Origin: Methanosphaera sp. ISO3-F5
Lineage (GTDB): Archaea; Methanobacteriota; Methanobacteria; Methanobacteriales; Methanobacteriaceae
Assembly (NCBI RefSeq): GCF_034480035.2
Contig: NZ_CP118753.2
Coordinates: 1,156,389 to 1,220,388, forward strand
Reading direction: 5' to 3'
DNA length: 64,000 nucleotides
Shown here: positions 1-64,000 of the stretch, piece by piece
Layout: each line of letters opens with the position of its first letter
Numbering within the stretch: position 1 is the stretch's first letter
Program-made: the position numbers and the translations under genes
The notes under the pieces: generated by a model
Database searches by the model: none
Told to the model about the DNA's origin: nothing
The model's input: the letters and a program-made list of their open reading frames with translations, nothing else

Positions 1-19
1 CAAAAAAAAGAGTGAACAT

Positions 20-229
20 ATGACCAAATTACCATTAACACCATTAGGAAGAATTATAAAAAAAGGCGGAGCAAAAAGAGTAAGTAAAAGTGCAGAAGAA
101 GCACTATCAGACTACCTAGAAGACATATCACAAGACATAACAATACTCGCACTAGAAAATGCAAAAAAAGAAGGAAGAAAAACCCTAAAATCACAAGACA
201 TAGAAGCAGCATACAACGACTTATTCTAA
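20..229 (+). CDS. archaeal histone (HMf/HTa-like), 69 aa
   Basis: A compact histone-fold protein that wraps DNA as dimers and larger oligomers in archaeal chromatin. The 69-residue length equals the HMf family. It opens with the typical LPLTPLGRIIKKGGAKRVS segment, in which buried leucines and prolines are followed by the DNA-contacting Arg/Lys loop. The middle helix is SAEEALSDYLEDISQDITILA. The end, GRKTLKSQDIEAAYNDLF, carries the conserved K-T-L-K/DI motif of the second DNA-binding loop and helix 3. No N- or C-terminal tail is present. The start follows a weak GAGTG site. It seems to be a single gene; the upstream promoter lies outside the window. Family assignment is secure, but which histone paralogue it is cannot be told. 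Confidence 0.95.
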   Translation: MTKLPLTPLGRIIKKGGAKRVSKSAEEALSDYLEDISQDITILALENAKKEGRKTLKSQDIEAAYNDLF

Positions 230-299
230 AACAACCAAAATAACTTCATAAATAAAAAAACAAACAGTATTTATCAAAAAAAACAGGTGAAGAAAAAAA

Positions 300-611
300 A
301 TGATAATTACAACAACAGAAAACATACCAGGAAAAAACTATGAAATAATAGGCCTAGTACACGGAAACAACATACAATCCAAAAACTTCTTAAGAGACTT
401 CACACAAGGACTACGAAACATAAAAGGAGGAGAACTAAAAGCATACACAGACATGATGATAGAATCAAGAAGTGTAGCAACCGATCGAATGATTGAAGAA
501 GCACAACAATTAGGAGCAGATGCAATAATAATGGTACGATACGATACCAGCAGCATAGTAGAAAACTCCTCCGAAGTACATTGCTATGGAACAGCAGTAA
601 AATTTATTTAA
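300..611 (+). CDS. YbjQ/UPF0145 (DUF74) family protein, 103 aa
   Basis: A small cytoplasmic protein of the YbjQ family, which forms pentameric beta-barrel rings; the biochemical role is unknown, though the family is often labelled heavy-metal binding. Supporting features are an N-terminal strand with GKNYEIIGLVHGNN, the central R-N-I-K-G-G-E-L-K-AYT segment, the helix R-M-I-E-E-A-Q-Q-L-GADAIIMVRYD and a C-terminal YGTAVKF, all in family order. Length is normal. A GGTGAAG ribosome site sits just ahead of the ATG. The last 8 bases overlap the stop end of the convergent flavin reductase gene, so the two transcripts must read into each other. Confidence 0.88.
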   Translation: MIITTTENIPGKNYEIIGLVHGNNIQSKNFLRDFTQGLRNIKGGELKAYTDMMIESRSVATDRMIEEAQQLGADAIIMVRYDTSSIVENSSEVHCYGTAVKFI

Positions 612-1605
612 AATGAAAACAATTACTGGATTTAACTCTGTAACAATTATTACACAGTTTACATCTAGAAACACCATTCTTATTTTTTTTCCAATCAACT
701 AAAAAATCCGCCTGAGCAACAAAAGGCCTATACATTGAAACAAAATCAATATCATCCCCATTCAAAACATTATTAATTTTATCCAAACTATCAAAGCCAC
801 CACCAACAATAACAGGCAAATTAATCCTCTTCTTTAACTCAACAGCATAATCAATTAACTCATTATTCTCCTCATCTTTAGTAAAATACAAAGGAGATAA
901 CGGCTTAGTCACTTGAATACTATCAGCACCATACTCTTCTAACAATTCACATATCTTAATACTTTCCTCTTTATCAATTCCACCCTTACGGCCATCATAA
1001 GCATTAACCCTACAATTAATATGCAAATCAAAATTATCCTTAATAACCTTAATACTTTCCAAAACAATTCTCAACCTAGCAAAAGTATCCCCACCAAAAT
1101 CATCATCTCTCTGATTATAATAAGGATTAATAAACTTACTTAAAAAGAAATTATTACCCAAAGCTAACTGAATACCATCAAAACCAGCAAAAGATAACTT
1201 TTTAGCAGCAATAATTAAATCAGTTTGAATTTTACGAATATCATCCAAAGTTAAATCATTAACAGAAACATTCATATCAATGCCACGATTAAATTGCACA
1301 AACTCCAGCTGAGCAAGAATAGGAACATTATAAGAATGAACCATATCAGTAATTCGTCTAAAATCACCAATAAAATTAGGATCATAAAGTTTATGAGCAT
1401 ACTCATTAAACTTATTCTTAGGATACAATGAAATTAACTCACTAGTAATTAAGCCAACACCACTTTTAGCAATACTTTCATACCTATCATATACATCAGA
1501 TGTAATTTTATTATTCTTAGTCTCTGACTCCCATAAACCAGTTCGAACAACACGACTTTGTAATTTCAAGTCACCAAGATTAGTCTCATCAAATAAATCT
1601 TTCAT
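604..1605 (-). CDS. old-yellow-enzyme family NADH:flavin oxidoreductase homologue with altered active site
   Basis: A TIM-barrel flavoprotein related to old yellow enzyme and 2,4-dienoyl-CoA reductase. The N-terminus (LGDLKLQSRVVRTGLWES), the NQRDDDFGGD loop near residue 170 and the LPVIVGGGF phosphate-binding strand near residue 270 all match the family. The stretch that normally carries the substrate-binding His pair (HAAHGYL) reads LALGNNFFL, so the two His are replaced by Ala and Asn. The last 20 residues hold C-x2-C-x2-C-x7-C, possibly an Fe-S or zinc site. I chose ATG 1605, which has AGGAGC ten bases upstream; an in-frame TTG at 1614 is too close to that site. The gene is convergent with the YbjQ gene. 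The substrate cannot be inferred, and the enzyme may have lost classical ene-reductase activity. Confidence 0.85.
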   Translation of the reverse strand: MKDLFDETNLGDLKLQSRVVRTGLWESETKNNKITSDVYDRYESIAKSGVGLITSELISLYPKNKFNEYAHKLYDPNFIGDFRRITDMVHSYNVPILAQLEFVQFNRGIDMNVSVNDLTLDDIRKIQTDLIIAAKKLSFAGFDGIQLALGNNFFLSKFINPYYNQRDDDFGGDTFARLRIVLESIKVIKDNFDLHINCRVNAYDGRKGGIDKEESIKICELLEEYGADSIQVTKPLSPLYFTKDEENNELIDYAVELKKRINLPVIVGGGFDSLDKINNVLNGDDIDFVSMYRPFVAQADFLVDWKKNKNGVSRCKLCNNCYRVKSSNCFHFK

Positions 1606-1741
1606 AAACAACAAGCTCCTACTTTTTAATAATATTTATGTAACTTTTTAAATTAAAAATTTATGAATTAAACAAAAAATAGAAAAATACATCAAAACAT
1701 ATACATGAAACACATGAAAAAACACACTCCAGAACAAAAAA

Positions 1742-1879
1742 GAAATCACTACAAAAAATACAAATGAATTGCTACAAAAAATTAAATGAATTGCTACAAA
1801 AAATATAAATGAATTGCTACAAAAAATATAAATGAATTGCTACAAAAAATATAAATGAATTACTACAAAAAATATAAAT
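1742..1879. repeat. 22-24 bp tandem repeat, six units
   Basis: Six head-to-tail copies of a unit close to GAATTGCTACAAAAAATATAAAT, starting at about 1742, 1766, 1788, 1811, 1834 and 1857. The first copy is the most diverged (GAAATCACTACAAAAAATAC); the others differ by one or two bases or a 1-base length change. The array lies in the gap between the flavin reductase promoter and the broken ATPase gene, ending 20 bases before its ATG. No reading frame crosses it. Confidence 0.9.
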
Positions 1880-1899
1880 AGAAATGATGAAGTGTTAAA

Positions 1900-3174
1900 A
1901 TGGAATACATGAAACGATTAATAGATAGGAAATAGACTTCTATCTGGATGTTATAGGTGCTATATTAATTGTTGGACCAAAGTGGTGTGGAAAAACAACA
2001 ACTGCGGAACAACATTCTAAAAGTATGATTAAATTACAGGATAGAGATAAATCAACATTATATTTACAATGGGCAGAAATCAGACCATCCAAATTATTAG
2101 AAGGTGAAAAACCACGATTAATTGATGAATGGCAAGAAGCACCTATTATATGGGATACAGTTAGAAATAGTGTAGATGAAATTAATGAAGATGGATTATA
2201 TATACTAACTGGTTCTACAGTAATTGATGAATCTGAAAAAATGCATTCAGGAGCAGGAAGAATTCATAGATTAATTATGAGACCAATGAGTTTATATGAA
2301 AGTGGAGAATCAAATGGAAAAATATCAATTATGGATTTATTTGATAATCCCGAATTAGATATTGATGGTATTAAATCAGATTTAACTATAGAACAATTAA
2401 TATTTGCTGCATGTAGGGAGGTTGGCCTGCAAGTTTAAGAAAAAAAACAGAACTTGCCAAATTATCTATAGTATATTCCTATTTGGATAATATTTGTAAT
2501 ACTGATGTTTCAAGAGTAGATGGTGTTAAAAGAGATTCTAAAAGAGTTATTAATTTGTTAAGATCGTATGCAAGGAATATTGGTACTAATGTTAAGGATA
2601 CAACAATATTAGCTGATATTAAAACAAATTTTGAGGATATATCATTACAAACATATTATTCTTATGTTGATTCATTAAAAAGATTATTTGTTATTGATAA
2701 TATTGATGCCTGGACTCCTAATATTCGTTCTAAAACATCAATTCGTTCTAATACGAAAAAATTGTTTATAGATCCATCTATTGCTGTTGCAGCACAAAAT
2801 TTGGATCCTCATTCTTTGGAGAATGATTTGAATACTTTTGGTTTTATCTTTGAAAACTTATGTATTAGAGATTTAATTGTATATTCTAGTCCTTCAAATG
2901 GTGTTGTTTCTTATTATAAGGATAGGTTTGGTTTAGAAGTTGATTGTGTGTTGCATTTAAGGGATGGAAGATATGGTTTAATTGAATTTAAATTAGGTAG
3001 CAAAGAAGAAGAAAAGGGTGCTCATAATTTATTAAAAATTAATGACTTAATAGTAAGAAGCATGAAGAAAATGGTATGATAAAACCTAGTTTTTTAGCAA
3101 TTATTACTGCTGGTGAATTTGCTTATACTAGGAGTGATGGTGTGAAGATTATTTCTATTGGTTGCTTAAGATAA
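1900..3174 (+). pseudogene. broken AAA ATPase of the DUF4143 (COG1373) family
   Basis: Three reading frames joined end to end restore one protein of about 420 residues. The N-terminal MEYMKRLIDRK runs into a stop at 1933. After a one-base shift the frame reads AILIVGPKWCGKTT (Walker A) and continues to LIDEWQEAP, ILTGST and the DUF4143 linker. A second shift near 2415 is needed to read GGWPASLRKKTELAKLS. A third near 3067 is needed to reach the C-terminal NGMIKPSFLAIITAGEFAYT. Each shift is explained by one missing base in a short A or G run. Relatives are ATPases with a C-terminal nuclease-like fold, often mobile and of unknown role. An intact relative from another subgroup lies at 58249-59481. 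True decay is likely; sequencing error is the alternative. Confidence 0.85.
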
Positions 3175-3258
3175 TTATTTCTATTGGAAAGTTTTTATTA
3201 TTTTTTTTACATTTATGAATTTTATCTTCTTGTTTTTCATTGTTTTTGGGGTATTTTT

Positions 3259-3294
3259 TTTTACTTCGCTATACACCGATATAACGAAGTAAAA
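3259..3294. terminator. 14-bp inverted repeat between convergent genes
   Basis: The arms TTTTACTTCGCTAT (3259-3272) and ATAACGAAGTAAAA (3281-3294) pair at 13 of 14 positions around an 8-base loop, with T-runs on the left flank. The element sits in the 302-base gap between the broken ATPase and the 3' end of bioB. A bidirectional terminator is the simplest reading, although archaeal termination mostly needs only U-tracts, so a protein-binding site is possible. I see nothing else coding in 3175-3476. Confidence 0.55.
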
Positions 3295-3476
3295 TCATAA
3301 TTTTTTGAGCAGAAAAAAGTGCCGAAAAACCATACTAAAATAGTAAAAATACAACATTACATATACATCATATAAGTTCAAAATACTATTTTAATAAGAT
3401 TTTCTGAAAAACATCAAAAAATTGAGTAATACAAATAAATAATCATACAATAGACAATAAAAAGTATTAAGTATTA

Positions 3477-4448
3477 CTATATGATATCAAAACAAATTTG
3501 AAAACCCAACCCCCTAATCATATCCAAATCTTCATCAAAAGAAACACCCAAAGTAGTAAGCATATTACCAAGTATAGCAGAATTACTACCAGACATAAAA
3601 GCACATCTTCCATGATCAACTAACAAACTCCTACCACCAGCCATACGGATAAAAGAAGACGGATTAATGAAACGAAAAATTGCAATAATACGACAAACCT
3701 CATCATTATCCAACACATCATTACTACCCACAAGTGTACCAGGAATAGGATTTAAAACATTAATAGGAATAGAACGAATATTTAAATCACGTAAAGTAAA
3801 TGCAAGATCAACTCGGTCCTCAAAACTTTCACCCAAACCAAAAATACCACCACTACACGCTAAAAGACGAGTATCATTAATCTTTTCAAGTGTATCAATT
3901 TTATCACTATATGAATGAGTAGAACATACATGGGGAAAATACTTTTCAGAACTTTCTAGATTACAATGAACACGCGTAGCACCAACTTCATTTAACTTTC
4001 TTATTTCATCTGAACTTAACAATCCAAGTGATACACAAATATTAATGTCATTTTGCAATGTTCGTAATTCACGGATAACTTCAATAATAACATTAAACTC
4101 AGAAGAAGATATTTTACGACCTGATGATACGTAACTGATTCTTTTAAACCCATGATTATATAAGTTTAATGTTTCCTGTTTAAGTTTATTCTTATCCATA
4201 AGATTGTATTCTTCTATTTTTGTATCATAATGTATTGATTGTGCACAAAATACACAGTTTTCACTGCATTTGCCACTTTTAATATTAATTATTGTACATG
4301 CATCAAACCTGTTTCCACAGAAATGTTGTCTTATTTCATTAGCTGCTTGACATAACTCATTTAATGGTGCATTTATTAAAGTTAATGCTTCTTCTTTAGT
4401 TATTCGGTGTCCTTGTATTATCTTGTTTTTCAGACTTTTAATGTTCAT
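3477..4448 (-). CDS. bioB: biotin synthase (radical SAM)
   Basis: Inserts sulfur into dethiobiotin to make biotin, the last step of biotin synthesis. The radical-SAM cluster motif C-x3-C-x2-C is at residues 61-68 (CSENCVFC), followed by the AQS seen in BioB and by YKRISYVSSGR-like and N-LESS segments. Late motifs ECSGGIFGLGES, PINVLNPIPGT and RMAGGRSLL match the residues that bind SAM, dethiobiotin and the 2Fe-2S cluster. At 323 residues the length is normal. The ATG at 4448 has a weak GGT site upstream. No other bio genes are in the window, so the dethiobiotin supply must be encoded elsewhere or imported. It is transcribed divergently from the CPBP protease. Confidence 0.93.
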   Translation of the reverse strand: MNIKSLKNKIIQGHRITKEEALTLINAPLNELCQAANEIRQHFCGNRFDACTIINIKSGKCSENCVFCAQSIHYDTKIEEYNLMDKNKLKQETLNLYNHGFKRISYVSSGRKISSSEFNVIIEVIRELRTLQNDINICVSLGLLSSDEIRKLNEVGATRVHCNLESSEKYFPHVCSTHSYSDKIDTLEKINDTRLLACSGGIFGLGESFEDRVDLAFTLRDLNIRSIPINVLNPIPGTLVGSNDVLDNDEVCRIIAIFRFINPSSFIRMAGGRSLLVDHGRCAFMSGSNSAILGNMLTTLGVSFDEDLDMIRGLGFQICFDII

Positions 4449-4484
4449 ACTTTATACCATTAATATTTGATGTTAATATACATT

Positions 4485-5429
4485 ATGGGTGAATATATTA
4501 ATATTTTTAACTACAAATTAATCATTAAGTGTAGATTTTTAAAATATATTGGTTTATGGGAGGGAATATATATTTTTAATAATTTGGAATATTTTAAGAA
4601 AACATCAGAAACTCTTAAAGAGGCCACTTTAGCTGAGACTAATCGGTCTGCATTAACAGAGACGTTACTTTTTATTCTTTTATATGTGGCAATGATACTT
4701 ATTACTGGATTATTCATGTATGTAATAACATTGGGTATTCCTGAGAACACTGATTCTTATTTACTGTTATCATTGGGTGGTTTTATTGTTTCAATTATTT
4801 TTACCATTTTTGCAGTTACAAAGATTGAAAAACGTAGCTTAAGGAGTTTAGGTTTTAGTCGTGAAAATATTGGATCTAATTTATTGAAAGGATTTGTTAT
4901 TGGCTTTGTAATGTTTGTGCTAGTAGTTTTTATTGGTATGATTTTGGGTCAATATACTTTTATGGGATTTGATTTTTCATCTTTGTATCTGGCTATTCCA
5001 TATATTATAGTGTTTATTATTCAGCCGTTTGGGGAAGAGATTTTTACTAGGGGTTGGATTATTCCATTATTTTCAAAAAATTATAGTGTGTTTACTGCTA
5101 TTGTGGTTTCTACTTTATTTTTTGTAGTGGGGCATGTTGGTAATAATGGTTTTAATATTGTTGCATTGGTTAATATTTTGTTGATTGGTGTTTTATTATC
5201 ATTATTGTTTTTAAAATTTGATAATATTTGGATTTGTGGTGCTTTTCATTCTGCTTGGAATTTTACTCAAGGTTATCTTTTTGGTTTTAATGTTAGTGGT
5301 CTTAATATGAGTTCTTTACTTCATTTTAGTCAAGCTGCTCCTAATATAGTTAATGGTGGTAGTTTTGGTCCTGAAGCGGGTTTGATTACTACATGTATTA
5401 GTGTTCTGATAATAATTTATTTGTGGTAA
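4485..5429 (+). CDS. CPBP family intramembrane metalloprotease (CAAX protease-like)
   Basis: A polytopic membrane protein with the three motifs of the CPBP/Abi family: GEEIFTRGW (EExxxR) about residue 185, FFVVGHVGN (FxxxH) about 215 and HSAWNFTQG (HxxxN) about 262. These form the metal site of Rce1-type proteases. In bacteria such proteins process peptides or give bacteriocin immunity; the role in methanogens is unknown. Six to eight hydrophobic helices are visible. The start is uncertain. ATG 4485 gives an unusual basic N-terminus. A TTG at 4584 starts a more typical N-terminus (LEYFKKTSETL), but the GGGAGGG upstream is about 19 bases away. The gene is followed by T-rich terminator tracts. 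Confidence 0.85.
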   Translation: MGEYINIFNYKLIIKCRFLKYIGLWEGIYIFNNLEYFKKTSETLKEATLAETNRSALTETLLFILLYVAMILITGLFMYVITLGIPENTDSYLLLSLGGFIVSIIFTIFAVTKIEKRSLRSLGFSRENIGSNLLKGFVIGFVMFVLVVFIGMILGQYTFMGFDFSSLYLAIPYIIVFIIQPFGEEIFTRGWIIPLFSKNYSVFTAIVVSTLFFVVGHVGNNGFNIVALVNILLIGVLLSLLFLKFDNIWICGAFHSAWNFTQGYLFGFNVSGLNMSSLLHFSQAAPNIVNGGSFGPEAGLITTCISVLIIIYLW

Positions 5430-5477
5430 GTTTATTTGTTGGATAATTTTTCATGTGGATACTACATGGTTTGAATA

Positions 5478-5528
5478 TTTTTTTTTATTTTACTCTATTC
5501 TTTTTTTTATGTTTACTATTTTTTTTTA
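5478..5528 (+). terminator. poly-T transcription terminator
   Basis: Three T-runs of 8-10 bases (5478-5486, 5501-5508, 5519-5528) lie just downstream of the CPBP protease stop, as expected for intrinsic archaeal termination. No strong hairpin is present. The rest of 5430-5675 holds no gene. Confidence 0.6.
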
Positions 5529-5675
5529 AACCAGGTTTTTTTAGTGTATTTTTTATTTATTAATTTGTCTGTGTTGTGTAATAATAATCCTTTTTAGTAA
5601 TAACTGATATATAAATAAGTAGGTAAAAATTATTACTTAGGGATTTATAATCATTTATTTTAGTATGTGTTTGTA

Positions 5676-6302
5676 ATGAAAAGTTGTAGGGTTAAGGCTC
5701 TTGAATATATTCAAGAGGACAAGAATGAGGATATTAAATCGTTTATACAAATCTATTTATCCATAGGTGTCATGCTTTTAATTATTATGGCTATAATATT
5801 GAGTATTGATGATAATTATAACTTATTATTGGATCATAATATTGTGGGCTTAATATTATTAACTATTATCTTTTTAGCTTTGACATTGATTGTTTATGCC
5901 TTAGTGTTAAAAATGAGACAGAATGTATTTGAAGAGTCTGTTTTATCAAAGGATAAGAATGCCTTGCTTAATTGGATGAGGAATTTTAATAGTTTTGCCT
6001 CTGAAGAAAAAGATTTTATAAGTTATTTTGATGTTTCAAGAAATGCTAATGGTTTGAATATTTTATTATTGCCATTTATGTTTTCATGTTGTTTTTATTT
6101 GATTGGTAATGATTTTTTTATTGTAAGTTTGTTTCTGGTATTTGCTTCTTTGGTGATAACTGTTTTAACTCATTGTTTCCCTGATAAGTTAAGTGGTATT
6201 TGGGGGATGGATGTTCGTGGGGTGGATGGTTTTAGGAGGTTATTTGTTTTAGGACATTTAACTTTTGTTTTTGCTTTTTTAATGCTTTGTATTATTTTTT
6301 AA
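5676..6302 (+). CDS. membrane protein of unknown function
   Basis: About 208 residues. I do not recognise the family. Two hydrophobic helices come early (around residues 30-52 and 60-85). A soluble charged stretch follows (QNVFEESVLSKDKNALLNWMRN), then three more helices. This gives five membrane segments with a cytoplasmic-looking loop containing the short motif GIWGMDVRGVDGFRRLFVLG. The start is uncertain: ATG 5676 is used here, and an in-frame GTG at 5667 is possible. The only SD-like sequence, AGGGAT, is far upstream. The stop overlaps the 3' end of the convergent gene at 6299 by four bases. Confidence 0.7.
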   Translation: MKSCRVKALEYIQEDKNEDIKSFIQIYLSIGVMLLIIMAIILSIDDNYNLLLDHNIVGLILLTIIFLALTLIVYALVLKMRQNVFEESVLSKDKNALLNWMRNFNSFASEEKDFISYFDVSRNANGLNILLLPFMFSCCFYLIGNDFFIVSLFLVFASLVITVLTHCFPDKLSGIWGMDVRGVDGFRRLFVLGHLTFVFAFLMLCIIF

Positions 6303-6799
6303 TTACTTTTTATTTTATTTTTGTTGATGTTTATTGTTTCTTTGAATTCTTGGTAATCGTTTTTAAATTCTTCTTCTTTTATGATGTCTGATTGAAATTT
6401 TATTACTGAAAGGAATAGTGAACTTAATGCGTTGATAATTTTCTGTAGAAATGTCAAATTTGTTATAATGTCATCTATATCTTTTTGTCTATTTTCATCA
6501 AATTTTTGGATTAGTAAGTTGTTTAATGATTCGTTGATTTGTTTGAATATGTTGTCTATCATCTGGTTTATGTCAAAGAAATCTTTGATTATTTTATCGT
6601 TAAGGTATGTGACTGATTTGAAGAATTGGAATAATAGTTTGATTAGTGTTTTTTGTGTGAAGCTTAATAGGTGTTTTGTCCTTTTTGCTAGAAATATTAT
6701 TGATTTTTCGTCCAGGTCATGTTTTGTGAATCCTTGTAAAAGGCTATTAATAAGATTGTTGAAAATTCTAATTTTAAATTTAATTATTTTTATTAACAT
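6299..6799 (-). CDS. hypothetical protein, helical, 166 aa
   Basis: Lys/Ile/Asn/Phe-rich and predicted almost wholly helical, with heptad-like runs such as KIIKDFFDINQMIDNIFKQI that suggest a coiled coil or helical bundle. No recognised domain or signal peptide. The minus strand is preferred over an overlapping plus-strand frame because AGGAAT lies a good distance upstream of ATG 6799 and the plus frame has no such site. It ends four bases inside the convergent membrane-protein gene. Function unknown. Confidence 0.65.
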   Translation of the reverse strand: MLIKIIKFKIRIFNNLINSLLQGFTKHDLDEKSIIFLAKRTKHLLSFTQKTLIKLLFQFFKSVTYLNDKIIKDFFDINQMIDNIFKQINESLNNLLIQKFDENRQKDIDDIITNLTFLQKIINALSSLFLSVIKFQSDIIKEEEFKNDYQEFKETININKNKIKSN

Positions 6800-6944
6800 T
6801 TTTTTTCATTCCTATTAATCTATTATTTTTTAATATTATTATATTTAACAGATAAAAGTATTGTTTAACATATATTTATTAATTTTGACTTTGCTTATAT
6901 GTTTGTATATCTTTTTTTTATTTTTATTTATCATTTTGGTAATA

Positions 6945-6952
6945 TTTATATA
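6945..6952 (+). promoter_or_regulatory. TATA box of the GNAT/zinc-ribbon gene
   Basis: TTTATATA at 6945-6952 in an otherwise gene-free stretch (6800-7043), about 90 bases ahead of the start at 7044. If transcription starts 22-27 bases downstream, the 5' leader would be near 70 bases and would include the GAGGT ribosome site at about 7025. Confidence 0.45.
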
Positions 6953-7043
6953 CTTAATTATTCATAATTATAATTATCAGAGTATTACTTTCAAAGTAAA
7001 AATTATGAACTCTGAATAAAATACGAGGTAACAAATAAAACTT

Positions 7044-9185
7044 ATGAACCCCGAATATAAAACAAGAGAAGAAACAGATTTTAAAATAATAAAAAACCCA
7101 GACAACAAAGAAACATTAACAAACTTCATAAAACAAGAATACCCCTACATAACACAAGCAATGAAATATGAAGAATACAAAATAGAATACGAAGAATACG
7201 ACATACTACAAGAATTACTATACGACAACAAAGTAATAGGAATACTAAGCATAGAAGTAAATAATAACACAATACGAACATTATGCATAAACGAAGTATA
7301 CATATTACCAGAATACAGACATAACGGCATATTCCATGAAACACTATTAAACCTACTAACACAACCAAACATGACAATAGCAATAAAAAATCCAAACAGA
7401 ACAATCATAGACTTACTACTAAAATACAAACTAGCAAAAAAACTCAAAAATAACATAGTATTAAGCTACATAGATTTCATAGTAGAAGACAAAAAAATAT
7501 ACACCAACAAACAATTAACAATCAAATACGAAAATAATTACATAAAAGACGAAAAAGTACCAACAGATTTCTATGATCTAAACATAAACTCTTGTGTATT
7601 CATTGAAATAAATAACTTAAATGACATAAAAAAGAACAAAGCATACATCATAAAAGCACGCTTAACTGATTCAAAAAACGAGAGATACTACAATTTATTA
7701 AAAAATGTAGATGAAACATATATAGAAAATTTAAAAGAAAGAATACTAAACATAAACGATGAAGACATAACCTTCCTCGAAAATGTAAGAAAAAGAATAG
7801 ATGAATATCTTGATATTAATGACATATTAGGAACAGAAAATAACTTAAACCCAATATTCCAGGAAAAACTAGAAGAACACAACCTATCAATAGAAGATGG
7901 ATTCATCATAAGAAACAAAGTAAACAACGCATTAAAAAATAATGAAATCATACCAAAATCAATGGTTATACGAACATTATACTTACTTGAAACATACAAT
8001 CAAACCGATTCCCAACTAGAACATTACACCAGTAAACCAGCAACAGAAGACAAATGTCCATACTGTTCAAATAACATCTCATTAATGGAGGAAGTTTGCA
8101 GTAAATGCGGATACAATCTCTTATTAGACAATCAACCCCAGGATCTGATAGAGAAAATAACTGAAAAAATGATGTTAACCACATTACCTCCCAGATTAAC
8201 ATTAAAAGAAACTATAAACAATAAACAGCAGAAAATATCAAATATCCTTAAAGAAGAACTAGACTACACATCCTATGATGAAGATGAAGTATACACTATA
8301 CAGAATATCATATCCACTTACCAGTTTTTAAAGGATATCAATGAAATATTATATTTTGAAATATATAATTATGACTTGCTAAATAATATACAAGAAGGCA
8401 GTACATTACATTATGCATTAAAAAATAATTTAATACAAGAAATGAATGATTACCAGTATTATATTAAATTATTAGAGGATTACTTGCCGGACAGGTATTT
8501 AAAAAAAATATTATCCGAACATAATTATGATATTGATGGAGATAAAGATGACTTAATTTATCGAATAGAGAAAAATATAAGTCCAAAAGATATCTTTGGA
8601 GTAAAATATGTTCTGACAAAAAAAGGAAACGAATACATAGTAAATCAGGATTACCTGGAAAATTACCTGGAAAACTTATCAGAATTCACTTTCTATGAAT
8701 ACTATGATTTTTATAATAAAAACAAGGACAAATCATATGATGAGTTAAATCGAGAATTTATTGAATATATTAAAGAAATTGCATTAGAAACAGATAATTA
8801 TTATAAGTATCATGACCTTATCCGACATAAAATAAACAGTTCTGATTTAGATCAGGAGGAATTCTTAGTATTATTTACTATGCTATTCATTATTGATATT
8901 AATTATTGGATAAATTCTAAGAATCATAGGAAGACTAATAAGCCTATAAGTGTTAATGTTTTAACGGAATTTCCTGAAATTAAAAGATTATATTATCAAA
9001 ATGATATAGAAGATATTTATTATAAAGCATTTAATTCTATTATGATACCTTCTTTAAAGAATAATGAGGATTTGGTTAAATTTTATTTAAAAAAATCGTT
9101 AGAATATGATGATATAGATGATGTTAATAGAGAAATTGAATATAATATTTTTGTGGATGAATATTTACGAAGATATTCTATTTAA
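7044..9185 (+). CDS. multidomain protein: GNAT-like N-terminus, zinc ribbon, SAP-like C-terminal half, 713 aa
   Basis: Residues about 1-155 resemble a GNAT acetyltransferase: a strand with VIGILSIEV, then INEVYILPEYRHNGIFHETLL, where R-H-N-G-I replaces the usual acetyl-CoA loop Q/RxxGxG/A. Around residue 335 a zinc ribbon with CPYC and CSKCG follows. Around residue 490, LKKILSEHNYDIDGDKDDLIYRI looks like a SAP-type nucleic-acid-binding helix pair. The remainder is acidic, Tyr/Asn-rich and unrecognised. The combination suggests an enzyme tethered to nucleic acid or ribosome, but that is inference. The start ATG 7044 follows CGAGGT. Codon endings shift from A/C to T along the gene, around 8300. 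Single gene with its own promoter. Confidence 0.75.
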   Translation: MNPEYKTREETDFKIIKNPDNKETLTNFIKQEYPYITQAMKYEEYKIEYEEYDILQELLYDNKVIGILSIEVNNNTIRTLCINEVYILPEYRHNGIFHETLLNLLTQPNMTIAIKNPNRTIIDLLLKYKLAKKLKNNIVLSYIDFIVEDKKIYTNKQLTIKYENNYIKDEKVPTDFYDLNINSCVFIEINNLNDIKKNKAYIIKARLTDSKNERYYNLLKNVDETYIENLKERILNINDEDITFLENVRKRIDEYLDINDILGTENNLNPIFQEKLEEHNLSIEDGFIIRNKVNNALKNNEIIPKSMVIRTLYLLETYNQTDSQLEHYTSKPATEDKCPYCSNNISLMEEVCSKCGYNLLLDNQPQDLIEKITEKMMLTTLPPRLTLKETINNKQQKISNILKEELDYTSYDEDEVYTIQNIISTYQFLKDINEILYFEIYNYDLLNNIQEGSTLHYALKNNLIQEMNDYQYYIKLLEDYLPDRYLKKILSEHNYDIDGDKDDLIYRIEKNISPKDIFGVKYVLTKKGNEYIVNQDYLENYLENLSEFTFYEYYDFYNKNKDKSYDELNREFIEYIKEIALETDNYYKYHDLIRHKINSSDLDQEEFLVLFTMLFIIDINYWINSKNHRKTNKPISVNVLTEFPEIKRLYYQNDIEDIYYKAFNSIMIPSLKNNEDLVKFYLKKSLEYDDIDDVNREIEYNIFVDEYLRRYSI

Positions 9186-9563
9186 CTTTATTTCTCTTTT
9201 TGATGTTTATATTAGGGAGATATTGTTTTATCAGTTATTGTATATTATTTAATGGATTGTATGAATGATTATATCTTTTCTTAAGAATTGTTAAATTATA
9301 TTGATAGTATATACTTTTAATAATATATTTATTGAATATAAAGAATAGTTTATTATTTAAATTGTAATTATTAATCATATTTATTATTAAAAATTTATCA
9401 TTATTTATAATGATTGATATAATTTAATAAAATATAATCAATAATTGAAATTGTTTAATATATGTTTTTACAATTTATAAAATTTAGAAACACTTATTAT
9501 ATACCACTACAAATAATTAAATATAAGGAAAAATCTTATTTGATTATCTATAGAGGTGTTATT
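9186..9563. other. AT-rich intergenic region, 378 bases
   Basis: No reading frame with a ribosome site on either strand. Several TTTATAA or TATATA-like boxes lie between 9410 and 9510, likely including the promoter of the tail-anchored protein gene at 9564. An upstream in-frame start at 9462 is rejected because it has no ribosome site. Confidence 0.5.
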
Positions 9564-9914
9564 ATGAGCCCTGAACCATCATTCACTCAATCTTTAAGAG
9601 AAGAAGGTTTCATTGAAGGAAGTGAAAGCGGAACAAAAAATAGTGAAATAAAAGAAGAAATTAAGAATAATGTAGAAGAAACAGTAAAAGAAACTGTTCA
9701 AAAAGATGTTGAAGAAACAGTTAACAATGCAAAAACAACAGTAGACGATGCAAAAGCTACAGTCGATGATGCAAAAGCTACAGTTAATGAAACAAAGGAA
9801 TCAATTAACAAAAATGAAGTAGTTAAAAAAGAATCCAGTTCTGGTAATTCAACAATCCTAATAGCAGCAATAATTTTAATTATTATTATAATACTAATAT
9901 TATTCTTATTATAA
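9564..9914 (+). CDS. tail-anchored coiled-coil protein, 116 aa
   Basis: A soluble, highly charged N-terminal part is followed by a single hydrophobic helix at the very C-terminus (about residues 93-115, STILIAAIILIIIIILILFLL), so it is probably tail-anchored in the membrane facing the cytoplasm. The middle is built of short repeats, ETVKETV...ETVNNAKTTV, DDAKATV and DDAKATV, and the DNA shows matching 18-base repeats. Such DAKATV/KxTVxDA repeats occur in amphipathic helical proteins of the YtxH/apolipoprotein-like type. ATG 9564 is chosen because GAGGTG lies 6 bases upstream. A 9-T terminator follows. Function unknown; membrane scaffold or stress protein is a guess. Confidence 0.75.
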   Translation: MSPEPSFTQSLREEGFIEGSESGTKNSEIKEEIKNNVEETVKETVQKDVEETVNNAKTTVDDAKATVDDAKATVNETKESINKNEVVKKESSSGNSTILIAAIILIIIIILILFLL

Positions 9915-9926
9915 TTTCTATTTTTA

Positions 9927-9935
9927 CTTTTTTTT
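9927..9935 (+). terminator. poly-T terminator
   Basis: Nine consecutive T shortly after the stop of the tail-anchored protein gene, preceded by a smaller T tract. A standard archaeal U-tract terminator is likely. The remaining bases up to 10164 hold only the AGGAGTGG ribosome site of the next gene. Confidence 0.55.
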
Positions 9936-10164
9936 TGAAAAAAAACTAAACAATATTCAAAAAATATTTTTAACAAACATAACAACCCCCATATATAACA
10001 ATAAAACTAATTTTAACAGCACATTAAAAAAAATAACCCATCTAAAACATTATCACTCCAAATACAAAAGCATTGATTAAACTAAATTATAGAAAGATAT
10101 TTAACTAATCAATAAAATAATAAGAGTAACAAATAGAATAGTTCTATTAAAGGAGTGGTAAAAA

Positions 10165-11310
10165 ATGAAAAAATTGGGATTCGGATTAATGAGATTACCA
10201 CAAACAGATGATAATCCAGAAAATATAGATCAAGAACAATTAAATCAAATGGTAGATATTTACATGGAAAATGGATACAACTATTTCGATACTGCATACC
10301 CCTACCATAACGGATTAAGCGAAACAGCACTAAAAAAAGCAGTAGTAGATAGATATCCAAGAGAATCATTTAAAATAGCAGACAAATTACCAATCTTCTT
10401 TATACACGAAGAAAAGGATATGCAACCCTACTTTGAAGAACAACTCGAAAGATGTGGAGTAGAATACTTCGATTACTACATGCTACATAACGTATGCTCA
10501 TGGAATGAATATGCATTCACCAAAGTAGACTCATTCGGCTTCTTAAAACAAAAAAAGAAAGAAGGACTAGTAAAACAAATAGGAATATCCCTACATGACG
10601 AACCAAAATACCTCGAAAAAATATTAGAACAACACCCAGAAATAGACTTTGTACAACTACAAATCAACTACCTTGACTGGGAAGACAAAGCAATACAAGC
10701 AAAAAAATGCTACGAAATTGCACGAAAATATAACAAACCAATAATAGTCATGGAACCTATACGTGGTGGAGGATTAGCAAAAATACCAGAAGAAGCAGAA
10801 AAACTAATGAAAGAATATAACCCTGAAACAAAACCAAGTTCATGGGCACTACGATTCTGTGCAGGACTACAAGATGTAGTCATGGTACTATGTGGAATGA
10901 ACAACATAGAACAAATGAAAGAAAACATAGAATCAATGAACGATTATCAGCCAATAAACAAGGAAGAAGAGGAAATACTCGAAAAAGTAGCAGATATAAT
11001 ACATTCAGCAATAGAAATACCATGCACATCATGTAATTATTGTCTGGAAACATGTCCACAAAACATATACATATCCAAATACTTTGAATTATACAATGCA
11101 GAAAAACAAACAAAATGGCAGGGATTTTCACAACAATTAAACCTATACCTCACATATATAGAAAAAAATTATGGACGAGCAAGAGACTGCGTAGAATGTG
11201 ATGTATGCATACATCAATGTCCACAAAGATTAGATATTCCAGGATATATGAAAAAAGTATCCGAAGAATTTGATGATGCAGCTGATGCAACAAATGAAAT
11301 ATTTAGTTAA
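10165..11310 (+). CDS. aldo/keto reductase with C-terminal ferredoxin-like domain
   Basis: An AKR-barrel oxidoreductase fused to two cysteine clusters. The N-terminus KKLGFGLMRLPQTD, GYNYFDTAYPYHNGLSE (catalytic Asp and Tyr) and DYYMLHNV (His) give the AKR active site. EPIRGGGLA and the GMNNIEQMKENI stretch follow. Around residues 292-305, CTSCNYCLETCP (C-x2-C-x2-C-x3-C) and, near 340, CVECDVCIHQCP can each bind a 4Fe-4S cluster. The family (COG1453) is thought to move electrons between ferredoxin and an organic substrate; the true substrate is unknown. AGGAGTGG lies before the ATG. It is one of four paralogues in the window (12120, 41798, 51022). Confidence 0.92.
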   Translation: MKKLGFGLMRLPQTDDNPENIDQEQLNQMVDIYMENGYNYFDTAYPYHNGLSETALKKAVVDRYPRESFKIADKLPIFFIHEEKDMQPYFEEQLERCGVEYFDYYMLHNVCSWNEYAFTKVDSFGFLKQKKKEGLVKQIGISLHDEPKYLEKILEQHPEIDFVQLQINYLDWEDKAIQAKKCYEIARKYNKPIIVMEPIRGGGLAKIPEEAEKLMKEYNPETKPSSWALRFCAGLQDVVMVLCGMNNIEQMKENIESMNDYQPINKEEEEILEKVADIIHSAIEIPCTSCNYCLETCPQNIYISKYFELYNAEKQTKWQGFSQQLNLYLTYIEKNYGRARDCVECDVCIHQCPQRLDIPGYMKKVSEEFDDAADATNEIFS

Positions 11311-11362
11311 AACATATTTCAATAAAACTCCACCCCCATCCTCCCTTTTTAAGTGATCTAAA

Positions 11363-11710
11363 ATGGAAAACACATTAAACAACCTAGAAATATATGATAA
11401 TATAAAATTCATGATAAAATACTGTGACACATTCCTAGACTACTGTCATAACGAAAACTTATCCATAGATGGAAACATAGCAGGAGAAATAGTTGATTCA
11501 TTAACAAATCTAGAAGAATACCTTGAACAACCAGATGAAACACTAACTAACGAAGAACTACAAAGTATCTATGAAGACTTATCAGACATATACTATGGCT
11601 TAACCACAATCAATGATATAAAATTATTCAATAATATTCACATAGTATACTCTAAAGTATTAAAAGAAACAAAGGAAATACTCATAAAAACAGGAATAGA
11701 AATGGAATAA
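11363..11710 (+). CDS. hypothetical protein, 115 aa
   Basis: An acidic, mainly helical cytoplasmic protein with no recognised motif. Two Cys near the N-terminus (YCDTFLDYC) are the only notable residues. The ATG has a weak AAGTGAT site. It ends at the base where GGAGGGG, the ribosome site of the next gene, begins, so it is almost certainly co-transcribed and translationally coupled with the TrmO-like gene. That is the only clue to function. Confidence 0.65.
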   Translation: MENTLNNLEIYDNIKFMIKYCDTFLDYCHNENLSIDGNIAGEIVDSLTNLEEYLEQPDETLTNEELQSIYEDLSDIYYGLTTINDIKLFNNIHIVYSKVLKETKEILIKTGIEME

Positions 11711-11724
11711 TGGAGGGGATAATG

Positions 11725-12117
11725 ATGAATAAAATACTATTCGAACCTATCGGTTATATTCATTCAGAATATGAAGATGTTAATCAAATGCCCAAAAGCA
11801 GCACGGAATCATATGATAAAACAGCAGAACTAATAGTAGACGAGAAATACCTGGAAAGTATGTCCGATATTAAAAAAGATGAAGAATATATGATCATATT
11901 CTATTTCCATAAATCAGAAGGATTTAAACAAAAAGTCAGGATTAGGGGTACTGGACCAATAACAGGACTATTCTCTACACATGCACCAAACAGACCAAAC
12001 CCTATAGGAGTATCCACCATTAAAATTAAAGATGTAAAGGATAACATAATTACATTTAATGGTGTTGATATGCTTAATAACACCCCAGTACTCGATATAA
12101 AGAAAATATTTAAATAA
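11725..12117 (+). CDS. TsaA/TrmO-like tRNA methyltransferase (UPF0066)
   Basis: A SAM-dependent enzyme of the TsaA-like beta-barrel family. E. coli TrmO, the named member, N6-methylates t6A37 in threonine tRNAs. Diagnostic segments are the N-terminal FEPIGYIHSEYE, the GLFSTHAPNRPNPIGVSTIKI stretch (family signature RSPxRPNPIG) and a late GVDMLNNTPVLDIK. About 130 residues matches the short archaeal forms. ATG 11725 is six bases after GGAGGGG; ATG 11722 is also possible. The preceding gene ends just ahead, and the next gene is convergent with a two-base gap. Methylation of tRNA is inferred from the family. Confidence 0.85.
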   Translation: MNKILFEPIGYIHSEYEDVNQMPKSSTESYDKTAELIVDEKYLESMSDIKKDEEYMIIFYFHKSEGFKQKVRIRGTGPITGLFSTHAPNRPNPIGVSTIKIKDVKDNIITFNGVDMLNNTPVLDIKKIFK

Positions 12118-12119
12118 TG

Positions 12120-13229
12120 TTACTCATAGAATTTAGCAACTATTTTTAACATTTCAGGTATATTAATATGTTGTGGACAGTAGTCTACACATGAATTACA
12201 TTCAATACAATCAGATGCATATATATTATCAGCTGATACTAAGTTTCTATAGTACATGCCCAGTGAATGATTATTATCAAGAAGATGCTGTGAATTATAT
12301 AATTCAAAGAATTGGGGGATGCGTATACCCTTTGGACAATAATCTGTACAGTAATTACAGGATGTGCAGTTAATATTCTTATTATCAGATATTTTTATAA
12401 CAACTTTTTCTAATAAATCATAATCTTCGTGAATGAGCTTTTTGAAACTGTCATGTATTGCTATGTTTTCTTTTACCTCCTCCAGGCTATTCATTCCACT
12501 TAACACTACCAGTATATTATCTAAGGAATAATTAAATCTGAAACACCATTCCAGGGGACTATTACTAGTATCATAATCATTTAGCATCTTTTGAGCTTCA
12601 CTTGGCAAGTTCAGTAAAGAACCTCCTTTTAATCCTTCCATGATAATAACTTTCTTTGCATATTTACATGCTACATTGTAACATTCTTTTGCATTGATAA
12701 CCTTATTATTCCAGTCCAAATAGTTAATTTGTAACTGCACAACCTCTATTTCGGGGTGATTAACTAATATTTCCTCTAGAAACTCCGGACTGTCATGACA
12801 GGATATGCCTATGTGCTTAATTTTTCCTTCTTCCTTCTTTTCATTTATGAATTTAAAAGAATCTATGCGAGTAAATTTATCCTTATGCTTACTACTTACA
12901 TTATGTAACAGATAATAATCAAAATAGTCTACTCCACACTTTTCTAATTGTTCATTAAAAATTTCTTCCATATCCTCTTCTTTTTCCAGATTAAAAATTG
13001 GCAGTTTACTTGTTAATATGAATGATTCACGCGGATACCTCTCGGTTAATACTTCTTTAACTATTAATTCACTGCTGCCCTTATGATATACATGAGCAGT
13101 ATCAAAATAGTTAAATCCTTTACTCATATAATAATCTATCATTTCCTTTACTTTATCCACATCAATAAGTTCTATTTTATCGTTTAATACGGGTAATCTC
13201 ATTAATCCAAAGCCTAACTTTTTTAACAT
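12120..13229 (-). CDS. aldo/keto reductase with C-terminal ferredoxin-like domain (paralogue 2)
   Basis: Same architecture as the gene at 10165 and clearly homologous. It shows KKLGFGLMRLPVLND, GFNYFDTAHVYHKGSSE, DYYLLHNVSS, EGLKGGSLL and GMNSLEEVKENI. The Cys clusters are CTSCNYCTDYCP near residue 293 and CIECNSCVDYCP near 340. The catalytic Asp, Tyr, Lys and His of AKR enzymes are retained. ATG 13229 is preceded by AGGAAAGTG. It faces the TrmO-like gene tail to tail. Physiological partner unknown; a ferredoxin-linked carbonyl reductase is the best guess. Confidence 0.9.
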   Translation of the reverse strand: MLKKLGFGLMRLPVLNDKIELIDVDKVKEMIDYYMSKGFNYFDTAHVYHKGSSELIVKEVLTERYPRESFILTSKLPIFNLEKEEDMEEIFNEQLEKCGVDYFDYYLLHNVSSKHKDKFTRIDSFKFINEKKEEGKIKHIGISCHDSPEFLEEILVNHPEIEVVQLQINYLDWNNKVINAKECYNVACKYAKKVIIMEGLKGGSLLNLPSEAQKMLNDYDTSNSPLEWCFRFNYSLDNILVVLSGMNSLEEVKENIAIHDSFKKLIHEDYDLLEKVVIKISDNKNINCTSCNYCTDYCPKGIRIPQFFELYNSQHLLDNNHSLGMYYRNLVSADNIYASDCIECNSCVDYCPQHINIPEMLKIVAKFYE

Positions 13230-13339
13230 TAATACACACTTTCCTTTTAGATATTATATGTTTTTACTGATATTTTATATTTCTATTAAAGGAAGATTTA
13301 AAAACTAATACATTATAAATATATTATAAGGTGTTTAAC

Positions 13340-13552
13340 ATGAAAATTAAATGTGATATATGTGGATATGAATTTGACCATACTGAAGCTGAAACATGTG
13401 ACTGTGGATATGATCCGGCATCAGCTAACTTAAAATGTCCAAAATGTATGATAGACTTAATTCTTCCACCAGAACTTGAGGAAGAAAGACAAAAAGAGAT
13501 TGATAAAAATTCTATTTACAGTAAATTAGAAAGAGAACTGGAAGATAAATAA
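13340..13552 (+). CDS. small zinc-ribbon protein, 70 aa
   Basis: An N-terminal CDICG, a central CDCG and a CPKC give three Cys pairs, consistent with one or two zinc sites. The acidic C-terminal third (LEEERQKEIDKNSIYSKLERELEDK) should be one helix. ATG 13340 is chosen because AAGGTG lies seven bases upstream; that GTG is itself a possible but unlikely start. The stand-alone gene is preceded by a short promoter region and followed by an 8-T run at about 13574. Function unknown. Confidence 0.75.
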   Translation: MKIKCDICGYEFDHTEAETCDCGYDPASANLKCPKCMIDLILPPELEEERQKEIDKNSIYSKLERELEDK

Positions 13553-13655
13553 TAATTTATCTTCAAAAAATACTTTTTTTTATGGGGATTTATGTTTCAT
13601 AGAAAAAAATGATGAAAAAATATTATTTCTTCTATGACCCAATAAATTCGATAAC

Positions 13656-15359
13656 TTATGTTAAACATTCATTTATCCAGCTAATTAAATTACCAGTACT
13701 GTTACCCTTTCTTTCAGCAGTAGTATGACCTTGACCCCAAACAGTTTCAAAGACAACACTTTCAACACCACTAGTCTGATTTAAAACTAAAGCAAGATCA
13801 GCCTCAGTAGTTAAAGCTGTATTTCCTTGTTCAATACCTGATATTATCCTCCAATACTTAGCAACTTTAGAAGATTGATAACCATCATAACCTTCACAGA
13901 TAAAATACATGGGATTATACATGTTAACGCGTGTCTGAATACTATTATTTAAAGCATCAACCTTTGATAAGTCATTTTTATAATCATCTATAATTGTTCT
14001 GTTAAAATCTTCATAAGATGAATATTTATCACTATTATTTTCTAATAAATCAGCAAATACTTTATTAAAATGTAATGAATCAGAATTGTTAATACCGAAT
14101 AAGTCATTCTGTGATTGATTACGATTCACATTATCAAATGCTCCAATTCTCTTTGTAGGCTTTTTAAATGTTTTTACAAAACCTTCAATATTATCAACTT
14201 CAACGGTATTATTCTCTGCATAGTAGTCAACCCAATAAATTTTATTATTTAAAGAATCCACATACTCCTGAGCATTATTATAAGTTTTAATTTCTCCAGT
14301 ACTGTTAGAAGTATATGGGAATTCTGTATCCTTTAAGAAATTATTTAATGAATCTTCAATTACTGATTTAATATAATCATAATAAGTACCATTATTATAA
14401 ATACCGGTACTTGATTTTTCTAATTTTAATTCTTTTCCATTAGAATCTTTTAAATTCAGATTATTAATATAATTTGCATATTCAATGGCTAAATCATCAG
14501 ATAAGCTAGAAGTCCAAGAATTGTCTTCTCTAACACCATTATCCGAGTATTGACCTATATTCCATTCATATGAGAAATCTGCAGAATCGAAACTAGTTAT
14601 AGGACACCAGCACATTGAACCAGTCACATTATCTGATATACTTTTTCCTTCTTTATCAACCATAGCTGCTCCAATACTTTCAAGATAAGGATAATATAAT
14701 TCACTGTCTCCAGTAGTGCCTAATAATGCACTCTGTCCACCTCCTCCGCTATGACCAAAAGTAAATAGGTTATCAGTGTTACCTGGTAGTGTGTCATTAT
14801 TAAATCGTAAATACCTTATTGCAGCCTTTAAGTCCGTAACTCCCCATGGTGCACCTCCATTGTATGTGATGTTATTTTGTTTTCCTCTACAACCAGGATA
14901 TACATAGATCATACCGTTACTTGTATAATTTGCAGCTTCCTCTCCACTATAAGTATCTGGTGATTTACGTTCAGTATATCCTCCAGTGTGGATTGGCATT
15001 AGTAATGGTGCATTTTTTGCAGTGAAGTTTCCAATTTTTTCATCTGTTACTTTACAAGTATAGGTGCCGTTTTTATTGTCTGTTGCATTGAAGTATTTGC
15101 CTGGAACATATATTGCTAAACTTTCATGTTCACTTGTTTCGGGGTTTGTGCAATAAACAAGACCTAATTGATAATAAATGTCATTCTCAGAATCATATTT
15201 CCAGTTATTCATATTTATTGATAACTTTTGTGTTAATTCAGTTGTATTATAATCCTTTTTATGTTGATTTTCATGATTTTTGTTATTTATGTATAGTCCA
15301 CTAATAATAATGATAAGTAATACAAATGTAATAATTAATAATTTATGTATTTTTTTCAT
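13656..15359 (-). CDS. secreted tannase/feruloyl-esterase-like alpha/beta hydrolase
   Basis: A 567-residue extracytoplasmic protein. The Lys-rich start and hydrophobic helix (about residues 6-24, LLIITFVLLIIIISGLYI) form a signal or membrane anchor, followed by a Lys/Asn linker. The body resembles bacterial tannases. YPGCRGKQN and APWGVTDLKAAIRYLRFN lead to GHSGGGGQSALLG near residue 200, where the nucleophile Ser sits in GxSxGG. A large insertion then precedes VWGQGHTTAE near 545, which supplies the catalytic His; the Asp should be about 30 residues earlier (EADLALVLN). Tannases cleave galloyl and related phenolic esters; the substrate here is inferred. ATG 15359 is used and has no strong ribosome site. 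Convergent with the zinc-ribbon gene, divergent from ribB. Confidence 0.75.
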   Translation of the reverse strand: MKKIHKLLIITFVLLIIIISGLYINNKNHENQHKKDYNTTELTQKLSINMNNWKYDSENDIYYQLGLVYCTNPETSEHESLAIYVPGKYFNATDNKNGTYTCKVTDEKIGNFTAKNAPLLMPIHTGGYTERKSPDTYSGEEAANYTSNGMIYVYPGCRGKQNNITYNGGAPWGVTDLKAAIRYLRFNNDTLPGNTDNLFTFGHSGGGGQSALLGTTGDSELYYPYLESIGAAMVDKEGKSISDNVTGSMCWCPITSFDSADFSYEWNIGQYSDNGVREDNSWTSSLSDDLAIEYANYINNLNLKDSNGKELKLEKSSTGIYNNGTYYDYIKSVIEDSLNNFLKDTEFPYTSNSTGEIKTYNNAQEYVDSLNNKIYWVDYYAENNTVEVDNIEGFVKTFKKPTKRIGAFDNVNRNQSQNDLFGINNSDSLHFNKVFADLLENNSDKYSSYEDFNRTIIDDYKNDLSKVDALNNSIQTRVNMYNPMYFICEGYDGYQSSKVAKYWRIISGIEQGNTALTTEADLALVLNQTSGVESVVFETVWGQGHTTAERKGNSTGNLISWINECLT

Positions 15360-15698
15360 AATTATCAACTAACAACTTTTTTTTATAATAATGCTTTTTG
15401 ATATAATTATATTTATCTAAATAGTATTTAATTAATTCTAATAGTCATATGCTTTCGAAAGAGTTTATTACAATTAATGCTAATAGTTAATATAAAATAT
15501 TTTTTTTGAACTTTTTATCATATTTCAATATATGGATGTATTATGTGTTTATTAATATTGCGATTAATAAGGATTTTTTATTAAAACAATTAAATAATAA
15601 TGATAATATTGTTTAGAGATTAATAATTACTTAAATTTACTAAAATATTAAAAAAACATATTAATAAAGAATTGGATATATTAATATATAAAGTTATA

Positions 15699-15830
15699 AT
15701 TCTCAGGGCGAGGTGAAAGTCCTCACCGGTGGTAAAAAAAATTATTTATAAGTCCACGTGCAAAGAAAATATTTTTTGCTGATTTGGTGAAAATCCAAAA
15801 CCGACGGTTAAAGTCCGGATGATAGAGAAT
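15699..15830 (+). ncRNA. FMN riboswitch (RFN element)
   Basis: All hallmark segments of the RFN aptamer are present in order. P1 forms from ATTCTC (15699-15704) and GAGAAT (15825-15830). AGGGCGAGGTGAAAGTCCTC, ACCGGTGGTA and AAGTCCACG come next. GCTGATTTGGTGAAAATCCA and ACCGACGGTTAAAGTCCGGAT complete the core. A variable A/T-rich hairpin replaces the usual P3 tip. Between aptamer and ribB is a 74-base expression region with an AGCCCTG segment and the GAGGAGAT ribosome site. Binding of FMN should reduce ribB expression; whether by early termination or by masking the ribosome site is not clear. A TATA-like tract at 15676-15690 may be the promoter. Confidence 0.95.
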
Positions 15831-15904
15831 ATAAAATATCTAATTCTTATTTTATTAGCCCTGTTTCATTAAAAAAAATAATAAAAGATAATAGAGGAGA
15901 TAAT

Positions 15905-16537
15905 ATGGAACATGAAGAAATGTTAACAGGTAATTACAAAGAAAGAGTAGAAACTGCAGTAGAAGCTATAAAGAACAAAAAAGGTGTAATAGTAACCGAT
16001 GACGAATCACGAGAAAACGAAGGAGATATGTTCTTTTCTGCTCAATATGTTACTAATGAACAAATGGCATTATTAATAAGAGAAGGTAGTGGAATAGTTT
16101 GTCTATGTATGACAGAAGAAAAGGCAGATGAACTAGAATTACCATTAATGGTAGAAGACAATACAAGTACATATGGTACAGGATTTACAATTACAATCGA
16201 AGCAGCAGAAGGAGTAACTACAGGGGTTTCAGCTGCTGATCGTGTAACAACTGTTAGAGCCGCATCCAATGATGATGCTAAACCTGAAGATTTACATCAT
16301 CCTGGTCATGTATTCCCCTTACGTGCTAAAAATGGTGGAGTACTTGAAAGGGATGGTCATACTGAAGCTAATATAGAATTAATGAAACTTGCAGGTCTTA
16401 AACCAATGGGAGTTTTATGTGAAATAACTAATCCTGATGGTACTATGGCTAGAATGCCTGAGATTATCGAGTTTTCTAAAGTTCATGATATGCCGATAGT
16501 TACTATTAATGATATTATTCAGTACATATCTGAATAA
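15905..16537 (+). CDS. ribB: 3,4-dihydroxy-2-butanone 4-phosphate synthase
   Basis: Converts ribulose 5-phosphate to 3,4-dihydroxy-2-butanone 4-phosphate and formate, giving the four-carbon unit of riboflavin. The active-site loop [10 protein letters not shown] is at residues 32-41. [12 protein letters not shown]-type and TTGVSAADR segments follow. [11 protein letters not shown] and RDGHTEAN near residue 150 supply the other metal and substrate ligands. It is monofunctional (210 residues), with no GTP cyclohydrolase II domain, as expected in an archaeon. GAGGAGAT precedes ATG 15905. It lies directly behind an FMN riboswitch and has no downstream rib partner, so only this step is under that control here. 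The sequence looks bacterial-like, suggesting the riboswitch and gene travelled together. Confidence 0.96.
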
Positions 16538-16671
16538 TTATTATTACTTAAATGTTGATGTTTTGTATTGGTTATGTTTACTTTCTAGTAATTATGTATT
16601 GATTTTTTAATTATTCTAGCTAGTAAACATGTAAAAAATATATGTTATATCATATAGGGTGGGGGTTATGA

Positions 16672-16941
16672 ATGGCACAAAAAAATATAATTATTGCATT
16701 GATTTTATCATTTTTCTTTACTGGTCTTGGACAAGCATATAATGGTTTAGTTATTAGGGGAATAGTTAGTTTTGTAATTGCTATCGTATTGGGATTTTTA
16801 AACATTTATGTTTCAAGAATATTTGTAATATTTGCTTTAATTTGGGCATTATATGTTTTATATGACACATACCAATGTACTAATGCTATAAACAATAACG
16901 AAGCAATTCCAAAGTTTTTAACACAATTTGATTTAGAATAA
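16672..16941 (+). CDS. small membrane protein, TM2-like, 89 aa
   Basis: Two or three hydrophobic helices with the motif GLGQAYNGLVIRGIVSF near residue 20, typical of TM2/DUF5683-type proteins in which a Gly-rich turn joins helices. The C-terminal NNNEAIPKFL tail is soluble. A strong GGGTGGGGG site lies 6 bases before ATG 16672. The C-terminal half of the protein at 20531 has the same pattern (GLGYAYVGKWGEGIVLF), so the two are likely paralogues. Function unknown. Confidence 0.75.
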   Translation: MAQKNIIIALILSFFFTGLGQAYNGLVIRGIVSFVIAIVLGFLNIYVSRIFVIFALIWALYVLYDTYQCTNAINNNEAIPKFLTQFDLE

Positions 16942-17029
16942 ACAAGTTATTATAAGTTCTAAACAATTTTTTTAAAATTTATTATTAAATTAGTTAAATA
17001 TAAAATTATAATATATATAGGTGGTAGTA

Positions 17030-17401
17030 ATGTTACTAGAATGCTTAGCAGTTGGTCTTGGGGGCTTTATTGGTTCCGTACTAAGATATATCATAGGATT
17101 AATACCAATACAAGAAACAAGCATATTTCCAATAAATACTTTCATAATTAACATACTTGGAACAGTATTAATTTCAATCATAGCATTTTACATTACCCAA
17201 AATGTAAACTATGATGAAAACCTCATATTATTCCTTAAAGTAGGTCTTTGTGGAGGATTCACAACATTCTCAACATTTGCTCTGGAAACAGGAGATCTTA
17301 TCAAATCAGGAAATGCAGAGATTGCTTTCATATATGTATTACTAAGTGTAATAATTGGTGTAACAGTAATATTCATTCCAGAACTATTAGTAAATTCATA
17401 A
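17030..17401 (+). CDS. crcB: fluoride-specific channel Fluc/CrcB
   Basis: A four-helix membrane protein that exports fluoride as a dual-topology dimer. Family motifs are GGFIGSVLRYIIG near residue 10, FPINTFIINILGTVLIS near 35 (the N residue lining the pore) and GLCGGFTTFSTFALE near 75, whose Phe and Thr/Ser residues form the fluoride path and central Na+ site. 123 residues is normal. ATG 17030 is chosen because TAGGTGG overlaps the alternative GTG at 17021. No fluoride riboswitch is visible upstream. The last six bases overlap the convergent SWIM-zinc gene. Confidence 0.93.
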   Translation: MLLECLAVGLGGFIGSVLRYIIGLIPIQETSIFPINTFIINILGTVLISIIAFYITQNVNYDENLILFLKVGLCGGFTTFSTFALETGDLIKSGNAEIAFIYVLLSVIIGVTVIFIPELLVNS

Positions 17402-19054
17402 TGAATTAATTATTTCAAATTCCTCTAATTTTTCCATGAATAATTTTCTTTCTTTATATTTATTTTTCAAGACACTTATAACATTTTTAACGATAGGTGT
17501 ACTATTTTTATAAGTAATCATAATATTAAGATAATGAATAATTAAAGTATAACCTGATATATTCTTAGAATTCATAGCTTCTTTTAGAATAAACTTTTTA
17601 TAGACATCAAGTATTTTATCCGAATATCTATCACCAATACTGTTCTTATATTCTTCAAAAACTTCAATTCGACAGTTATTCAATATGTTTTCAAAGAGAT
17701 TATCATATTCTTTTTCATATAGGTACAAATGATTTAAGAATTCATACGCATAAGTTTCATCATAAAACTCGATTAATTCTTTTTTTTCAACAGTCCACTC
17801 TTCTGTTGTGCATAATTTCTTTAATTCTTCTATATAAGACATGTCTTTAATATTATAATCATAGAGTATGTTTTTTAATTCATCGATAGCATTTATTTTA
17901 TCATTTTTAATCTTATATAATTCAAATAGTAATAGGTTAGTTTCTAATGAATATGTGTCTCCATGAATTTCTTTACTTTCTAATAGTAATGATATGGCAT
18001 TGTCAATATTTTGTTTACCTATTTCTTCTTCTACCAGTAAATTCATTACATCTTCATTATTTCTGTATTTATATAAGAATTCTTCTTGATTTTTAGTAGG
18101 ATAATTTAACTTCTTCATAAGCTGATACTTGTTTAACAGTATACTGGAGGATAAATTATTTTCTTCCATTAAATTGTCTAAAACATGATCTAACTGTTTA
18201 TAATATTGTTGTTTAGTAAAGTTTGATAAGCAGATGCTTATAAAGAATGGTGTAATCTCTTCATTAAAATCATAAGAAATCTTATTCAACAAGTAATTAA
18301 GAACTTCTTCATTATCTTTATCTGATTGTACTGCAATAATTTTCTCAAGATAATAATTACAGCTACTTAAAATACTGTTTATATCAATATACTGTCCTAC
18401 ATTACTCTTATCGGATATTTTATCATAAATAATGTATAATAATTGTAGCACATACCCATATTCTCCTTTTTTATATAGCATACTGATCTTATCATCAATA
18501 AAACTCTTTAAATACCGGTTAAAAGGAGCTTCTTGATAGAAACCATTTTCATTATATAATTCAACTACGTCAATATTAAAAATGTTATCCAGCATACTTT
18601 CGTAATTATAGAAATCTTCAGGACTAAAGTCTTCCTGAAACTTGCTGATAAATTCTTCCATAAATTCTGAATCATTACAATATTTATCATATACAAATCT
18701 ACGTAGCTTGGTGTCATCAAGATTTTTTAATATGTCTGAAAATAATGTTAATTCGTTGAAGTTATCATCTAGGATGTTATTACGTGTATTATGTTCAATT
18801 TCTTCTTTTTTATAGAGTGTTGCAACCATGTGTTTACAATTAAAATCAGCATAACAGTATGGGCAGGTACAATATAATGAATCAATTTCATTATCTTTAA
18901 ATGTAATCTTTACTTCATAGATATTGGATTTAGATCCTTCAACTTTGCTGGTTATTGAATCATCGGTTAAAACAATGTCATAAACTTTATCTGAAATGTA
19001 GTAATTGTATCCTCTATCTAATCTGTCTTCATCAAATAATTCTTTCCAATTCAT
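17396..19054 (-). CDS. SWIM zinc-finger protein, 552 aa
   Basis: The N-terminal 80 residues hold a SWIM zinc finger, C62-x-C64-x8-C73-x-H75 (YCTCPYC...NCKHMVA), a DNA- or protein-binding module. The remaining 470 residues are helical, acidic and Leu/Tyr/Asn-rich, with repeat-like units (for example LNKYQLMKKLNYPTKNQEEFLYKY) that suggest TPR-like helical pairs. SWIM proteins with such tails are common in archaea and sometimes linked to helicases, but no helicase adjoins here. AGGTGC precedes ATG 19054. It overlaps the convergent crcB by six bases. Role unknown. Confidence 0.82.
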   Translation of the reverse strand: MNWKELFDEDRLDRGYNYYISDKVYDIVLTDDSITSKVEGSKSNIYEVKITFKDNEIDSLYCTCPYCYADFNCKHMVATLYKKEEIEHNTRNNILDDNFNELTLFSDILKNLDDTKLRRFVYDKYCNDSEFMEEFISKFQEDFSPEDFYNYESMLDNIFNIDVVELYNENGFYQEAPFNRYLKSFIDDKISMLYKKGEYGYVLQLLYIIYDKISDKSNVGQYIDINSILSSCNYYLEKIIAVQSDKDNEEVLNYLLNKISYDFNEEITPFFISICLSNFTKQQYYKQLDHVLDNLMEENNLSSSILLNKYQLMKKLNYPTKNQEEFLYKYRNNEDVMNLLVEEEIGKQNIDNAISLLLESKEIHGDTYSLETNLLLFELYKIKNDKINAIDELKNILYDYNIKDMSYIEELKKLCTTEEWTVEKKELIEFYDETYAYEFLNHLYLYEKEYDNLFENILNNCRIEVFEEYKNSIGDRYSDKILDVYKKFILKEAMNSKNISGYTLIIHYLNIMITYKNSTPIVKNVISVLKNKYKERKLFMEKLEEFEIINSL

Positions 19055-19121
19055 TATATTGCACCTAATATTTTCTTATATTAACATATATAGTTTTTTT
19101 TATGAAATATCTTTTTGAATA

Positions 19122-19568
19122 TTAGATGATTTTTAATGTAATTAATCCTAACTTATTTCTGTATCTGTCTACACTTTTTGGATGTAATTTGAAAATAACT
19201 TTATCTGCATTATTTAAATTATTAAAAAATTTCTTAGATAATGTAAATGAAGTAGTGGGAATTCTATCTTCTTTAATAGATTTTTTTCGTCTATAAATTA
19301 AGTTTACAGTAATATAAGTTACAGGTAATGATGGTTTAGTATCTGTAACTATAACTTGTCCATAAGTATTTTCTTCTTTAACTAAATATAATGAATCATC
19401 CTTAATGTTAAAGAATTCGTATAATTCTTGTGGAAAACTTGTGAAATAACTTATATAAGTTTTTTCTTGTCCAGATTTTGATTGGATTTTTCTTGAATCC
19501 TTATTAAGTTTTAAAATCCATTTAGTGGATATAATTCCTTCTTTAAAATTCTCTGATAATTGAATCAT
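19122..19568 (-). CDS. hypothetical protein, 148 aa
   Basis: A soluble, basic protein with mixed beta strands and no motif I recognise. The central part reads YFTSFPQELYEFFNIKDDSLYLV, and the end KVIFKLHPKSVDRYRNKLGLI. The start has AGGGAT six bases upstream, and this site overlaps the stop codon of the 40-residue gene just before it, so the two should be translationally coupled. Function unknown. Confidence 0.7.
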   Translation of the reverse strand: MIQLSENFKEGIISTKWILKLNKDSRKIQSKSGQEKTYISYFTSFPQELYEFFNIKDDSLYLVKEENTYGQVIVTDTKPSLPVTYITVNLIYRRKKSIKEDRIPTTSFTLSKKFFNNLNNADKVIFKLHPKSVDRYRNKLGLITLKII

Positions 19569-19575
19569 AATATCC

Positions 19576-19698
19576 CTAACATTGTGAAAATACTTTTAAA
19601 ATATTAATTGATTTATTCAAATCATTTCCATTGTTAAGTGTAATACTATCAGAATTTCTATTATTTAAGTCTCTTATATCTTTAAATTTATTCATCAT
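19576..19698 (-). CDS. small protein, 40 aa, coupled to the downstream gene
   Basis: A short frame starting MMNKFKDIRDLNNRNSDS and ending LKVFSQC. It is supported by AGAAGGAA upstream of the start codons (ATG 19698 or 19695) and by its stop, which overlaps the AGGGAT ribosome site of the 148-residue gene. No hydrophobic segment or known motif. It could be a small helical partner of the next protein or a leader peptide regulating it. Confidence 0.5.
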   Translation of the reverse strand: MMNKFKDIRDLNNRNSDSITLNNGNDLNKSINILKVFSQC

Positions 19699-20084
19699 AA
19701 CTTTTTCCTTCTAAATTTTAGTATAAGAGTAAATAATATAAAATAAGAAAATCGCTATGTTTATTAATACAAAATAATAAACTATTAAGCGTACATGTAA
19801 AAATGTATACCATAATTAAGGAATATTTCTAGTTTATATTACTCTTGTATACGCCAATACACAAGATAAGAATAATATATTCTAGATTTTATTCTTATTT
19901 TAGTTATTTACTACTTATTTTCTTAATATATTTTTAAAAGCATTTAAATCTTTTTTATAATTTTTAATATATCATAGGTTAATAATAAAAACTATAATTT
20001 TCCCTAACCGTGATAACAGAATTTCATTCTGTTTATATAATAAAATTTTAAAATTTTTAATTATCAAAGAAGGGAGGATTAAAG
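19699..20084. other. intergenic region with divergent promoters and a 5'-leader hairpin
   Basis: No gene is visible. It must hold the promoters of the minus-strand pair ending at 19698 and of the secreted protein at 20085. A perfect 7-bp stem, AACAGAA (20015-20021) and TTCTGTT (20027-20033) with a 5-base loop, lies about 50 bases ahead of the latter start and may be a leader hairpin or operator. An imperfect repeat, CTTGTATACG...ATACACAAG, is near 19850. Confidence 0.45.
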
Positions 20085-20513
20085 TTGGATAAAAAAATAT
20101 TATTAGGCTTGTTAGTGATATTTACGGTCATGATAGGATTATCAAGTGTAAATGCAGGACTATTTGATTTTGGAAGCAGCACCAATAATGATATAAATGT
20201 TTCAAATATTGAAATAGTTAACCAAGGTTATTCTATGTATGATGTTAATTGTGAAGTAACACCAAAAAAAGATTTTAACTACCTTGAAATGTATGTAATA
20301 TTCTATGATTCAAATAATGCAGTGGTAGATAAAAGCGTTATGGTATGGAATATTAATAACCCTACTAAAGATCAAGTTATAAAAGTATCAGGTAAAGCAT
20401 TTATGACTAACAATAATGTTGAACCAACAAGAGCTGAAGTATATATCACTGACTCTGTTGGAGATACTACACCAGAAAACGCAATATTTTCTCAAAATGT
20501 AACAATGAATTAA
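20085..20513 (+). CDS. secreted protein of unknown function, 142 aa
   Basis: A classical signal peptide (KKILLGLLVIFTVMIGLSSVNA, cleavage after Ala about residue 24) is followed by GLFDFGSS and a roughly 110-residue beta-rich domain: NDINVSNIEIVNQGYSMYD, a strand with LEMYVIFYDSNNAVV and VEPTRAEVYI. This pattern resembles FxLYD-type or immunoglobulin-like extracellular domains common in Methanobacteriales. The TTG start is chosen because GGGAGGA lies 7 bases upstream and no ATG is suitably placed. It is probably co-transcribed with the zinc-ribbon membrane gene 17 bases downstream. Confidence 0.75.
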   Translation: MDKKILLGLLVIFTVMIGLSSVNAGLFDFGSSTNNDINVSNIEIVNQGYSMYDVNCEVTPKKDFNYLEMYVIFYDSNNAVVDKSVMVWNINNPTKDQVIKVSGKAFMTNNNVEPTRAEVYITDSVGDTTPENAIFSQNVTMN

Positions 20514-20530
20514 ATAACTAAGGTGAAATG

Positions 20531-21010
20531 ATGAAAACATGTCCTCAATGTAAATCTAATAATGAAGACATTGCAAATCACTGTACTAACTGTGGATATA
20601 ACTTCGTACAAGAACAAAATAACCCTAATGCAGAAGTACAGAACATTCCTGATAAATACTCTGAAAATGAGTTAACAAATACTAATATGCAACAGAATAT
20701 TCCACAAAATAATGTTAACTATCAACAATACCAAAATCCTAATCAGGGATATAATAATCAGCAAGTCAGGCCTCAAAATCAAAAGAGCAAAGCTGTTGGA
20801 TTAATTTTAAACATATTAGTGGTAGGATTAGGTTATGCTTATGTGGGTAAGTGGGGTGAAGGAATAGTATTATTTGTAGTATATCTATTAATGTGGATTT
20901 TAGGTTTCGCATTATTGTTCCCATTTATTATAGCAATAGCATTATGGATTTACTCATTAATAAAAACTAATCAAATGATAGATAATTATAATAATGGACT
21001 TCCGTATTAA
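20531..21010 (+). CDS. zinc-ribbon membrane protein, TM2-like C-terminus
   Basis: An N-terminal zinc ribbon (CPQC...CTNCG, residues 4-22) is joined by a Gln/Asn/Pro-rich, disordered linker of about 70 residues to a C-terminal pair of hydrophobic helices. These hold GLGYAYVGKWGEGIVLF, the pattern shared with the small protein at 16672. Proteins of this layout (zinc ribbon plus linker plus TM2) are frequent in methanogens; their role is unknown. GGTGA sits just before tandem ATGs at 20528 and 20531; the second has the better spacing. Likely in one operon with the secreted protein upstream. Confidence 0.8.
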   Translation: MKTCPQCKSNNEDIANHCTNCGYNFVQEQNNPNAEVQNIPDKYSENELTNTNMQQNIPQNNVNYQQYQNPNQGYNNQQVRPQNQKSKAVGLILNILVVGLGYAYVGKWGEGIVLFVVYLLMWILGFALLFPFIIAIALWIYSLIKTNQMIDNYNNGLPY

Positions 21011-21139
21011 TTGTATGTGTATTAATTGTGTTATATGAAATATGTTTAATCTCTAACCTTTTTTATTATTTTTTTTTCAAAAAATATTTTTAATAGTATA
21101 AACATAAAAATTAATATAATTTATTTGGAGGATAATTTT

Positions 21140-21334
21140 ATGGTAGATGCAAATATGATTACTGGTTTGTTATCAAATGGTAAATTATCAGCTAGTGATA
21201 TAACAAAATTAGTAGGAGAAAAAAGTCCATTACCAGTTCCTGAAGCTATTGTTCAAGGATTACTTGATCAACTAGTTAGTCAAGGAAAAATAAATAAAAC
21301 TGAAGAAAATGGTGAAATGTATTATCATTTATGA
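21140..21334 (+). CDS. small winged-helix-like protein, 64 aa
   Basis: MITGLLSNGKLSASDITKLVG looks like two helices, and VPEAIVQGLLDQLVSQGKINKTE...YYHL like the recognition helix and wing of a winged-helix fold (DQLVSQGKI then a beta hairpin). It is too short for a sensor domain, so it may be a small DNA-binding or partner protein. ATG 21140 is chosen because GGAGGAT lies eight bases upstream. It is convergent with the CMD-family gene. Fold assignment is by pattern only. Confidence 0.65.
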   Translation: MVDANMITGLLSNGKLSASDITKLVGEKSPLPVPEAIVQGLLDQLVSQGKINKTEENGEMYYHL

Positions 21335-21341
21335 TAATTAT

Positions 21342-22106
21342 TCAATCTTTTTCTTTTTGTGTTTCTTTATATACTTCGTTTAGTATTGCTAATGCATTAT
21401 GTGTTCTTGGAAAGCCGATGTATGGTATTAATACTGTGATTACACTAACTAATTTTTCTATATTGTTTCCTAATTCTAGGTTGCCCTTTGCATGTATTCT
21501 TAATTGATTTTCACATCCTCTTAATGAGAGTATGTATGTGAATGACAGTAATTCTCTGTCATTGTCTGATAATCCTGTTCGTGTATAGAAGTCTCCGAAT
21601 GCATAGGATGATATGAAGTCCCATATGTGTTTTTGTCCTTCGGGGGTGTTTTCTATGTTATTGTCTATGAATTTTTTTCCAAAATTTCTTGTTTGAATTT
21701 CATATCCTTCCTGTAACCTATCCTCGTATTTAACTGTTGTTTGTGATGGTAATGGTAATTTAATCTTTTTCTCGTTAAATATTCTGTTAGTGATTTCAAA
21801 GAAGTCATATGTTTTTGATAGTCCAATGTATGCTAATGATTGGTACAGTATTTCTTTTATTTCTATAGGTGTGACACCTATATCAAGTGCTTTAATAATC
21901 ATCTTTTCATATAAATTATAGGACTGATTACTGACAAGACAAGCAATAATAACAATTAAACGCTCCCTATCACTAAGAACACTTTCATTTAAAACCTGTT
22001 TAGACACAAAATTATCAAGAATACACGTCAAATCAGGATCAGTTTCAACTAAAACAGAATCAAGATTTGAAATAATTTCTATATTTTCATTCATAATATA
22101 ACCCAT
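21342..22106 (-). CDS. carboxymuconolactone decarboxylase (CMD/AhpD-like) family protein, two domains
   Basis: Two tandem helical CMD units. The first has LSDRERLIVIIACLVSNQSYNLYEKMIIKALDIG and EIKEILYQSLAYIG. The second has LSDNDRELLSFTYILSLRGCENQLRIHAKGNLELG and VSVITVLIPYIGFP. The catalytic Cys pair of AhpD (ExxC..C..H) is not complete: the second unit keeps one Cys and the His, and the first has no CxxC. So it may act as a lactone-type or cofactor-dependent enzyme, or be non-redox. The start is ATG 22106 or ATG 22094; neither has a strong ribosome site. It is last in a likely minus-strand run with LOG, PIN-like and XRE genes. Confidence 0.85.
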   Translation of the reverse strand: MGYIMNENIEIISNLDSVLVETDPDLTCILDNFVSKQVLNESVLSDRERLIVIIACLVSNQSYNLYEKMIIKALDIGVTPIEIKEILYQSLAYIGLSKTYDFFEITNRIFNEKKIKLPLPSQTTVKYEDRLQEGYEIQTRNFGKKFIDNNIENTPEGQKHIWDFISSYAFGDFYTRTGLSDNDRELLSFTYILSLRGCENQLRIHAKGNLELGNNIEKLVSVITVLIPYIGFPRTHNALAILNEVYKETQKEKD

Positions 22107-22186
22107 AAAAGTTTTACTAATTAATAGATATGAATATTAAAATTAAAAAAAGTATCAATAAAAAAAAGATAGTTCCAATTAGAATA

Positions 22187-22717
22187 CTAAAAAAAATATT
22201 CCAATGTTTCCTGAACTGTTGTTGTAACAACAAAAAGATCATTATTACCAGAATCAACAAAACCTTCATCAATCATTTCATTCAACATATCCAACATCTT
22301 ATCAAAGAAATGATTATAATTAAAAATAATAATGGGCTTTTCATGTAATCTAAGTTTTTTAAGAGTTAAGACTTCAAAAAATTCATCTAAAGTACCAATA
22401 CCACCAGGAGTAACAAGAATACAATCAGAATTTTCTAGAAATTCCTTCTTCCTATCATCCATACCACTAGTAATAATTAATTTACTATAATCTTCAAATA
22501 AGTCCTCAAAATCACTCATCAATTCGGGATAAATAGAAATAATTTCACCATCATTATCATAAACTCCCCTGGCAACAGCACCCATAAGACCTTCAGCACC
22601 TCCACCAAAAACAAGACAATGTCCATGTTTTGCAATTTCAACACCTAAAGAATATCCAACTTCCAGAAAGTCCTTGTCAATGTTTCTGCTTCCAGCACCA
22701 AATAAACAAATTCTCAT
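22187..22717 (-). CDS. LOG family protein (TIGR00730-type phosphoribohydrolase)
   Basis: A Rossmann-fold protein of the family long mislabelled lysine decarboxylase. Some members (plant LOG) hydrolyse nucleoside 5'-monophosphates such as cytokinin ribotides to free base and ribose 5-phosphate. Signatures are MRICLFGAGSRNID at the start, GHCLVFGGGAEGLMGAVARG near residue 35 and VTPGGIGTLDEFFEVLT near 105 (PGGxGTxxE), which bind the phosphate and catalyse. Around 176 residues is normal. ATG 22717 is used, with GGCGAT ahead; an in-frame GTG lies 12 bases upstream. It starts 16 bases after the PIN-like gene, so an operon is likely. Substrate unknown here. Confidence 0.88.
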   Translation of the reverse strand: MRICLFGAGSRNIDKDFLEVGYSLGVEIAKHGHCLVFGGGAEGLMGAVARGVYDNDGEIISIYPELMSDFEDLFEDYSKLIITSGMDDRKKEFLENSDCILVTPGGIGTLDEFFEVLTLKKLRLHEKPIIIFNYNHFFDKMLDMLNEMIDEGFVDSGNNDLFVVTTTVQETLEYFF

Positions 22718-22732
22718 ATAAATCGCCACAGT

Positions 22733-23257
22733 TTAAGTTTCTTTTAATAGCAACTGGTCAAAATTTATTGTCATATACTTCTTAGAATTTATTGAAAGAT
22801 TATCCAATAGTAACTGAGCCTCATCGATAGTTATAATATTATCATTATATTCATTAATAATAAAATCACTAATTTGCACAGATTCAATATTAAACTCATT
22901 GAAATTATCATTATTTCTATTAGATAATATTGTTAACTTATTATATTTTGCAATTGTTATTGCCGCAGATTCAAGTTTTCCCCGTGATTTACATTCAATA
23001 CCCTTAATTAATTTCTTATATAATAGGAATTCATCTGATTCAACTTCAAAATCTTCTAGTATAATGAACTTATTTTTTAATAATTTTTTTATAGATTTTT
23101 GTAAATCTTCACCCATTTTACATTTAAATTCATCATATACAATTTGAGGAATCACTATATTTGAAAAAATCTTTGTTAAAATTTTATTATCTGCCATTAA
23201 TAATGAATACAAACAATCAAACTCATAAATTAATAGTTTATTCTTCAATCTAATCAA
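22733..23257 (-). CDS. PIN-like domain protein (putative toxin)
   Basis: About 174 residues. Early residues LLIYEFDCLYSLLMADN carry the first acidic position. VIPQIVYDEFKCKMG gives a conserved Glu. SRGKLESAAITIAKYNKLTILSNRNND is the G-x-x-E-x-A-x-x-x-A ... S-N-x-x-x-D layout of PIN ribonucleases in the DUF3368/COG2405 style. PIN toxins cut RNA in a Mg2+-dependent way. The gene begins 10 bases after the XRE/ImmA-type gene, an arrangement typical of toxin-antitoxin pairs. The start is TTG 23257 or TTG 23248, the latter better spaced from GGATGA. Assignment is by motif and context; the nuclease could be inactive. Confidence 0.65.
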   Translation of the reverse strand: MIRLKNKLLIYEFDCLYSLLMADNKILTKIFSNIVIPQIVYDEFKCKMGEDLQKSIKKLLKNKFIILEDFEVESDEFLLYKKLIKGIECKSRGKLESAAITIAKYNKLTILSNRNNDNFNEFNIESVQISDFIINEYNDNIITIDEAQLLLDNLSINSKKYMTINFDQLLLKET

Positions 23258-23267
23258 TCATCCGTAA

Positions 23268-24323
23268 TTAATTATATACTAAATTATCATAAAATCCATC
23301 AATTAATAATTCATTCATTTTACTTTCACTAATTAAATCATTTTCATAAGTTTTATTAACCAGCTTAATATAATTGCCTAAGATCATGTTTTTATCTTCG
23401 GAATAAGGTTGATACAGTTTTAAATCATATCCTCTTAATTCAGCATTATACATAATATCAGGACTGAATTCTTCAGCAGTACGTTCACTTATTTTACCTA
23501 AAGTCTTCAATCGTCTAAGCATAGCTCGATGACTTATTTGGAAGTATTGTTCTGCTTGTATAACATCATCCAATGTCCATTCTGTAATATTATTTTCTAT
23601 TTCAAAATTATATAATGCACCATTACTCATTAATAATGATGATGCAAAAATGTCAGCTTTCTTTTCTATTTCATCATTCTTATGGTCTATATCACAGTTA
23701 ATGAATTCATCATCATATTTTAAATGGTATATTTCATGGGCTAAAGTAAATCTTTGTCTTCCTAGGGGATGTCTTGAGTTGATAAAGATTATATTCTGGT
23801 TTTTAGTTTTAATAGAAGATCCGCTAAGATTATCTTCTGTTTCAAAGAAACATATTGTTACATTATTTATTTTTTCAAGAACTACCCTAAAAATGTCAAT
23901 AGGAGTATATTCATCAATTTTCCATAATTTCCTACAAATTGCTGCTTTTTCATATAATTCAAGATAGTCTTCATCAAATTCTTCATTATTATTTGTTAAA
24001 CTTTCTGTTTTGTCTGCTAAAAATTCAATATTTCTGATAATCTTATTCATATTAGCTATTGTATCTAAATTTAGATTTTCGACATTAGACCTGAATGCAA
24101 TGTTATGTTTTGTTTCATCTTTTATTCCAGATGTAATATATTCTTCATCACAATTATATAATTGACATAATTTTTCTAATGAAGATACTTTTAGTTTTCT
24201 CTGATTATTTTCTAATTTAGCTATTTGACCTTGTTGGAAGTCAAGATATTTAGCTATTTGTTTTTGCGTAAAATGATGAGATTTACGTAAAAGTTTGAGT
24301 CTATCGCCGATAGTTTCAGTCAT
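23268..24323 (-). CDS. XRE-family regulator fused to ImmA/IrrE-type metallopeptidase (COG2856)
   Basis: Residues 6-60 form an XRE/Cro helix-turn-helix (GDRLKLLRKSHHFTQKQIAKYLDFQQGQIAKLE). A linker follows, then an ImmA/IrrE peptidase with FTLAHEIYHLKYD (HExxH zinc motif, about residue 197), a helix with EKKADIFASSLLM that gives the third ligand Glu, and HRAMLRRLKTLGKIS. In phage and toxin-antitoxin systems such proteins repress a promoter and cleave a repressor or antitoxin. GGAGG precedes ATG 24323. It is followed after 10 bases by a PIN-like gene, suggesting a two-gene regulator/nuclease module, and is divergent from an exonuclease gene. Confidence 0.88.
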   Translation of the reverse strand: MTETIGDRLKLLRKSHHFTQKQIAKYLDFQQGQIAKLENNQRKLKVSSLEKLCQLYNCDEEYITSGIKDETKHNIAFRSNVENLNLDTIANMNKIIRNIEFLADKTESLTNNNEEFDEDYLELYEKAAICRKLWKIDEYTPIDIFRVVLEKINNVTICFFETEDNLSGSSIKTKNQNIIFINSRHPLGRQRFTLAHEIYHLKYDDEFINCDIDHKNDEIEKKADIFASSLLMSNGALYNFEIENNITEWTLDDVIQAEQYFQISHRAMLRRLKTLGKISERTAEEFSPDIMYNAELRGYDLKLYQPYSEDKNMILGNYIKLVNKTYENDLISESKMNELLIDGFYDNLVYN

Positions 24324-24416
24324 ATTGAAACCTCCATAATAATAAATACTTTAATATATATGTATGGAATATATAGTATAAATAATTATTTAAGGCCTTA
24401 TTCCAGGAGTAACATT
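24324..24416. promoter_or_regulatory. divergent promoter region of the XRE and exonuclease genes
   Basis: 93 bases hold back-to-back ribosome sites, GGAGG for the minus gene and AGGAGT for the plus gene. Between them lies an AATATATATGTATGGAATATATAGTATAAATA stretch, summarised as several overlapping TATA boxes readable on both strands. The XRE protein is likely to bind here, since such regulators usually control their own divergent promoter. No clear long palindrome is visible. Confidence 0.45.
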
Positions 24417-25382
24417 ATGGATAAATTTGTAGTACTTGATATAGAAAGTCCAAACACTTATTTTAATTCGGTATCAGCTATAGGTATAATAATAGTTGAA
24501 AATAACAAAATAACTGATAAAATATATAGTTTAATCAATCCAGAAGATGAATTTGAGGAAGATATTATTGAACTCACTGGCATAACACAGGAAATGGTTG
24601 AAGATAAACCTACATTCAATGAATTTTGGCCAGAAATAGAAGAACTACTAGTAACTAATACTATTATTGGACATAATATAACATATGATTTAACTGTTAT
24701 CTCTAATTCATTAGAAAATTATAATATCAATGTTCCAGATTTTAAATATATTTGCACCTATAAATTATCTTATAATCTTCTGAAACTGGAAGCATATTCA
24801 TTAGAATATATTATGAATCAATTAAATTATGATTATGATGCACATAATGCATTAGCTGATGCAGAAGCAGCATATTACTTATATAAACATCTGGATAATT
24901 TACAAAAAATAACACCAATTAATCAGAAAATTTTCTGTAATAAAGACAAGAATAGCAGTATAAACGAAAAATTATATCCAAATATAAATGAATTATATGG
25001 TATGATACTAGAATTCAGATATAAAGAAAAAATAACAGAAAATCAGATAAATCTCTTCAAAGAATGGATAAATAAAAATAAGGAATATTCGGATATTAAA
25101 GAAATAAAGAATATAATCATCAGATTAAATAGCATAATAACAAAGAATACACTAAACAAAGAAGATAAAATAAATATTTCAACAATAGTTACTAGTGTAA
25201 ACAAATCCAAAAAATATTCCAATGAAGAACTTAATTTACAAGTTTTAATAGGAATAATAAAAATGTATAAATGTAGCAAAGAAAATAATACTGATGAAAA
25301 AGAATTTTTAAAAAAATGGTTAACATATTATACATTACCTAACTCAATTAATGCCTCTATTCTACTTAAATCACTGAATTAA
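24417..25382 (+). CDS. DnaQ-like 3'-5' exonuclease (DEDDh), 321 aa
   Basis: The N-terminal 160 residues hold all DEDDh catalytic positions: D8 and E10 (VVLDIES), D91 (NITYDL) and H143-x4-D148 (HNALADAEA). The fold resembles the epsilon exonuclease of DNA polymerase III. The C-terminal 150 residues are Lys/Asn/Ile-rich helices of unknown function, ending in a TerB-like run (EWINKNKEY...LVLIGIIKMYK). Such exonucleases with extra domains act in repair or in nucleic-acid defence. ATG 24417 is chosen because AGGAGT precedes it; an earlier in-frame start has no ribosome site. It is divergent from the XRE/ImmA-PIN genes, which hints at a shared module. Confidence 0.85.
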   Translation: MDKFVVLDIESPNTYFNSVSAIGIIIVENNKITDKIYSLINPEDEFEEDIIELTGITQEMVEDKPTFNEFWPEIEELLVTNTIIGHNITYDLTVISNSLENYNINVPDFKYICTYKLSYNLLKLEAYSLEYIMNQLNYDYDAHNALADAEAAYYLYKHLDNLQKITPINQKIFCNKDKNSSINEKLYPNINELYGMILEFRYKEKITENQINLFKEWINKNKEYSDIKEIKNIIIRLNSIITKNTLNKEDKINISTIVTSVNKSKKYSNEELNLQVLIGIIKMYKCSKENNTDEKEFLKKWLTYYTLPNSINASILLKSLN

Positions 25383-25518
25383 TTATCTTTACTCAAAATA
25401 TAAGTTATATGATATTCAAATATAAATATAAATGTTATATTGATTTTATTATAATTTACTTTATTGAAACTTTAAATTATTCAATAAATAGCATATTTTT
25501 ATAATTTGGTGATTTTAT

Positions 25519-26856
25519 ATGTTAAATAATTTCTTTAAATTAGAAGAAAATTATACCGATATAAAAACAGAAATTATAGCTGGAATAACAACTTTTCTTG
25601 CCATGGCTTATATTTTAGGTGTTAACCCTGCAATGTTAGCAGAAGGAGGAATGCCGGCTACGTCCATATTTTTCTCCACAGCTTTAGCATCTGGAATTGC
25701 ATGTATAATTATGGGATTAATTTCCAATTATCCTATAGGGTTAGCTCCAGGTATGGGTATGAATGCATTATTCACTTATACTATTATATTATCAATGGGT
25801 AATTCCTGGCAAGCAGCTCTATCAGCTGTTTTTATAGCAAGTATTTTATTCTTTATCATAACAGTATCTGGTCTAAGACAAGTAATATTAGATGCTATTC
25901 CATTAAACCTAAAACTAGCTATAGGTGCGGGTATAGGATTTTTCCTAGCATTTATTGGTTTGCAAGGTTCGGGAATTATTGTATCTGATCCTTCCACTAT
26001 TGTAGGTATGGGTAATATTCTATCAGCTCCAGCTTTACTGGCAGTTATAGGTATATTATTAACATTAATTCTTTACATAAGAAAAGTACCTGCTGCAGTA
26101 TTTATTGGGTTAATAGTTACAGCAATAATTGGAGTTATATTCACATTATGTGGTTATGGTATTGGAGAAACAGCAATGCCCGTACTTCCTACTCAGATAA
26201 TATCTTTTAATTTTGATACCACTGTGTTTTTAGGATTCTTAAATGGTTTTGGGGAACTGTTCTCAAATATTCCCAATCTGGTGATGATATTGTTCTCAAT
26301 TATCTTTGTAACATTCTTTGATACTACTGGTACATTAATTCCTTTAGCAAAAGAATGTGGATTTGTTGATGAAGAAGGTAAGACAAAGGGTATAGAAAAA
26401 GCATTTATGGGTGATGCTGTTGGTGGAATTGTTGGTTCTGTACTTGGAACCAGTACTTTAACTGCTTATGTGGAAAGTGCTACAGGTATTGGTTTAGGTG
26501 GTAGAACTGGATTAACTGCCATAGTTACTGGGATAATGTTTTTATTATCTATTTTCTTTGCACCAGTTGTGTTATCTTTATTCACATCATCTGTTACTAC
26601 CTGTGCATTAGTAATTGTTGGTATATTGATGATTGTTCAATTGAAAAATATTGAATGGGATAATCTTATCGTGGCAAGTTCAACTTTCATGACTATTATC
26701 ATGATGTTATTAACTTATTCAATATCACTTGGTATAGCTTGGGGATTCCTTGTTTATGCTATTACTAGTTTAGCAACTAATAATACTGATGATATTAATT
26801 GGATAACCTGGATTATGGTTATTATATTTGTATTATATATCTTCTTTGGATTATAA
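25519..26856 (+). CDS. NCS2 family purine permease (AzgA-like)
   Basis: A 445-residue, roughly 13-helix transporter importing adenine, guanine or hypoxanthine with protons. Family features are TEIIAGITTFLAMAYILGVNPAML at the start, GLAPGMGMNALFTYT near residue 77, FFDTTGTLIPLAKECG near 268 and GTSTLTAYVESATGIGLGGRTGLTA near 313, which together form the nucleobase site of AzgA/PbuG carriers. GGTGAT precedes the ATG. It is a single gene with no purine riboswitch visible upstream. Exact base preference cannot be read from sequence. Confidence 0.92.
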   Translation: MLNNFFKLEENYTDIKTEIIAGITTFLAMAYILGVNPAMLAEGGMPATSIFFSTALASGIACIIMGLISNYPIGLAPGMGMNALFTYTIILSMGNSWQAALSAVFIASILFFIITVSGLRQVILDAIPLNLKLAIGAGIGFFLAFIGLQGSGIIVSDPSTIVGMGNILSAPALLAVIGILLTLILYIRKVPAAVFIGLIVTAIIGVIFTLCGYGIGETAMPVLPTQIISFNFDTTVFLGFLNGFGELFSNIPNLVMILFSIIFVTFFDTTGTLIPLAKECGFVDEEGKTKGIEKAFMGDAVGGIVGSVLGTSTLTAYVESATGIGLGGRTGLTAIVTGIMFLLSIFFAPVVLSLFTSSVTTCALVIVGILMIVQLKNIEWDNLIVASSTFMTIIMMLLTYSISLGIAWGFLVYAITSLATNNTDDINWITWIMVIIFVLYIFFGL

Positions 26857-26911
26857 TATGTTAAAAATAGTTTTAATGGATAAACTTAAATCCATTCTAG
26901 TTTTCTTTTTT

Positions 26912-27244
26912 TTAGATTAATTGCATGATAATTATTTTAAAGATTCTTGCTGTTATTACTAGGCCTATTGCTCCTATAATTCCAGTGATTAATCGTAGAT
27001 AATTGTTACTTTCTCTTAGTCCCATATATTGTGTTGTTCCATCTATAATATAGGGTAATTGTATTAGAATAGCAAATATTAGTAAGTTATATGAGTAATA
27101 TACTGGAACTAGAAAAGAGTATATGCAGTAGCCGATAGTTCCTATTATTAAACCTGTACACCTAGCACATACAGGGAATTGATGTCCTCTGAAAAAGAAT
27201 GACCTATCCGGTCTCTGATGGCACAAATATTTCATGAAACTCAT
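26912..27244 (-). CDS. DUF2085 membrane protein, 110 aa
   Basis: Carries the DUF2085 signature: KYLCHQRPDRSFFFRGHQFPVCARCTG within the first 32 residues (Cys8, His9, Cys26, Cys29), followed by three hydrophobic helices and the motif PYIIDGTTQYMGLRESNN. The Cys/His set might bind metal at the membrane surface. The family is widespread in archaea and its role is unknown. It is convergent with the purine permease and divergent from the tag gene. No strong ribosome site precedes ATG 27244. Confidence 0.85.
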   Translation of the reverse strand: MSFMKYLCHQRPDRSFFFRGHQFPVCARCTGLIIGTIGYCIYSFLVPVYYSYNLLIFAILIQLPYIIDGTTQYMGLRESNNYLRLITGIIGAIGLVITARIFKIIIMQLI

Positions 27245-27291
27245 AATCTTATATAGTTTTTTATAATATATATTAATTATAGGTGCATATT

Positions 27292-27840
27292 ATGAATAAA
27301 AAACGTTGCGAATATTTTGCTGATAAGGAAGATATTTATATTGAATATCATGACAATGAATGGGGTACTCCTGTTTATGATGATCAGAAATTGTTTGAAA
27401 TGCTTCTTTTAGAATGTTTTCAAGCTGGTTTATCCTGGATTACTATTCTTAAGAAACGTGAACATTTCCGTGAAGCATATGATGATTTTAATTTAGAGAA
27501 GATTATATGTTATGATGAGAATAAAATTGAAGAACTCATGAATAATAAGTTAATAATACGAAATAGGAGAAAGATTGAAGCATCAATCAATAATGCCCGT
27601 ATATTTAAGGATATTCAGAAAGAATTTGGTAGTTTTTCAGATTATCTCTGGTCTTTTACTGATAATAAGGTTCTTAAGGATACTGATGAAAATTATCTTA
27701 CAAAATCCAATACTTCTGATTTATTATCCAAGGATTTAAAAAAAAGGGGAATGAAATTTGTGGGTAGTGTAACAATTTATTCTTATCTGGAAGCTGTTGG
27801 TATCATCAATAATCATACTCATGATTGTTATAGGTACTAA
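27292..27840 (+). CDS. tag: DNA-3-methyladenine glycosylase I
   Basis: Removes 3-methyladenine from alkylated DNA in base-excision repair. The N-terminal KKRCEYFADKEDIYIEYHDNEWG gives Cys and His zinc ligands, and the C-terminal NNHTHDCYRY gives the other two. Around residue 43, LLLECFQAGLSWITILKKR holds the catalytic Glu and the helix that contacts the base. 182 residues is normal. ATG 27292 follows AGGTGC. The last four bases overlap the convergent DUF2284 gene. It is bacterial in type and uncommon in archaea, so it may have been acquired. Confidence 0.93.
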   Translation: MNKKRCEYFADKEDIYIEYHDNEWGTPVYDDQKLFEMLLLECFQAGLSWITILKKREHFREAYDDFNLEKIICYDENKIEELMNNKLIIRNRRKIEASINNARIFKDIQKEFGSFSDYLWSFTDNKVLKDTDENYLTKSNTSDLLSKDLKKRGMKFVGSVTIYSYLEAVGIINNHTHDCYRY

Positions 27841-28433
27841 TATAATAATCCCATGAGTAATGTTAGATATGATGGAATTTTTCCTTCATCTTTATTTATC
27901 CATAATATCTCTGTATCAAATATTTCTTCTGTGGTCTTTGAAACTAGTGCTCCTAATGATTCCATACTATATAACTTGTTTTTAGGATACCTGCATGGTT
28001 TTTTGTCTTTTCTTGTGCATTTATTACATAAATTACAGTATCCTGTGGATAATATCATTGCATCATCGTATTCTTCGGGGTTCATCACTTTTTTATGTAG
28101 TTCCTGGAGAATTTTACGTTTTTCATTATATAATGTTATGTTTAGTATGATGTCTATGTCTCCTTTTGAAAATTTGTTTTCTGTAATGAATTCATCATAA
28201 TTTAGTTTTAACAGGATTAAATCTATGTTAGCATATTTTTTCCATACTTTTAGTATGTCATCTTCGAAGGGTGGACATGACCAGTTGTTATTGTATTGGT
28301 CACATATTTTGCATGTTTTTTCTGTAATTGTAAAATCCACATAGTCTTTATAGTATTTTGAGACAGGCATTGTTTTTGTTACTTTTTCTAGTGTATATGA
28401 TTTTTCAAAGCGTAGCATTTGATTATTATACAT
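27837..28433 (-). CDS. DUF2284 metal-binding protein
   Basis: About 198 residues with two Cys clusters diagnostic of DUF2284: CKICDQYNNNWSCPPF near residue 40 and GYCNLCNKCTRKDKKPCRYP near 132, the latter resembling a 4Fe-4S or zinc site. The rest is alpha/beta. The family is common in methanogens and clostridia; its reaction is unknown. AAGGAG lies seven bases before ATG 28433. It overlaps the tag stop by four bases. Confidence 0.85.
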   Translation of the reverse strand: MYNNQMLRFEKSYTLEKVTKTMPVSKYYKDYVDFTITEKTCKICDQYNNNWSCPPFEDDILKVWKKYANIDLILLKLNYDEFITENKFSKGDIDIILNITLYNEKRKILQELHKKVMNPEEYDDAMILSTGYCNLCNKCTRKDKKPCRYPKNKLYSMESLGALVSKTTEEIFDTEILWINKDEGKIPSYLTLLMGLLY

Positions 28434-28670
28434 TTTAACTCCTTACCTGTAATTTTATTATCATTTAATATCATTTTATTTATTCAGTATTATTGAATAA
28501 TCATAAGTTTTTATATTTCATTTTATTGATATACTCATGATTAATAATAATTATATGTTCCAAAATACTTGAAAAAAGAGTCTTTTTTTAAATCAAAACT
28601 GATTTATATAAAGTTTTATAGAAAAAAATCTAAAAATACTGATTATTATAGCAAAATACATTTATATAAT

Positions 28671-28678
28671 TGATTATA
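28671..28678 (+). promoter_or_regulatory. TATA box of the ubiD-hyuA-hyuB operon
   Basis: TTTATATA preceded by an A-rich BRE-like AAAATAC, 76 bases ahead of the UbiD start. The surrounding gene-free stretch 28434-28753 has no other clear element apart from a short imperfect repeat AAGAGTCTTTTTTT. One promoter probably serves the four-gene cluster 28754-34291. Confidence 0.5.
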
Positions 28679-28753
28679 TAATGATTACTAGAAAACCTGT
28701 TATAAAATAATATATTATAATAATCATAATCAATAAATCAATGGTGAAAATAT

Positions 28754-30124
28754 ATGTCAAAACAAGATTGGAGAAACTTAATAAACAAATGGGAAAAAGA
28801 TGGAACAATAAAACACGTAACAGAAGAAGTAAAAAAAGAATATGAAATAAGCACATTCATGATAGAACTAGAAAAACAAAACAAATACCCAGTAATGATA
28901 TTTGACAACGTAGAACAAAACAAAATACCAGTAATCACAAACGTACTAGGAACACGTGAAAGATTTGCACAAGCAATGGGCGTTGAAGGAAAAAATGTTG
29001 CAGAAGAATATGCAAAAAGAATAAAAAATCGTATCGACACATTTAAAATAATAGAAAACCCACCATTTCAGGCAAATTCAATGATAGGAGACGAAGTAGA
29101 CTTATACAAATTACCAATAATAACCCATTTCCCAATAGATGCAGGACCATACTTAACTAGTGGACTAGTAATAGCCAAAGATCCAGAAAGCGGTTCAGAA
29201 ACATTAGGCTTCCATAGAATGCAACTAAAAGGAAAAGATAAACTAGGCATATCATTACATTCCAGACAAAGATTATGGGAATACTTCCGAAGAAGCGAAG
29301 AACGAGGAGAAAACCTTGAAGCCGCTATCGTAATAGGAGTACATCCAAACATATCACTCGGTTCACAAGCACTAGTACCATACCATAAAGGAAAATATGG
29401 AGCAATAGCAGGATTATTCGGAGAAGAACTAGAACTAGCAAACTGTGAAACAGTAGACATACAAGTACCAGCATATGCAGAATTTGTAATAGAAGGAGAA
29501 ATATTAGCAAATGTAAGAGAAAAAGAAGGACCATTTGCAGAATTTACAAACTATGCATGTCATAGAAGTACTGAAAACTTATTTAAAGTCAAAGCAATAC
29601 ATTACAGAGAAAAACCATTATTCCATGATTTAACACCCGGATTTAGCAGCGAACACATAACAGTAGTAGCAATACAAAGAGAAGGAGACGTTCTTAATGC
29701 ACTTAGACAAACATTACCTAATGTTAAAGCAGTAAGTTGTCCAGTATCAAGTTGCGGAATATTCCATTGCTACATATCCATGAAGAAAATAGCCGAAGGA
29801 CAGGCAATGCAAGCAGTATTCGCAGCATTTGCTGTTGACCATCATATTAAACTGGCAATAGTAGTGGATGATGATGTGGACGTATTTAATGAACAAGAAG
29901 TATTATGGGCTATGGCAACAAGATTACAGGCAGATAAAGATGTAATTATAATACCTCAACATATGGGTATGGGTGAAACTTTAGACCCATCTACTGATGA
30001 ATTAAGCAGAACCAGTAAGATGGGAATTGATGCAACCAAACCATTAGAAGGATTTTCACCTAAAATAGAAATGAATCCTGACGTAGAAGAAGCAGTTAAA
30101 CGTTTAAACAAATATGTAATGTAA
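28754..30124 (+). CDS. UbiD family decarboxylase
   Basis: A 456-residue prenyl-FMN-dependent (de)carboxylase of the UbiD fold. Key segments are HRMQLKGKDKLGISLHSRQ (cofactor and metal contacts) near residue 155, AIVIGVHPNISLGSQ near 195, VREKEGPFAEFTNYACHRS near 258 carrying the catalytic Glu, and MATRLQADKDVIIIPQ near 393. The family acts on aromatic or alpha,beta-unsaturated acids. In archaea one UbiD homologue decarboxylates trans-anhydromevalonate 5-phosphate. Genomic linkage to HyuA/HyuB homologues and an LpdD-like protein suggests a different, operon-specific substrate. GGTGAA precedes the ATG. No flavin prenyltransferase gene (ubiX) is nearby. Function beyond the family is inference. 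Confidence 0.9.
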   Translation: MSKQDWRNLINKWEKDGTIKHVTEEVKKEYEISTFMIELEKQNKYPVMIFDNVEQNKIPVITNVLGTRERFAQAMGVEGKNVAEEYAKRIKNRIDTFKIIENPPFQANSMIGDEVDLYKLPIITHFPIDAGPYLTSGLVIAKDPESGSETLGFHRMQLKGKDKLGISLHSRQRLWEYFRRSEERGENLEAAIVIGVHPNISLGSQALVPYHKGKYGAIAGLFGEELELANCETVDIQVPAYAEFVIEGEILANVREKEGPFAEFTNYACHRSTENLFKVKAIHYREKPLFHDLTPGFSSEHITVVAIQREGDVLNALRQTLPNVKAVSCPVSSCGIFHCYISMKKIAEGQAMQAVFAAFAVDHHIKLAIVVDDDVDVFNEQEVLWAMATRLQADKDVIIIPQHMGMGETLDPSTDELSRTSKMGIDATKPLEGFSPKIEMNPDVEEAVKRLNKYVM

Positions 30125-30138
30125 GAAAGTGATAAAAA

Positions 30139-32202
30139 ATGTTAAAAATTGCAATAGATACTGGTGGAACATTCACAGATTATACCTCAATAGGTAGTTT
30201 AAACAATGAATCTGAAGAAAAGATTTTTATCAAAAATCCAACAAATCATAAAAATCCAGCTGATGGAATTATTAATGGTTTAAAAGAGTTAGCTGATAAA
30301 TGGGGTTGTAATCTGGAAACATTATTATCAAATACCTCACAGATTAGTCATGGAACAACACTTGCCCTTAATGCTTTAATAGAAAAGAAAGGAGTTAAAA
30401 CTGCACTGTTCACGACCGAAGGTTTTCGTGATGCATTAGAAATCAGACGTTCACAGTTAGATAACCAGTGGGATATTCGAGCAGTTACTCCACCCGTATT
30501 AGTACCTAGAAGATTACGTTTAGGAATAACTGAAAGAATAAAATATGATGGTACAATCATTAAAGAATTAGATGAAGACAGTGTAAGAAGAGCATGCAGG
30601 AAATGTGCCAGGGAAAATGTTAAATCAATTGCTGTATGTTTCTTATTCAACTTTTTAAATCCTGAACATGAAAGACGTGTTAAAGAAATTATAAACGAGG
30701 AATTACCTGATGTATTTGTATCATTATCTAGTGATATTTCTCCACAGATAAGAGAATATGAAAGAACCACTACTACTGTTATTAATGCATATGTTACTCC
30801 TATAGTTTCCACGTATTTAGAAGATTTGAAGAATAAATTATTCGAGTATGGATGGGATAAGCCAATTAATATTATGATGAATAGTGGTGGTTTATCTGAT
30901 ATTCCAACTATGAATAAAATATCAGCTAAATCATTACTTTCTGGTCCTGCTGGTGGTGGAATTGGTAATGAAAATCTTAGTAAAATTCTTGGAAAGAAAC
31001 ATTTAGTACTGGGTGATATGGGTGGTACTAGTTTTGATTTGCATATTATAGACAATAACGAAACTAAGTTAGTACCTGAATCTCGTATAGAGGGTTATCC
31101 TATTACCTTACCTATGATGGATATTAATTCTATTGGTGCCGGTGGTGGAAGTATTATCAGTGTTGATGAGGGAAAAAGAGTTCTTGTTGGTCCAGAATCT
31201 GCTGGTAGTGTACCAGGTCCTGCATGTTATAATCTTGGAGGAGAAAAACCTACTATTACTGATGCATTGTTAGTTCTTGGACTTATTGATGAAAGTAATT
31301 TTTTAGGTGGTAAAATTGAGTTATCCAAGGAAAATGCTGTTAATGCCATAAGGGAATATGTTGCAGCTCCCCTTGATATTAGTGTTGATGAAGCTTGTAT
31401 CATCGTTTATAAGGTTGCATGTGAACTTATGGCTGATTCTCTCAGATTAATTACTATGAAAAGAGGTAATGATCCTCGTGATTATAGTCTTGTTAGTAGT
31501 GGTGGTGCTTTTGGACTTTTTGCTGCTAATATTATGGATTCTTTAAAGATGAACGAGGTTTTAATTCCAGTGCAGGGGCCTGTTTTCTGTAGTTGGGGAA
31601 TGCTTGGTGCTAAACGTAGGTATGATATAACAAAAAGTTTCTTTATGGAGAAAAAGGATTGGAATGCTGATATGATTAATAGTATGATTATGGGCATGAA
31701 AGAGGAGTGTATTGATGAATTATTAAAGCTTGGCGTATCCCTTGATGATTGTAGTTTTGAGTTAAATCTTGAAATCAGGTATATTGGTCAGCATCATGAG
31801 ATAAGTATTCCGGTTAATAAGTTAGAATTTGATGATGGTGATGTTGATATTATTGATGAACTGTTCCATGATACTCATTATGATATATATCAGTATTCTC
31901 AGATAGAAAATGATTGGGAAATTATTAATTTACATTTAGCAGGTTATGAAAATGATATAGTTAATCCATTGTTTAATTTTGATGAGAATAATGTTGATAA
32001 TTATACTGTTACTATTAATGGTGAATCATTTAATTGTAGTGGAAGTATTGATGTTAGTGTTTATTCAGAAACAGATTTGGATAAAGTTATTAGAGGACCT
32101 GCTATAATTAAGTTTGATTATACTAGTGTTTTAGTTCCTAAAGGTTTTGTTTCTGTGTTGTTGGATGATGGTATGTTAAGTATTAAACTGGAGGATGATT
32201 AA
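30139..32202 (+). CDS. hydantoinase/oxoprolinase family subunit A (HyuA/acetone carboxylase beta-like)
   Basis: An ATP-using subunit of the ASKHA fold, 687 residues. Phosphate-1 motif IDTGGTFTDY is at residues 5-14. QISHGTTLALNALIE near 70, LLSGPAGGGIGNENL near 270, VLGDMGGTSFDLHI near 294 and SIGAGGGSIISVDEGKRVLVGPESAGSVPGPACY near 335 (shortened here to landmarks) complete the nucleotide site. In N-methylhydantoinase, 5-oxoprolinase and acetone/acetophenone carboxylases this subunit phosphorylates the substrate or bicarbonate. It begins 15 bases after ubiD, behind AAGTGAT, and its stop overlaps the ribosome site of hyuB. The pairing with UbiD is unusual. Confidence 0.9.
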   Translation: MLKIAIDTGGTFTDYTSIGSLNNESEEKIFIKNPTNHKNPADGIINGLKELADKWGCNLETLLSNTSQISHGTTLALNALIEKKGVKTALFTTEGFRDALEIRRSQLDNQWDIRAVTPPVLVPRRLRLGITERIKYDGTIIKELDEDSVRRACRKCARENVKSIAVCFLFNFLNPEHERRVKEIINEELPDVFVSLSSDISPQIREYERTTTTVINAYVTPIVSTYLEDLKNKLFEYGWDKPINIMMNSGGLSDIPTMNKISAKSLLSGPAGGGIGNENLSKILGKKHLVLGDMGGTSFDLHIIDNNETKLVPESRIEGYPITLPMMDINSIGAGGGSIISVDEGKRVLVGPESAGSVPGPACYNLGGEKPTITDALLVLGLIDESNFLGGKIELSKENAVNAIREYVAAPLDISVDEACIIVYKVACELMADSLRLITMKRGNDPRDYSLVSSGGAFGLFAANIMDSLKMNEVLIPVQGPVFCSWGMLGAKRRYDITKSFFMEKKDWNADMINSMIMGMKEECIDELLKLGVSLDDCSFELNLEIRYIGQHHEISIPVNKLEFDDGDVDIIDELFHDTHYDIYQYSQIENDWEIINLHLAGYENDIVNPLFNFDENNVDNYTVTINGESFNCSGSIDVSVYSETDLDKVIRGPAIIKFDYTSVLVPKGFVSVLLDDGMLSIKLEDD

Positions 32203-32203
32203 A

Positions 32204-33925
32204 TTGAATGCTGAGGATATTATTAATCGTACTGTTATAGCTAATAGGTTAGATAGTATTACACAGGAAATGGGTATTTCATTGGAACATTCTGCTCATT
32301 CACCTATATTTGCTGAAGCTTGTGATTTTGCTTGTTGTATCTGTGATTATAAGGGTGATCTTGTCAGTCAGTTAAGTGGTATTCCTATTCTTGCTACTGC
32401 TGGTTCATTTAGTGTTAAATCAGTTATTAAAAAATATGGTGCTGATATACATGATGGTGATGCTTTTATTATAAATGACCCATATGATGGTGGAAATCAT
32501 TTACCAGACATAGGAATTATAACACCAGTATTTAATGATGATGAATTATTATTCTTTTGTGTAAGCAGAGCACATCATGGTGATATTGGTGGTTCAACTG
32601 CGGGCAGTTATAATCCAAAAGCTACAGAAATATTTCAGGAAGGAATACGAATCCATCCAACCAGAATAGTAGAAGACAATAATATAAATAATGACATAAT
32701 GGACTTAATAACATTAAACACTAGAAATCCATCAATGTTAAAAAGTGACTTACTAGCACAAATGGGTTCAAATAATGTTGCAAGAAATCGTTTAGAAAAA
32801 ATGATTAAAGAATACGGAAATGAACTGATAAAAAAAGTAGTAGAAGAAAACTTAAACCAAGCAGAAATATTAACCAAGAAAAGAATACTTGAAGTACCAG
32901 ATGGTGAATACTCTGCAACCAGTTATATTGATGATGACAGCTTCCAGAAGGAACATATAAAAATACATGTAACAGTAAAGATTAAAGACGATAATTTAAC
33001 AGTGGACTTCACTGGAACAGATAAACAAGTGAAAGGATTTGTAAATACAAGTATTGTCACAGCAACAGCTGCTAGTGGTATTGCATCTTTATGGTTTTTA
33101 GGTGCAGATATTCCACGAAATGGAGGGGCATTCAATGCTATAAATGTGGTTCTTCCAAAGGGGTCACTGGTTAATCCATATGAACCAGCACCAATGACAT
33201 TATCCACATTAACTCCTGCTAGTGAGATAATCGGAACAATTTTCAAAGCATTGAATAAGGCTGTTCCTGACAGGTTACCTGCAGGTTACGGTAATTATAT
33301 TGGACCATCATATTATGGTATTGATCCTCGTAATGGCAGATTTTATGTTGGATTTTCATTCTGTTCACTTGGAAGTGGTGGCGCTATGAATGGATTAGAT
33401 GGTAAACCTTACATGTCACCAATGTCCAATTATGGTGGTGTTAAAGCACCAAATATTGAATCTAATGAAGTACAGTATCCACATATTACATTAAGACATG
33501 AAATGGAATGTGACACTGCAGGTGCTGGAGAATTCCGGGGCGGTGCAGGTATTGAATATGCTTTCCAGATTTATGATGAAAGCAGTGAAATTGTAATGTT
33601 TGGTGATGGTATTTATAATGCACCATATGGATTGAATGGAGGTAAAGATGGATCCTTTAATAAACCTTTATTTAAGCATGATGGTAAATGGATACAAACA
33701 GAATCAAAGGAATATCCACGTAAAGTATCTAAGGGTGATATAGTATCCATTCATTCTGCTGGTGGAGGTGGATATGGAAATCCATATAAACGTGACATGA
33801 ATAAAGTATTGGAAGATTATCTTGATGATTTAATATCAAAAGAAAATGCTCTTAAAGTTTATGGTGTTGTAATAAATGATGATGATACACTCAATATTGA
33901 AGAAACTTTAAAAGTTAGGGGTTAA
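32204..33925 (+). CDS. hydantoinase/oxoprolinase family subunit B (HyuB/acetone carboxylase alpha-like)
   Basis: The partner of the upstream HyuA-like subunit, about 573 residues. Landmarks are GISLEHSAHSPIFAEACDFA near the N-terminus, FIINDPYDGGNHLPDIGIITP near residue 90, SRAHHGDIGGSTAG near 122 and FQEGIRIHPTRI near 145, the metal- and substrate-binding face. AGEFRGGAGIEYAF and SAGGGGYGNPYKRD lie in the C-terminal third. TTG 32204 is chosen: it lies nine bases after GGAGG, whereas ATG 32195 abuts that site. The arrangement after hyuA is strictly conserved in this family and indicates a heteromeric enzyme. Which reaction it runs (amide hydrolysis or carboxylation) cannot be read. Confidence 0.9.
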   Translation: MNAEDIINRTVIANRLDSITQEMGISLEHSAHSPIFAEACDFACCICDYKGDLVSQLSGIPILATAGSFSVKSVIKKYGADIHDGDAFIINDPYDGGNHLPDIGIITPVFNDDELLFFCVSRAHHGDIGGSTAGSYNPKATEIFQEGIRIHPTRIVEDNNINNDIMDLITLNTRNPSMLKSDLLAQMGSNNVARNRLEKMIKEYGNELIKKVVEENLNQAEILTKKRILEVPDGEYSATSYIDDDSFQKEHIKIHVTVKIKDDNLTVDFTGTDKQVKGFVNTSIVTATAASGIASLWFLGADIPRNGGAFNAINVVLPKGSLVNPYEPAPMTLSTLTPASEIIGTIFKALNKAVPDRLPAGYGNYIGPSYYGIDPRNGRFYVGFSFCSLGSGGAMNGLDGKPYMSPMSNYGGVKAPNIESNEVQYPHITLRHEMECDTAGAGEFRGGAGIEYAFQIYDESSEIVMFGDGIYNAPYGLNGGKDGSFNKPLFKHDGKWIQTESKEYPRKVSKGDIVSIHSAGGGGYGNPYKRDMNKVLEDYLDDLISKENALKVYGVVINDDDTLNIEETLKVRG

Positions 33926-33928
33926 AGT

Positions 33929-34291
33929 ATGTTTAAATTTTCATTTGGTTCAGGAAATACATTAGTTGATTATACTATTGAAAGAGTAGGTGATGATTTA
34001 CATATTTCTATAACCGGTGGTGATATTCATATTGGTGGTATTGGTTTAGTAAGTAATGAAAGTTATAATATACTATCAGTTCAGAATCATAGAGAGTATG
34101 AACTTATACAACCATTAGCTAAAAGATTAACAAAATATGAGGATATAACTATCTTAATAAGTGCTGGTATACATGTTGATGACATAACTTTAGATGAGAT
34201 TAAAGAGATTGTTGAAAATAATAATATAGCAATAGATAAGATAGACAAATTTATTTGTTCAGAATATGAAATGTTTCATGAATTTATGTAA
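33929..34291 (+). CDS. LpdD-like small protein (putative prenyl-FMN enzyme partner)
   Basis: A 120-residue protein with GSGNTLVDYTIERVGDDLHISITGG, then HIGGIGLVS, HREYELIQPLAKRLTKYEDITILISAGIHVDDIT and a helical end. This order (T-x-V, DLxVxITGG, HIG-, H-x-E-x-x-I-x-P-L-A, GIHxDDI) resembles the LpdD/AroD-type subunit that helps gallate-type UbiD decarboxylases acquire prenylated flavin. It starts three bases after hyuB, so it belongs to the same transcript as UbiD, even though two hyu genes lie between. The identification is from pattern memory, not alignment. If right, it ties the HyuA/HyuB pair functionally to UbiD. Confidence 0.6.
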   Translation: MFKFSFGSGNTLVDYTIERVGDDLHISITGGDIHIGGIGLVSNESYNILSVQNHREYELIQPLAKRLTKYEDITILISAGIHVDDITLDEIKEIVENNNIAIDKIDKFICSEYEMFHEFM

Positions 34292-34320
34292 TAACATTTA
34301 ATACATTATTTTTTTCTTAT

Positions 34321-34449
34321 TTTTAGTTTAAACTAAAATTATAATCACAAATTTAGTATAAACTAAAATTATTACTTTTTTTATCATATAATTTAATAAT
34401 TAATACTATTTTTTAGTTTAACTTAAAAATAGTTAGTTTTATAAACTAA
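34321..34449. promoter_or_regulatory. array of four TTAGTTT/AAACTAA palindromic boxes
   Basis: Box 1 (34321-34338) is a perfect 18-base palindrome, TTTTAGTTTAAACTAAAA. Box 2 (34352-34367) is TTTAGTATAAACTAAA with two central mismatches. Box 3 (34411-34428) is TTTTAGTTTAACTTAAAA. Box 4 (34433-34449) is TTAGTTTTATAAACTAA. The spacing and position directly upstream of a metal exporter suggest a dimeric metal-sensing repressor of the DtxR/MntR type, whose known sites have a similar TTAGG..CCTAA form. No regulator gene is adjacent. A TTTATAA tract in box 4 may overlap the promoter. Confidence 0.7.
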
Positions 34450-34489
34450 TTAATCATAATAATAATTAAATAAATATTACGTGGTTAAT

Positions 34490-35383
34490 ATGACTGAATA
34501 TTATGATAAAATAAGACGTGTACTATTAATAGTCCTAATCAGTAATTTAATAATAGGTTTAGCAAAAGTACTTTATGGAATTAATACAAACGTTCTAAGT
34601 ATAACTGCTGATGGTTATGACTCTTTATTAGATGCATTGACTAATATTATAGGAATAATAGCAGTATACATTTCAGGAAAACCATACGATGCAGAACACC
34701 GTTATGGTCATACAAAAGTAGAAACTTTTGCATCAATTCTAATATCTGCAACATTATTTATAGTAGCCTATGAAATTATCACAACAGCTATAGATAGATT
34801 CTTTAATCATATAGTACCAAGTATTAGTATATCCACATATAGCGTACTAATAATTACACTTATTATCACAGTAGTAATATCACGTTATGAAAAGAAAATG
34901 GGTGAAAAATACAATAGTAATCTTTTAATATCAGATAGTGAACATATTAAAAGTGATGCATTAGCAACTGGAATAATAATTCTAAGTTTAATATTTATAC
35001 AGAATGGACTAACAATTCTTGATCCAATATTATCCATATTAATTTCATTAATGATTATGAAAACAGGAGCATCAATACTTAAGACCAACCTAGACATCTT
35101 ATTAGACATAAACATTATTGACTGTGATATTATAAAAGATGAATTAAAATTTATTTATGGAGTTAATAACATACATAATGTAAGAACTCGCGGAACAAAT
35201 TCTGCAGTATATGTTGATATGCATCTAGTAGTTGATGATAATTTAACTATCGAACAGGCACATCAAATATCTAAATCTTGTAAAAATACATTATATAAGA
35301 AGCATCCAGAAATCAAAGATATATTAATTCAACTGGAACCAAATAGTGGTTTATATGATGAAATAAACTATAAACATTTATAG
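34490..35383 (+). CDS. cation diffusion facilitator (CDF) metal exporter
   Basis: A six-helix exporter of divalent metals, 297 residues. Helix 2 carries ADGYDSLLDALTN (DxxxD) and helix 5 carries SEHIKSDALAT (HxxxD), the tetrahedral transport site of the Zn/Cd/Fe-type CDFs such as YiiP; Mn-type CDFs have DxxxD in both. The cytoplasmic tail (about residue 215 onward) ends with VYVDMHLVVDDNLTIEQAHQIS and ILIQLEP, the usual ferredoxin-like metal-sensing domain. ATG 34490 is chosen because GTGGT precedes it; an in-frame GTG at 34481 is possible. The palindromic array upstream implies metal-responsive control. Confidence 0.92.
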   Translation: MTEYYDKIRRVLLIVLISNLIIGLAKVLYGINTNVLSITADGYDSLLDALTNIIGIIAVYISGKPYDAEHRYGHTKVETFASILISATLFIVAYEIITTAIDRFFNHIVPSISISTYSVLIITLIITVVISRYEKKMGEKYNSNLLISDSEHIKSDALATGIIILSLIFIQNGLTILDPILSILISLMIMKTGASILKTNLDILLDINIIDCDIIKDELKFIYGVNNIHNVRTRGTNSAVYVDMHLVVDDNLTIEQAHQISKSCKNTLYKKHPEIKDILIQLEPNSGLYDEINYKHL

Positions 35384-35392
35384 TGTGATAAT

Positions 35393-36100
35393 ATGAAGAA
35401 TGTGAGAAAACCTGAAGGTAAAAAAGGCGAAGAAGTATTGGAACGTATGAATAAGAATCATACCCCAGTATCATTATGGGCTTTATCACACCTTAATATA
35501 GAAGATAATGCTCATGTATTGGATATTGGTTGTGGTGGTGGAATTAATCTGGAACGTTTACATAAATTATCGCCCAATGGTAAAACTGTTGGTATTGATT
35601 ATAGTAGCACAAGTGTGAAAAAGTCAATTGATTTTAATAAGGATTATGTTGAAGAGGGTAAAATTAGTGTAATTGAAGCTAATGTCCAAAATATTCCATT
35701 AGAAGATAATTCTATAGATATTGCAACTGCGTTTGAAACGGTTTATTTCTGGCCAGATATTGTTAATAGTTTTAGGGAAGTAAGACGTGTTTTAAAGGAT
35801 GATGGATTATTTATGATAGTTCTTACTACCAATGGTGATAAAGATAATTTGTATGAGGATTTAAAAAAGCAAGTTGAGTTAGAAGTATATGATGATGAGG
35901 AATTGTTTTCTTTATTAAAAGATGCTGGTTTTATTGAGTTAACTGCTTTTATTAAGGTTCATGATACTAAAAAGGAACATATTAGATCATTTGTAGATGG
36001 TAGTTTTAATGAGATTATTATTGATGATAATTTTGTTGATGATGTTGATGATGGTCATCATATGGCTCCAGAATGGTTATGTGTTGTTGCAAAAAAATAA
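35393..36100 (+). CDS. class I SAM-dependent methyltransferase
   Basis: 235 residues with motif I VLDIGCGGGINLERL (about residue 42), motif II GIDYSSTSVK near 68, motif III ANVQNIPLEDNSIDIATAFETVYFW near 100 and VRRVLKDDGLFMIVL near 130. This is a Methyltransf_11/25 Rossmann domain. The acceptor cannot be told; UbiE-like small-molecule methyltransferases are the nearest in style. GTGATAAT lies ahead of ATG 35393. It begins nine bases after the CDF gene and is probably co-transcribed with it. A long inverted repeat follows its stop within five bases. Confidence 0.9.
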   Translation: MKNVRKPEGKKGEEVLERMNKNHTPVSLWALSHLNIEDNAHVLDIGCGGGINLERLHKLSPNGKTVGIDYSSTSVKKSIDFNKDYVEEGKISVIEANVQNIPLEDNSIDIATAFETVYFWPDIVNSFREVRRVLKDDGLFMIVLTTNGDKDNLYEDLKKQVELEVYDDEELFSLLKDAGFIELTAFIKVHDTKKEHIRSFVDGSFNEIIIDDNFVDDVDDGHHMAPEWLCVVAKK

Positions 36101-36104
36101 TAAA

Positions 36105-36184
36105 TTTGTATATAATTTGTACATATTAGTAACATTTATATACTATATATGCTAATTTAATATTGTGTACAAAAAATATACACA
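36105..36184. repeat. 80-bp inverted repeat enclosing a TATA box
   Basis: The left arm at 36105-36123 (TTTGTATATAATTTGTACA) pairs with 36166-36184 at 16 of 19 positions. An inner ATTAG/CTAAT pair (36125-36129 with 36152-36156) nests inside, and TTTATATA lies at 36135-36142. The element sits directly after the methyltransferase stop. It could be a terminator structure, a symmetric operator around a promoter for an RNA, or a miniature mobile-element remnant. Confidence 0.7.
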
Positions 36185-37052
36185 TATCTATATCGTGAAG
36201 AAAGTATAAATTAATTAGCCAAAGACAAATAAACTTAAAAAACTTCACAAAACTTATTAATTAAATAATATCGGAAAAACTTAAAATGAATAAAACAAGA
36301 ATACATATAATAAGAGATTTTAAGTTTTAAATACTAAAAACATAAATTAAGAAAACTTAATTTATTTTTACTTTTTTTATAATATATAAATAAACAGTTA
36401 TAACAATTTAAAAATTTCATTATTAATAAAAATGGAATAATATATTTAATATTTTATTTTATAAAAAACCATAATTAAAGAAATTCTAGTAAATATATTA
36501 CATTCAAGATAATTTTAAATAATAATTATTATAATAATTACAATACAATTTATTTTTTTAATATCCTAAAATATTCCATTTTTAGTAACTAACTATTTCT
36601 AGCAATATTTTAAAAACTTTATTGCTAATAATAAATTGGATTATTTTATATATAAATATTTTGTTTTTTAAATCCAAAAATAATATTATTTCTCAACACC
36701 CCATAGATTACTTACCAAGACCCCTTTGATTACTTACCAAGACCCCCCTTGATTAGTTACCAGAACCCCTTATTACTTACCAAGAGCCCTTGGATTACCT
36801 TTATATTAAACAAAAAACAACCATTAAACAAGGAAAAAAGAATGATGTATATAGGCTTATCGGAAGGGGAAGAAAGATCTATAACACATATCTTATAAAA
36901 AAAGACCTACCTAAACGGAGGATCTAAAAACTATATCTTATTTTTTTAAGATAATTTTAAGTCAATACATTTGGTGATTAAATATAAATCATCCAAATAA
37001 ACTTTTAATTATTAAATACTTTACTTTATATACTTATTATTAGGTGAATTCT
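36185..37052. other. long AT-rich gap with possible leader peptide and hairpin
   Basis: No conventional gene. The first 180 bases repeat AAACTTAA-type words (for example near 36230, 36270 and 36350). The GC-richer tandem array at 36698-36799 is listed separately. At 36843 an 18-codon frame (MMYIGLSEGEERSITHIL) follows AAGGAAAAAAG. Downstream, TATCTTA (36934-36940) pairs with TAAGATA (36947-36953) around a T-run. This leader-plus-hairpin layout precedes the gene at 37053, but nothing proves it is used. Confidence 0.4.
36698..36799. repeat. degenerate 20-23 bp tandem repeat, GC-richer than surroundings
   Basis: Four to five copies of a unit near GATTACTTACCAAGACCCCTT, starting at about 36706, 36728, 36751 and 36771, with a partial copy near 36792. 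C-runs vary in length (4 to 6). The array stands out sharply from the A/T flanks. No reading frame and no pairing between units is obvious. Spacing is too short for CRISPR. Confidence 0.8.
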
Positions 37053-37475
37053 ATGGAATTTTTTAATAAAGTAAATCTTAAACAATTTAAAACATTAAAA
37101 TACATTACAGAAAATGTTCAAGATGACCATATAATGTGTAAAATAAACTGTGAATTACGATCCGATAAAATTGACACACCCTTCTATTTAGACACAGAAG
37201 TATCAATATCCCATTGCACAGGCACATATAACAAAGGAATACTACATGCAATGGATGTATTTAAACACCATCGAATGTATAATATAACAGAAAACAAATA
37301 TAATGAAATTAAAGATATAATAGAATCAACATTCACACAAGATAATTCTCATATAAAAACGGAACTATCCGAAAAATCAGATATAATAAAAATAGAAGTA
37401 ATGGAAGTATCCGATTTGAAGGAAATATTTAACCAATACCAAGAATTCTTTGACATTATAGACGAATTAGCTTAA
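37053..37475 (+). CDS. hypothetical protein, 140 aa
   Basis: An acidic soluble protein with no family I recognise. The first half appears beta-rich (DDHIMCKINCELRSDKIDTPFYLD and VSISHCTGTYNKG), with three Cys and several His (SISHC, FKHHRMY) that could bind a metal. The second half is helical and acidic. ATG 37053 is chosen because TAGGTGAA lies just upstream; a GTG at 37044 overlaps that site. It is preceded by the repeat-rich gap and followed by its own short AT-rich spacer. Function unknown. Confidence 0.65.
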   Translation: MEFFNKVNLKQFKTLKYITENVQDDHIMCKINCELRSDKIDTPFYLDTEVSISHCTGTYNKGILHAMDVFKHHRMYNITENKYNEIKDIIESTFTQDNSHIKTELSEKSDIIKIEVMEVSDLKEIFNQYQEFFDIIDELA

Positions 37476-37647
37476 CAAAGCTAATCTATTCAGTTCATAT
37501 AATAATTAATATTTCTTTAACAAATTTTATTTTAAAAAATTTTTTTTATTATACATATATTATTATAAATTATCAAAAATAAAGAATTATATAATAAACT
37601 TTACTTAATAATTGATTAAATTATTACTACAAGGGGATAATGTAATT

Positions 37648-39855
37648 ATGTCTTTATTAGATAAAATAAACGATTCCATACCAGAATTAGATAATAAAGA
37701 TTCTTCTAATCATACTAATTCACAAAATTTAGATAAAATTGAAGAAAAATACACTAATGCTATTCAGGAAAACAAAAAATTAAAAGAACAATTAAAAAAA
37801 AGCAAATGCCATTAATAAAAAAAACCGCACAGAAAATAACGAACTAAAAGCCTTGATTCAAGATTATAGTTCACAGATTGATTCATTGAAAAAATCATAT
37901 GAGGGAAGAATAAATAATTAAAAGATCAAATTAATTTCGAAAAAGAAATTAATGAAAAATATTTAACTAAACTGGTTAAATCAAATAATGACTTGTACTC
38001 TAACATAAATGAATACAAAGATAAACAATCACAGAGTAATAAAGAATTAGTGTCCTTATTAAATAACCAACAAAAATCCCTTGAAGAGAATAAAAGAAGT
38101 ACAGAAGAAATTAATGTTATTAAAGATTTAATTACTCATAAAGAGGAAGAATTTACTAACATTATTAATGAATTAAGGGAAGATTCATCCATATTAAAAA
38201 ATGAATTAATGGCTGATTCTTCTAAGTTAAGGAATGAATTATCAACCCAAGTATCCAATCAAACTAATAATATTCAAAAAGCATTATCAGATAATGGAAA
38301 TGAAACAGTTAACCAATTAATTAATGGGAATGAAACAGTTAACCAATTAATTAATTGGAATGAAACATTAAATCAGTTAATTAATGATAATTTCAGACAA
38401 TTAAATGATAATATTTCACAGAATGATCAAAAGTCTATGGTTATTTCTTCAGCTATTTTAGAAAAAATTAATGATATAAATTATAACAAGAATTTTGAAG
38501 ATATGAAATCTTTAGTAGCTGATAATAAAAAAGAACTTACCGAAACTTATGATAAAATTATTAATGTGTACAATGAGACTTCAGAAAAACTTATTGATGA
38601 TGTTATGGAAAGAATTAAGGTTAGTAATAATGAATTAATTTCAAATATTTCTGATGATTCTATTAAGACTAAGATTAATATTTTGAATAAAATTTCTGAT
38701 GATTTACATAGGGGTAATTATGTTAATTTAATGGCTTATAAAAAGATTAAAGATTTGAATTTGTTTGATGAAGTATATTATAAGAGAACTTATGATTATA
38801 CATTGGATATTGACCCTTTATTGCATTTTATTTATAAGGGTTATGACGAGAATAAAAAACCTTCTCCAGAATTTGATCCAATGGAATATAAACAATCCCA
38901 TGAAAACATTAAAAAGTCAGGTCTTAATCCGCTAGTTTATTTTGTAAACCGTGGAATAAATGAAGGAAACATTAAAATAAACAATGACTTAGAAGAAGTT
39001 AAACATATCAACAAATATACTATAGATGAGGATATTGAAAACTTTGATATTAGAGGAGTTAAAAAAAGTAAGAGAAAACCAAGACTAATAGTATCCACAA
39101 CATCCGTACCCGAACATATGAATGATCTTCACTATACATTATACTCCCTACTAAATCAACAACTAAAAGCAGATAAAGTAATATTATGGTTAAATGAAGA
39201 CAAATATCCTAACCAGGAAATAGACTTACCACGAGAAGTGTTAAAACTAAAACAAAACGGTTTATCAATAAGATTCACAAAAAACTATAAAAATTTTAAC
39301 TCAATTATACCAGTACTAACAACATACCCTAATGATATAATCATCACAGCTAATGACAACATATACTATCCACAAGACTGGCTAAAAAACTTATATAATA
39401 CTCATAAAAACAATCCAGAAAACATTATAACATATAAAACACAAAACATAACAACAAACTCAGAAAATAATATTGAAGAATACGAAAAATGGGAATTAAA
39501 TAATAATCAGAAAAATATATCCTATCGTAATATAGCAAACCATAAGGCAGGAGTATTATACCCTCCTAAAACATTACACGAAGATCTCATAAATAACAAC
39601 AAATTTAATAAGTATTCAGAAAACATAGATACATGGTTATGGGCTATGACCATACTTAATCATAATAAAATAAAAACAATACCTAATGACTTAATTTATG
39701 AATTAACTTATGTTAATCCGGCACGTGAAATAAAATTATTTAATAACCATAAAAAAATTCATAAAAATACTAAAACAGATATAAATACATCCCTTAAAAA
39801 CATAGTAAATAAATATCCAGAAATAATAAATATTATCAATGAAGAAAAAAATTAG
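37648..39855 (+). pseudogene. frame-disrupted coiled-coil glycosyltransferase-like surface-polysaccharide protein
   Basis: Three frames form one protein of about 735 residues. Segment 1 (start MSLLDKINDS after GGGGATAATG) stops at 37815 after an 8-A tract. Segment 2 (NAINKKNRTENNELKALIQ) stops near 37920. Segment 3, open from about 37921 to 39855, holds a long coiled coil. It continues with two FDxxYYxxxYD...DPLxHFIYKG-type modules seen in polysaccharide glycosyltransferases and a C-terminal domain beginning RKPRLIVSTTSVPEHMNDL with NDIIITANDNIYYPQDW. A one-base insertion and a one-base deletion restore the frame. The 3' frame (620 residues from TTG 37993) may still be made alone. Frame switching by the A-tract, decay or sequencing error are the options. 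Confidence 0.75.
38296..38385 (+). repeat. 30-bp in-frame triplication within the coiled coil
   Basis: Three units of 30 bases (38296-38325, 38326-38355, 38356-38385) each encode GNETVNQLIN or a close variant. The third has diverged (WNETLNQLIN-like). Their ten-residue period is compatible with expansion by slippage without frame loss. Confidence 0.9.
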
Positions 39856-39863
39856 TGATAACA

Positions 39864-40841
39864 ATGCAAGAAGAATATGAAAAAGCAGGAAAAATAGCTT
39901 CTAAAGTACGTAAAGAAGCAGCAAAAAAAATAACTGCAGGTATGAAAGTAATTGACTTTATTGATTGGATTGAATCAGAAATTACAAGTCAAGGTGTAGG
40001 CTTATCTTTTCCATGTAATATTTCCATTAACCAGATAGCTGCACACTACACTTCACCACCAAACGATGATACAATATTCTGCTATGGAGATATTGTAAAA
40101 ATAGATTTAGGTGCAGAAGTAAACGGATACATCTCCGATACTGCTGTTACAGTAGTAGTTGAAGGAGATAATGTTGAACCAGTAGATGAACAAGGAAATC
40201 CTCTTAAAATGCCCGGCAGATTAGATGATGGTAATCCAGTAGTTACAGATGAAGATATTGAATTAAGACAAAATCTAGTGGAAGCTAGTAGTAGTGCTTT
40301 AGAAAATGTTTTAAGCATTGTAAAAGATGGTGTAACATTAAATGAGATAGGTAAAACCGTCCAGGATACTATTAATTCCTATGGATTTACTCCTATTGTT
40401 AGTTTAGCAGGTCATAGTCTTGAACAGAACAATTTACATGCTGGTATATCCATCCCAAATTATCCGGATGCCAGTACTTACACATTAAAAGAGGGAGATC
40501 ATGTTGCAATTGAGCCTTTTGCCTCTAGTGGTGCTGGTATAACTAGTGATATTCCCGAGTATTATATTTATTCATTTATGAACAATAAGCCTGTTCGTAA
40601 TCCTCAGGCTAAAATATTATTAAAAAATATTTCAAAAAATAACAGGTATTTCCCTTTTGCTCAAAGGCATGTGAAAACTAGTATGGACAATAATCATTTT
40701 ATGCGTGCTCTACGTCCTTTGATTATGAATGGTTCTATTTATCCTCATGCAGTCCTTAAGGATAAGGCTGATGGTATGGTTGCTCAAACTGAGCATACTG
40801 TTATTGTAGAAAAAGAAGGTTGTGAAGTTACAACCTTATAA
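39864..40841 (+). CDS. map: methionine aminopeptidase, type II
   Basis: Removes N-terminal Met from new proteins. All metal and catalytic residues are visible: the substrate-binding His in AAHYTSPPNDD, Asp in KIDLGAEVNGYISD (two ligands), His in GHSLEQNNLHAG, Glu in AIEPFASSG and Glu in QTEHTVIV. The roughly 60-residue insertion before the last strand marks type II, the archaeal/eukaryal class. A short proline/glycine-rich loop (DEQGNPLKMPGRLDDGNPV) lies between the two Asp ligands and the helix. ATG 39864 follows AGTGAT, which overlaps the stop of the preceding gene. It is tail to tail with a TMEM175-like gene. Confidence 0.95.
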   Translation: MQEEYEKAGKIASKVRKEAAKKITAGMKVIDFIDWIESEITSQGVGLSFPCNISINQIAAHYTSPPNDDTIFCYGDIVKIDLGAEVNGYISDTAVTVVVEGDNVEPVDEQGNPLKMPGRLDDGNPVVTDEDIELRQNLVEASSSALENVLSIVKDGVTLNEIGKTVQDTINSYGFTPIVSLAGHSLEQNNLHAGISIPNYPDASTYTLKEGDHVAIEPFASSGAGITSDIPEYYIYSFMNNKPVRNPQAKILLKNISKNNRYFPFAQRHVKTSMDNNHFMRALRPLIMNGSIYPHAVLKDKADGMVAQTEHTVIVEKEGCEVTTL

Positions 40842-41699
40842 TTTAACTATTTTTTTTTTTGAAAGATTAATTTTGTATATTACGTCCCTTATTGTTGTTA
40901 TTACAGGTATTAATAAGAACAGGTATATGCAACGTGGGGATACATTATAATCTAATAAGTTTATGATGATTGTTAATATCATTGTTATTAGAAATGTTTC
41001 TAAAACATATTTTCTTTCTTTGTCACTTGGTTCGTTTTCTAGGAAGTTTCTGCTATATGCATAATTGTATAGGTATGTGAATGATGCTAATACTATAAAT
41101 ACATTCAGTCCGAATATTGCTTCTGATAGGAAGAAATGTGAATAATTACCTATTATGGATGTGGTGAATGGTATGAATGATATGCTTAATAAGAATAACA
41201 TGTTTATCCATAGGTAGGGTATGTTTAATTTCCTGATTTTAATAAATTCATGATGGTAAATCCAGAATGATGCTAATAATACGAAACTAATTATTGTTAT
41301 TCCTATTGTTGGAAGTAAGTTTGTTATGAATGTTATGAAGTTTGTGTAATTGGTTATTTCTATCTCGGGTAATGATACTCCGAATATTAATAATGTCATT
41401 ACCATTCCAAAGATTCCATCTGTTAATCCGAGAAGTCTGCCAGGATCAATATCTATATCTATTTCCAATGCATTAATAATTCTTTCATAGTAGTTTAGTT
41501 TTTGATTTATTCTGTTTAAGTCTTCAATATTGGGATTGTCATCATTCTTAATTTCATTCAGGTCATTTAGTAGTTTTTTATATCTTTTTTTATTTTTGTG
41601 TTTGTCTTTTTCTTTGATATAATCTAGTTTCTCTGTTATGTCTTCTAACATTTCTTTAATTTCTTTTTCATCATTTGATTCTATGTTAACACTATCCAC
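40836..41699 (-). CDS. TMEM175-like potassium channel family protein with N-terminal coiled coil
   Basis: After about 90 charged residues (KEIKEMLEDITEKLDYIKEK and following, likely coiled coil) comes RLLGLTDGIFGMVMTLLIFG, matching the TMEM175 signature R-x3-F/L-x-D-x6-TLL on the first helix. Five further hydrophobic helices follow. Bacterial and archaeal TMEM175 proteins are K+ leak channels built as tetramers of one six-helix unit, and the Leu/Ile residues of the first helix form the gate. The start is GTG 41699 with no clear ribosome site; an ATG is not available until residue 18. It overlaps the map 3' end by six bases. Confidence 0.8.
   Translation of the reverse strand: MDSVNIESNDEKEIKEMLEDITEKLDYIKEKDKHKNKKRYKKLLNDLNEIKNDDNPNIEDLNRINQKLNYYERIINALEIDIDIDPGRLLGLTDGIFGMVMTLLIFGVSLPEIEITNYTNFITFITNLLPTIGITIISFVLLASFWIYHHEFIKIRKLNIPYLWINMLFLLSISFIPFTTSIIGNYSHFFLSEAIFGLNVFIVLASFTYLYNYAYSRNFLENEPSDKERKYVLETFLITMILTIIINLLDYNVSPRCIYLFLLIPVITTIRDVIYKINLSKKKIVKL
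40850..40860 (+). terminator. 11-T terminator of map inside the convergent gene end
   Basis: Eleven T follow the map stop by nine bases. The tract also encodes Lys-Lys codons at the C-terminus of the minus-strand TMEM175-like gene (KKKIVKL), so one sequence serves both uses. Confidence 0.55.
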
Positions 41700-41797
41700 A
41701 TTTTATGTTATTCTTTATATTTTTTATTCATCATATTTTTTTGTTAAATTATTTTTTTTCATTAATTATTTCAATTATTTTTATCATATATGAATAT

Positions 41798-42946
41798 ATG
41801 AAATATAGAACTTTGGGTAAGACTGGGATTAAATCATCTATTTTAGGTTTTGGTGCTATGAGACTTCCATTAAATAGTGATAATCCTGAGGATGTTAATC
41901 TTGATGAAACAAGGAAGATGTTGGATTATGCTGTGGATAATGGTGTTAACATGTTTGACACGGCTTTAGTGTATCATACTATTGATAGGTCTAAACCGGG
42001 TGTTAGTGAGACTATTCTGGGCAATTTTCTAGGGGAGTATGATGATTTGCATATTAGTACTAAGATGCCTTCCTGGAATATTTTGTCTTGGGAGTATTTT
42101 GATAAGACATTGGATCAACATTTGGAACGTTTGAATAGGGATTCTATTGAAATGTTTTTTGTTCATTCTATTAAGGATTCTTATTATGAGACTATTAAAG
42201 AGAAGGGTTTGTATGATTTTATTGATAGGGCTATTGATGATGGTCGTATAGAGCATGTTGGTTTTTCTTCTCATGCTTCCTATGATGTTTTGATGCAGAT
42301 TTTATCTGATTATGATAAATGGGAGTTTGCTCTGACTCAGATTAATTATGTGGATAATGAGGAGAATCCTGGTCTTAAAGGTCTTAGGGAGTTTAAGAAA
42401 CTTGATATTGGTACTATGATTATGGAGCCTTTGCGTGGTGGTCAGTTAGCTGAGAATCAGCCTGAACCTGTTAGGGATTTATTTGATAAGTCTTCTAAGG
42501 ATTTTTCTCCTGTTGAATGGGCTTTGTATTATTTATGGGAAAATAGTGATATTAGTTGTGTTTTGAGTGGTATGAGTTCTCTTGAACAGGTTAAATGTAA
42601 TGTTGATCTGGCTTCTAATTATAGGGGTGGTTGTTTAGATAGTGATGATTATAGGTTATTGGATGATGTTAAAAATTTGTATAGTAGTTTGAAGAATATT
42701 CCTTGTACTGGTTGTAATTATTGTATGCCTTGTCCTTTTGGTGTGAATATTCCTAAATGTTTCTATGAGTTTAATATGGATAAGCTTTCTGGTAGTAGTA
42801 ATCAGTCTGTTCAGTATAGGTTCCATTTGCATGATGATAAGAAGGCTCATAATTGTACTAAGTGTGGTAAGTGTTCTTCTGTTTGTCCTCAGTCTATTGA
42901 TATTCCATCTTGGTTGGGTGTTGTTGAGGATCATTTTGGTGAGTAA
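41798..42946 (+). CDS. aldo/keto reductase with C-terminal ferredoxin-like domain (paralogue 3)
   Basis: 382 residues. KYRTLGKTGIKSSILGFGAMRLP opens the barrel. DNGVNMFDTALVYHTIDR carries Asp and Tyr of the active site, and EMFFVHSIKDS the His. MEPLRGGQLAEN and GMSSLEQVKCNV follow. Near residue 305 CTGCNYCMPCPFG and near 350 CTKCGKCSSVCPQ form the two Cys clusters, the first with one unusual spacing (C-x2-C-x2-C-x-C). ATG 41798 is chosen because the residues before it are a hydrophobic non-family stretch. No ribosome site is seen, so the mRNA may be leaderless. Its codons end mostly in T/G, unlike the paralogue at 10165. Confidence 0.9.
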   Translation: MKYRTLGKTGIKSSILGFGAMRLPLNSDNPEDVNLDETRKMLDYAVDNGVNMFDTALVYHTIDRSKPGVSETILGNFLGEYDDLHISTKMPSWNILSWEYFDKTLDQHLERLNRDSIEMFFVHSIKDSYYETIKEKGLYDFIDRAIDDGRIEHVGFSSHASYDVLMQILSDYDKWEFALTQINYVDNEENPGLKGLREFKKLDIGTMIMEPLRGGQLAENQPEPVRDLFDKSSKDFSPVEWALYYLWENSDISCVLSGMSSLEQVKCNVDLASNYRGGCLDSDDYRLLDDVKNLYSSLKNIPCTGCNYCMPCPFGVNIPKCFYEFNMDKLSGSSNQSVQYRFHLHDDKKAHNCTKCGKCSSVCPQSIDIPSWLGVVEDHFGE

Positions 42947-43037
42947 TTTTATTTTATATTAACATAAATCTTTAAATAACATTAAGTTAATAAAATATAT
43001 ATACGAATATATTTTACTAATAAAGGACAGATTTAAA

Positions 43038-43760
43038 ATGAAATTTGATTACAATAATATTCAAAATATGGATATTAACAAGATGATGAAATATTTAATA
43101 TTCATTTCATTTGCAACACAATGGTCACTTATATCAATGATACTTAACTTATTTACAATGGGATTAATAAGAATACCATTATTTATACTGTTAATAATTG
43201 ATGCACTATCAATGCTTGTATTTAAGGAAAAAACAGTTAAAAGACCATCATTTTTATTATCAAAATTATGGGATCTTATAGAATATATTCAAGGTTCAAG
43301 AAGTAGTCATGGTTATAGTACTGCTTCTAAATCAGGTTCTGTATCCAATACTTTTAACAATGTAACTAATAGTGTCAACAAAACAAAAAATAAAATTAAA
43401 AATATATTCAATAATATTAACAGTATAAAGATTAACAATAAAAAATATAATAAGGAACGTGAATTAAACAAATTTAGTTCAGAAATTGGTAAAAAAATAA
43501 CCGTAGAATATACATCACAGGATAATAAATTACAAAAGAAAACATTTGAATACAAGGACAGAGCAACAACATACATAAAAATGCTAGAATCCAAAGGATA
43601 CAAAAACTACACCAAATACAACATAAACCCAACACAAACAGAAACATACATAATATTCAACAAAAACAAAGACATAATAGACATAGAAAATAACAAAATA
43701 CAACTAAAAAAACAAGACAAAAACTACAAATACGTAGTAGACGGATGGCCAAAAAAATAG
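43038..43760 (+). CDS. membrane protein with basic Lys/Asn-rich tail, 240 aa
   Basis: Two N-terminal hydrophobic helices (about residues 18-60) precede a Ser-rich linker (GSRSSHGYSTASKSGSVSNT), a run of Asn/Lys-rich sequence and a C-terminal region from about 155 on. That region reads ITVEYTSQDNKLQKKTFEYKDRATTYIKMLESKGYKNYTKY, which looks like a folded alpha/beta module. I do not recognise the family. AAAGGA precedes the ATG. Its last third switches to A/C-ending codons at about 43540 without a break in frame. Confidence 0.65.
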   Translation: MKFDYNNIQNMDINKMMKYLIFISFATQWSLISMILNLFTMGLIRIPLFILLIIDALSMLVFKEKTVKRPSFLLSKLWDLIEYIQGSRSSHGYSTASKSGSVSNTFNNVTNSVNKTKNKIKNIFNNINSIKINNKKYNKERELNKFSSEIGKKITVEYTSQDNKLQKKTFEYKDRATTYIKMLESKGYKNYTKYNINPTQTETYIIFNKNKDIIDIENNKIQLKKQDKNYKYVVDGWPKK

Positions 43761-43851
43761 AAAATAAACCAACATAATCTTCACCACCCCACAAAACCTT
43801 TTTTTAAATAAAATACAAGCAATACATACCCCCAATATAAGAGGAAAATCT

Positions 43852-44301
43852 ATGAAACTAGTAGTACAAAGAGTAAAAAACGCAAATGTAGAAGTAGAAA
43901 ACAAAATAGTAGGATCAATACAGGAAGGCTTAATGGTACTCGTAGGCTTCGGAGAAAATGACACAACAAAAGAAGCAGACCACCTAGCCAAAAAACTAAT
44001 AAAACTACGAATATTCGAAGACGACAAAGACAGGATGAACCTATCAGTAAAAGACATACAAGGAAAACTATTACTCATACCACAATTCACACTATACGCA
44101 TCAACAAAGAAAAACAGACCATCATTCCACAAAGCATTAAAACCTACAGAAGCAACAAAATTATTCGACTACTTCTGCAAAAAATGTTCCGAAGAAATAC
44201 CAGTACAAACAGGAGTATTCGGAGCACACATGAATGTAAACCTGTTAAACAATGGTCCAGTAACAATAATACTCGAAAAAACATATTACCAAGAGGATTA
44301 A
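43852..44301 (+). CDS. dtd: D-aminoacyl-tRNA deacylase (bacterial-type DTD)
   Basis: Hydrolyses D-aminoacyl-tRNAs and Gly-tRNAAla so that the wrong residues do not enter proteins. The signature motifs are [17 protein letters not shown] near residue 77 (normally SQFTL; here PQFTL) and [11 protein letters not shown] at the end (the cross-subunit Gly-cisPro motif). [16 protein letters not shown] opens the barrel. 149 residues is normal. Most archaea use the unrelated DTD2, so this looks like a bacterial acquisition. GAGGAAAA precedes the ATG. Single gene. Confidence 0.93.
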
Positions 44302-44438
44302 AAGAGTTATTTAAAAATTAAACTTATAAATTTATACAAAAAAAAGTAAAGCGTCCCATAACAAAAAATATTACTAATAATATACAAAGTATATATTAAT
44401 AAATCAATTATTTAGACATATTAAATTTAGGTGAATTT

Positions 44439-44774
44439 ATGACTGAAAGACCATCCACACAATTTTTAAATGCAATTAATATGAAATTTCCTGGAATACA
44501 ACGAAAAGAAGAAGAATCTCCATTATCCCTATTAATATTTGATGAAATATGCAAATCAGATAAAAATGCATTTTTAGATATGTACAACAGATACGTTACT
44601 GGAATAGAAGATGAAAATGCCCATGTTTCAGCTATTAAGGAAACCACAAGCAAAGGAATCACATACGATTACGTGTTCATAACAGAATTATATGTGGAAA
44701 TAAATGGAAAACACACAACATTATACTACTACTTAACTAGAAAATCAACAAGAAATATGAAAAAATGGAAATAA
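44439..44774 (+). CDS. hypothetical protein, 111 aa
   Basis: A small alpha/beta protein of unknown family. The second half, KGITYDYVFITELYVEINGKHTTLYYYLTRK, is a likely beta sheet and the first half is helical. TAGGTGAA lies seven bases ahead of the ATG, and the 5' leader follows AT-rich promoter sequence (TATAAATTTATAC near 44330). No neighbour suggests a job. Confidence 0.65.
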   Translation: MTERPSTQFLNAINMKFPGIQRKEEESPLSLLIFDEICKSDKNAFLDMYNRYVTGIEDENAHVSAIKETTSKGITYDYVFITELYVEINGKHTTLYYYLTRKSTRNMKKWK

Positions 44775-44803
44775 AACATATTTCCAAATTTATCCCCCAT
44801 TAT

Positions 44804-45190
44804 CTATAATTTTAATCTTTTTCTATAAATAAAGGACTGCTGAACAATACTAACAGCATACTGTATATCAAATTTAGTTTTAATATTATACGTCACAATA
44901 TCCGTATTATCCTCTGCAGCATAAGGTTGTACTTGACACTTACGTGACATGTCCAATATACGATCATATGGTAAATTACATACTATTTCCACATAATCTT
45001 CTTTTGGAGTGATTGTAACAAACACCATATCTCTAGTGGAATATTTTATTGTATCTTTCTCAATTATTTCATCCATATGGCCCGTTAAATCATTTATTCT
45101 ATGTTTTAAATCATCTATGATTTCATCATTTGATGTTTTTAGCACATTATCATCTAATGGTAATGGTTTTTGTTTATTTTTTCTTCTCAT
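44804..45190 (-). CDS. hypothetical protein, possible DUF5655-like domain, 128 aa
   Basis: A basic, disordered start (MRRKNKQKPLP) and a helical segment precede a C-terminal beta/alpha domain. There DYVEIVCNLPYDRILDMSRKC and DTDIVTYNIKTKFDIQYAVSIVQQSF resemble the DUF5655 fold found at the end of predicted transport or restriction proteins. AGGATA precedes the ATG. It is divergent from the helicase gene. Family call is tentative. Confidence 0.55.
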   Translation of the reverse strand: MRRKNKQKPLPLDDNVLKTSNDEIIDDLKHRINDLTGHMDEIIEKDTIKYSTRDMVFVTITPKEDYVEIVCNLPYDRILDMSRKCQVQPYAAEDNTDIVTYNIKTKFDIQYAVSIVQQSFIYRKRLKL

Positions 45191-45312
45191 ACTATATTTA
45201 TCCTAAAACTGATTATAGTTAAATATTTCTACTTCCAAATATTTAATCGTTAAAAAAAAATTAATACTATTTAAAAACTATAATAATAACAGAATAATAC
45301 TACAGTGATTAC

Positions 45313-47766
45313 ATGATAATTCTAAAACCTAGACGTAAAAAGATAGACATTTACATATCCAAAAGTAACGAAATAATCTATGAAGGAAGTTTTACCCTAA
45401 TAAAATCATACAAACTCCTAATAGATAATATATCAATACAAAAATATTATAAAAAAGTAAGTATTAATGACAAAGAGTTGCTTGAAATATTAAAGAAAGA
45501 TAAAGTAATACTCACAGATGAAAACGATACACTAAATAGCTTCCTTAATGAAGAAAACATATCTTATACAATTCAGCATATTTGTGATAGCTGTTTACAA
45601 AAAAAATTTACTACAGTACTATCAACAAGTGAAGAATACACTCTTTACAGAAAGACTTATTGTAAATACTGTGCCTCTACATATTTGGAGGATGTTATAG
45701 AAAATAATACATATACAGACATTACAACAAGCCGTGTTGACCTATTATTAAACAAGTATCATGATTTGACTAAAATCTTAGATATTATTGAAAATAATTA
45801 TGATCTTTTAAACAATCCTGATTTAACATTAGTAGATACATTACCGGCAACAGAAGAAAAATATGAGAAGATACATGTTAACTCACTGGATATTCCATAC
45901 AAGTTTAAACAGATACTGAATAAAAAGTATGATTATCTGTTACCCGTACAGGTAAATGCAGTTAAAAATGGATTATTGGATGATGAAAATCTTCTTGTAG
46001 TATCATCCACTGCTTCTGGTAAGACACTAATTGGTGAATTAGCAGGGATTACTAAGTGTTTAGAAGATAAGAAGATGATTTATTTAACGCCACTTGTTGC
46101 TCTTGCTAACCAAAAATATCGTGATTTTAAAAGGGATTATGAACAATTAGGGTTTAAAGTTGTGATAAAAGTTGGTCGTAATAGGGTTAAAACTGATGAA
46201 GAATTAAATATTGTTGAGGAATCAGTTAGTGATGCTGATATTATTGTTGCTACTTATGAAGGTTTAGATTATATTCTTAGAAGTGGGAAGTATAATGTTT
46301 TAAATGAGTTAGGTGTTGTTGTAATTGATGAGATTCATATGTTAGATGATAAGGAGAGAGGTCATAGACTTAATGGATTAGTTCATCGATTGTTATCATT
46401 ATTTAAGGATGCTCAGTTAATTGCTTTATCTGCTACTATTCAGAATGCTCATGAAGTTGCTGAAACATTTAATATGAGTTTAGTTTCCTATGATAAGAGG
46501 CCGGTTAAAATTGAAAGACATATTGTGCCATTATATCTTAAAGAAAAAATGAATTTTATTAAGAATCTCTGTCTTAAAGAGTTTAATAATGTGTCTTCTA
46601 AGAATTATCATGGACAAACCATTATTTTCACTGATTCCAGGCGTAATACTGAGATTATCAGCAAGTTTCTTGATAAGAATGGTGTAAATGCTGCTTCTTA
46701 TCATGCTGGTTTAACATATAATCGTAAGCTAGAGATTGAGGAATCTTTTATTAAACAGGAATTAACTGCTATTGTAACTACTAGTGCTTTAAGTAATGGT
46801 ATTGATTTTCCTGCTTCACAGGTTATTTTTGATTCTCTTCGTATGGGTTTTGAATGGTTAACTCCTAATGAGTTTCATCAGATGCTGGGTCGGGCTGGAA
46901 GACCATCTTATCATGATACGGGAAAGGTTTACCTGTTACCTGTAATGGACAGGTACTCTGCTAATGAATATGTTATTGCTCAAAAATTAATTAATAGCAG
47001 TATTCAGAATGTAAATGTTTTATATGATGCAAATGATGTATATGAGCAAGTTTTAGCCGACATTTGTGCCCTTGGTTGTGCCGATTTGAATAGTCTCAGA
47101 AAAGTATATGACGAATTAGAGTTACCTGTAACATTTAAAGAAGCAGTTAATGAATTAAAAGATAATAAATTAATCAAGGTTGAATCAGATAATACGGCTA
47201 TTCCCACAGAGTATGGTTTTGCAGTTTCAAAGTCATTTATCAGCATTAATATTGCAGAATTTGTTAAAAACCATTTATTATCTGATATATTGGAGGTTTC
47301 CCTAAATATCGAACAGATTAAAAATGTTTATTTATCGGATTCATTGTTGAAAAGCTTTAATAAAGCAGGATTATATCCTAATATCAGACTTTTTTCCGAT
47401 GAAAACAGGTATGAGATTATTAGAGGTAAAATATTGGATGTTCTTGATAAGAAGACTAGAAATTTTATAATTAATATGCACAATGATTTTTTTATCTGTG
47501 ATTGTTGGGATAGTCCAAGGTGTAACTGTTTAGAAAAGAATATCTCTGAGCATATAATTAATCGTAGGTTACAGGGTTGGAGTCCATCCGAAATAAGTAA
47601 GGAGTTTAAAAAACAGTACTCCCTAGTAATTTATCCTGGAGATGTATATTCATTTCTTGATCAGACAATTAGATTTTTAGATGTTATCAAGCGTATTGCC
47701 CGAGTTTATAAGATAAATAGTACTATTGATGATTGTGTTCGCACTATTAAAAAATTAGAAGGATAA
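45313..47766 (+). CDS. DEAD/DEAH-box helicase with DUF5814-type N-terminus
   Basis: An 817-residue superfamily-2 helicase of the Ski2/Hel308-like archaeal group. The N-terminal 130 residues contain a zinc-binding pair (CDSC and CKYC) typical of DUF5814. VSSTASGKT (Walker A) is near residue 229, DEIH near 338, SATIQN near 372, TDSRRNTEIISKF near 440 and QMLGRAGRPSYHDTG near 520. The C-terminal part ends with a Cys-rich CDCWDSPRCNC near 730. Such proteins may act in RNA decay or repair; the exact target is unknown. The last 61 bases overlap the convergent frame-disrupted transporter gene. Confidence 0.92.
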   Translation: MIILKPRRKKIDIYISKSNEIIYEGSFTLIKSYKLLIDNISIQKYYKKVSINDKELLEILKKDKVILTDENDTLNSFLNEENISYTIQHICDSCLQKKFTTVLSTSEEYTLYRKTYCKYCASTYLEDVIENNTYTDITTSRVDLLLNKYHDLTKILDIIENNYDLLNNPDLTLVDTLPATEEKYEKIHVNSLDIPYKFKQILNKKYDYLLPVQVNAVKNGLLDDENLLVVSSTASGKTLIGELAGITKCLEDKKMIYLTPLVALANQKYRDFKRDYEQLGFKVVIKVGRNRVKTDEELNIVEESVSDADIIVATYEGLDYILRSGKYNVLNELGVVVIDEIHMLDDKERGHRLNGLVHRLLSLFKDAQLIALSATIQNAHEVAETFNMSLVSYDKRPVKIERHIVPLYLKEKMNFIKNLCLKEFNNVSSKNYHGQTIIFTDSRRNTEIISKFLDKNGVNAASYHAGLTYNRKLEIEESFIKQELTAIVTTSALSNGIDFPASQVIFDSLRMGFEWLTPNEFHQMLGRAGRPSYHDTGKVYLLPVMDRYSANEYVIAQKLINSSIQNVNVLYDANDVYEQVLADICALGCADLNSLRKVYDELELPVTFKEAVNELKDNKLIKVESDNTAIPTEYGFAVSKSFISINIAEFVKNHLLSDILEVSLNIEQIKNVYLSDSLLKSFNKAGLYPNIRLFSDENRYEIIRGKILDVLDKKTRNFIINMHNDFFICDCWDSPRCNCLEKNISEHIINRRLQGWSPSEISKEFKKQYSLVIYPGDVYSFLDQTIRFLDVIKRIARVYKINSTIDDCVRTIKKLEG

Positions 47767-48682
47767 ACTTCTAATTTATGTTTCTTTTTTTTTTGAATGA
47801 TATAGTTTACATATTCATATAATACATAGATTACTAGTATTGTAGCTATTATTGTTTCAATTTTACTTATGCTTGTTAGAATCATATTATTCTGTATTAA
47901 TATCATTTTTGTTGTTGCTATTGCACTTATTACAAAGGGAAATGTAAAAGCACTGTAACTTGGATAAAATGGTAATCGGATGTGCTTGATTAGTTGGTAT
48001 AATGAGAATATGTAGAGTATTAATCCTATAATGTATAATGTTGTTATGAATTGTGTGTTTAAAGTATTGAATGAATAATAGTATCCTACGGTTAATATGT
48101 TGAATATGGCTGCGTAAATACATATTAACGGTTTATTTGCATCAGTTTTAACTGGGTATTTTATGTACCGGTAACTTACGAGTATGAAGCTTGGTATCAT
48201 TACTATTAAACCGAAGACAAAGAATATCCATGAAATATCATGTAACTCTAGTATACCTCCACTAATGGATGCCATTGTTAATCCAATATATACAACCCAT
48301 AAGCTTCCATAATACTTTTCTATATTGAAATCAAGTATGATATGATGAATTGTGTAATAGATTATTAGCAGCAAATGTAATAATACTCCTATTAACCATA
48401 TAATTAGGGATAAATAGTGGTTGGTATTCACAATATAAGTGCTTAGTACCATCACTGCCATTGAGAATGTACCGGAGTGCTTAAAACTACTGGGTTAGAT
48501 AGTTCTTTAAATAATTCTTTTCTATAATATACTAGTTTTAATAGTAGGATTAATATGATAGTCAGGCCTAATATGAATGTTATACTTTTAATAAGGTTAT
48601 CCTCGAATAAATTTCCTATTGATAATACTGCTAGTAATGTGCCGCTAATGGCTATTGGCATGTTTTTTATGATGTTGTTCAT
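47706..48682 (-). pseudogene. frame-disrupted TDT-family (TehA/SLAC1-like) transporter
   Basis: Two frames form one ten-helix transporter of about 320 residues. The 5' frame (48682 to 48452) begins MNNIIKNMPIAISGTLLAVL and breaks after ELSNPVVL. One extra T in TTTT near 48487 would read on as VVFKHSGTFSMAVMVLSTYIV, joining the 3' frame. TDT carriers move dicarboxylates, tellurite or sulfite. The C-terminus runs through a 10-T tract at about 47783, and one T fewer would end the protein at a stop before the helicase gene overlap. So two homopolymers may be off. Sequencing error or genuine decay cannot be separated here. Confidence 0.75.
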
Positions 48683-48785
48683 TCTATTACCATATTATTT
48701 TTCTTCTTATAATTATAATTATGAAATGTTTCATTTAAATATTTAAAACAACTTATATTATCTATAAATAAGATAAATAAATAAT

Positions 48786-49187
48786 ATGTTTAAAAGTATT
48801 ATAGATGTAAGCTCAAGAGACACTGATGCATTAGGTCATGTGAATAATACTTCAATACCCTTATGGTTTGAAACATCACGAAATCCTCTTTATAAAATAT
48901 TTAATCCTACAATGGAATTAAATCCTAAAACATGGAATCTTATAATGGTACATACTGAATTTGATTACTTGGACCAAATATTTTTTGGCAAAACTATAGA
49001 AATCAGAACATATGTGGAAAAGATAGGTAATACTTCAGTTACTGTTTACCAGGAAGCATGGCAGGATGATAATTTAACAGCCAAGGGAAAGGCAATTCTT
49101 GTACAGTTTGATTTTAATAAGCAGGAAAAAGTATTGATTCCAGAGAATATACGTAAAGAATTAGAAAAACATTTATTTGTGGAGTGA
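48786..49187 (+). CDS. acyl-CoA thioesterase-like hotdog protein
   Basis: 133 residues of the 4HBT hotdog fold. SSRDTDALGHVNNTSIPLWFE carries the Asp and the HVNN helix, with the usual D-x-x-x-H-V-N-N pattern. EFDYLDQIFFGKTIEIRTYVEKIG and SVTVYQEAW complete the sheet. It likely hydrolyses short acyl-CoA or acyl-phosphopantetheine thioesters; substrate unknown. No clear ribosome site, so the message could be leaderless. Its stop lies within the ribosome site of the small gene at 49195, so they are coupled. Confidence 0.85.
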   Translation: MFKSIIDVSSRDTDALGHVNNTSIPLWFETSRNPLYKIFNPTMELNPKTWNLIMVHTEFDYLDQIFFGKTIEIRTYVEKIGNTSVTVYQEAWQDDNLTAKGKAILVQFDFNKQEKVLIPENIRKELEKHLFVE

Positions 49188-49194
49188 AAGAAGA

Positions 49195-49404
49195 ATGTTA
49201 TATAAATATCATGTTGCAATCATCAAAGATCAGGTTGTAGTAACGGATAAATATTATCAGGAAGATGAAAAGCCTGATGATGAAGAATATAAAAAATTAA
49301 TTCAACAATATGAAGCTGATGAGCTTGTATTAAATACAGTTAGTGATACAGAACTTGAATTGTTTGAAAAAGAAGTTATTGATGTTGAAGCATTAAAAAA
49401 TTAG
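49195..49404 (+). CDS. small acidic protein, 69 aa, coupled to the thioesterase
   Basis: A short acidic protein with an N-terminal beta pair (YKYHVAIIKDQVVVTDKYY) and a helical tail rich in Glu. ATG 49195 is chosen because GGAGTGA, overlapping the thioesterase stop, is well spaced from it. It is probably a co-translated partner of unknown function. Confidence 0.65.
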   Translation: MLYKYHVAIIKDQVVVTDKYYQEDEKPDDEEYKKLIQQYEADELVLNTVSDTELELFEKEVIDVEALKN

Positions 49405-49453
49405 AATACTCTATTTTTTCCCTAAAAAAAATAATAATAGTGGTGTGATGAAA

Positions 49454-50923
49454 TTAATAATCACCACTTTTAGGTGTTGCTCTTGTAAGAATATATGGTA
49501 ATATAAGCATTATCATTAACAATATGAATTCTACTATCATAGTAGCACTATCTACAAATATTACATTAGTAAATACTGCTTGTATCCATAATATGAATGA
49601 TATTACAGGTATTATATAAGTTACTAATAATATCCATTTTTTTCCTAGTTTTAAGAATGTTGCATTTTTATTAATTCCAGGTAACAGTTTGTCTAAACCA
49701 TAAATTACTGCTATTAATATTGTTTGTAATGTTACATTCAATAATAAACCGAACTGATTTACGAATGTGTCAAATACGCCTAGTAATGTACTTCCATATG
49801 TTGTTGCAAATAATAATGATATTACAAATGCAACAATACTGATTATTGAAACTGCTCTTGACCTTGATATATTGAATTTATCCTGAACTGATAATGCCAG
49901 TGGTTCTATGATTGATATGTTTGATGTTATTCCTGCAAACAATAAACATAAGAAGAATAATGGACCTATAACATATCCTAATGTTCCCATTACATTAAAT
50001 ATTTCAGGGAATGCTACAAATGCTAATCCAGTTCCCTGTGATACTAGTTCACCTATTGGAATATTATTTGTTGTACTCATAAATCCTAGGATACTGAATA
50101 CTCCTGCTGCAGTAAATACTTCAAAACTACTGTTTGCTATTGCTACTGTCAGTGCACTTCTTGGTATGTTAGTTTCATCTGGCAGGTAACTAGCGTATGC
50201 TAGTGTGATTGTCATTCCTATACTTAATGAAAACAATATTTGCCCAAATGCTGCTACCCATATGTTTGGGTTGAGCACTGAATTCCAGTCTGGTGTGAAT
50301 AATGTGGTTAATCCTAGTGATGCACCTGGTAGTGTTACTGCAAATGCTACTATGATTATCATACATATGAATAATAATGGTGTTAATATACGATTTGCTT
50401 TTCCGACACCATCATTTAAATTTCTATGTGAAATAAACCATACTATTGCCCATACGATTATTAATGCTATTAATACGTATATTGCTATGCTGAATAATCC
50501 TGAGGGATCTGCTGAGTTTTGTAATATTGTGTTTGTAAAGAATTCTTCAGGTTTTGGTCCCCATCCCTTGAAGAAGCTTAAAGGTACATATATCAGGTCC
50601 CACGCTACTACTACAACGTAATATGTTAGTATTAGAAATGGTGATGCTTGTATAAACCAGCCAATGTATTCATATTTGCTATTTATTTTATGTGCTATTT
50701 TACTTATTCCTGATTTGAATTTGTAACCTGCCCCGTATTCTACGAATAATAGGGGTATTCCGAGGAATATTATTGATAGGATGTAGGGTATTAGAAACGC
50801 TCCACCACCATTAGTATATGCTACATATGGGAATCGCCATATGTTTCCTAATCCAACGGCGGATCCTATCATTGCTAGTAAAAAGCTCAGGTTACTGTTC
50901 CATTTTACTTTTTCATCCGTCAT
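49454..50923 (-). CDS. sodium-dependent transporter, NSS/SNF family
   Basis: A LeuT-fold symporter of 489 residues that takes up amino acids with Na+. The first helix has MIGSAVGLGNIWRFPYVAYTNGGGAFLIPY, which includes the unwound GxxxGxGNxWRFPY site for substrate and sodium. SIGMTITLAYASYLP is near residue 245 (helix 6) and GITSNISIIEPLA near 332 (helix 8). Eleven to twelve helices are visible. It is monocistronic and convergent with the small acidic gene. The ribosome site is weak (GTGA). Ligand not predictable, but tryptophan or branched amino acids are common in this group. Confidence 0.92.
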   Translation of the reverse strand: MTDEKVKWNSNLSFLLAMIGSAVGLGNIWRFPYVAYTNGGGAFLIPYILSIIFLGIPLLFVEYGAGYKFKSGISKIAHKINSKYEYIGWFIQASPFLILTYYVVVVAWDLIYVPLSFFKGWGPKPEEFFTNTILQNSADPSGLFSIAIYVLIALIIVWAIVWFISHRNLNDGVGKANRILTPLLFICMIIIVAFAVTLPGASLGLTTLFTPDWNSVLNPNIWVAAFGQILFSLSIGMTITLAYASYLPDETNIPRSALTVAIANSSFEVFTAAGVFSILGFMSTTNNIPIGELVSQGTGLAFVAFPEIFNVMGTLGYVIGPLFFLCLLFAGITSNISIIEPLALSVQDKFNISRSRAVSIISIVAFVISLLFATTYGSTLLGVFDTFVNQFGLLLNVTLQTILIAVIYGLDKLLPGINKNATFLKLGKKWILLVTYIIPVISFILWIQAVFTNVIFVDSATMIVEFILLMIMLILPYILTRATPKSGDY

Positions 50924-51021
50924 TTTTTCACTATATATTTTTTTGATATATCATATTATGTATATTATAACTAATATAAATTATGAATAAATAGCTAATT
51001 TTTTTAAAAAAGGAATTATAT

Positions 51022-52167
51022 TTATTTTCCAAATAGTTTACTGGCTTTTTTCATAACTTCTATTATTTCTACACCAAATGGACATCTTTCTTCACATTTT
51101 TTACAGCCAAAACATAATGAAGCATGAGCATCCAAATTATTATAATGTTCACGTATACTTTCTGGTACTTCTTCATGAACTACTGCAAGGTCATATAGCT
51201 TGTTTACCATGGCTATGTTTATTTCAAATGGGCATGGTGCACAGTGCCCACAGTATGTGCATTTACCTAGATATGAGTGTTGGGGTGCGGTTGTAAGTAT
51301 TTTAGAATAATCTTTTTCCTCTTCGGATGCTTTTTCATAGTATAATGCGTCATCTAATTCTTTTATACTGTTTATTCCTACGAGTATTGATTTTGATGAT
51401 GGTCTTGTTAGTGCGTAGTGTATGCATTGTAGTGGTGTCATTGCTATTCCGAATGGTGAGTCTTCTTTGTTAAATAGTCTTCCTCCTGCGTATCCTTTCA
51501 TTACTGTTATTGCTGTGTTTGTGTCTTGGCAGGTTTGGTATAGTTGTGATCTTATTGGTTGTATTCCTCCGAGGTCTTGTGAGTATTTTTCTTTTTCAAA
51601 GTAGTCGTCCAGTACTACTGGTGGCATCATATCGAATGCTGGGTTTAGGCTGAGCATTAGTAATTCTATTTCGGGGTTGTTTGCTGCGAGTAATCCTACT
51701 TCTGGGTTGTGTGTACTTAATCCTATGTGGTGTATCTTGTTTTCTTCTTTTAGTTTGTGTACGTAGTCTATGAATTCTCCGTTGATGATTTTTTTGTATT
51801 CTTCTACTTCATCTACGTAGTGTATCATTCCGAATTCTATGTGGTCTGTTTGTAGTCTTGTGAGGAGGTCTTCGAATGCTGGTATTACTTTATCCATTTG
51901 TCTTGTTCTTACGTATTGGTTGTTTTGCCAGGTTGATCCTATGTGTCCTTGTATTATCCATTTGTCTCTGTTTTCGTGTATTGCTTTTCCTAGGTTACTT
52001 CTTACTTCTGGGTCGGACATCCAGCAGTCTAGGAAGTTGATTCCGTTTTTTTCGCAGTGTGTTATTATTTTTTTTATTTCTTCATAGGGTTTTCCTGCCA
52101 TCCATTCGGCTCCGAATCCTATTTCGCTTATTTTGTATTTGGTTTTTCCTATTTTATTGTATTTCAT
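51022..52167 (-). CDS. aldo/keto reductase with C-terminal ferredoxin-like domain (paralogue 4)
   Basis: 381 residues. MKYNKIGKTKYKISEIGFGAEWM, ENGINFLDCWMSDPE and HIEFGMIHYVDEVEEY give the barrel with an altered substrate loop: the usual DTAxxY is DCWMSD, so the catalytic Tyr may be missing or displaced. KGYAGGRLFNKEDSPFG follows. Cys clusters are CTYCGHCAPCPFEI and CFGCKKCEERCPFG. This is the most diverged of the four paralogues. AAGGAG precedes ATG 52167. The + strand here is strongly G/T-rich. Function unknown, possibly non-reductase. Confidence 0.85.
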   Translation of the reverse strand: MKYNKIGKTKYKISEIGFGAEWMAGKPYEEIKKIITHCEKNGINFLDCWMSDPEVRSNLGKAIHENRDKWIIQGHIGSTWQNNQYVRTRQMDKVIPAFEDLLTRLQTDHIEFGMIHYVDEVEEYKKIINGEFIDYVHKLKEENKIHHIGLSTHNPEVGLLAANNPEIELLMLSLNPAFDMMPPVVLDDYFEKEKYSQDLGGIQPIRSQLYQTCQDTNTAITVMKGYAGGRLFNKEDSPFGIAMTPLQCIHYALTRPSSKSILVGINSIKELDDALYYEKASEEEKDYSKILTTAPQHSYLGKCTYCGHCAPCPFEINIAMVNKLYDLAVVHEEVPESIREHYNNLDAHASLCFGCKKCEERCPFGVEIIEVMKKASKLFGK

Positions 52168-52303
52168 TATTTTACTCCTTGTGTTTATTTTTGTATTTTT
52201 TGGTATATGTGGCTAATTATTAATTTTTTAGGTGTGGCTAAATTTATATATTTATTTGAATATATTATTAGTATTAATAAAATTTATTAAGAGGGTTTGT
52301 AGT

Positions 52304-52396
52304 ATGGATGAAAATCTTATGAATGCTATAATAGGAATTTTAAGTATTGTTGTTCCGATTATAATTTTAATTGTTATTGTTGTCGTATTCTTTTAA
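52304..52396 (+). CDS. 30-residue membrane miniprotein
   Basis: A frame too short for usual gene calls: MDENLMNAIIGILSIVVPII continuing as ten more hydrophobic residues to VVVFF. It is a single transmembrane helix with an acidic N-terminus. AAGAGGG lies about nine bases ahead of the ATG, and a TTTATATATTT promoter-like tract is 50 bases upstream. The isolated position and coding-like start argue for a real small protein; no homologue can be named. Confidence 0.5.
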   Translation: MDENLMNAIIGILSIVVPIIILIVIVVVFF

Positions 52397-52552
52397 TATT
52401 TTTTTCTTTTTGTAATACTTTAGTTAAGTATATTTATCACTTTTAATATAATACTAGTAATACATAAAAGTAAAAAAGTAATATTAAATTATTGATACTA
52501 TTAAAAAAAAAAGTTAAACAAATACATAAAACTTGAACAAAGGAGAGAAAAA

Positions 52553-53416
52553 ATGAATAAAAAAACAGGAGTACTAATAATAGGACATGGAAGTAAAATG
52601 CCATATAATAAAGAAGTAGTTACAACAATAGCACAAAAACTAGACAAAAAAATAGAAAATACAGTAGAAAGTGGATTCATGGAACTCGTAGAACCAAACA
52701 TTCCACAACAAGTAAATAAACTAAAACAACAAAACATGGAAAGAATAATAGTAGTACCAGCATTTCTATCACATGGAATACATACCAAAGTAGACATTCC
52801 AACAATACTAAGACTACCCCACAGTCATGAAGGACTAGAACATTCACACCACCACCATCACCACCACCATGATGATGAACGAGAAGCTAAATCCGAACTA
52901 ATAGATTTTGATGGAGAAATCATATACCTAGATCCATTTGAATCAGACGATAAAATTGTAGATATTGTAGAAAAAAGATTAAAAGATGTATTAAAAGATG
53001 ATAAAATAAATAATGATAACACTGGAATTTTATTAATTGGACATGGCAGTAGTTTACCTTATGGTAAAATAGTGTTAAATGATATTGCTGAAAAAACAAG
53101 GAAAAGATTAGATGATTATATTATAGAATTAAGTTTTATGAGAATTGAGACACCTTCAATACCAGAATCTTTTGAAAAATTACAATCACAGAATTTTGAT
53201 AATATCATCGTATTGCCAGTATTCCTGGCTGATGGTCTGCATACAAAAAGTGATATTCCATTAACTCTGGGTTTAGAAGCTGCAGAATTAGATTTTGATT
53301 ATCCTAAGAAAGATAAACAAATTGATTATGATGGTAATATTATTTATTTGGATCCTCTTAAGGCTGAAGATGAGATTATTGAATTGATTGAAAATAGGAT
53401 TGTAGGTTATATTTAA
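52553..53416 (+). CDS. double-domain CbiX/CfbA sirohydrochlorin chelatase with His-rich linker
   Basis: Inserts Co2+ or Ni2+ into sirohydrochlorin for cobalamin or coenzyme F430. Domain 1 (residues 1-95) has LIIGHGSKMPYN, GFMELVEPNIPQ and VVPAFLSHGIHTKVDIP. Domain 2 (about 158-287) has LLIGHGSSLPYG, SFMRIETPSIPE and VLPVFLADGLHTKSDIP. Each keeps both metal-binding His of the family. The linker near residue 95 is HSHEGLEHSHHHHHHHHDD, a likely metal store. Archaeal CbiX/CfbA is usually one domain acting as a homodimer, so this is a fused form. AAAGGAGAG precedes the ATG. Codon endings change from A/C to T within the gene. Confidence 0.92.
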   Translation: MNKKTGVLIIGHGSKMPYNKEVVTTIAQKLDKKIENTVESGFMELVEPNIPQQVNKLKQQNMERIIVVPAFLSHGIHTKVDIPTILRLPHSHEGLEHSHHHHHHHHDDEREAKSELIDFDGEIIYLDPFESDDKIVDIVEKRLKDVLKDDKINNDNTGILLIGHGSSLPYGKIVLNDIAEKTRKRLDDYIIELSFMRIETPSIPESFEKLQSQNFDNIIVLPVFLADGLHTKSDIPLTLGLEAAELDFDYPKKDKQIDYDGNIIYLDPLKAEDEIIELIENRIVGYI

Positions 53417-53640
53417 TACAGGGTATTTGATGATTTATTCAAATATTCTTAAATTTATGTAAATAAAGTATAATTAATTTTTTATTCAAGTAACCTAGAT
53501 TTATATAATATTGTAACATAATATAATATTACCTGAAAAGGTACATTCATATCATAAAAACTTATTACAAATATATTTCATAGAGAATTAAATACTTCTT
53601 TATGAAAAAATATTTTAAAAACTATTTTTATCAAAAAAAA

Positions 53641-53859
53641 TTAATTAATAATTACTGAATATACGAGAAAAATAATAATAATTCTAGAAAAAAAAGAAAA
53701 AAATATGTTTATTAATAAAAAAATGACAGAGCCATAAAAACGATAATAAACATTCCCTTTATTAATATGTGATTTTAAATGATAATATATGTTTAATAAT
53801 AAATGAATCGGTCTTATAGAAAAACCTAAGCCCACTAGGGCATAATATATTATATACAT
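53641..53859 (-). CDS. possible small membrane protein, 72 aa
   Basis: A frame with two hydrophobic segments, MYIIYYALVGLGFSIRPIH and a C-terminal run of Ile/Phe, separated by a basic loop (HLKSHINKGNVYYRFYG). The charge pattern fits a membrane hairpin. There is no ribosome site before ATG 53859; a TATA-like TTTAAATAG is only 15 bases away, so a leaderless message would be needed. Otherwise the stretch 53417-53943 holds no gene. Treated as a candidate only. Confidence 0.35.
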   Translation of the reverse strand: MYIIYYALVGLGFSIRPIHLLLNIYYHLKSHINKGNVYYRFYGSVIFLLINIFFSFFSRIIIIFLVYSVIIN

Positions 53860-53943
53860 AATATACTATTTAAATATTAATACATAATAAATAGAACTTA
53901 ATAAAAAAAACTTTAAAAAATGTTAATAAAAATGAAAAAACAT

Positions 53944-54717
53944 TTAATTCAGGTATAATGTTGATTCACAAAACAACACGGCACTACCAGAAATTATAAC
54001 ATTATCCTCCAAAACCTTACAAGACAAAACACCACCCCTTCTAGAATTCTGATAAGCAAGAATATCCCTCTTACCCAATACACTTGACCAGTAAGGTGCA
54101 ATCAAACAATGAGTAGAACCAGTAACAGGATCTTCATCAATACCCATACTAGGAACAAAAACCCTGGAAATACAATCATACTCATCAGATTCACAACTAA
54201 CAGCCACACAAACAGCATCCAACTTTTTTATTAAATCAAAATTAGGTTTTAATAATTCATAATCATTCCTGTCATATATTAATAATAAATCCCTACTTTT
54301 AAATGCTTTAATGGGAGTTGCTGAAAAAGAATCAATCATATCCTGAGTTACTGGAACTTCCACATAATCATATTTGGGAAAAGTCATAATATAGTTGTCA
54401 TTTTCTCGTTCAACAGTAATTTCTTTGACTTTAGTTAAAAAGGTTATTGATTTACTATTATTGGAATAGTAATTAAATATTACAAAAGCTGAAGCTAATG
54501 TTGCATGTCCACAAAAATCTATTTCACCTGTGGGAGTAAACCATCTTAATTCATAACATTCATCCTTTTTGACAATGAATGCTGTTTCTGATAAGTTATT
54601 TTCTATTGCTATATTTAACATTATATCATCGGATATCCAATCTTTTAATATGCATACTGCTGCTGGATTGCCTCTGAAGATTTTATCTGTGAATGCATCT
54701 ACTATATATTGTTTCAT
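53944..54717 (-). CDS. PhzF family isomerase
   Basis: A two-domain diaminopimelate-epimerase-like fold, 257 residues. QYIVDAFTDKIFRGNPAAVCIL opens the protein. IENNLSETAFIVKK holds the catalytic Glu of PhzF. LRWFTPTGEIDFCGHATLASA and GIDEDPVTGSTHCLIAPYW complete the active site. The family isomerises small acids (phenazine precursors in bacteria); no phenazine genes are present, so the substrate is unknown. GGATGGGGA precedes ATG 54717. Single gene. Confidence 0.92.
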   Translation of the reverse strand: MKQYIVDAFTDKIFRGNPAAVCILKDWISDDIMLNIAIENNLSETAFIVKKDECYELRWFTPTGEIDFCGHATLASAFVIFNYYSNNSKSITFLTKVKEITVERENDNYIMTFPKYDYVEVPVTQDMIDSFSATPIKAFKSRDLLLIYDRNDYELLKPNFDLIKKLDAVCVAVSCESDEYDCISRVFVPSMGIDEDPVTGSTHCLIAPYWSSVLGKRDILAYQNSRRGGVLSCKVLEDNVIISGSAVLFCESTLYLN

Positions 54718-54866
54718 TATTTTTCCCCATCCTTTTGTAAAACTTTAATAATGATTTGTCTATTTTTTATTTTGTTTATTATAATAACTTAGATTCATTT
54801 AGTATTAATTTTATTTGATTAATTATTTATTTTTTTTAAGTTTTTTTTCATTAATTGTTCTATATG

Positions 54867-54912
54867 TTTATATATTAGTAGGTTTATATTATTATATACC
54901 CATAGGGGTATA
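54867..54912 (+). promoter_or_regulatory. promoter with operator-like palindrome for the small genes at 54935 and 55082
   Basis: TTTATATA at 54867-54874. About 25 bases on, at the likely start of transcription, TATACCC (54895-54901) pairs with GGGTATA (54906-54912) around a 4-base spacer, a GC-richer palindrome in A/T-rich DNA. The position suggests repressor binding over the start site. Confidence 0.5.
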
Positions 54913-54934
54913 GGTATATATAGGTGAGAAAAAA

Positions 54935-55069
54935 ATGAGATACATGAACAAAGAAATAACATACAAAAACAATCAAAACCAAACACAATACACATACATA
55001 ACACCAAACAACATATTCACAACCAAAAAAAATATAACAAAAAGAATAAACCATAAAATAAATATATAG
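54935..55069 (+). CDS. small basic protein, 44 aa
   Basis: MRYMNKEITYKNNQNQTQ continues as a Thr/Asn/Lys-rich, strongly basic chain to RINHKINI. AGGTGAG lies six bases ahead of the ATG, and the next gene starts 13 bases after its stop with its own GAGGGA site. Together they look like a two-gene unit. Basic charge suggests nucleic-acid or polysaccharide binding; no homologue can be named. Confidence 0.55.
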   Translation: MRYMNKEITYKNNQNQTQYTYITPNNIFTTKKNITKRINHKINI

Positions 55070-55081
55070 AGGGAAAAAAAA

Positions 55082-55324
55082 ATGAAAATAACAAAAACAT
55101 ACATCTGCAAAAACTTCAAATACCCATACATACAAATAAACAACTACAAAAATACTGAACAATACACAATAAACTTCCTAAACAAAAACCAAACACCAAT
55201 AAAAAACAAGAAATACAAAAACAAAATACCACAGGCAGTAATAAAACTATTTAACCTAAAACCAAACCAAACAAACAAAGGATTACTAACAGAAATAACA
55301 TGCATAAAATCAATAACACAATAA
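55082..55324 (+). CDS. small basic protein, 80 aa
   Basis: MKITKTYICKNFKYPYIQIN begins a basic chain with a beta-like N-terminal third, then KNKKYKNKIPQAVIKLFNLKP and TEITCIKSITQ. Two Cys, no zinc pair. GAGGGA precedes the ATG. It is the second gene of a likely operon controlled by the palindromic promoter at 54867. Unrecognised. Confidence 0.6.
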   Translation: MKITKTYICKNFKYPYIQINNYKNTEQYTINFLNKNQTPIKNKKYKNKIPQAVIKLFNLKPNQTNKGLLTEITCIKSITQ

Positions 55325-55352
55325 AAAATTAGAAAAAATAAACAAAAAAAAA

Positions 55353-55570
55353 TCAGAATTTATTTCTAACCTTATTATAGAACAAAGTTAAAAAGTGTTT
55401 AAAAATAACTTTTTTCGTAAAAACATCATTATGACAAGACTCAACACATTTAGAACAATGAACACAATGATCTATATCCATTTCAATATAATTACCAGAT
55501 ACTTTAATCAGATTCAAATCACAAACTTCAGCACAAACTCCACACCCATTCCTTCAACTTTATATAACAT
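55353..55570 (-). pseudogene. degenerate ferredoxin-like 2x[4Fe-4S] protein
   Basis: GGTGAT precedes ATG 55570. The frame reads MLYKVEGM and then needs one extra G to continue as GCGVCAEVCDLNLIKVSG and IDHCVHCSKCVESCH before a basic tail. The second cluster has all four Cys (C-x2-C-x2-C-x3-C). In the first, the leading Cys position reads Gly, so it could bind at most a three-Cys cluster. Length 218 bases is one short of a multiple of three. A missing residue and a shift together indicate decay rather than just a reading error. Confidence 0.65.
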
Positions 55571-55657
55571 AATATCACCAAAATTATATTAATAAATAAA
55601 TAATTAATAATATTAAATTTAACTGAATTATTCCAGAAAAAACCTACAAAATATTAA

Positions 55658-56318
55658 CTAAAACCTTAAATTTGCATATTTATTTATTGTAACTGAACTT
55701 CCAGCACGTTCAGTGGAATTATTATTAAATAAACTTGTAATATTTGTATTAGTAACAGATCCTCTGAAATATAATGCTCCACCATTTACGGCAGTGTTGT
55801 TAATAAAAGTGGATTCTATTAAGTTATTTGAATAATCATCTCCTATGAATACAGCTCCACCACATTCATCTGCATGATTGTTTTGGAAAGTACAATTAAT
55901 TAAATTTATTTTATTGGATTGTGCATAAATAGCATACCATTACCTTCTGTTTTAGCATTCATGAAGTTAATATTTTTAAATTTTATATTGTTTCCGGTAA
56001 TATTAAAAATTCTTGCTTCATTATTTGCATTTATTATATAATCATTACCGTTAGTCGTAATGTTATGATTATTAATTATTATACCTTCTTTATACTGATT
56101 ATCCATCATTGAATTATACTATTACTCCTCTGATAAATTTATATGCTTATTTTCTGTATCTGTAATGTTTATATTTTAAATCTGAAAATAAATTAGCATA
56201 ATTGTCTTCTTGAGTGTCAACTAGTGTTACATCAGAAGTGACTGATTAATATGTTCCAGTAGTGTTCATTTCATTAGCTGAAACCATTGAAATATACTAA
56301 AAAATAATAAAATACATA
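55658..56318 (-). pseudogene. adhesin-like protein remnant (beta-helix repeats)
   Basis: Fragments of a methanogen adhesin-like surface protein. A signal peptide start at ATG 56318 meets a stop after six codons, then SMVSANEMNTTG and TSDVTLVDTQEDNYANLFSD. A middle frame (56109 to 55906) reads IIINNHNITTNGNDYIINANN and NITGNNIKFKNINFMNAK. After a shift, INLINCTFQNNHADECGGAVF and IESTFINNTAVNGGALYF are the typical repeat units of the Chlamydia PMP/beta-helix type. The protein would end at 55658 after only a few repeats, so both stops and an internal deletion seem involved. Confidence 0.8.
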
Positions 56319-56529
56319 ATTATCACTGATATAAACAGTTTTTCCTAAAAAGAAAAAAAGGCATTTAAAAATTCTTAGTAAAGTTTTTTAAAAAAGAAAA
56401 ATAAACTTTTAAACTAGTTTATGAAAAAAAAATGATATTCATATATAAACATCCTCATATAAATTATGAAATCATAAAAATGAATATATTCGTCCCAATG
56501 ACAGAATAAATAACAACGGAGAGAAAATA

Positions 56530-57753
56530 ATGAAAATAACAGTTGCAGGAGTAGGCTACGTGGGACTTTCACTAGCCGTCCTATTAGCCCAAAAACATGA
56601 AGTAACAGCAATTACAACAACAGAATCAAAGGCAGAAAAATTAAACAAATTCATTAGTCCAATTCAAGATGATGAAATAGAAAGATTTTTCAAAGAAACA
56701 CGTGAAGGAAAACGAAAACTCAACCTCTACACAACCACTGATAAAGAAACAGCATACAAAAATGCTGAACTAGTAATAATTGCCACGCCAACAAATTATG
56801 ATGATGTTGATAATTTCTTTGATACATCAGCCGTGGAAGATGCAATTGAATGGACACTAAAAGTAAACCCTAATGTACTTATGGTAATAAAATCCACAAT
56901 ACCTGTTGGTTACACAAATATGGTGCGAGAAAAATATGGAATAAAAAACATCATATTCAGTCCAGAATTCCTACGTGAATCTAAAGCATTATATGATAAT
57001 CTTCATCCAAGCAGAATAGTAGTTGGATGTGATGATGAACAAAAAGAGGAAGGACAAATGTTTGCAAACCTATTATTAGAAGGTGCAAGAGAAGAAGAAA
57101 AAAGGTCAGGCTGTGAAGAACAAGATATTCCAGTGTTATTAGCACATTTAACTGAAGCAGAAGCTATTAAACTATTTGCTAACACATTTCTAGCAGTAAG
57201 GGTAAGTTATTTTAATGAACTTGACACATACGCTCAGACCAAAGGCTTAGACACACAAATGATAATTGACGGAGTATGTATGGACCCTCGTATAGGTGGA
57301 CATTATAATAATCCATCATTTGGATATGGAGGATACTGTTTACCTAAAGATACAAAACAATTACTAGCTAATTATAAGGATGTTCCACAGACCATGATAG
57401 AAGCTGTTGTAAATTCAAATACGGTGCGTAAGGATTTTATAGCTGATCAGATTATTTCAGAAAATCCTCAAACTGTCGGAGTTTATAGACTTACTATGAA
57501 GAGTAACAGTGATAATTTCCGTGCATCAGCTATACAGGGTGTTATGAAACGTATAAAAGCAAAGGGAATACCTGTAATTGTTTATGAGCCAACTTTAGAA
57601 GATGGAAGTGAATTCTTCAGATCTGAAGTAGTAAATGATATTGAGCGTTTTAAGAAAGAAAGTGATATTATTCTTGCAAATCGTTTTGACCAGGAAATTC
57701 TGGAAGATGTAGCAGAAAAAGTATATACAAGGGATCTCTTTAGGAGGGATTAA
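56530..57753 (+). CDS. UDP-glucose/GDP-mannose dehydrogenase family (Ugd-like)
   Basis: An NAD+-dependent enzyme that oxidises a nucleotide sugar to its uronic acid for surface polysaccharide. The N-terminal Rossmann motif is [15 protein letters not shown] (GxGxxG). [11 protein letters not shown] and [10 protein letters not shown] follow, then [23 protein letters not shown]. The catalytic Cys is in [14 protein letters not shown] near residue 262. A C-terminal UDP-binding region has [17 protein letters not shown]. 407 residues equals short bacterial Ugd. GGAGAGAAAATA precedes the ATG. It stands alone among decayed genes, so transfer with a surface-polysaccharide locus is possible. Confidence 0.92.
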
Positions 57754-58005
57754 TACTTGTTGAAGTACCTGATATATGATAATAATTCTTGTAATTATAT
57801 TCACCTCCATTTTTTTCCTTATTTTTCTTTTATACAATATTAAGTTTAAAGTTATATTCTAGGATTATATGAACAATAAAGTCTTAAAAGTTTATTTAAA
57901 TATTTTCCAGTAGATACTGTAAGATGGTTAATATAATTTAATGATACATTTTGTACAATTTTTATAGATATGCTTCTAGTATTATTAAAATTTTTGATAT
58001 CGGAA
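57754..58005. other. AT-rich spacer downstream of ugd
   Basis: No gene, repeat or ribosome site seen. The T-runs near 57810-57830 after the dehydrogenase may terminate it. The stretch joins the possible cas1 scrap at 58006. Confidence 0.4.
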
Positions 58006-58158
58006 TTATAAGTTATAAGAGAGCATTTTTTTAAAGATTATTTCTTTGGGTATTATTATGCTTATTGCTTTCCAGTATTTTGCTGATGTGATTGCTTCTA
58101 TTCCTCTTATTTGATTTTTTATTTTGTTTGTTTCTGTTTTGTTTGTAATTTTTAGGTT
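58006..58158 (-). pseudogene. possible Cas1 fragment
   Basis: A 51-codon open segment bounded by stops and without a start reads ITNKTETNKIKNQIRGIEAI, then TSAKYWKAISIIIPKEIIFK. The R-G-I-E-x-x-x-x-x-x-Y-W/F-x-x-x-S/L pattern, an upstream Lys-rich helix and a following F are the arrangement around the catalytic Glu of Cas1. No other cas gene, repeat array or leader is near. Identification rests on about 30 residues and is tentative; a chance match is possible. Confidence 0.35.
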
Positions 58159-58248
58159 TTATAGTAGTTTTATGTTGTTAGTATGTAGATAAAAACATAG
58201 ATACTTTTTAATATAATAATATTCTTTTTTTCACTCCAAAAAAGTTTC

Positions 58249-59481
58249 CTAGAAGTCCTTAAATTCTTTTAAGAATTGTATTATATTGTAATGTTTTATT
58301 CCTTTTGTACTGTAATTTTCTCTGTCTTTACTAATTAAGTATTTTGGATAGTTATCCCTTATTTCAAGTAATGGTTTTAATTCTCTGTTTAATGTTTTTT
58401 TGTTTGACAAGTTATATGTTACTTGTATGTATATTTTTTCATCATCTTTTCTTGCTATAAAATCTATCTCATATTTTTTTAACTTTCCTATCGTTACCTT
58501 ATAACCATTACGGAGCAATTCTAAGTATACAATGTTTTCTAGTAAATGTCCAAAATTTTTTTGTTTTTCTTCCAGATTTGATTTGTAGAATCCTTGATCT
58601 ATAAGATAACATTTTTCTGAATTAATTATCTCATTTAATCCAATTGCATCTTCACGTGTTACATTTGAAATAAAATATGCATTTTCTAAGTATTCTAAGT
58701 AATTATATACTGTGTTTGGTGTTATTTTAATTTGTTTTCTTTTCAAATAAGAATAGATATTGTTTGCTGATATTAAATTTCCTACATTTTCAATAAGATA
58801 TTTTATTATCCTCTGTAGTATTCCCGTATTACGTATTTTATAACGTTCTACTATATCATATAATAAAATAGATGAATATACATCTTGTAATATTGTTTTT
58901 TTGTCTTTAATATCGTTTGAGATTACTAACGGTAAACCACCATATTGAAAGTATTCTTCAAATAAGTTTTCAATAGGTGAATTAAGATTGTTATCTATGA
59001 TACAATCAGTATTTAATTCCTCTTTATATTCTAAAAACTCATTGAAACTAAAAGGATAAATTTTAATTTCTAGATAACGTCCGGTTAGGAATGTTGCTAA
59101 TTCTTTAGATAGTAACTTAGAGTTTGATCCTGTAATGTAAATATCGACATCATATGCCTTATAATAACCGTTGATGCTTTTTTCCCATTCATTGATGTTT
59201 TGAATTTCATCAATAAATAAATACTTCTTATCTTGTGTATTTTCCAGTAAGGGAATAATAATTTCATCCAATTCTATCCTATTTGTCAAATAATTATAAT
59301 TTGGAAGTTCTAAATCGATAAATATTATATTTTCATCATTAATACCCTCTTTAATTAATGTTTTCCTGATTGTATTTAAAATATATGATTTTCCAGATCT
59401 TCTTACTCCTGTTATAATTTTAATAAGACCATTATTCCTAACTCGATTAATCTTATCCATATATAAATTTCTATAAACCAT
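58249..59481 (-). CDS. AAA ATPase of the DUF4143 (COG1373) family, intact
   Basis: 410 residues. Walker A GVRRSGKSY is near residue 25, Walker B YLFIDEIQN near 87, and sensor-like ITGSNSK near 117. The DUF4143 middle part (YFQYGGLPLVI) follows, then a C-terminal restriction-nuclease-like region, GHLLENIVYLELLRNGYKVTIG and EIDFIARKDDEKIYIQVTY, with the E/D-x-QV pattern. Such ATPases are frequent in methanogens and may be mobile or defence-related; the activity is not established. GTGATTTG precedes ATG 59481. It is distinct from the broken copy at 1900. Confidence 0.9.
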   Translation of the reverse strand: MVYRNLYMDKINRVRNNGLIKIITGVRRSGKSYILNTIRKTLIKEGINDENIIFIDLELPNYNYLTNRIELDEIIIPLLENTQDKKYLFIDEIQNINEWEKSINGYYKAYDVDIYITGSNSKLLSKELATFLTGRYLEIKIYPFSFNEFLEYKEELNTDCIIDNNLNSPIENLFEEYFQYGGLPLVISNDIKDKKTILQDVYSSILLYDIVERYKIRNTGILQRIIKYLIENVGNLISANNIYSYLKRKQIKITPNTVYNYLEYLENAYFISNVTREDAIGLNEIINSEKCYLIDQGFYKSNLEEKQKNFGHLLENIVYLELLRNGYKVTIGKLKKYEIDFIARKDDEKIYIQVTYNLSNKKTLNRELKPLLEIRDNYPKYLISKDRENYSTKGIKHYNIIQFLKEFKDF

Positions 59482-60450
59482 TGCAAATCACTATCACATA
59501 ATATATTATATATAATAATATAATAAAAGATAAATATATAATTTATTATATAAGATAAAGAAAAAGTTTATCAATTAAAAATTTATTATATACAATAAAT
59601 TTTAATATGAAAAGAGTTTTTCATAACCAAAATCATACACATAAACTATTTAATCAAAAAAAATACTGTTTTAAATCTACATCCATTCATTATTTATCAG
59701 TTTTTACAATCCCTAAATAAAAATAATTAGAAAAAATAAACCCATAATGAAATAAAAATATTTTTTAACAGAAAAAACATTATAAATAAATTTTGATATT
59801 GAAAAACTTGTTTTTAATATATTATATTGATTAATGTTATGTTGAAAAAAGATTAAGTTATTTATTACTTTGGTAGTTACAAATTTGATAACTTTGCCTT
59901 CAAAAAATATTTAAAAATGAGAAATAATGTTTATATATTATTAAAACCATATTATTCGTATAAATATTGTATTTATACATAACATTTTATGGTTAAGTGG
60001 GTATTCTAGTAATCATAAATTAACTACTCTATTATCATCTAAAGTATTGGTAGTATATGATGATAATTTCAATGATTATTTTGAGTAATTCCATGTAGGG
60101 TAACAAGCCCATACTTTTAACCATTTTGTTTTAATTTGTTTTTTGGGAATTATAATAGTTTCTCTTTGTTTGTTATTGTATCACACTCCTTGTAATAGAA
60201 TATCTTTTTTTCGATTAACTTCTCATACCAAGAATACCCATTTCTTATTTTCAAAAAGTATTTATTTTAGATGAAAGTGTGATTGTTAAAGTAAAACAAA
60301 AATATACTTTTCATAGTGTAGAATAAGTTAATTCTACAGTATAACATATTTTTTAATAGTATATGAATGTTTTTAATCGTTCTGATTCATTTTAAAAACA
60401 TATTATTTATATTTGTGAATATAACTAATCATTAATCGTTAAATGCAGAA
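59482..60450. other. long gene-free region, with one perfect inverted repeat
   Basis: No supported gene in 969 bases. The arms GTATAAATA (59958-59966) and TATTTATAC (59970-59978) form a perfect 9-bp palindrome with a 3-base spacer and resemble a promoter in both directions. A 35-codon stop-free minus-strand segment near 60076-60190 ends VWACYPTWNYSK and may be a gene scrap. Otherwise scattered A/T tracts only. Confidence 0.45.
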
Positions 60451-60822
60451 ATGAGTTATATAAAATCTCCTTTTAATTATACTGGTGGTAAGTACAAACA
60501 GTTAAATCAACTCTTATCTTATTTTCCTAAAGATATTACACACTTCTTTGATTTGTTTGGGGGTGGTTTAATGATGGTTTGAAAGTTGCTCCAAAAGAGG
60601 TTACTTATAATGATACTGTGACTTCTTTGGTGGAGTTATGGGAATATTTTTACACTCATGACATGAGGATATGTTGGATTATATCAATGCGACTATTGTT
60701 AAATTTAATCTCTCGGATGATAATCCTGGGACATTTAAGTTTTTCAGAAACTTTTATAACACATCCTCATATAGAAACCCTCTTGACCTTTAGGTTATAA
60801 TCTGCTATTCGTACAGTCTATT
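60451..60822 (+). pseudogene. broken Dam-type DNA adenine methyltransferase
   Basis: ATG 60451 opens MSYIKSPFNYTGGKYKQLNQ, the N-terminal SAM-binding motif (FxGxGGK-like, here NYTGGK) of D12-class methylases, then FPKDITHFFDLFGGG. A missing T near 60572 is needed to continue as FNDGLKVAPKEVTYNDTVTSLVEL. A missing G near 60664 is needed for EDMLDYINATIVKFNLSDD and FKFFRNFYNTSSYRNPLDL, followed by a stop where Tyr is expected. The DPPY half is absent, so the protein cannot be active. It is a remnant of a restriction-modification or phage methylase. Confidence 0.8.
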
Positions 60823-60830
60823 TTTATTCG

Positions 60831-61168
60831 TTATCTTTGGTCTTTAACGAACATAAAATTGATTATTGCTGATAAAATCATAACTCCGATTAGACCTAAA
60901 ATTATTATTTTGATGTCTTTAACTTGTGGAACTCTAAAAATCATTGACAGATTACCTTTCAAAGCATAAATTATAGGAATTAATGTTGCAAAACAGACTA
61001 TTAAAGCTTTTTGGATATGAAATCCTTCTAGAGGAACAACAAATGGTGTTATGAATGTGATTAAAAATCCTATAACTAATACTATAATCTTGGAGTTGTA
61101 AGCTCTGGAATCCCGTTTAAAAAAGGAATATCATAATCCTTATTTTCATATTTGAAATATTCACTCAT
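60831..61168 (-). pseudogene. truncated membrane protein (possibly CPBP-like N-terminus)
   Basis: GGAGAT precedes ATG 61168. The frame MSEYFKYENKDYDIPF needs one added T in a 6-T tract near 61115 to continue as KRDSRAYNSKIIVLVIGFLI and TPFVVPLEGFHIQKALIVCF. It ends INFMFVKDQR. Four hydrophobic helices but none of the catalytic motifs remain. The style fits the N-terminal part of methanogen CPBP-type membrane proteins. The stop abuts the Dam remnant on the other strand. Confidence 0.55.
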
Positions 61169-61234
61169 TTTTCTATCTCCATTAAAAGTTAAAATAGTTT
61201 ATATTTTTAATATTAATAAATTTGTTATAAATAG

Positions 61235-61283
61235 TTAACGAATGTTGTCAAATTTCATTCGTTATCTTAACTGTTTAACGAAC
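61235..61283. repeat. cluster of TAACGAA/TTCGTTA inverted repeats
   Basis: AACGAATG (61237-61244) pairs with CATTCGTT (61256-61263) and the motif recurs as TAACGAA (61276-61282). The same TTCGTTA...TTAACGAA pair occurs at about 60827-60851. The two clusters bracket the truncated membrane gene, which suggests boundary sequences of an inserted segment or shared operators. Confidence 0.55.
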
Positions 61284-61284
61284 G

Positions 61285-62091
61285 GGGAAGAGTAATCTTA
61301 AAATAAATGGAAAAACACTAAAAGATGAAAACAATAACACACTCTATGCTGAAGTGAATAATGGAATAGCAGCTATAAACTACAAAGTACAAAATGTATG
61401 GATGAAAAATACTACATACATCGAAGCAGTATAAAGTGGAACAACAAAATTCCATGATTCAAGTTTCAATGCAACAAATATCTTAAACATCACTAAAGGT
61501 ATAGTCACATTAACTCTAGACAAAACCAATATAACAGCAAAAGCAGGACAAACAATAACACTAAGAGCAAAAGTAGTAGATTCTAATGGTGACAGAATAA
61601 ACACTGACAAAGTAATATTCAAACTAAACGGAAAAACACTAAAAGATAGTGAAGGTAACACATTATATGCACAAGTAATCGATGGAGATGCAGTAGTAGA
61701 ATATACTATACCAACAACATACAATGCAAAAACATATACAATAACAGCAGTATACGGATCAAATTACTACGAAATAACAGAAACCAATGGAACATTAACT
61801 CTAGAGAAAAAAGGAATAATCATAAATACAGATAGCATAAAAACTGCTGATGGTAAAACCACGATAAAAGCAACAATCACTGATGAAACAGGAGAACTAT
61901 TAGTATCAAGCACAAAATTAGCATTTAAAGCAAATGGTAAAACTATATTAAATAATGTAACAAGCAATAAGGGCAAAATTGACATATCATTTGATAATAC
62001 ACTAAAATCAGGACTCTATGAATTACTAATAATCAGTGGAGAAAATGGAATATACAAATCCGGAAAAATGACAACAGTATTAAAAGTATAA
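61285..62091 (+). pseudogene. adhesin-like protein C-terminal fragment (Ig-like repeats)
   Basis: An open frame without start, interrupted by TAA at 61432-61434, then continuous to 62091. It carries tandem Ig-like units: LKINGKTLKDENNNTLYAEV and FKLNGKTLKDSEGNTLYAQV, each preceded in the second unit by DKTNITAKAGQTITLRAKVV, plus a third, more diverged unit to the end (TKLAFKANGKTILNNV). Such Big_3-type modules form stalks of methanogen surface adhesins. The signal peptide and N-terminus are missing, so this is a 3' relic. It stops 280 bases before the convergent surface peptidase. Confidence 0.8.
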
Positions 62092-62370
62092 TCAGATATT
62101 ATTGAATAATATACAGATGATGAGATAAGTGAATCTCTTCATATCTATTTTTACTATATTAAATATTCACTGTAATCTAATATTAGATAATGACTACATT
62201 AATTGAACATATTGTCATTGCTTTATTATTGAACTTCTCCATCCTGTTTTTCTGAAAAAGATGTTGCCAATATTTTGTAAAAACTCGTTTTCTGTTATAA
62301 TTATGTCAAGAAATTATTCAAAGAGAAGTGTATTATTAAAACGAAAAAAAGGAGTAGGCGTAAAAAAATA

Positions 62371-64000
62371 TTATCTTTTACGTCTTATAATATAGATTGA
62401 AGTTAAACATATCAATACTAATAATGCAATTAATATGAGGTTTCCATTTTGATTTGAATTAATAAACTGACTTGTATTGTTTTGAACTTCATTTGAAGGT
62501 AGTGTCTGGTTTTGTTCAGGTTCAGTTGTATTGGTGCTGTTATTAGTTGTGTTTTCATTTTGTGTGTAATATACATTTCCATCATACCATATAATAGGAA
62601 TAGTGTTAATTTTGTTTATTTTATATTGTGTTTTATCTTTGACTGAGTCTGTAGGGATTGTATTTACTTTATTAATCTCGACATTTACAGTGGTGCTTGA
62701 TGGATTATAAATGTCATTACTAAGATATGTGATAACACCAGTATAATTACCATTATTTAAGTTTATGTTTTTAAATGTGACTGTGCTGTTAACTATTGAA
62801 CCAGTATAATTAGTTCCATTGACTGTTAAGATAGCAGTACCGTTTGTTACTGGATTTCCATTTTCATCAATTATATTTACTTTGACATTAGTCATTTCAT
62901 CAGATAAGATAGAAACATCTGCAGAGGTAATATTAGTATTAAATTTAGGTAGTGCATATGCTTTTAGGATAGCTATAAAATATACTTTAGAAAGATCTTC
63001 CCATTCTTTTTTGTCATCACTTACAAAAGATTTACCTTTTTGTGGATGAATTCTAAGATTATGAACAACACATGCTGTGTTTTCAAAGGTAATTTTAAAT
63101 ACATCTCCTTTTTTAATTTGAACAACTTTATCCAATTTAATTGTTTCATATCCACTTATTTTGCTTATTCCTCTTTGAGTATATACATCAACATCGTTTA
63201 CTGTTATTGTAAATTCATATTCTCTGCCACTTTCATTGAATACTGTTCCAACAGCACCAATAAGTTCATCATCATCAGCCGTGAAGATACTGGCATAATA
63301 TTTACTTTCTGGAATCCATTTGGAATCTCCACCAACATCATGCTGGTAAATCCTGGTATATTGATCATTGTTAATTATATAACAGACGCTCTCCTTGTCT
63401 GCAAATGATGTGTCATAATATGATAGGTAGAAGTATCCTTCATCACCCCAATCAGTTCCCCAACTGTTTTTAACTATCCATGCACCGTCACCTTCGGGAG
63501 TTTTTAGGAAATTATACTTGGAATAATTGTCATCCCATCCCACGATACAAATCCTATGAGTTGACTCCTGTTTGTCATAACAATATTGTGCACTATTTGA
63601 TTTGTTGAAATACTTGTTTTCATCAAAGTTTGCACAATGACTGGCTGCTACAGCACCATAATTGATTAAAGCATTTTTGATTAAATCTCTATCTGTAGCA
63701 TTTTTTATTGGAGGAATAATAACCACATTTTGAATATGAATGTCTTCAGGAGTTATGAACAATGAGGATATCTTACCTAGTTCATCATAACCATCATATT
63801 CATCAGGGAAAACTCCAAGCCAATCAATTAAATAGGCAACAGCGGAAAATGCATTTCCTCCTTCTTTAATAGTGTCTACACCATATTTTGAATATTGAAG
63901 CATTGAATTTTGCATATTATTTACGGATAGGGAATACGTATTATTTGTATATCTAAGCAATGATGATTCCAGTGCTGCCATGTTTCCAAATGCCCAGCAG
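62371..64000 (-). CDS. cell-surface C1 (papain-family) peptidase, 5' end cut by window
   Basis: The reading frame enters from beyond position 64000. The first visible residues are CWAFGNMAALESSL, so the catalytic Cys lies at the very edge. The catalytic His is in STHRICIVGWDDNY near residue 145 of the visible part, and Asn is in AWIVKNSWGTDWGDEGYFYLSYYD. After the peptidase come a lectin-like beta region and an Ig-like stalk unit (VSILSDEMTNVKVNIIDENG). An Asn/Thr-rich linker (NENTTNNSTNTTEPEQNQ) leads to a single C-terminal helix with a basic stop (IIRRKR), so it is anchored outside the cell. Possible roles are cell-wall or host-protein processing. N-terminus unknown. Confidence 0.9.
   Translation of the reverse strand, partial: CWAFGNMAALESSLLRYTNNTYSLSVNNMQNSMLQYSKYGVDTIKEGGNAFSAVAYLIDWLGVFPDEYDGYDELGKISSLFITPEDIHIQNVVIIPPIKNATDRDLIKNALINYGAVAASHCANFDENKYFNKSNSAQYCYDKQESTHRICIVGWDDNYSKYNFLKTPEGDGAWIVKNSWGTDWGDEGYFYLSYYDTSFADKESVCYIINNDQYTRIYQHDVGGDSKWIPESKYYASIFTADDDELIGAVGTVFNESGREYEFTITVNDVDVYTQRGISKISGYETIKLDKVVQIKKGDVFKITFENTACVVHNLRIHPQKGKSFVSDDKKEWEDLSKVYFIAILKAYALPKFNTNITSADVSILSDEMTNVKVNIIDENGNPVTNGTAILTVNGTNYTGSIVNSTVTFKNINLNNGNYTGVITYLSNDIYNPSSTTVNVEINKVNTIPTDSVKDKTQYKINKINTIPIIWYDGNVYYTQNENTTNNSTNTTEPEQNQTLPSNEVQNNTSQFINSNQNGNLILIALLVLICLTSIYIIRRKR

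Follow-up and report, generated by a model that had tools for sequence, protein, structure and literature searches.

The gallate decarboxylase system of Lactobacillus plantarum pairs the UbiD-family enzyme LpdC with LpdD, a prFMNH2-binding chaperone that serves it and carries conserved metal-site histidines (PMC10865409). A UbiD-family enzyme with heteroaromatic-type active-site residues is HmfF, the furan-2,5-dicarboxylate decarboxylase (6h6v/6h6x). The caprolactamase CapAB and the ATP-dependent hydantoinases/oxoprolinases (PMC8453981, PMC5214803) have two-gene α/β organisation, ATP motifs and a metal tetrad. In terms of transport, importers of the YkoEDC type are under thiamin control and consist of a fused double ATPase, a T component and a YkoE-fold S component. 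Finally, cobalamin riboswitches (RF00174) govern genes for B12 synthesis, uptake of B12 or its precursors, cobalt uptake and isozymes of B12-dependent enzymes (PMC3766115).

The locus presented here lies in a 64,000-nucleotide stretch of the Methanosphaera sp. ISO3-F5 genome (the window) and, together with its bacterial relatives, shares features with all of these systems. Like LpdC/LpdD, it joins a UbiD-family enzyme to an LpdD protein with the same fold and the metal-site histidines. The L. plantarum system, however, is accompanied by neither HyuAB, an ECF importer nor a B12 riboswitch, and its UbiD belongs to another branch, the window UbiD having lost the metal ligands. The sequence-only reading knew of no described system with this gene set, and we likewise found none in the searchable literature.

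Gene organisation

The four genes run head to tail on the forward strand between positions 28754 and 34291, tightly packed, as had been read from the sequence. They encode a UbiD-family prFMN decarboxylase (28754–30124, 456 aa), an accessory paralogue of a HyuAB-associated subfamily; HyuA, the ATP-binding subunit of an ATP-dependent hydantoinase/oxoprolinase-type enzyme (30139–32202, 687 aa); HyuB, the metal-site subunit of that enzyme (32195–33925, 576 aa); and a predicted LpdD-type prFMNH2-binding chaperone (33929–34291, 120 aa). The intergenic distances were 14, −8 (an overlap) and 3 bases. Gaps of 15, about 1 and 3 bases had been claimed, of which the last agrees, the second agrees if HyuB starts at an alternative TTG just past the HyuA stop (≈ +1 instead of −8), and the first is one base too long.

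The leader and promoter region (28434–28753, forward strand) contained a TATA-like TTTATATAA at 28661, spotted by eye in very AT-rich surroundings, and a single promoter for all four genes is plausible. Scanning this region with cmscan (E ≤ 1) returned no Rfam element, leaving no sign of a leftover RNA element 5′ of the archaeal operon; a cobalamin riboswitch was absent from the window. The inserted module is bordered on the left by a DUF2284 gene (27837–28433, reverse strand) and on the right, outside the module, by a CDF cation-efflux gene (34481–35383, forward strand).

The UbiD enzyme

The N, middle and C domains of UbiD scored 63.7, 204 and 111 bits (Pfam cut-offs of 24.3, 23.3 and 24.2), and the closest solved structure was HmfF (6h6v, E = 7.6e-88). 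The active and metal sites were compared in a residue table of 52 UbiDs. The catalytic Arg-Glu-Glu triad (R155, E258 and E263) was present and was kept in all subfamily members. The active-site His and Arg of the HmfF (heteroaromatic) type were also retained as H301 and R309. It differs from HmfF in that R331 of the latter is replaced by G335, in the loss of the metal ligands and in its gene company.

The metal ligands, which we take from Fdc1 to be the Asn, His and Glu positions, were replaced by T150, R173 and K214 in the HyuAB-type subfamily (A150 in one member, L058). The other 33 UbiDs of the comparison all retained the Asn and Glu ligands, as did L062. The His ligand is also missing from some known UbiDs. 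The metals of UbiD enzymes hold the prFMN phosphate (PMC7976604, PMC8988006). The loss of their ligands could signal altered cofactor binding or chemistry.

The LpdD-type protein

The 120-aa protein matched PF21758 (LpdD fold) with 79.4 bits against a 27-bit cut-off, and its profile matched LpdD PDB chains with E = 4.9e-17. The six top PDB matches of its predicted fold (pLDDT 93.8) were all LpdD, with TM ≈ 0.8 (8pzo/8po5). The suggestion that the small last gene is LpdD-like is therefore borne out by both profile search and fold. In the alignment, the LpdD metal ligands H35, H61 and D63 corresponded to H34, H54 and E56; both histidines were invariant across 16 sequences, and E56 replaces Asp. 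LpdD was found in five of the six operon-bearing genomes of the family and in one of the 133 others (Fisher p = 9e-8). On this genomic linkage, the best reading is that LpdD serves the operon UbiD with prFMN.

The HyuA and HyuB subunits

Hydantoinase_A and its N domain were recognised in HyuA (267 and 165 bits, Pfam) and Hydantoinase_B in HyuB (507 bits, Pfam). The top PDB match was caprolactamase for HyuA (6yra, E = 9e-116) and a caprolactamase subunit for HyuB (E = 1e-78). HyuA contains the ATP motifs DTGGT (7), DMGGT (293) and GSVPGP (356), where DxGGT, DxGGT and GxxPGP are expected, and HyuB retains the Asp-His-Asp-His metal tetrad of CapB (CDFA, NHLPD, HHGD).

A two-gene α/β arrangement with no γ subunit marks hydrolases and not carboxylases (PMC5214803). 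The genes are ordered A-B and the operon has no γ-subunit gene; by this criterion, HyuAB is assigned to the two-gene hydrolase type. The scores point the same way. Against caprolactamase and N-methylhydantoinase, HyuA reached 391 and 374 bits versus 309 and 242 bits against the carboxylases, and HyuB 268 and 241 versus 127 and 61 bits.

HyuAB fell under every NCBIfam equivalog cut-off. Caprolactamase was rejected as a name (538.9 and 346.2 bits, cut-offs of 1000), as was acetone/acetophenone carboxylase (327 and 147 bits versus 1500, with no γ gene). HyuAB thus differs from CapAB and the hydantoinases/oxoprolinases in lying below these cut-offs and in its tie to UbiD and LpdD.

Distribution and lateral transfer

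The window-type UbiD was present in 6 of 20 Methanosphaera genomes and 6 of 139 genomes of the family Methanobacteriaceae, so the co-occurrence across Methanobacteriales that had been proposed for checking is not a conserved trait. The presence is thus patchy, and in trees the Methanosphaera copies branch from within Bacillota, so the gene set was acquired by lateral transfer from Bacillota. The window UbiD was 70–76% identical to its bacterial counterpart. A second UbiD, 34% identical to it, occurs in nearly all Methanobacteriaceae and fits the methanogen mevalonate-pathway role; that role was therefore rejected for the window UbiD.

One Methanosphaera genome (G126) carries an orphan LpdD at the operon site, with the DUF2284 orthologue beside the right border gene, and hence was rejected as a clean empty site. 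Both loss of ubiD-hyuAB and later insertion beside lpdD are possible. In another genome (G120), the operon has no LpdD. The Methanosphaera operons include neither importer nor UbiX, and a single UbiX is encoded elsewhere in the genome.

The bacterial operon and its riboswitch

The full Bacillota operon encodes an ECF importer (ATPase, T and S), UbiD, HyuA, HyuB, UbiX and LpdD. LpdD sits behind the hyu genes in the archaeon because the bacterial order is UbiD-HyuA-HyuB-UbiX-LpdD and the archaeal copy has no UbiX, which explains the separation of LpdD from UbiD that had seemed puzzling. The UbiD, HyuA and HyuB genes were adjacent across distant Bacillota in two different gene orders. Their distance matrices correlated closely (Mantel r = 0.91, 0.92 and 0.98; 0 of 2000 permutations as high). 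These data argue strongly that the three form one evolutionary unit with a pathway link. With linkage surviving rearrangement, the likeliest reading is therefore the one first proposed, that HyuAB and UbiD act in one pathway on one compound. Neither of the observations named in advance as refuting it was made: the small protein is LpdD-like by profile, and the genes are not separate in most relatives.

The importer has a fused (double) ATPase, a T component and a YkoE-like S component, whose fold resembles YkoE (5edl). It differs from YkoEDC importers in being under B12 and not thiamin control. Pfam naming of the S-component substrate failed, as there was no Pfam or NCBIfam family match. A distant S homologue lies in an allantoin-use cluster (L146), which has no B12 riboswitch; allantoin or cyclic-ureide catabolism was thus rejected as the whole story. 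Four genomes have the riboswitch-type importer and neither UbiD nor any HyuB relative.

Every one of the 31 bacterial loci that had enough sequence 5′ of the operon carried a cobalamin riboswitch (RF00174) there, scoring 88–128 bits (threshold 31.5), mostly 13–470 bases upstream and on the same strand. It precedes ECF-A, HyuA (in rearranged operons), S (L053) or UbiD. In L061, where ECF and UbiD-HyuAB are split, each half has its own riboswitch. A scan of 135 kb around eight further UbiD/LpdD loci in these genomes gave no such element. The bacterial operon is thus very probably under B12 riboswitch control. UbiD, HyuAB and LpdD are not named as members of such regulons in the literature found. 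The sequence-only reading could not see this element, whose presence makes cobamide supply a likelier purpose than general catabolism. We must also note that the riboswitch means that the operon answers to B12, and is by itself no proof that it makes B12 parts.

Two further observations touch on B12. In a single Methanosphaera (L067), the next gene downstream of the operon encodes the cobalt chelatase CbiK (275 bits), with a gap of 213 bases in front of it. Tandem ThiC paralogues resembling bzaA-bzaB occur in about half of the bacteria that have the operon. These hosts thus probably produce a benzimidazole base already, and the idea that the operon replaces the anaerobic benzimidazole pathway is unsupported.

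Proposed role and alternatives

The four-gene set corresponds to the catalytic part of the Bacillota operon. We give roughly even chances to the reading that UbiD and HyuAB contribute to cobamide supply by acting on one imported carboxylic acid of (hetero)aromatic type. When cobamide is short, the ECF importer would take up a small acid of this kind. Prenyl-FMN made by UbiX would be delivered by LpdD to UbiD, which would strip the carboxyl group. Either before or after this step, HyuAB would act on the compound at the expense of ATP, opening a cyclic amide or a comparable carbonyl. The resulting molecule would be used to make or salvage cobamides, and would most likely be a precursor for the lower-ligand base. 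In Methanosphaera, where the role may persist and no riboswitch precedes the operon, prenyl-FMN would come from the one UbiX that the cell encodes elsewhere. Weighing against this reading are the importers that occur with neither UbiD nor HyuB, the tandem ThiC paralogues of many hosts, the restriction of the CbiK neighbour to one Methanosphaera and the altered metal site of UbiD.

B12 control could also mean that the operon is a stand-in when B12 is scarce, giving a B12-independent supply of a corrinoid-enzyme product, or another carbon or nitrogen source. Every host found is anaerobic, and several are presumably corrinoid-dependent methyl-group users. Isozymes of B12-dependent enzymes are, moreover, one of the four riboswitch gene classes (PMC3766115). 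We nevertheless consider a stand-in rather unlikely, as UbiD/HyuAB counterparts are not known for any corrinoid enzyme and a dedicated vitamin-type ECF importer suits precursor uptake better.

Whatever their role in Bacillota, the Methanosphaera genes might scavenge nitrogen or carbon from a gut cyclic ureide or lactam with no cobamide tie, as the missing importer, UbiX and riboswitch and the S-component relative in the allantoin cluster would allow. This seems distinctly unlikely given that UbiD, HyuAB and LpdD were kept together, with UbiD so similar to the bacterial enzyme, and that one operon neighbours a cobalt chelatase gene. Purine fermentation, with decarboxylation of aminoimidazole carboxylate and opening of imidazolone, is a further conceivable role.

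The HyuAB superfamily includes the acetone and acetophenone carboxylases, UbiD enzymes are reversible and host habitats are high in CO2. HyuAB could accordingly activate its substrate as a kinase or carboxylate a ketone, with UbiD also working as a carboxylating enzyme, in the manner of phenylphosphate synthase and phenylphosphate carboxylase for phenol. We find this improbable, since HyuA and HyuB are far nearer to caprolactamase and N-methylhydantoinase, the γ-subunit gene is missing, and L145, which has no adjacent HyuAB, has a metallo-β-lactamase-fold hydrolase after UbiD instead. That the four genes are mere neighbours with no joint function, as the lone LpdD of G126 and its absence from G120 might suggest, is contradicted by co-evolution, by linkage in two gene orders and by the separate riboswitches on the L061 halves, and is very improbable indeed.

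Biological implications

Returning to cobamide supply, the bacterial operon is a compact module of importer, decarboxylase, chaperone and ATP-driven hydrolase. It offers a UbiD branch whose cofactor site is altered and a HyuAB linked to UbiD as well as to B12. Tentatively, it may be a new route in which prFMN decarboxylation and ATP-dependent ring hydrolysis would convert an imported heterocyclic acid to a cobamide building block, most likely a lower-ligand base. On this view the UbiD branch would hold prFMN although the customary metal site is gone, and the gene set would have passed from Clostridia to gut methanogens. The transfer adds one further gene exchange between Clostridia and gut archaea. 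B12-type cofactors are limiting for acetogens, sulfate reducers and methanol-using gut methanogens, and the source of the variable lower ligand in anaerobes is known only in part; the riboswitch-controlled module makes a candidate step in acquiring or building these cofactors directly testable.

Gene set and LpdD identity

Pfam, NCBIfam and PDB searches identified UbiD (28754-30124, +), HyuA (30139-32202, +) and HyuB (32195-33925, +), followed by a 120-aa LpdD-like protein (33929-34291, +). The intergenic distances are 14, -8 and 3 bases; the second becomes ~ +1 if HyuB begins at TTG. The small protein is a PF21758 member, and a profile built from 16 of its relatives recovered the solved Lactobacillus plantarum LpdD at E = 4.9e-17. 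LpdD was also the top match of its predicted structure (TM about 0.8), and every sequence in the alignment of its relatives keeps both metal histidines of LpdD. The LpdD label, proposed from the sequence-only reading, therefore survives the profile test set beforehand. Elsewhere in this archaeal genome, an FMN riboswitch (15695-15834, +; 117 bits) precedes a RibB-like gene (15905-16537).

The bacterial operon and its riboswitch

In Bacillota, the genes occur in two orders: (i) ECF ATPase (two fused domains), T, S, UbiD, HyuA, HyuB, UbiX, LpdD (loci L037, L039, L102, L103, L140-L142), and (ii) HyuA, HyuB, S, UbiD, ATPase, T, with UbiX and LpdD close by (L056, L135). In Desulfosporosinus and Thermincola, LpdD lies away from the operon, mostly beside a different UbiD. 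The S component had no family match; its model (pLDDT 86) best resembled YkoE, a vitamin S component. A strong S component was found in 16 of 349 genomes drawn from the Desulfosporosinus phylum, with UbiD-HyuAB adjoining in ten, UbiD without adjacent HyuAB in two, and neither in four. In the related genomes L140, L141 and L142, a sequence search reported a single in-frame TAG at the S component; L143 and L038 contain pyrrolysine insertion elements. A long CRISPR repeat array (L136, 65-3263) lies immediately upstream of one operon region.

In Rfam scans, all bacterial loci of the HyuAB-type UbiD branch with sufficient upstream sequence (31/31) showed a cobalamin riboswitch just before the operon, at 88-128 bits against a threshold of 31.5. 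Both operon orders are represented among them, as are the distant copies in Chloroflexi (L058) and Desulfomonile (L053). In L061, where the importer genes are separated from the enzyme genes, each group has a riboswitch of its own. None was found at eight other UbiD/LpdD loci from the same genomes (135 kb scanned). In bacteria, the operon is thereby connected to B12 at the level of regulation. Cobalt chelatase CbiK lies directly downstream in one Methanosphaera only (L067, 15473-16255).

Cobalamin riboswitches control genes that make B12, take up B12 or its precursors, import cobalt or encode B12-independent isozymes (PMC3766115); the searchable literature, with most subscription papers outside its scope, yielded no mention of UbiD or hydantoinase genes among them. 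That the operon is a B12-sparing bypass appears unlikely, though it is the strongest alternative to a role in cobamide supply.

Several neighbouring arrangements were also observed. In L143 (6104-11272) and L144, an aldehyde ferredoxin oxidoreductase-family gene follows the riboswitch-controlled importer in place of UbiD-HyuAB. L145 has a UbiX-LpdD pair flanked by two cobalamin riboswitches, and its UbiD, with no adjacent HyuAB, is followed by a metallo-beta-lactamase-fold hydrolase gene (4554-5360). An azaaromatic (yjdF) riboswitch lies near the operon's LpdD end in L057 (14549-14650). Distant S-component homologues and ECF genes in L146 and L147 sit within clusters bearing allantoinase-type genes (in L146, allantoinase, ureidoglycine aminohydrolase and hydantoin racemase families), where the cobalamin riboswitch was absent; this importer is possibly for allantoin.

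Distribution and lateral transfer

The genome encodes a second UbiD, 34% identical to the window UbiD and common to nearly all Methanobacteriaceae, which is presumably a mevalonate-pathway enzyme. The window UbiD occurred in only 6/139 family genomes, all Methanosphaera judging by the named loci. The set is patchy and not general to Methanobacteriales; LpdD goes with this UbiD, occurring in five of the six and in one further genome, G126 (Fisher p = 9e-8, 139 family genomes). G126 keeps both border genes (DUF2284 and CDF cation-efflux) around an orphan LpdD (L174, about 2765-3121; 65% identical) without UbiD-HyuAB, and by eye its first metal histidine, H34, is replaced by Arg.

In the maximum-likelihood tree, Methanosphaera UbiDs form a single clade deep within Bacillota, nearest clostridial metagenome-assembled genomes, and the HyuB tree likewise places the Methanosphaera copies within Bacillota. 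The module was acquired by lateral transfer. Re-use of a scavenging pathway in the archaeon is somewhat less probable still than the bypass. Related MFS transporters near the operon in Methanosphaera (L066, 12363-13742) and Anaerosolibacter (L057, 3042-4484) may be an alternative importer.

UbiD cofactor site and HyuAB type

In Fdc1, we take the usual metal ligands to be Asn168, His191 and Glu233. UbiD enzymes hold the prFMN phosphate with two metal ions (PMC8988006, PMC7976604); in the HyuAB-type branch, Thr150 (Ala150 in L058), Arg173 and Lys214 occupy the ligand positions, with the catalytic Arg-Glu-Glu intact. All 33 UbiDs compared from outside this branch retain the Asn and Glu ligands, as does L062, a Bathyarchaeal relative. 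Because two positive residues occupy the expected metal positions, the alignment suggests that such residues bind the phosphate directly, instead of metals. The window UbiD retains, as H301, the histidine setting the heteroaromatic preference of HmfF, whereas HmfF R331 is aligned with G335.

HyuAB carries the full complement of ATP and metal motifs, and its nearest relatives are caprolactamase and N-methylhydantoinase. It also shares the two-gene make-up without a gamma subunit that is a published mark of amide hydrolases (PMC5214803); a carboxylating enzyme pair is improbable.

Proposed pathway

Each enzyme family is known. In the searchable literature, which covered few subscription papers, we found no description of the gene set, of its control by B12 or of the metal-less UbiD branch, in line with the sequence-only reading, which knew of no such system. 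The single pathway first proposed for UbiD and HyuAB is strongly supported: UbiD/HyuA/HyuB distance correlations were 0.91-0.98 across 31 loci (0/2000 permutations as high), and the genes adjoin in two bacterial orders. Many operon hosts carry tandem ThiC paralogues; therefore, mere replacement of the bza pathway does not account for the operon.

As the preferred reading, we infer the substrate class, the order of steps and a lower-ligand role as follows. The starting compound would be an imported (hetero)aromatic acid. LpdD would load UbiD with prFMN, UbiD would decarboxylate the acid, and HyuAB, spending ATP, would open a cyclic amide or similar bond of the same compound. The output of the pathway would then serve cobamide supply.
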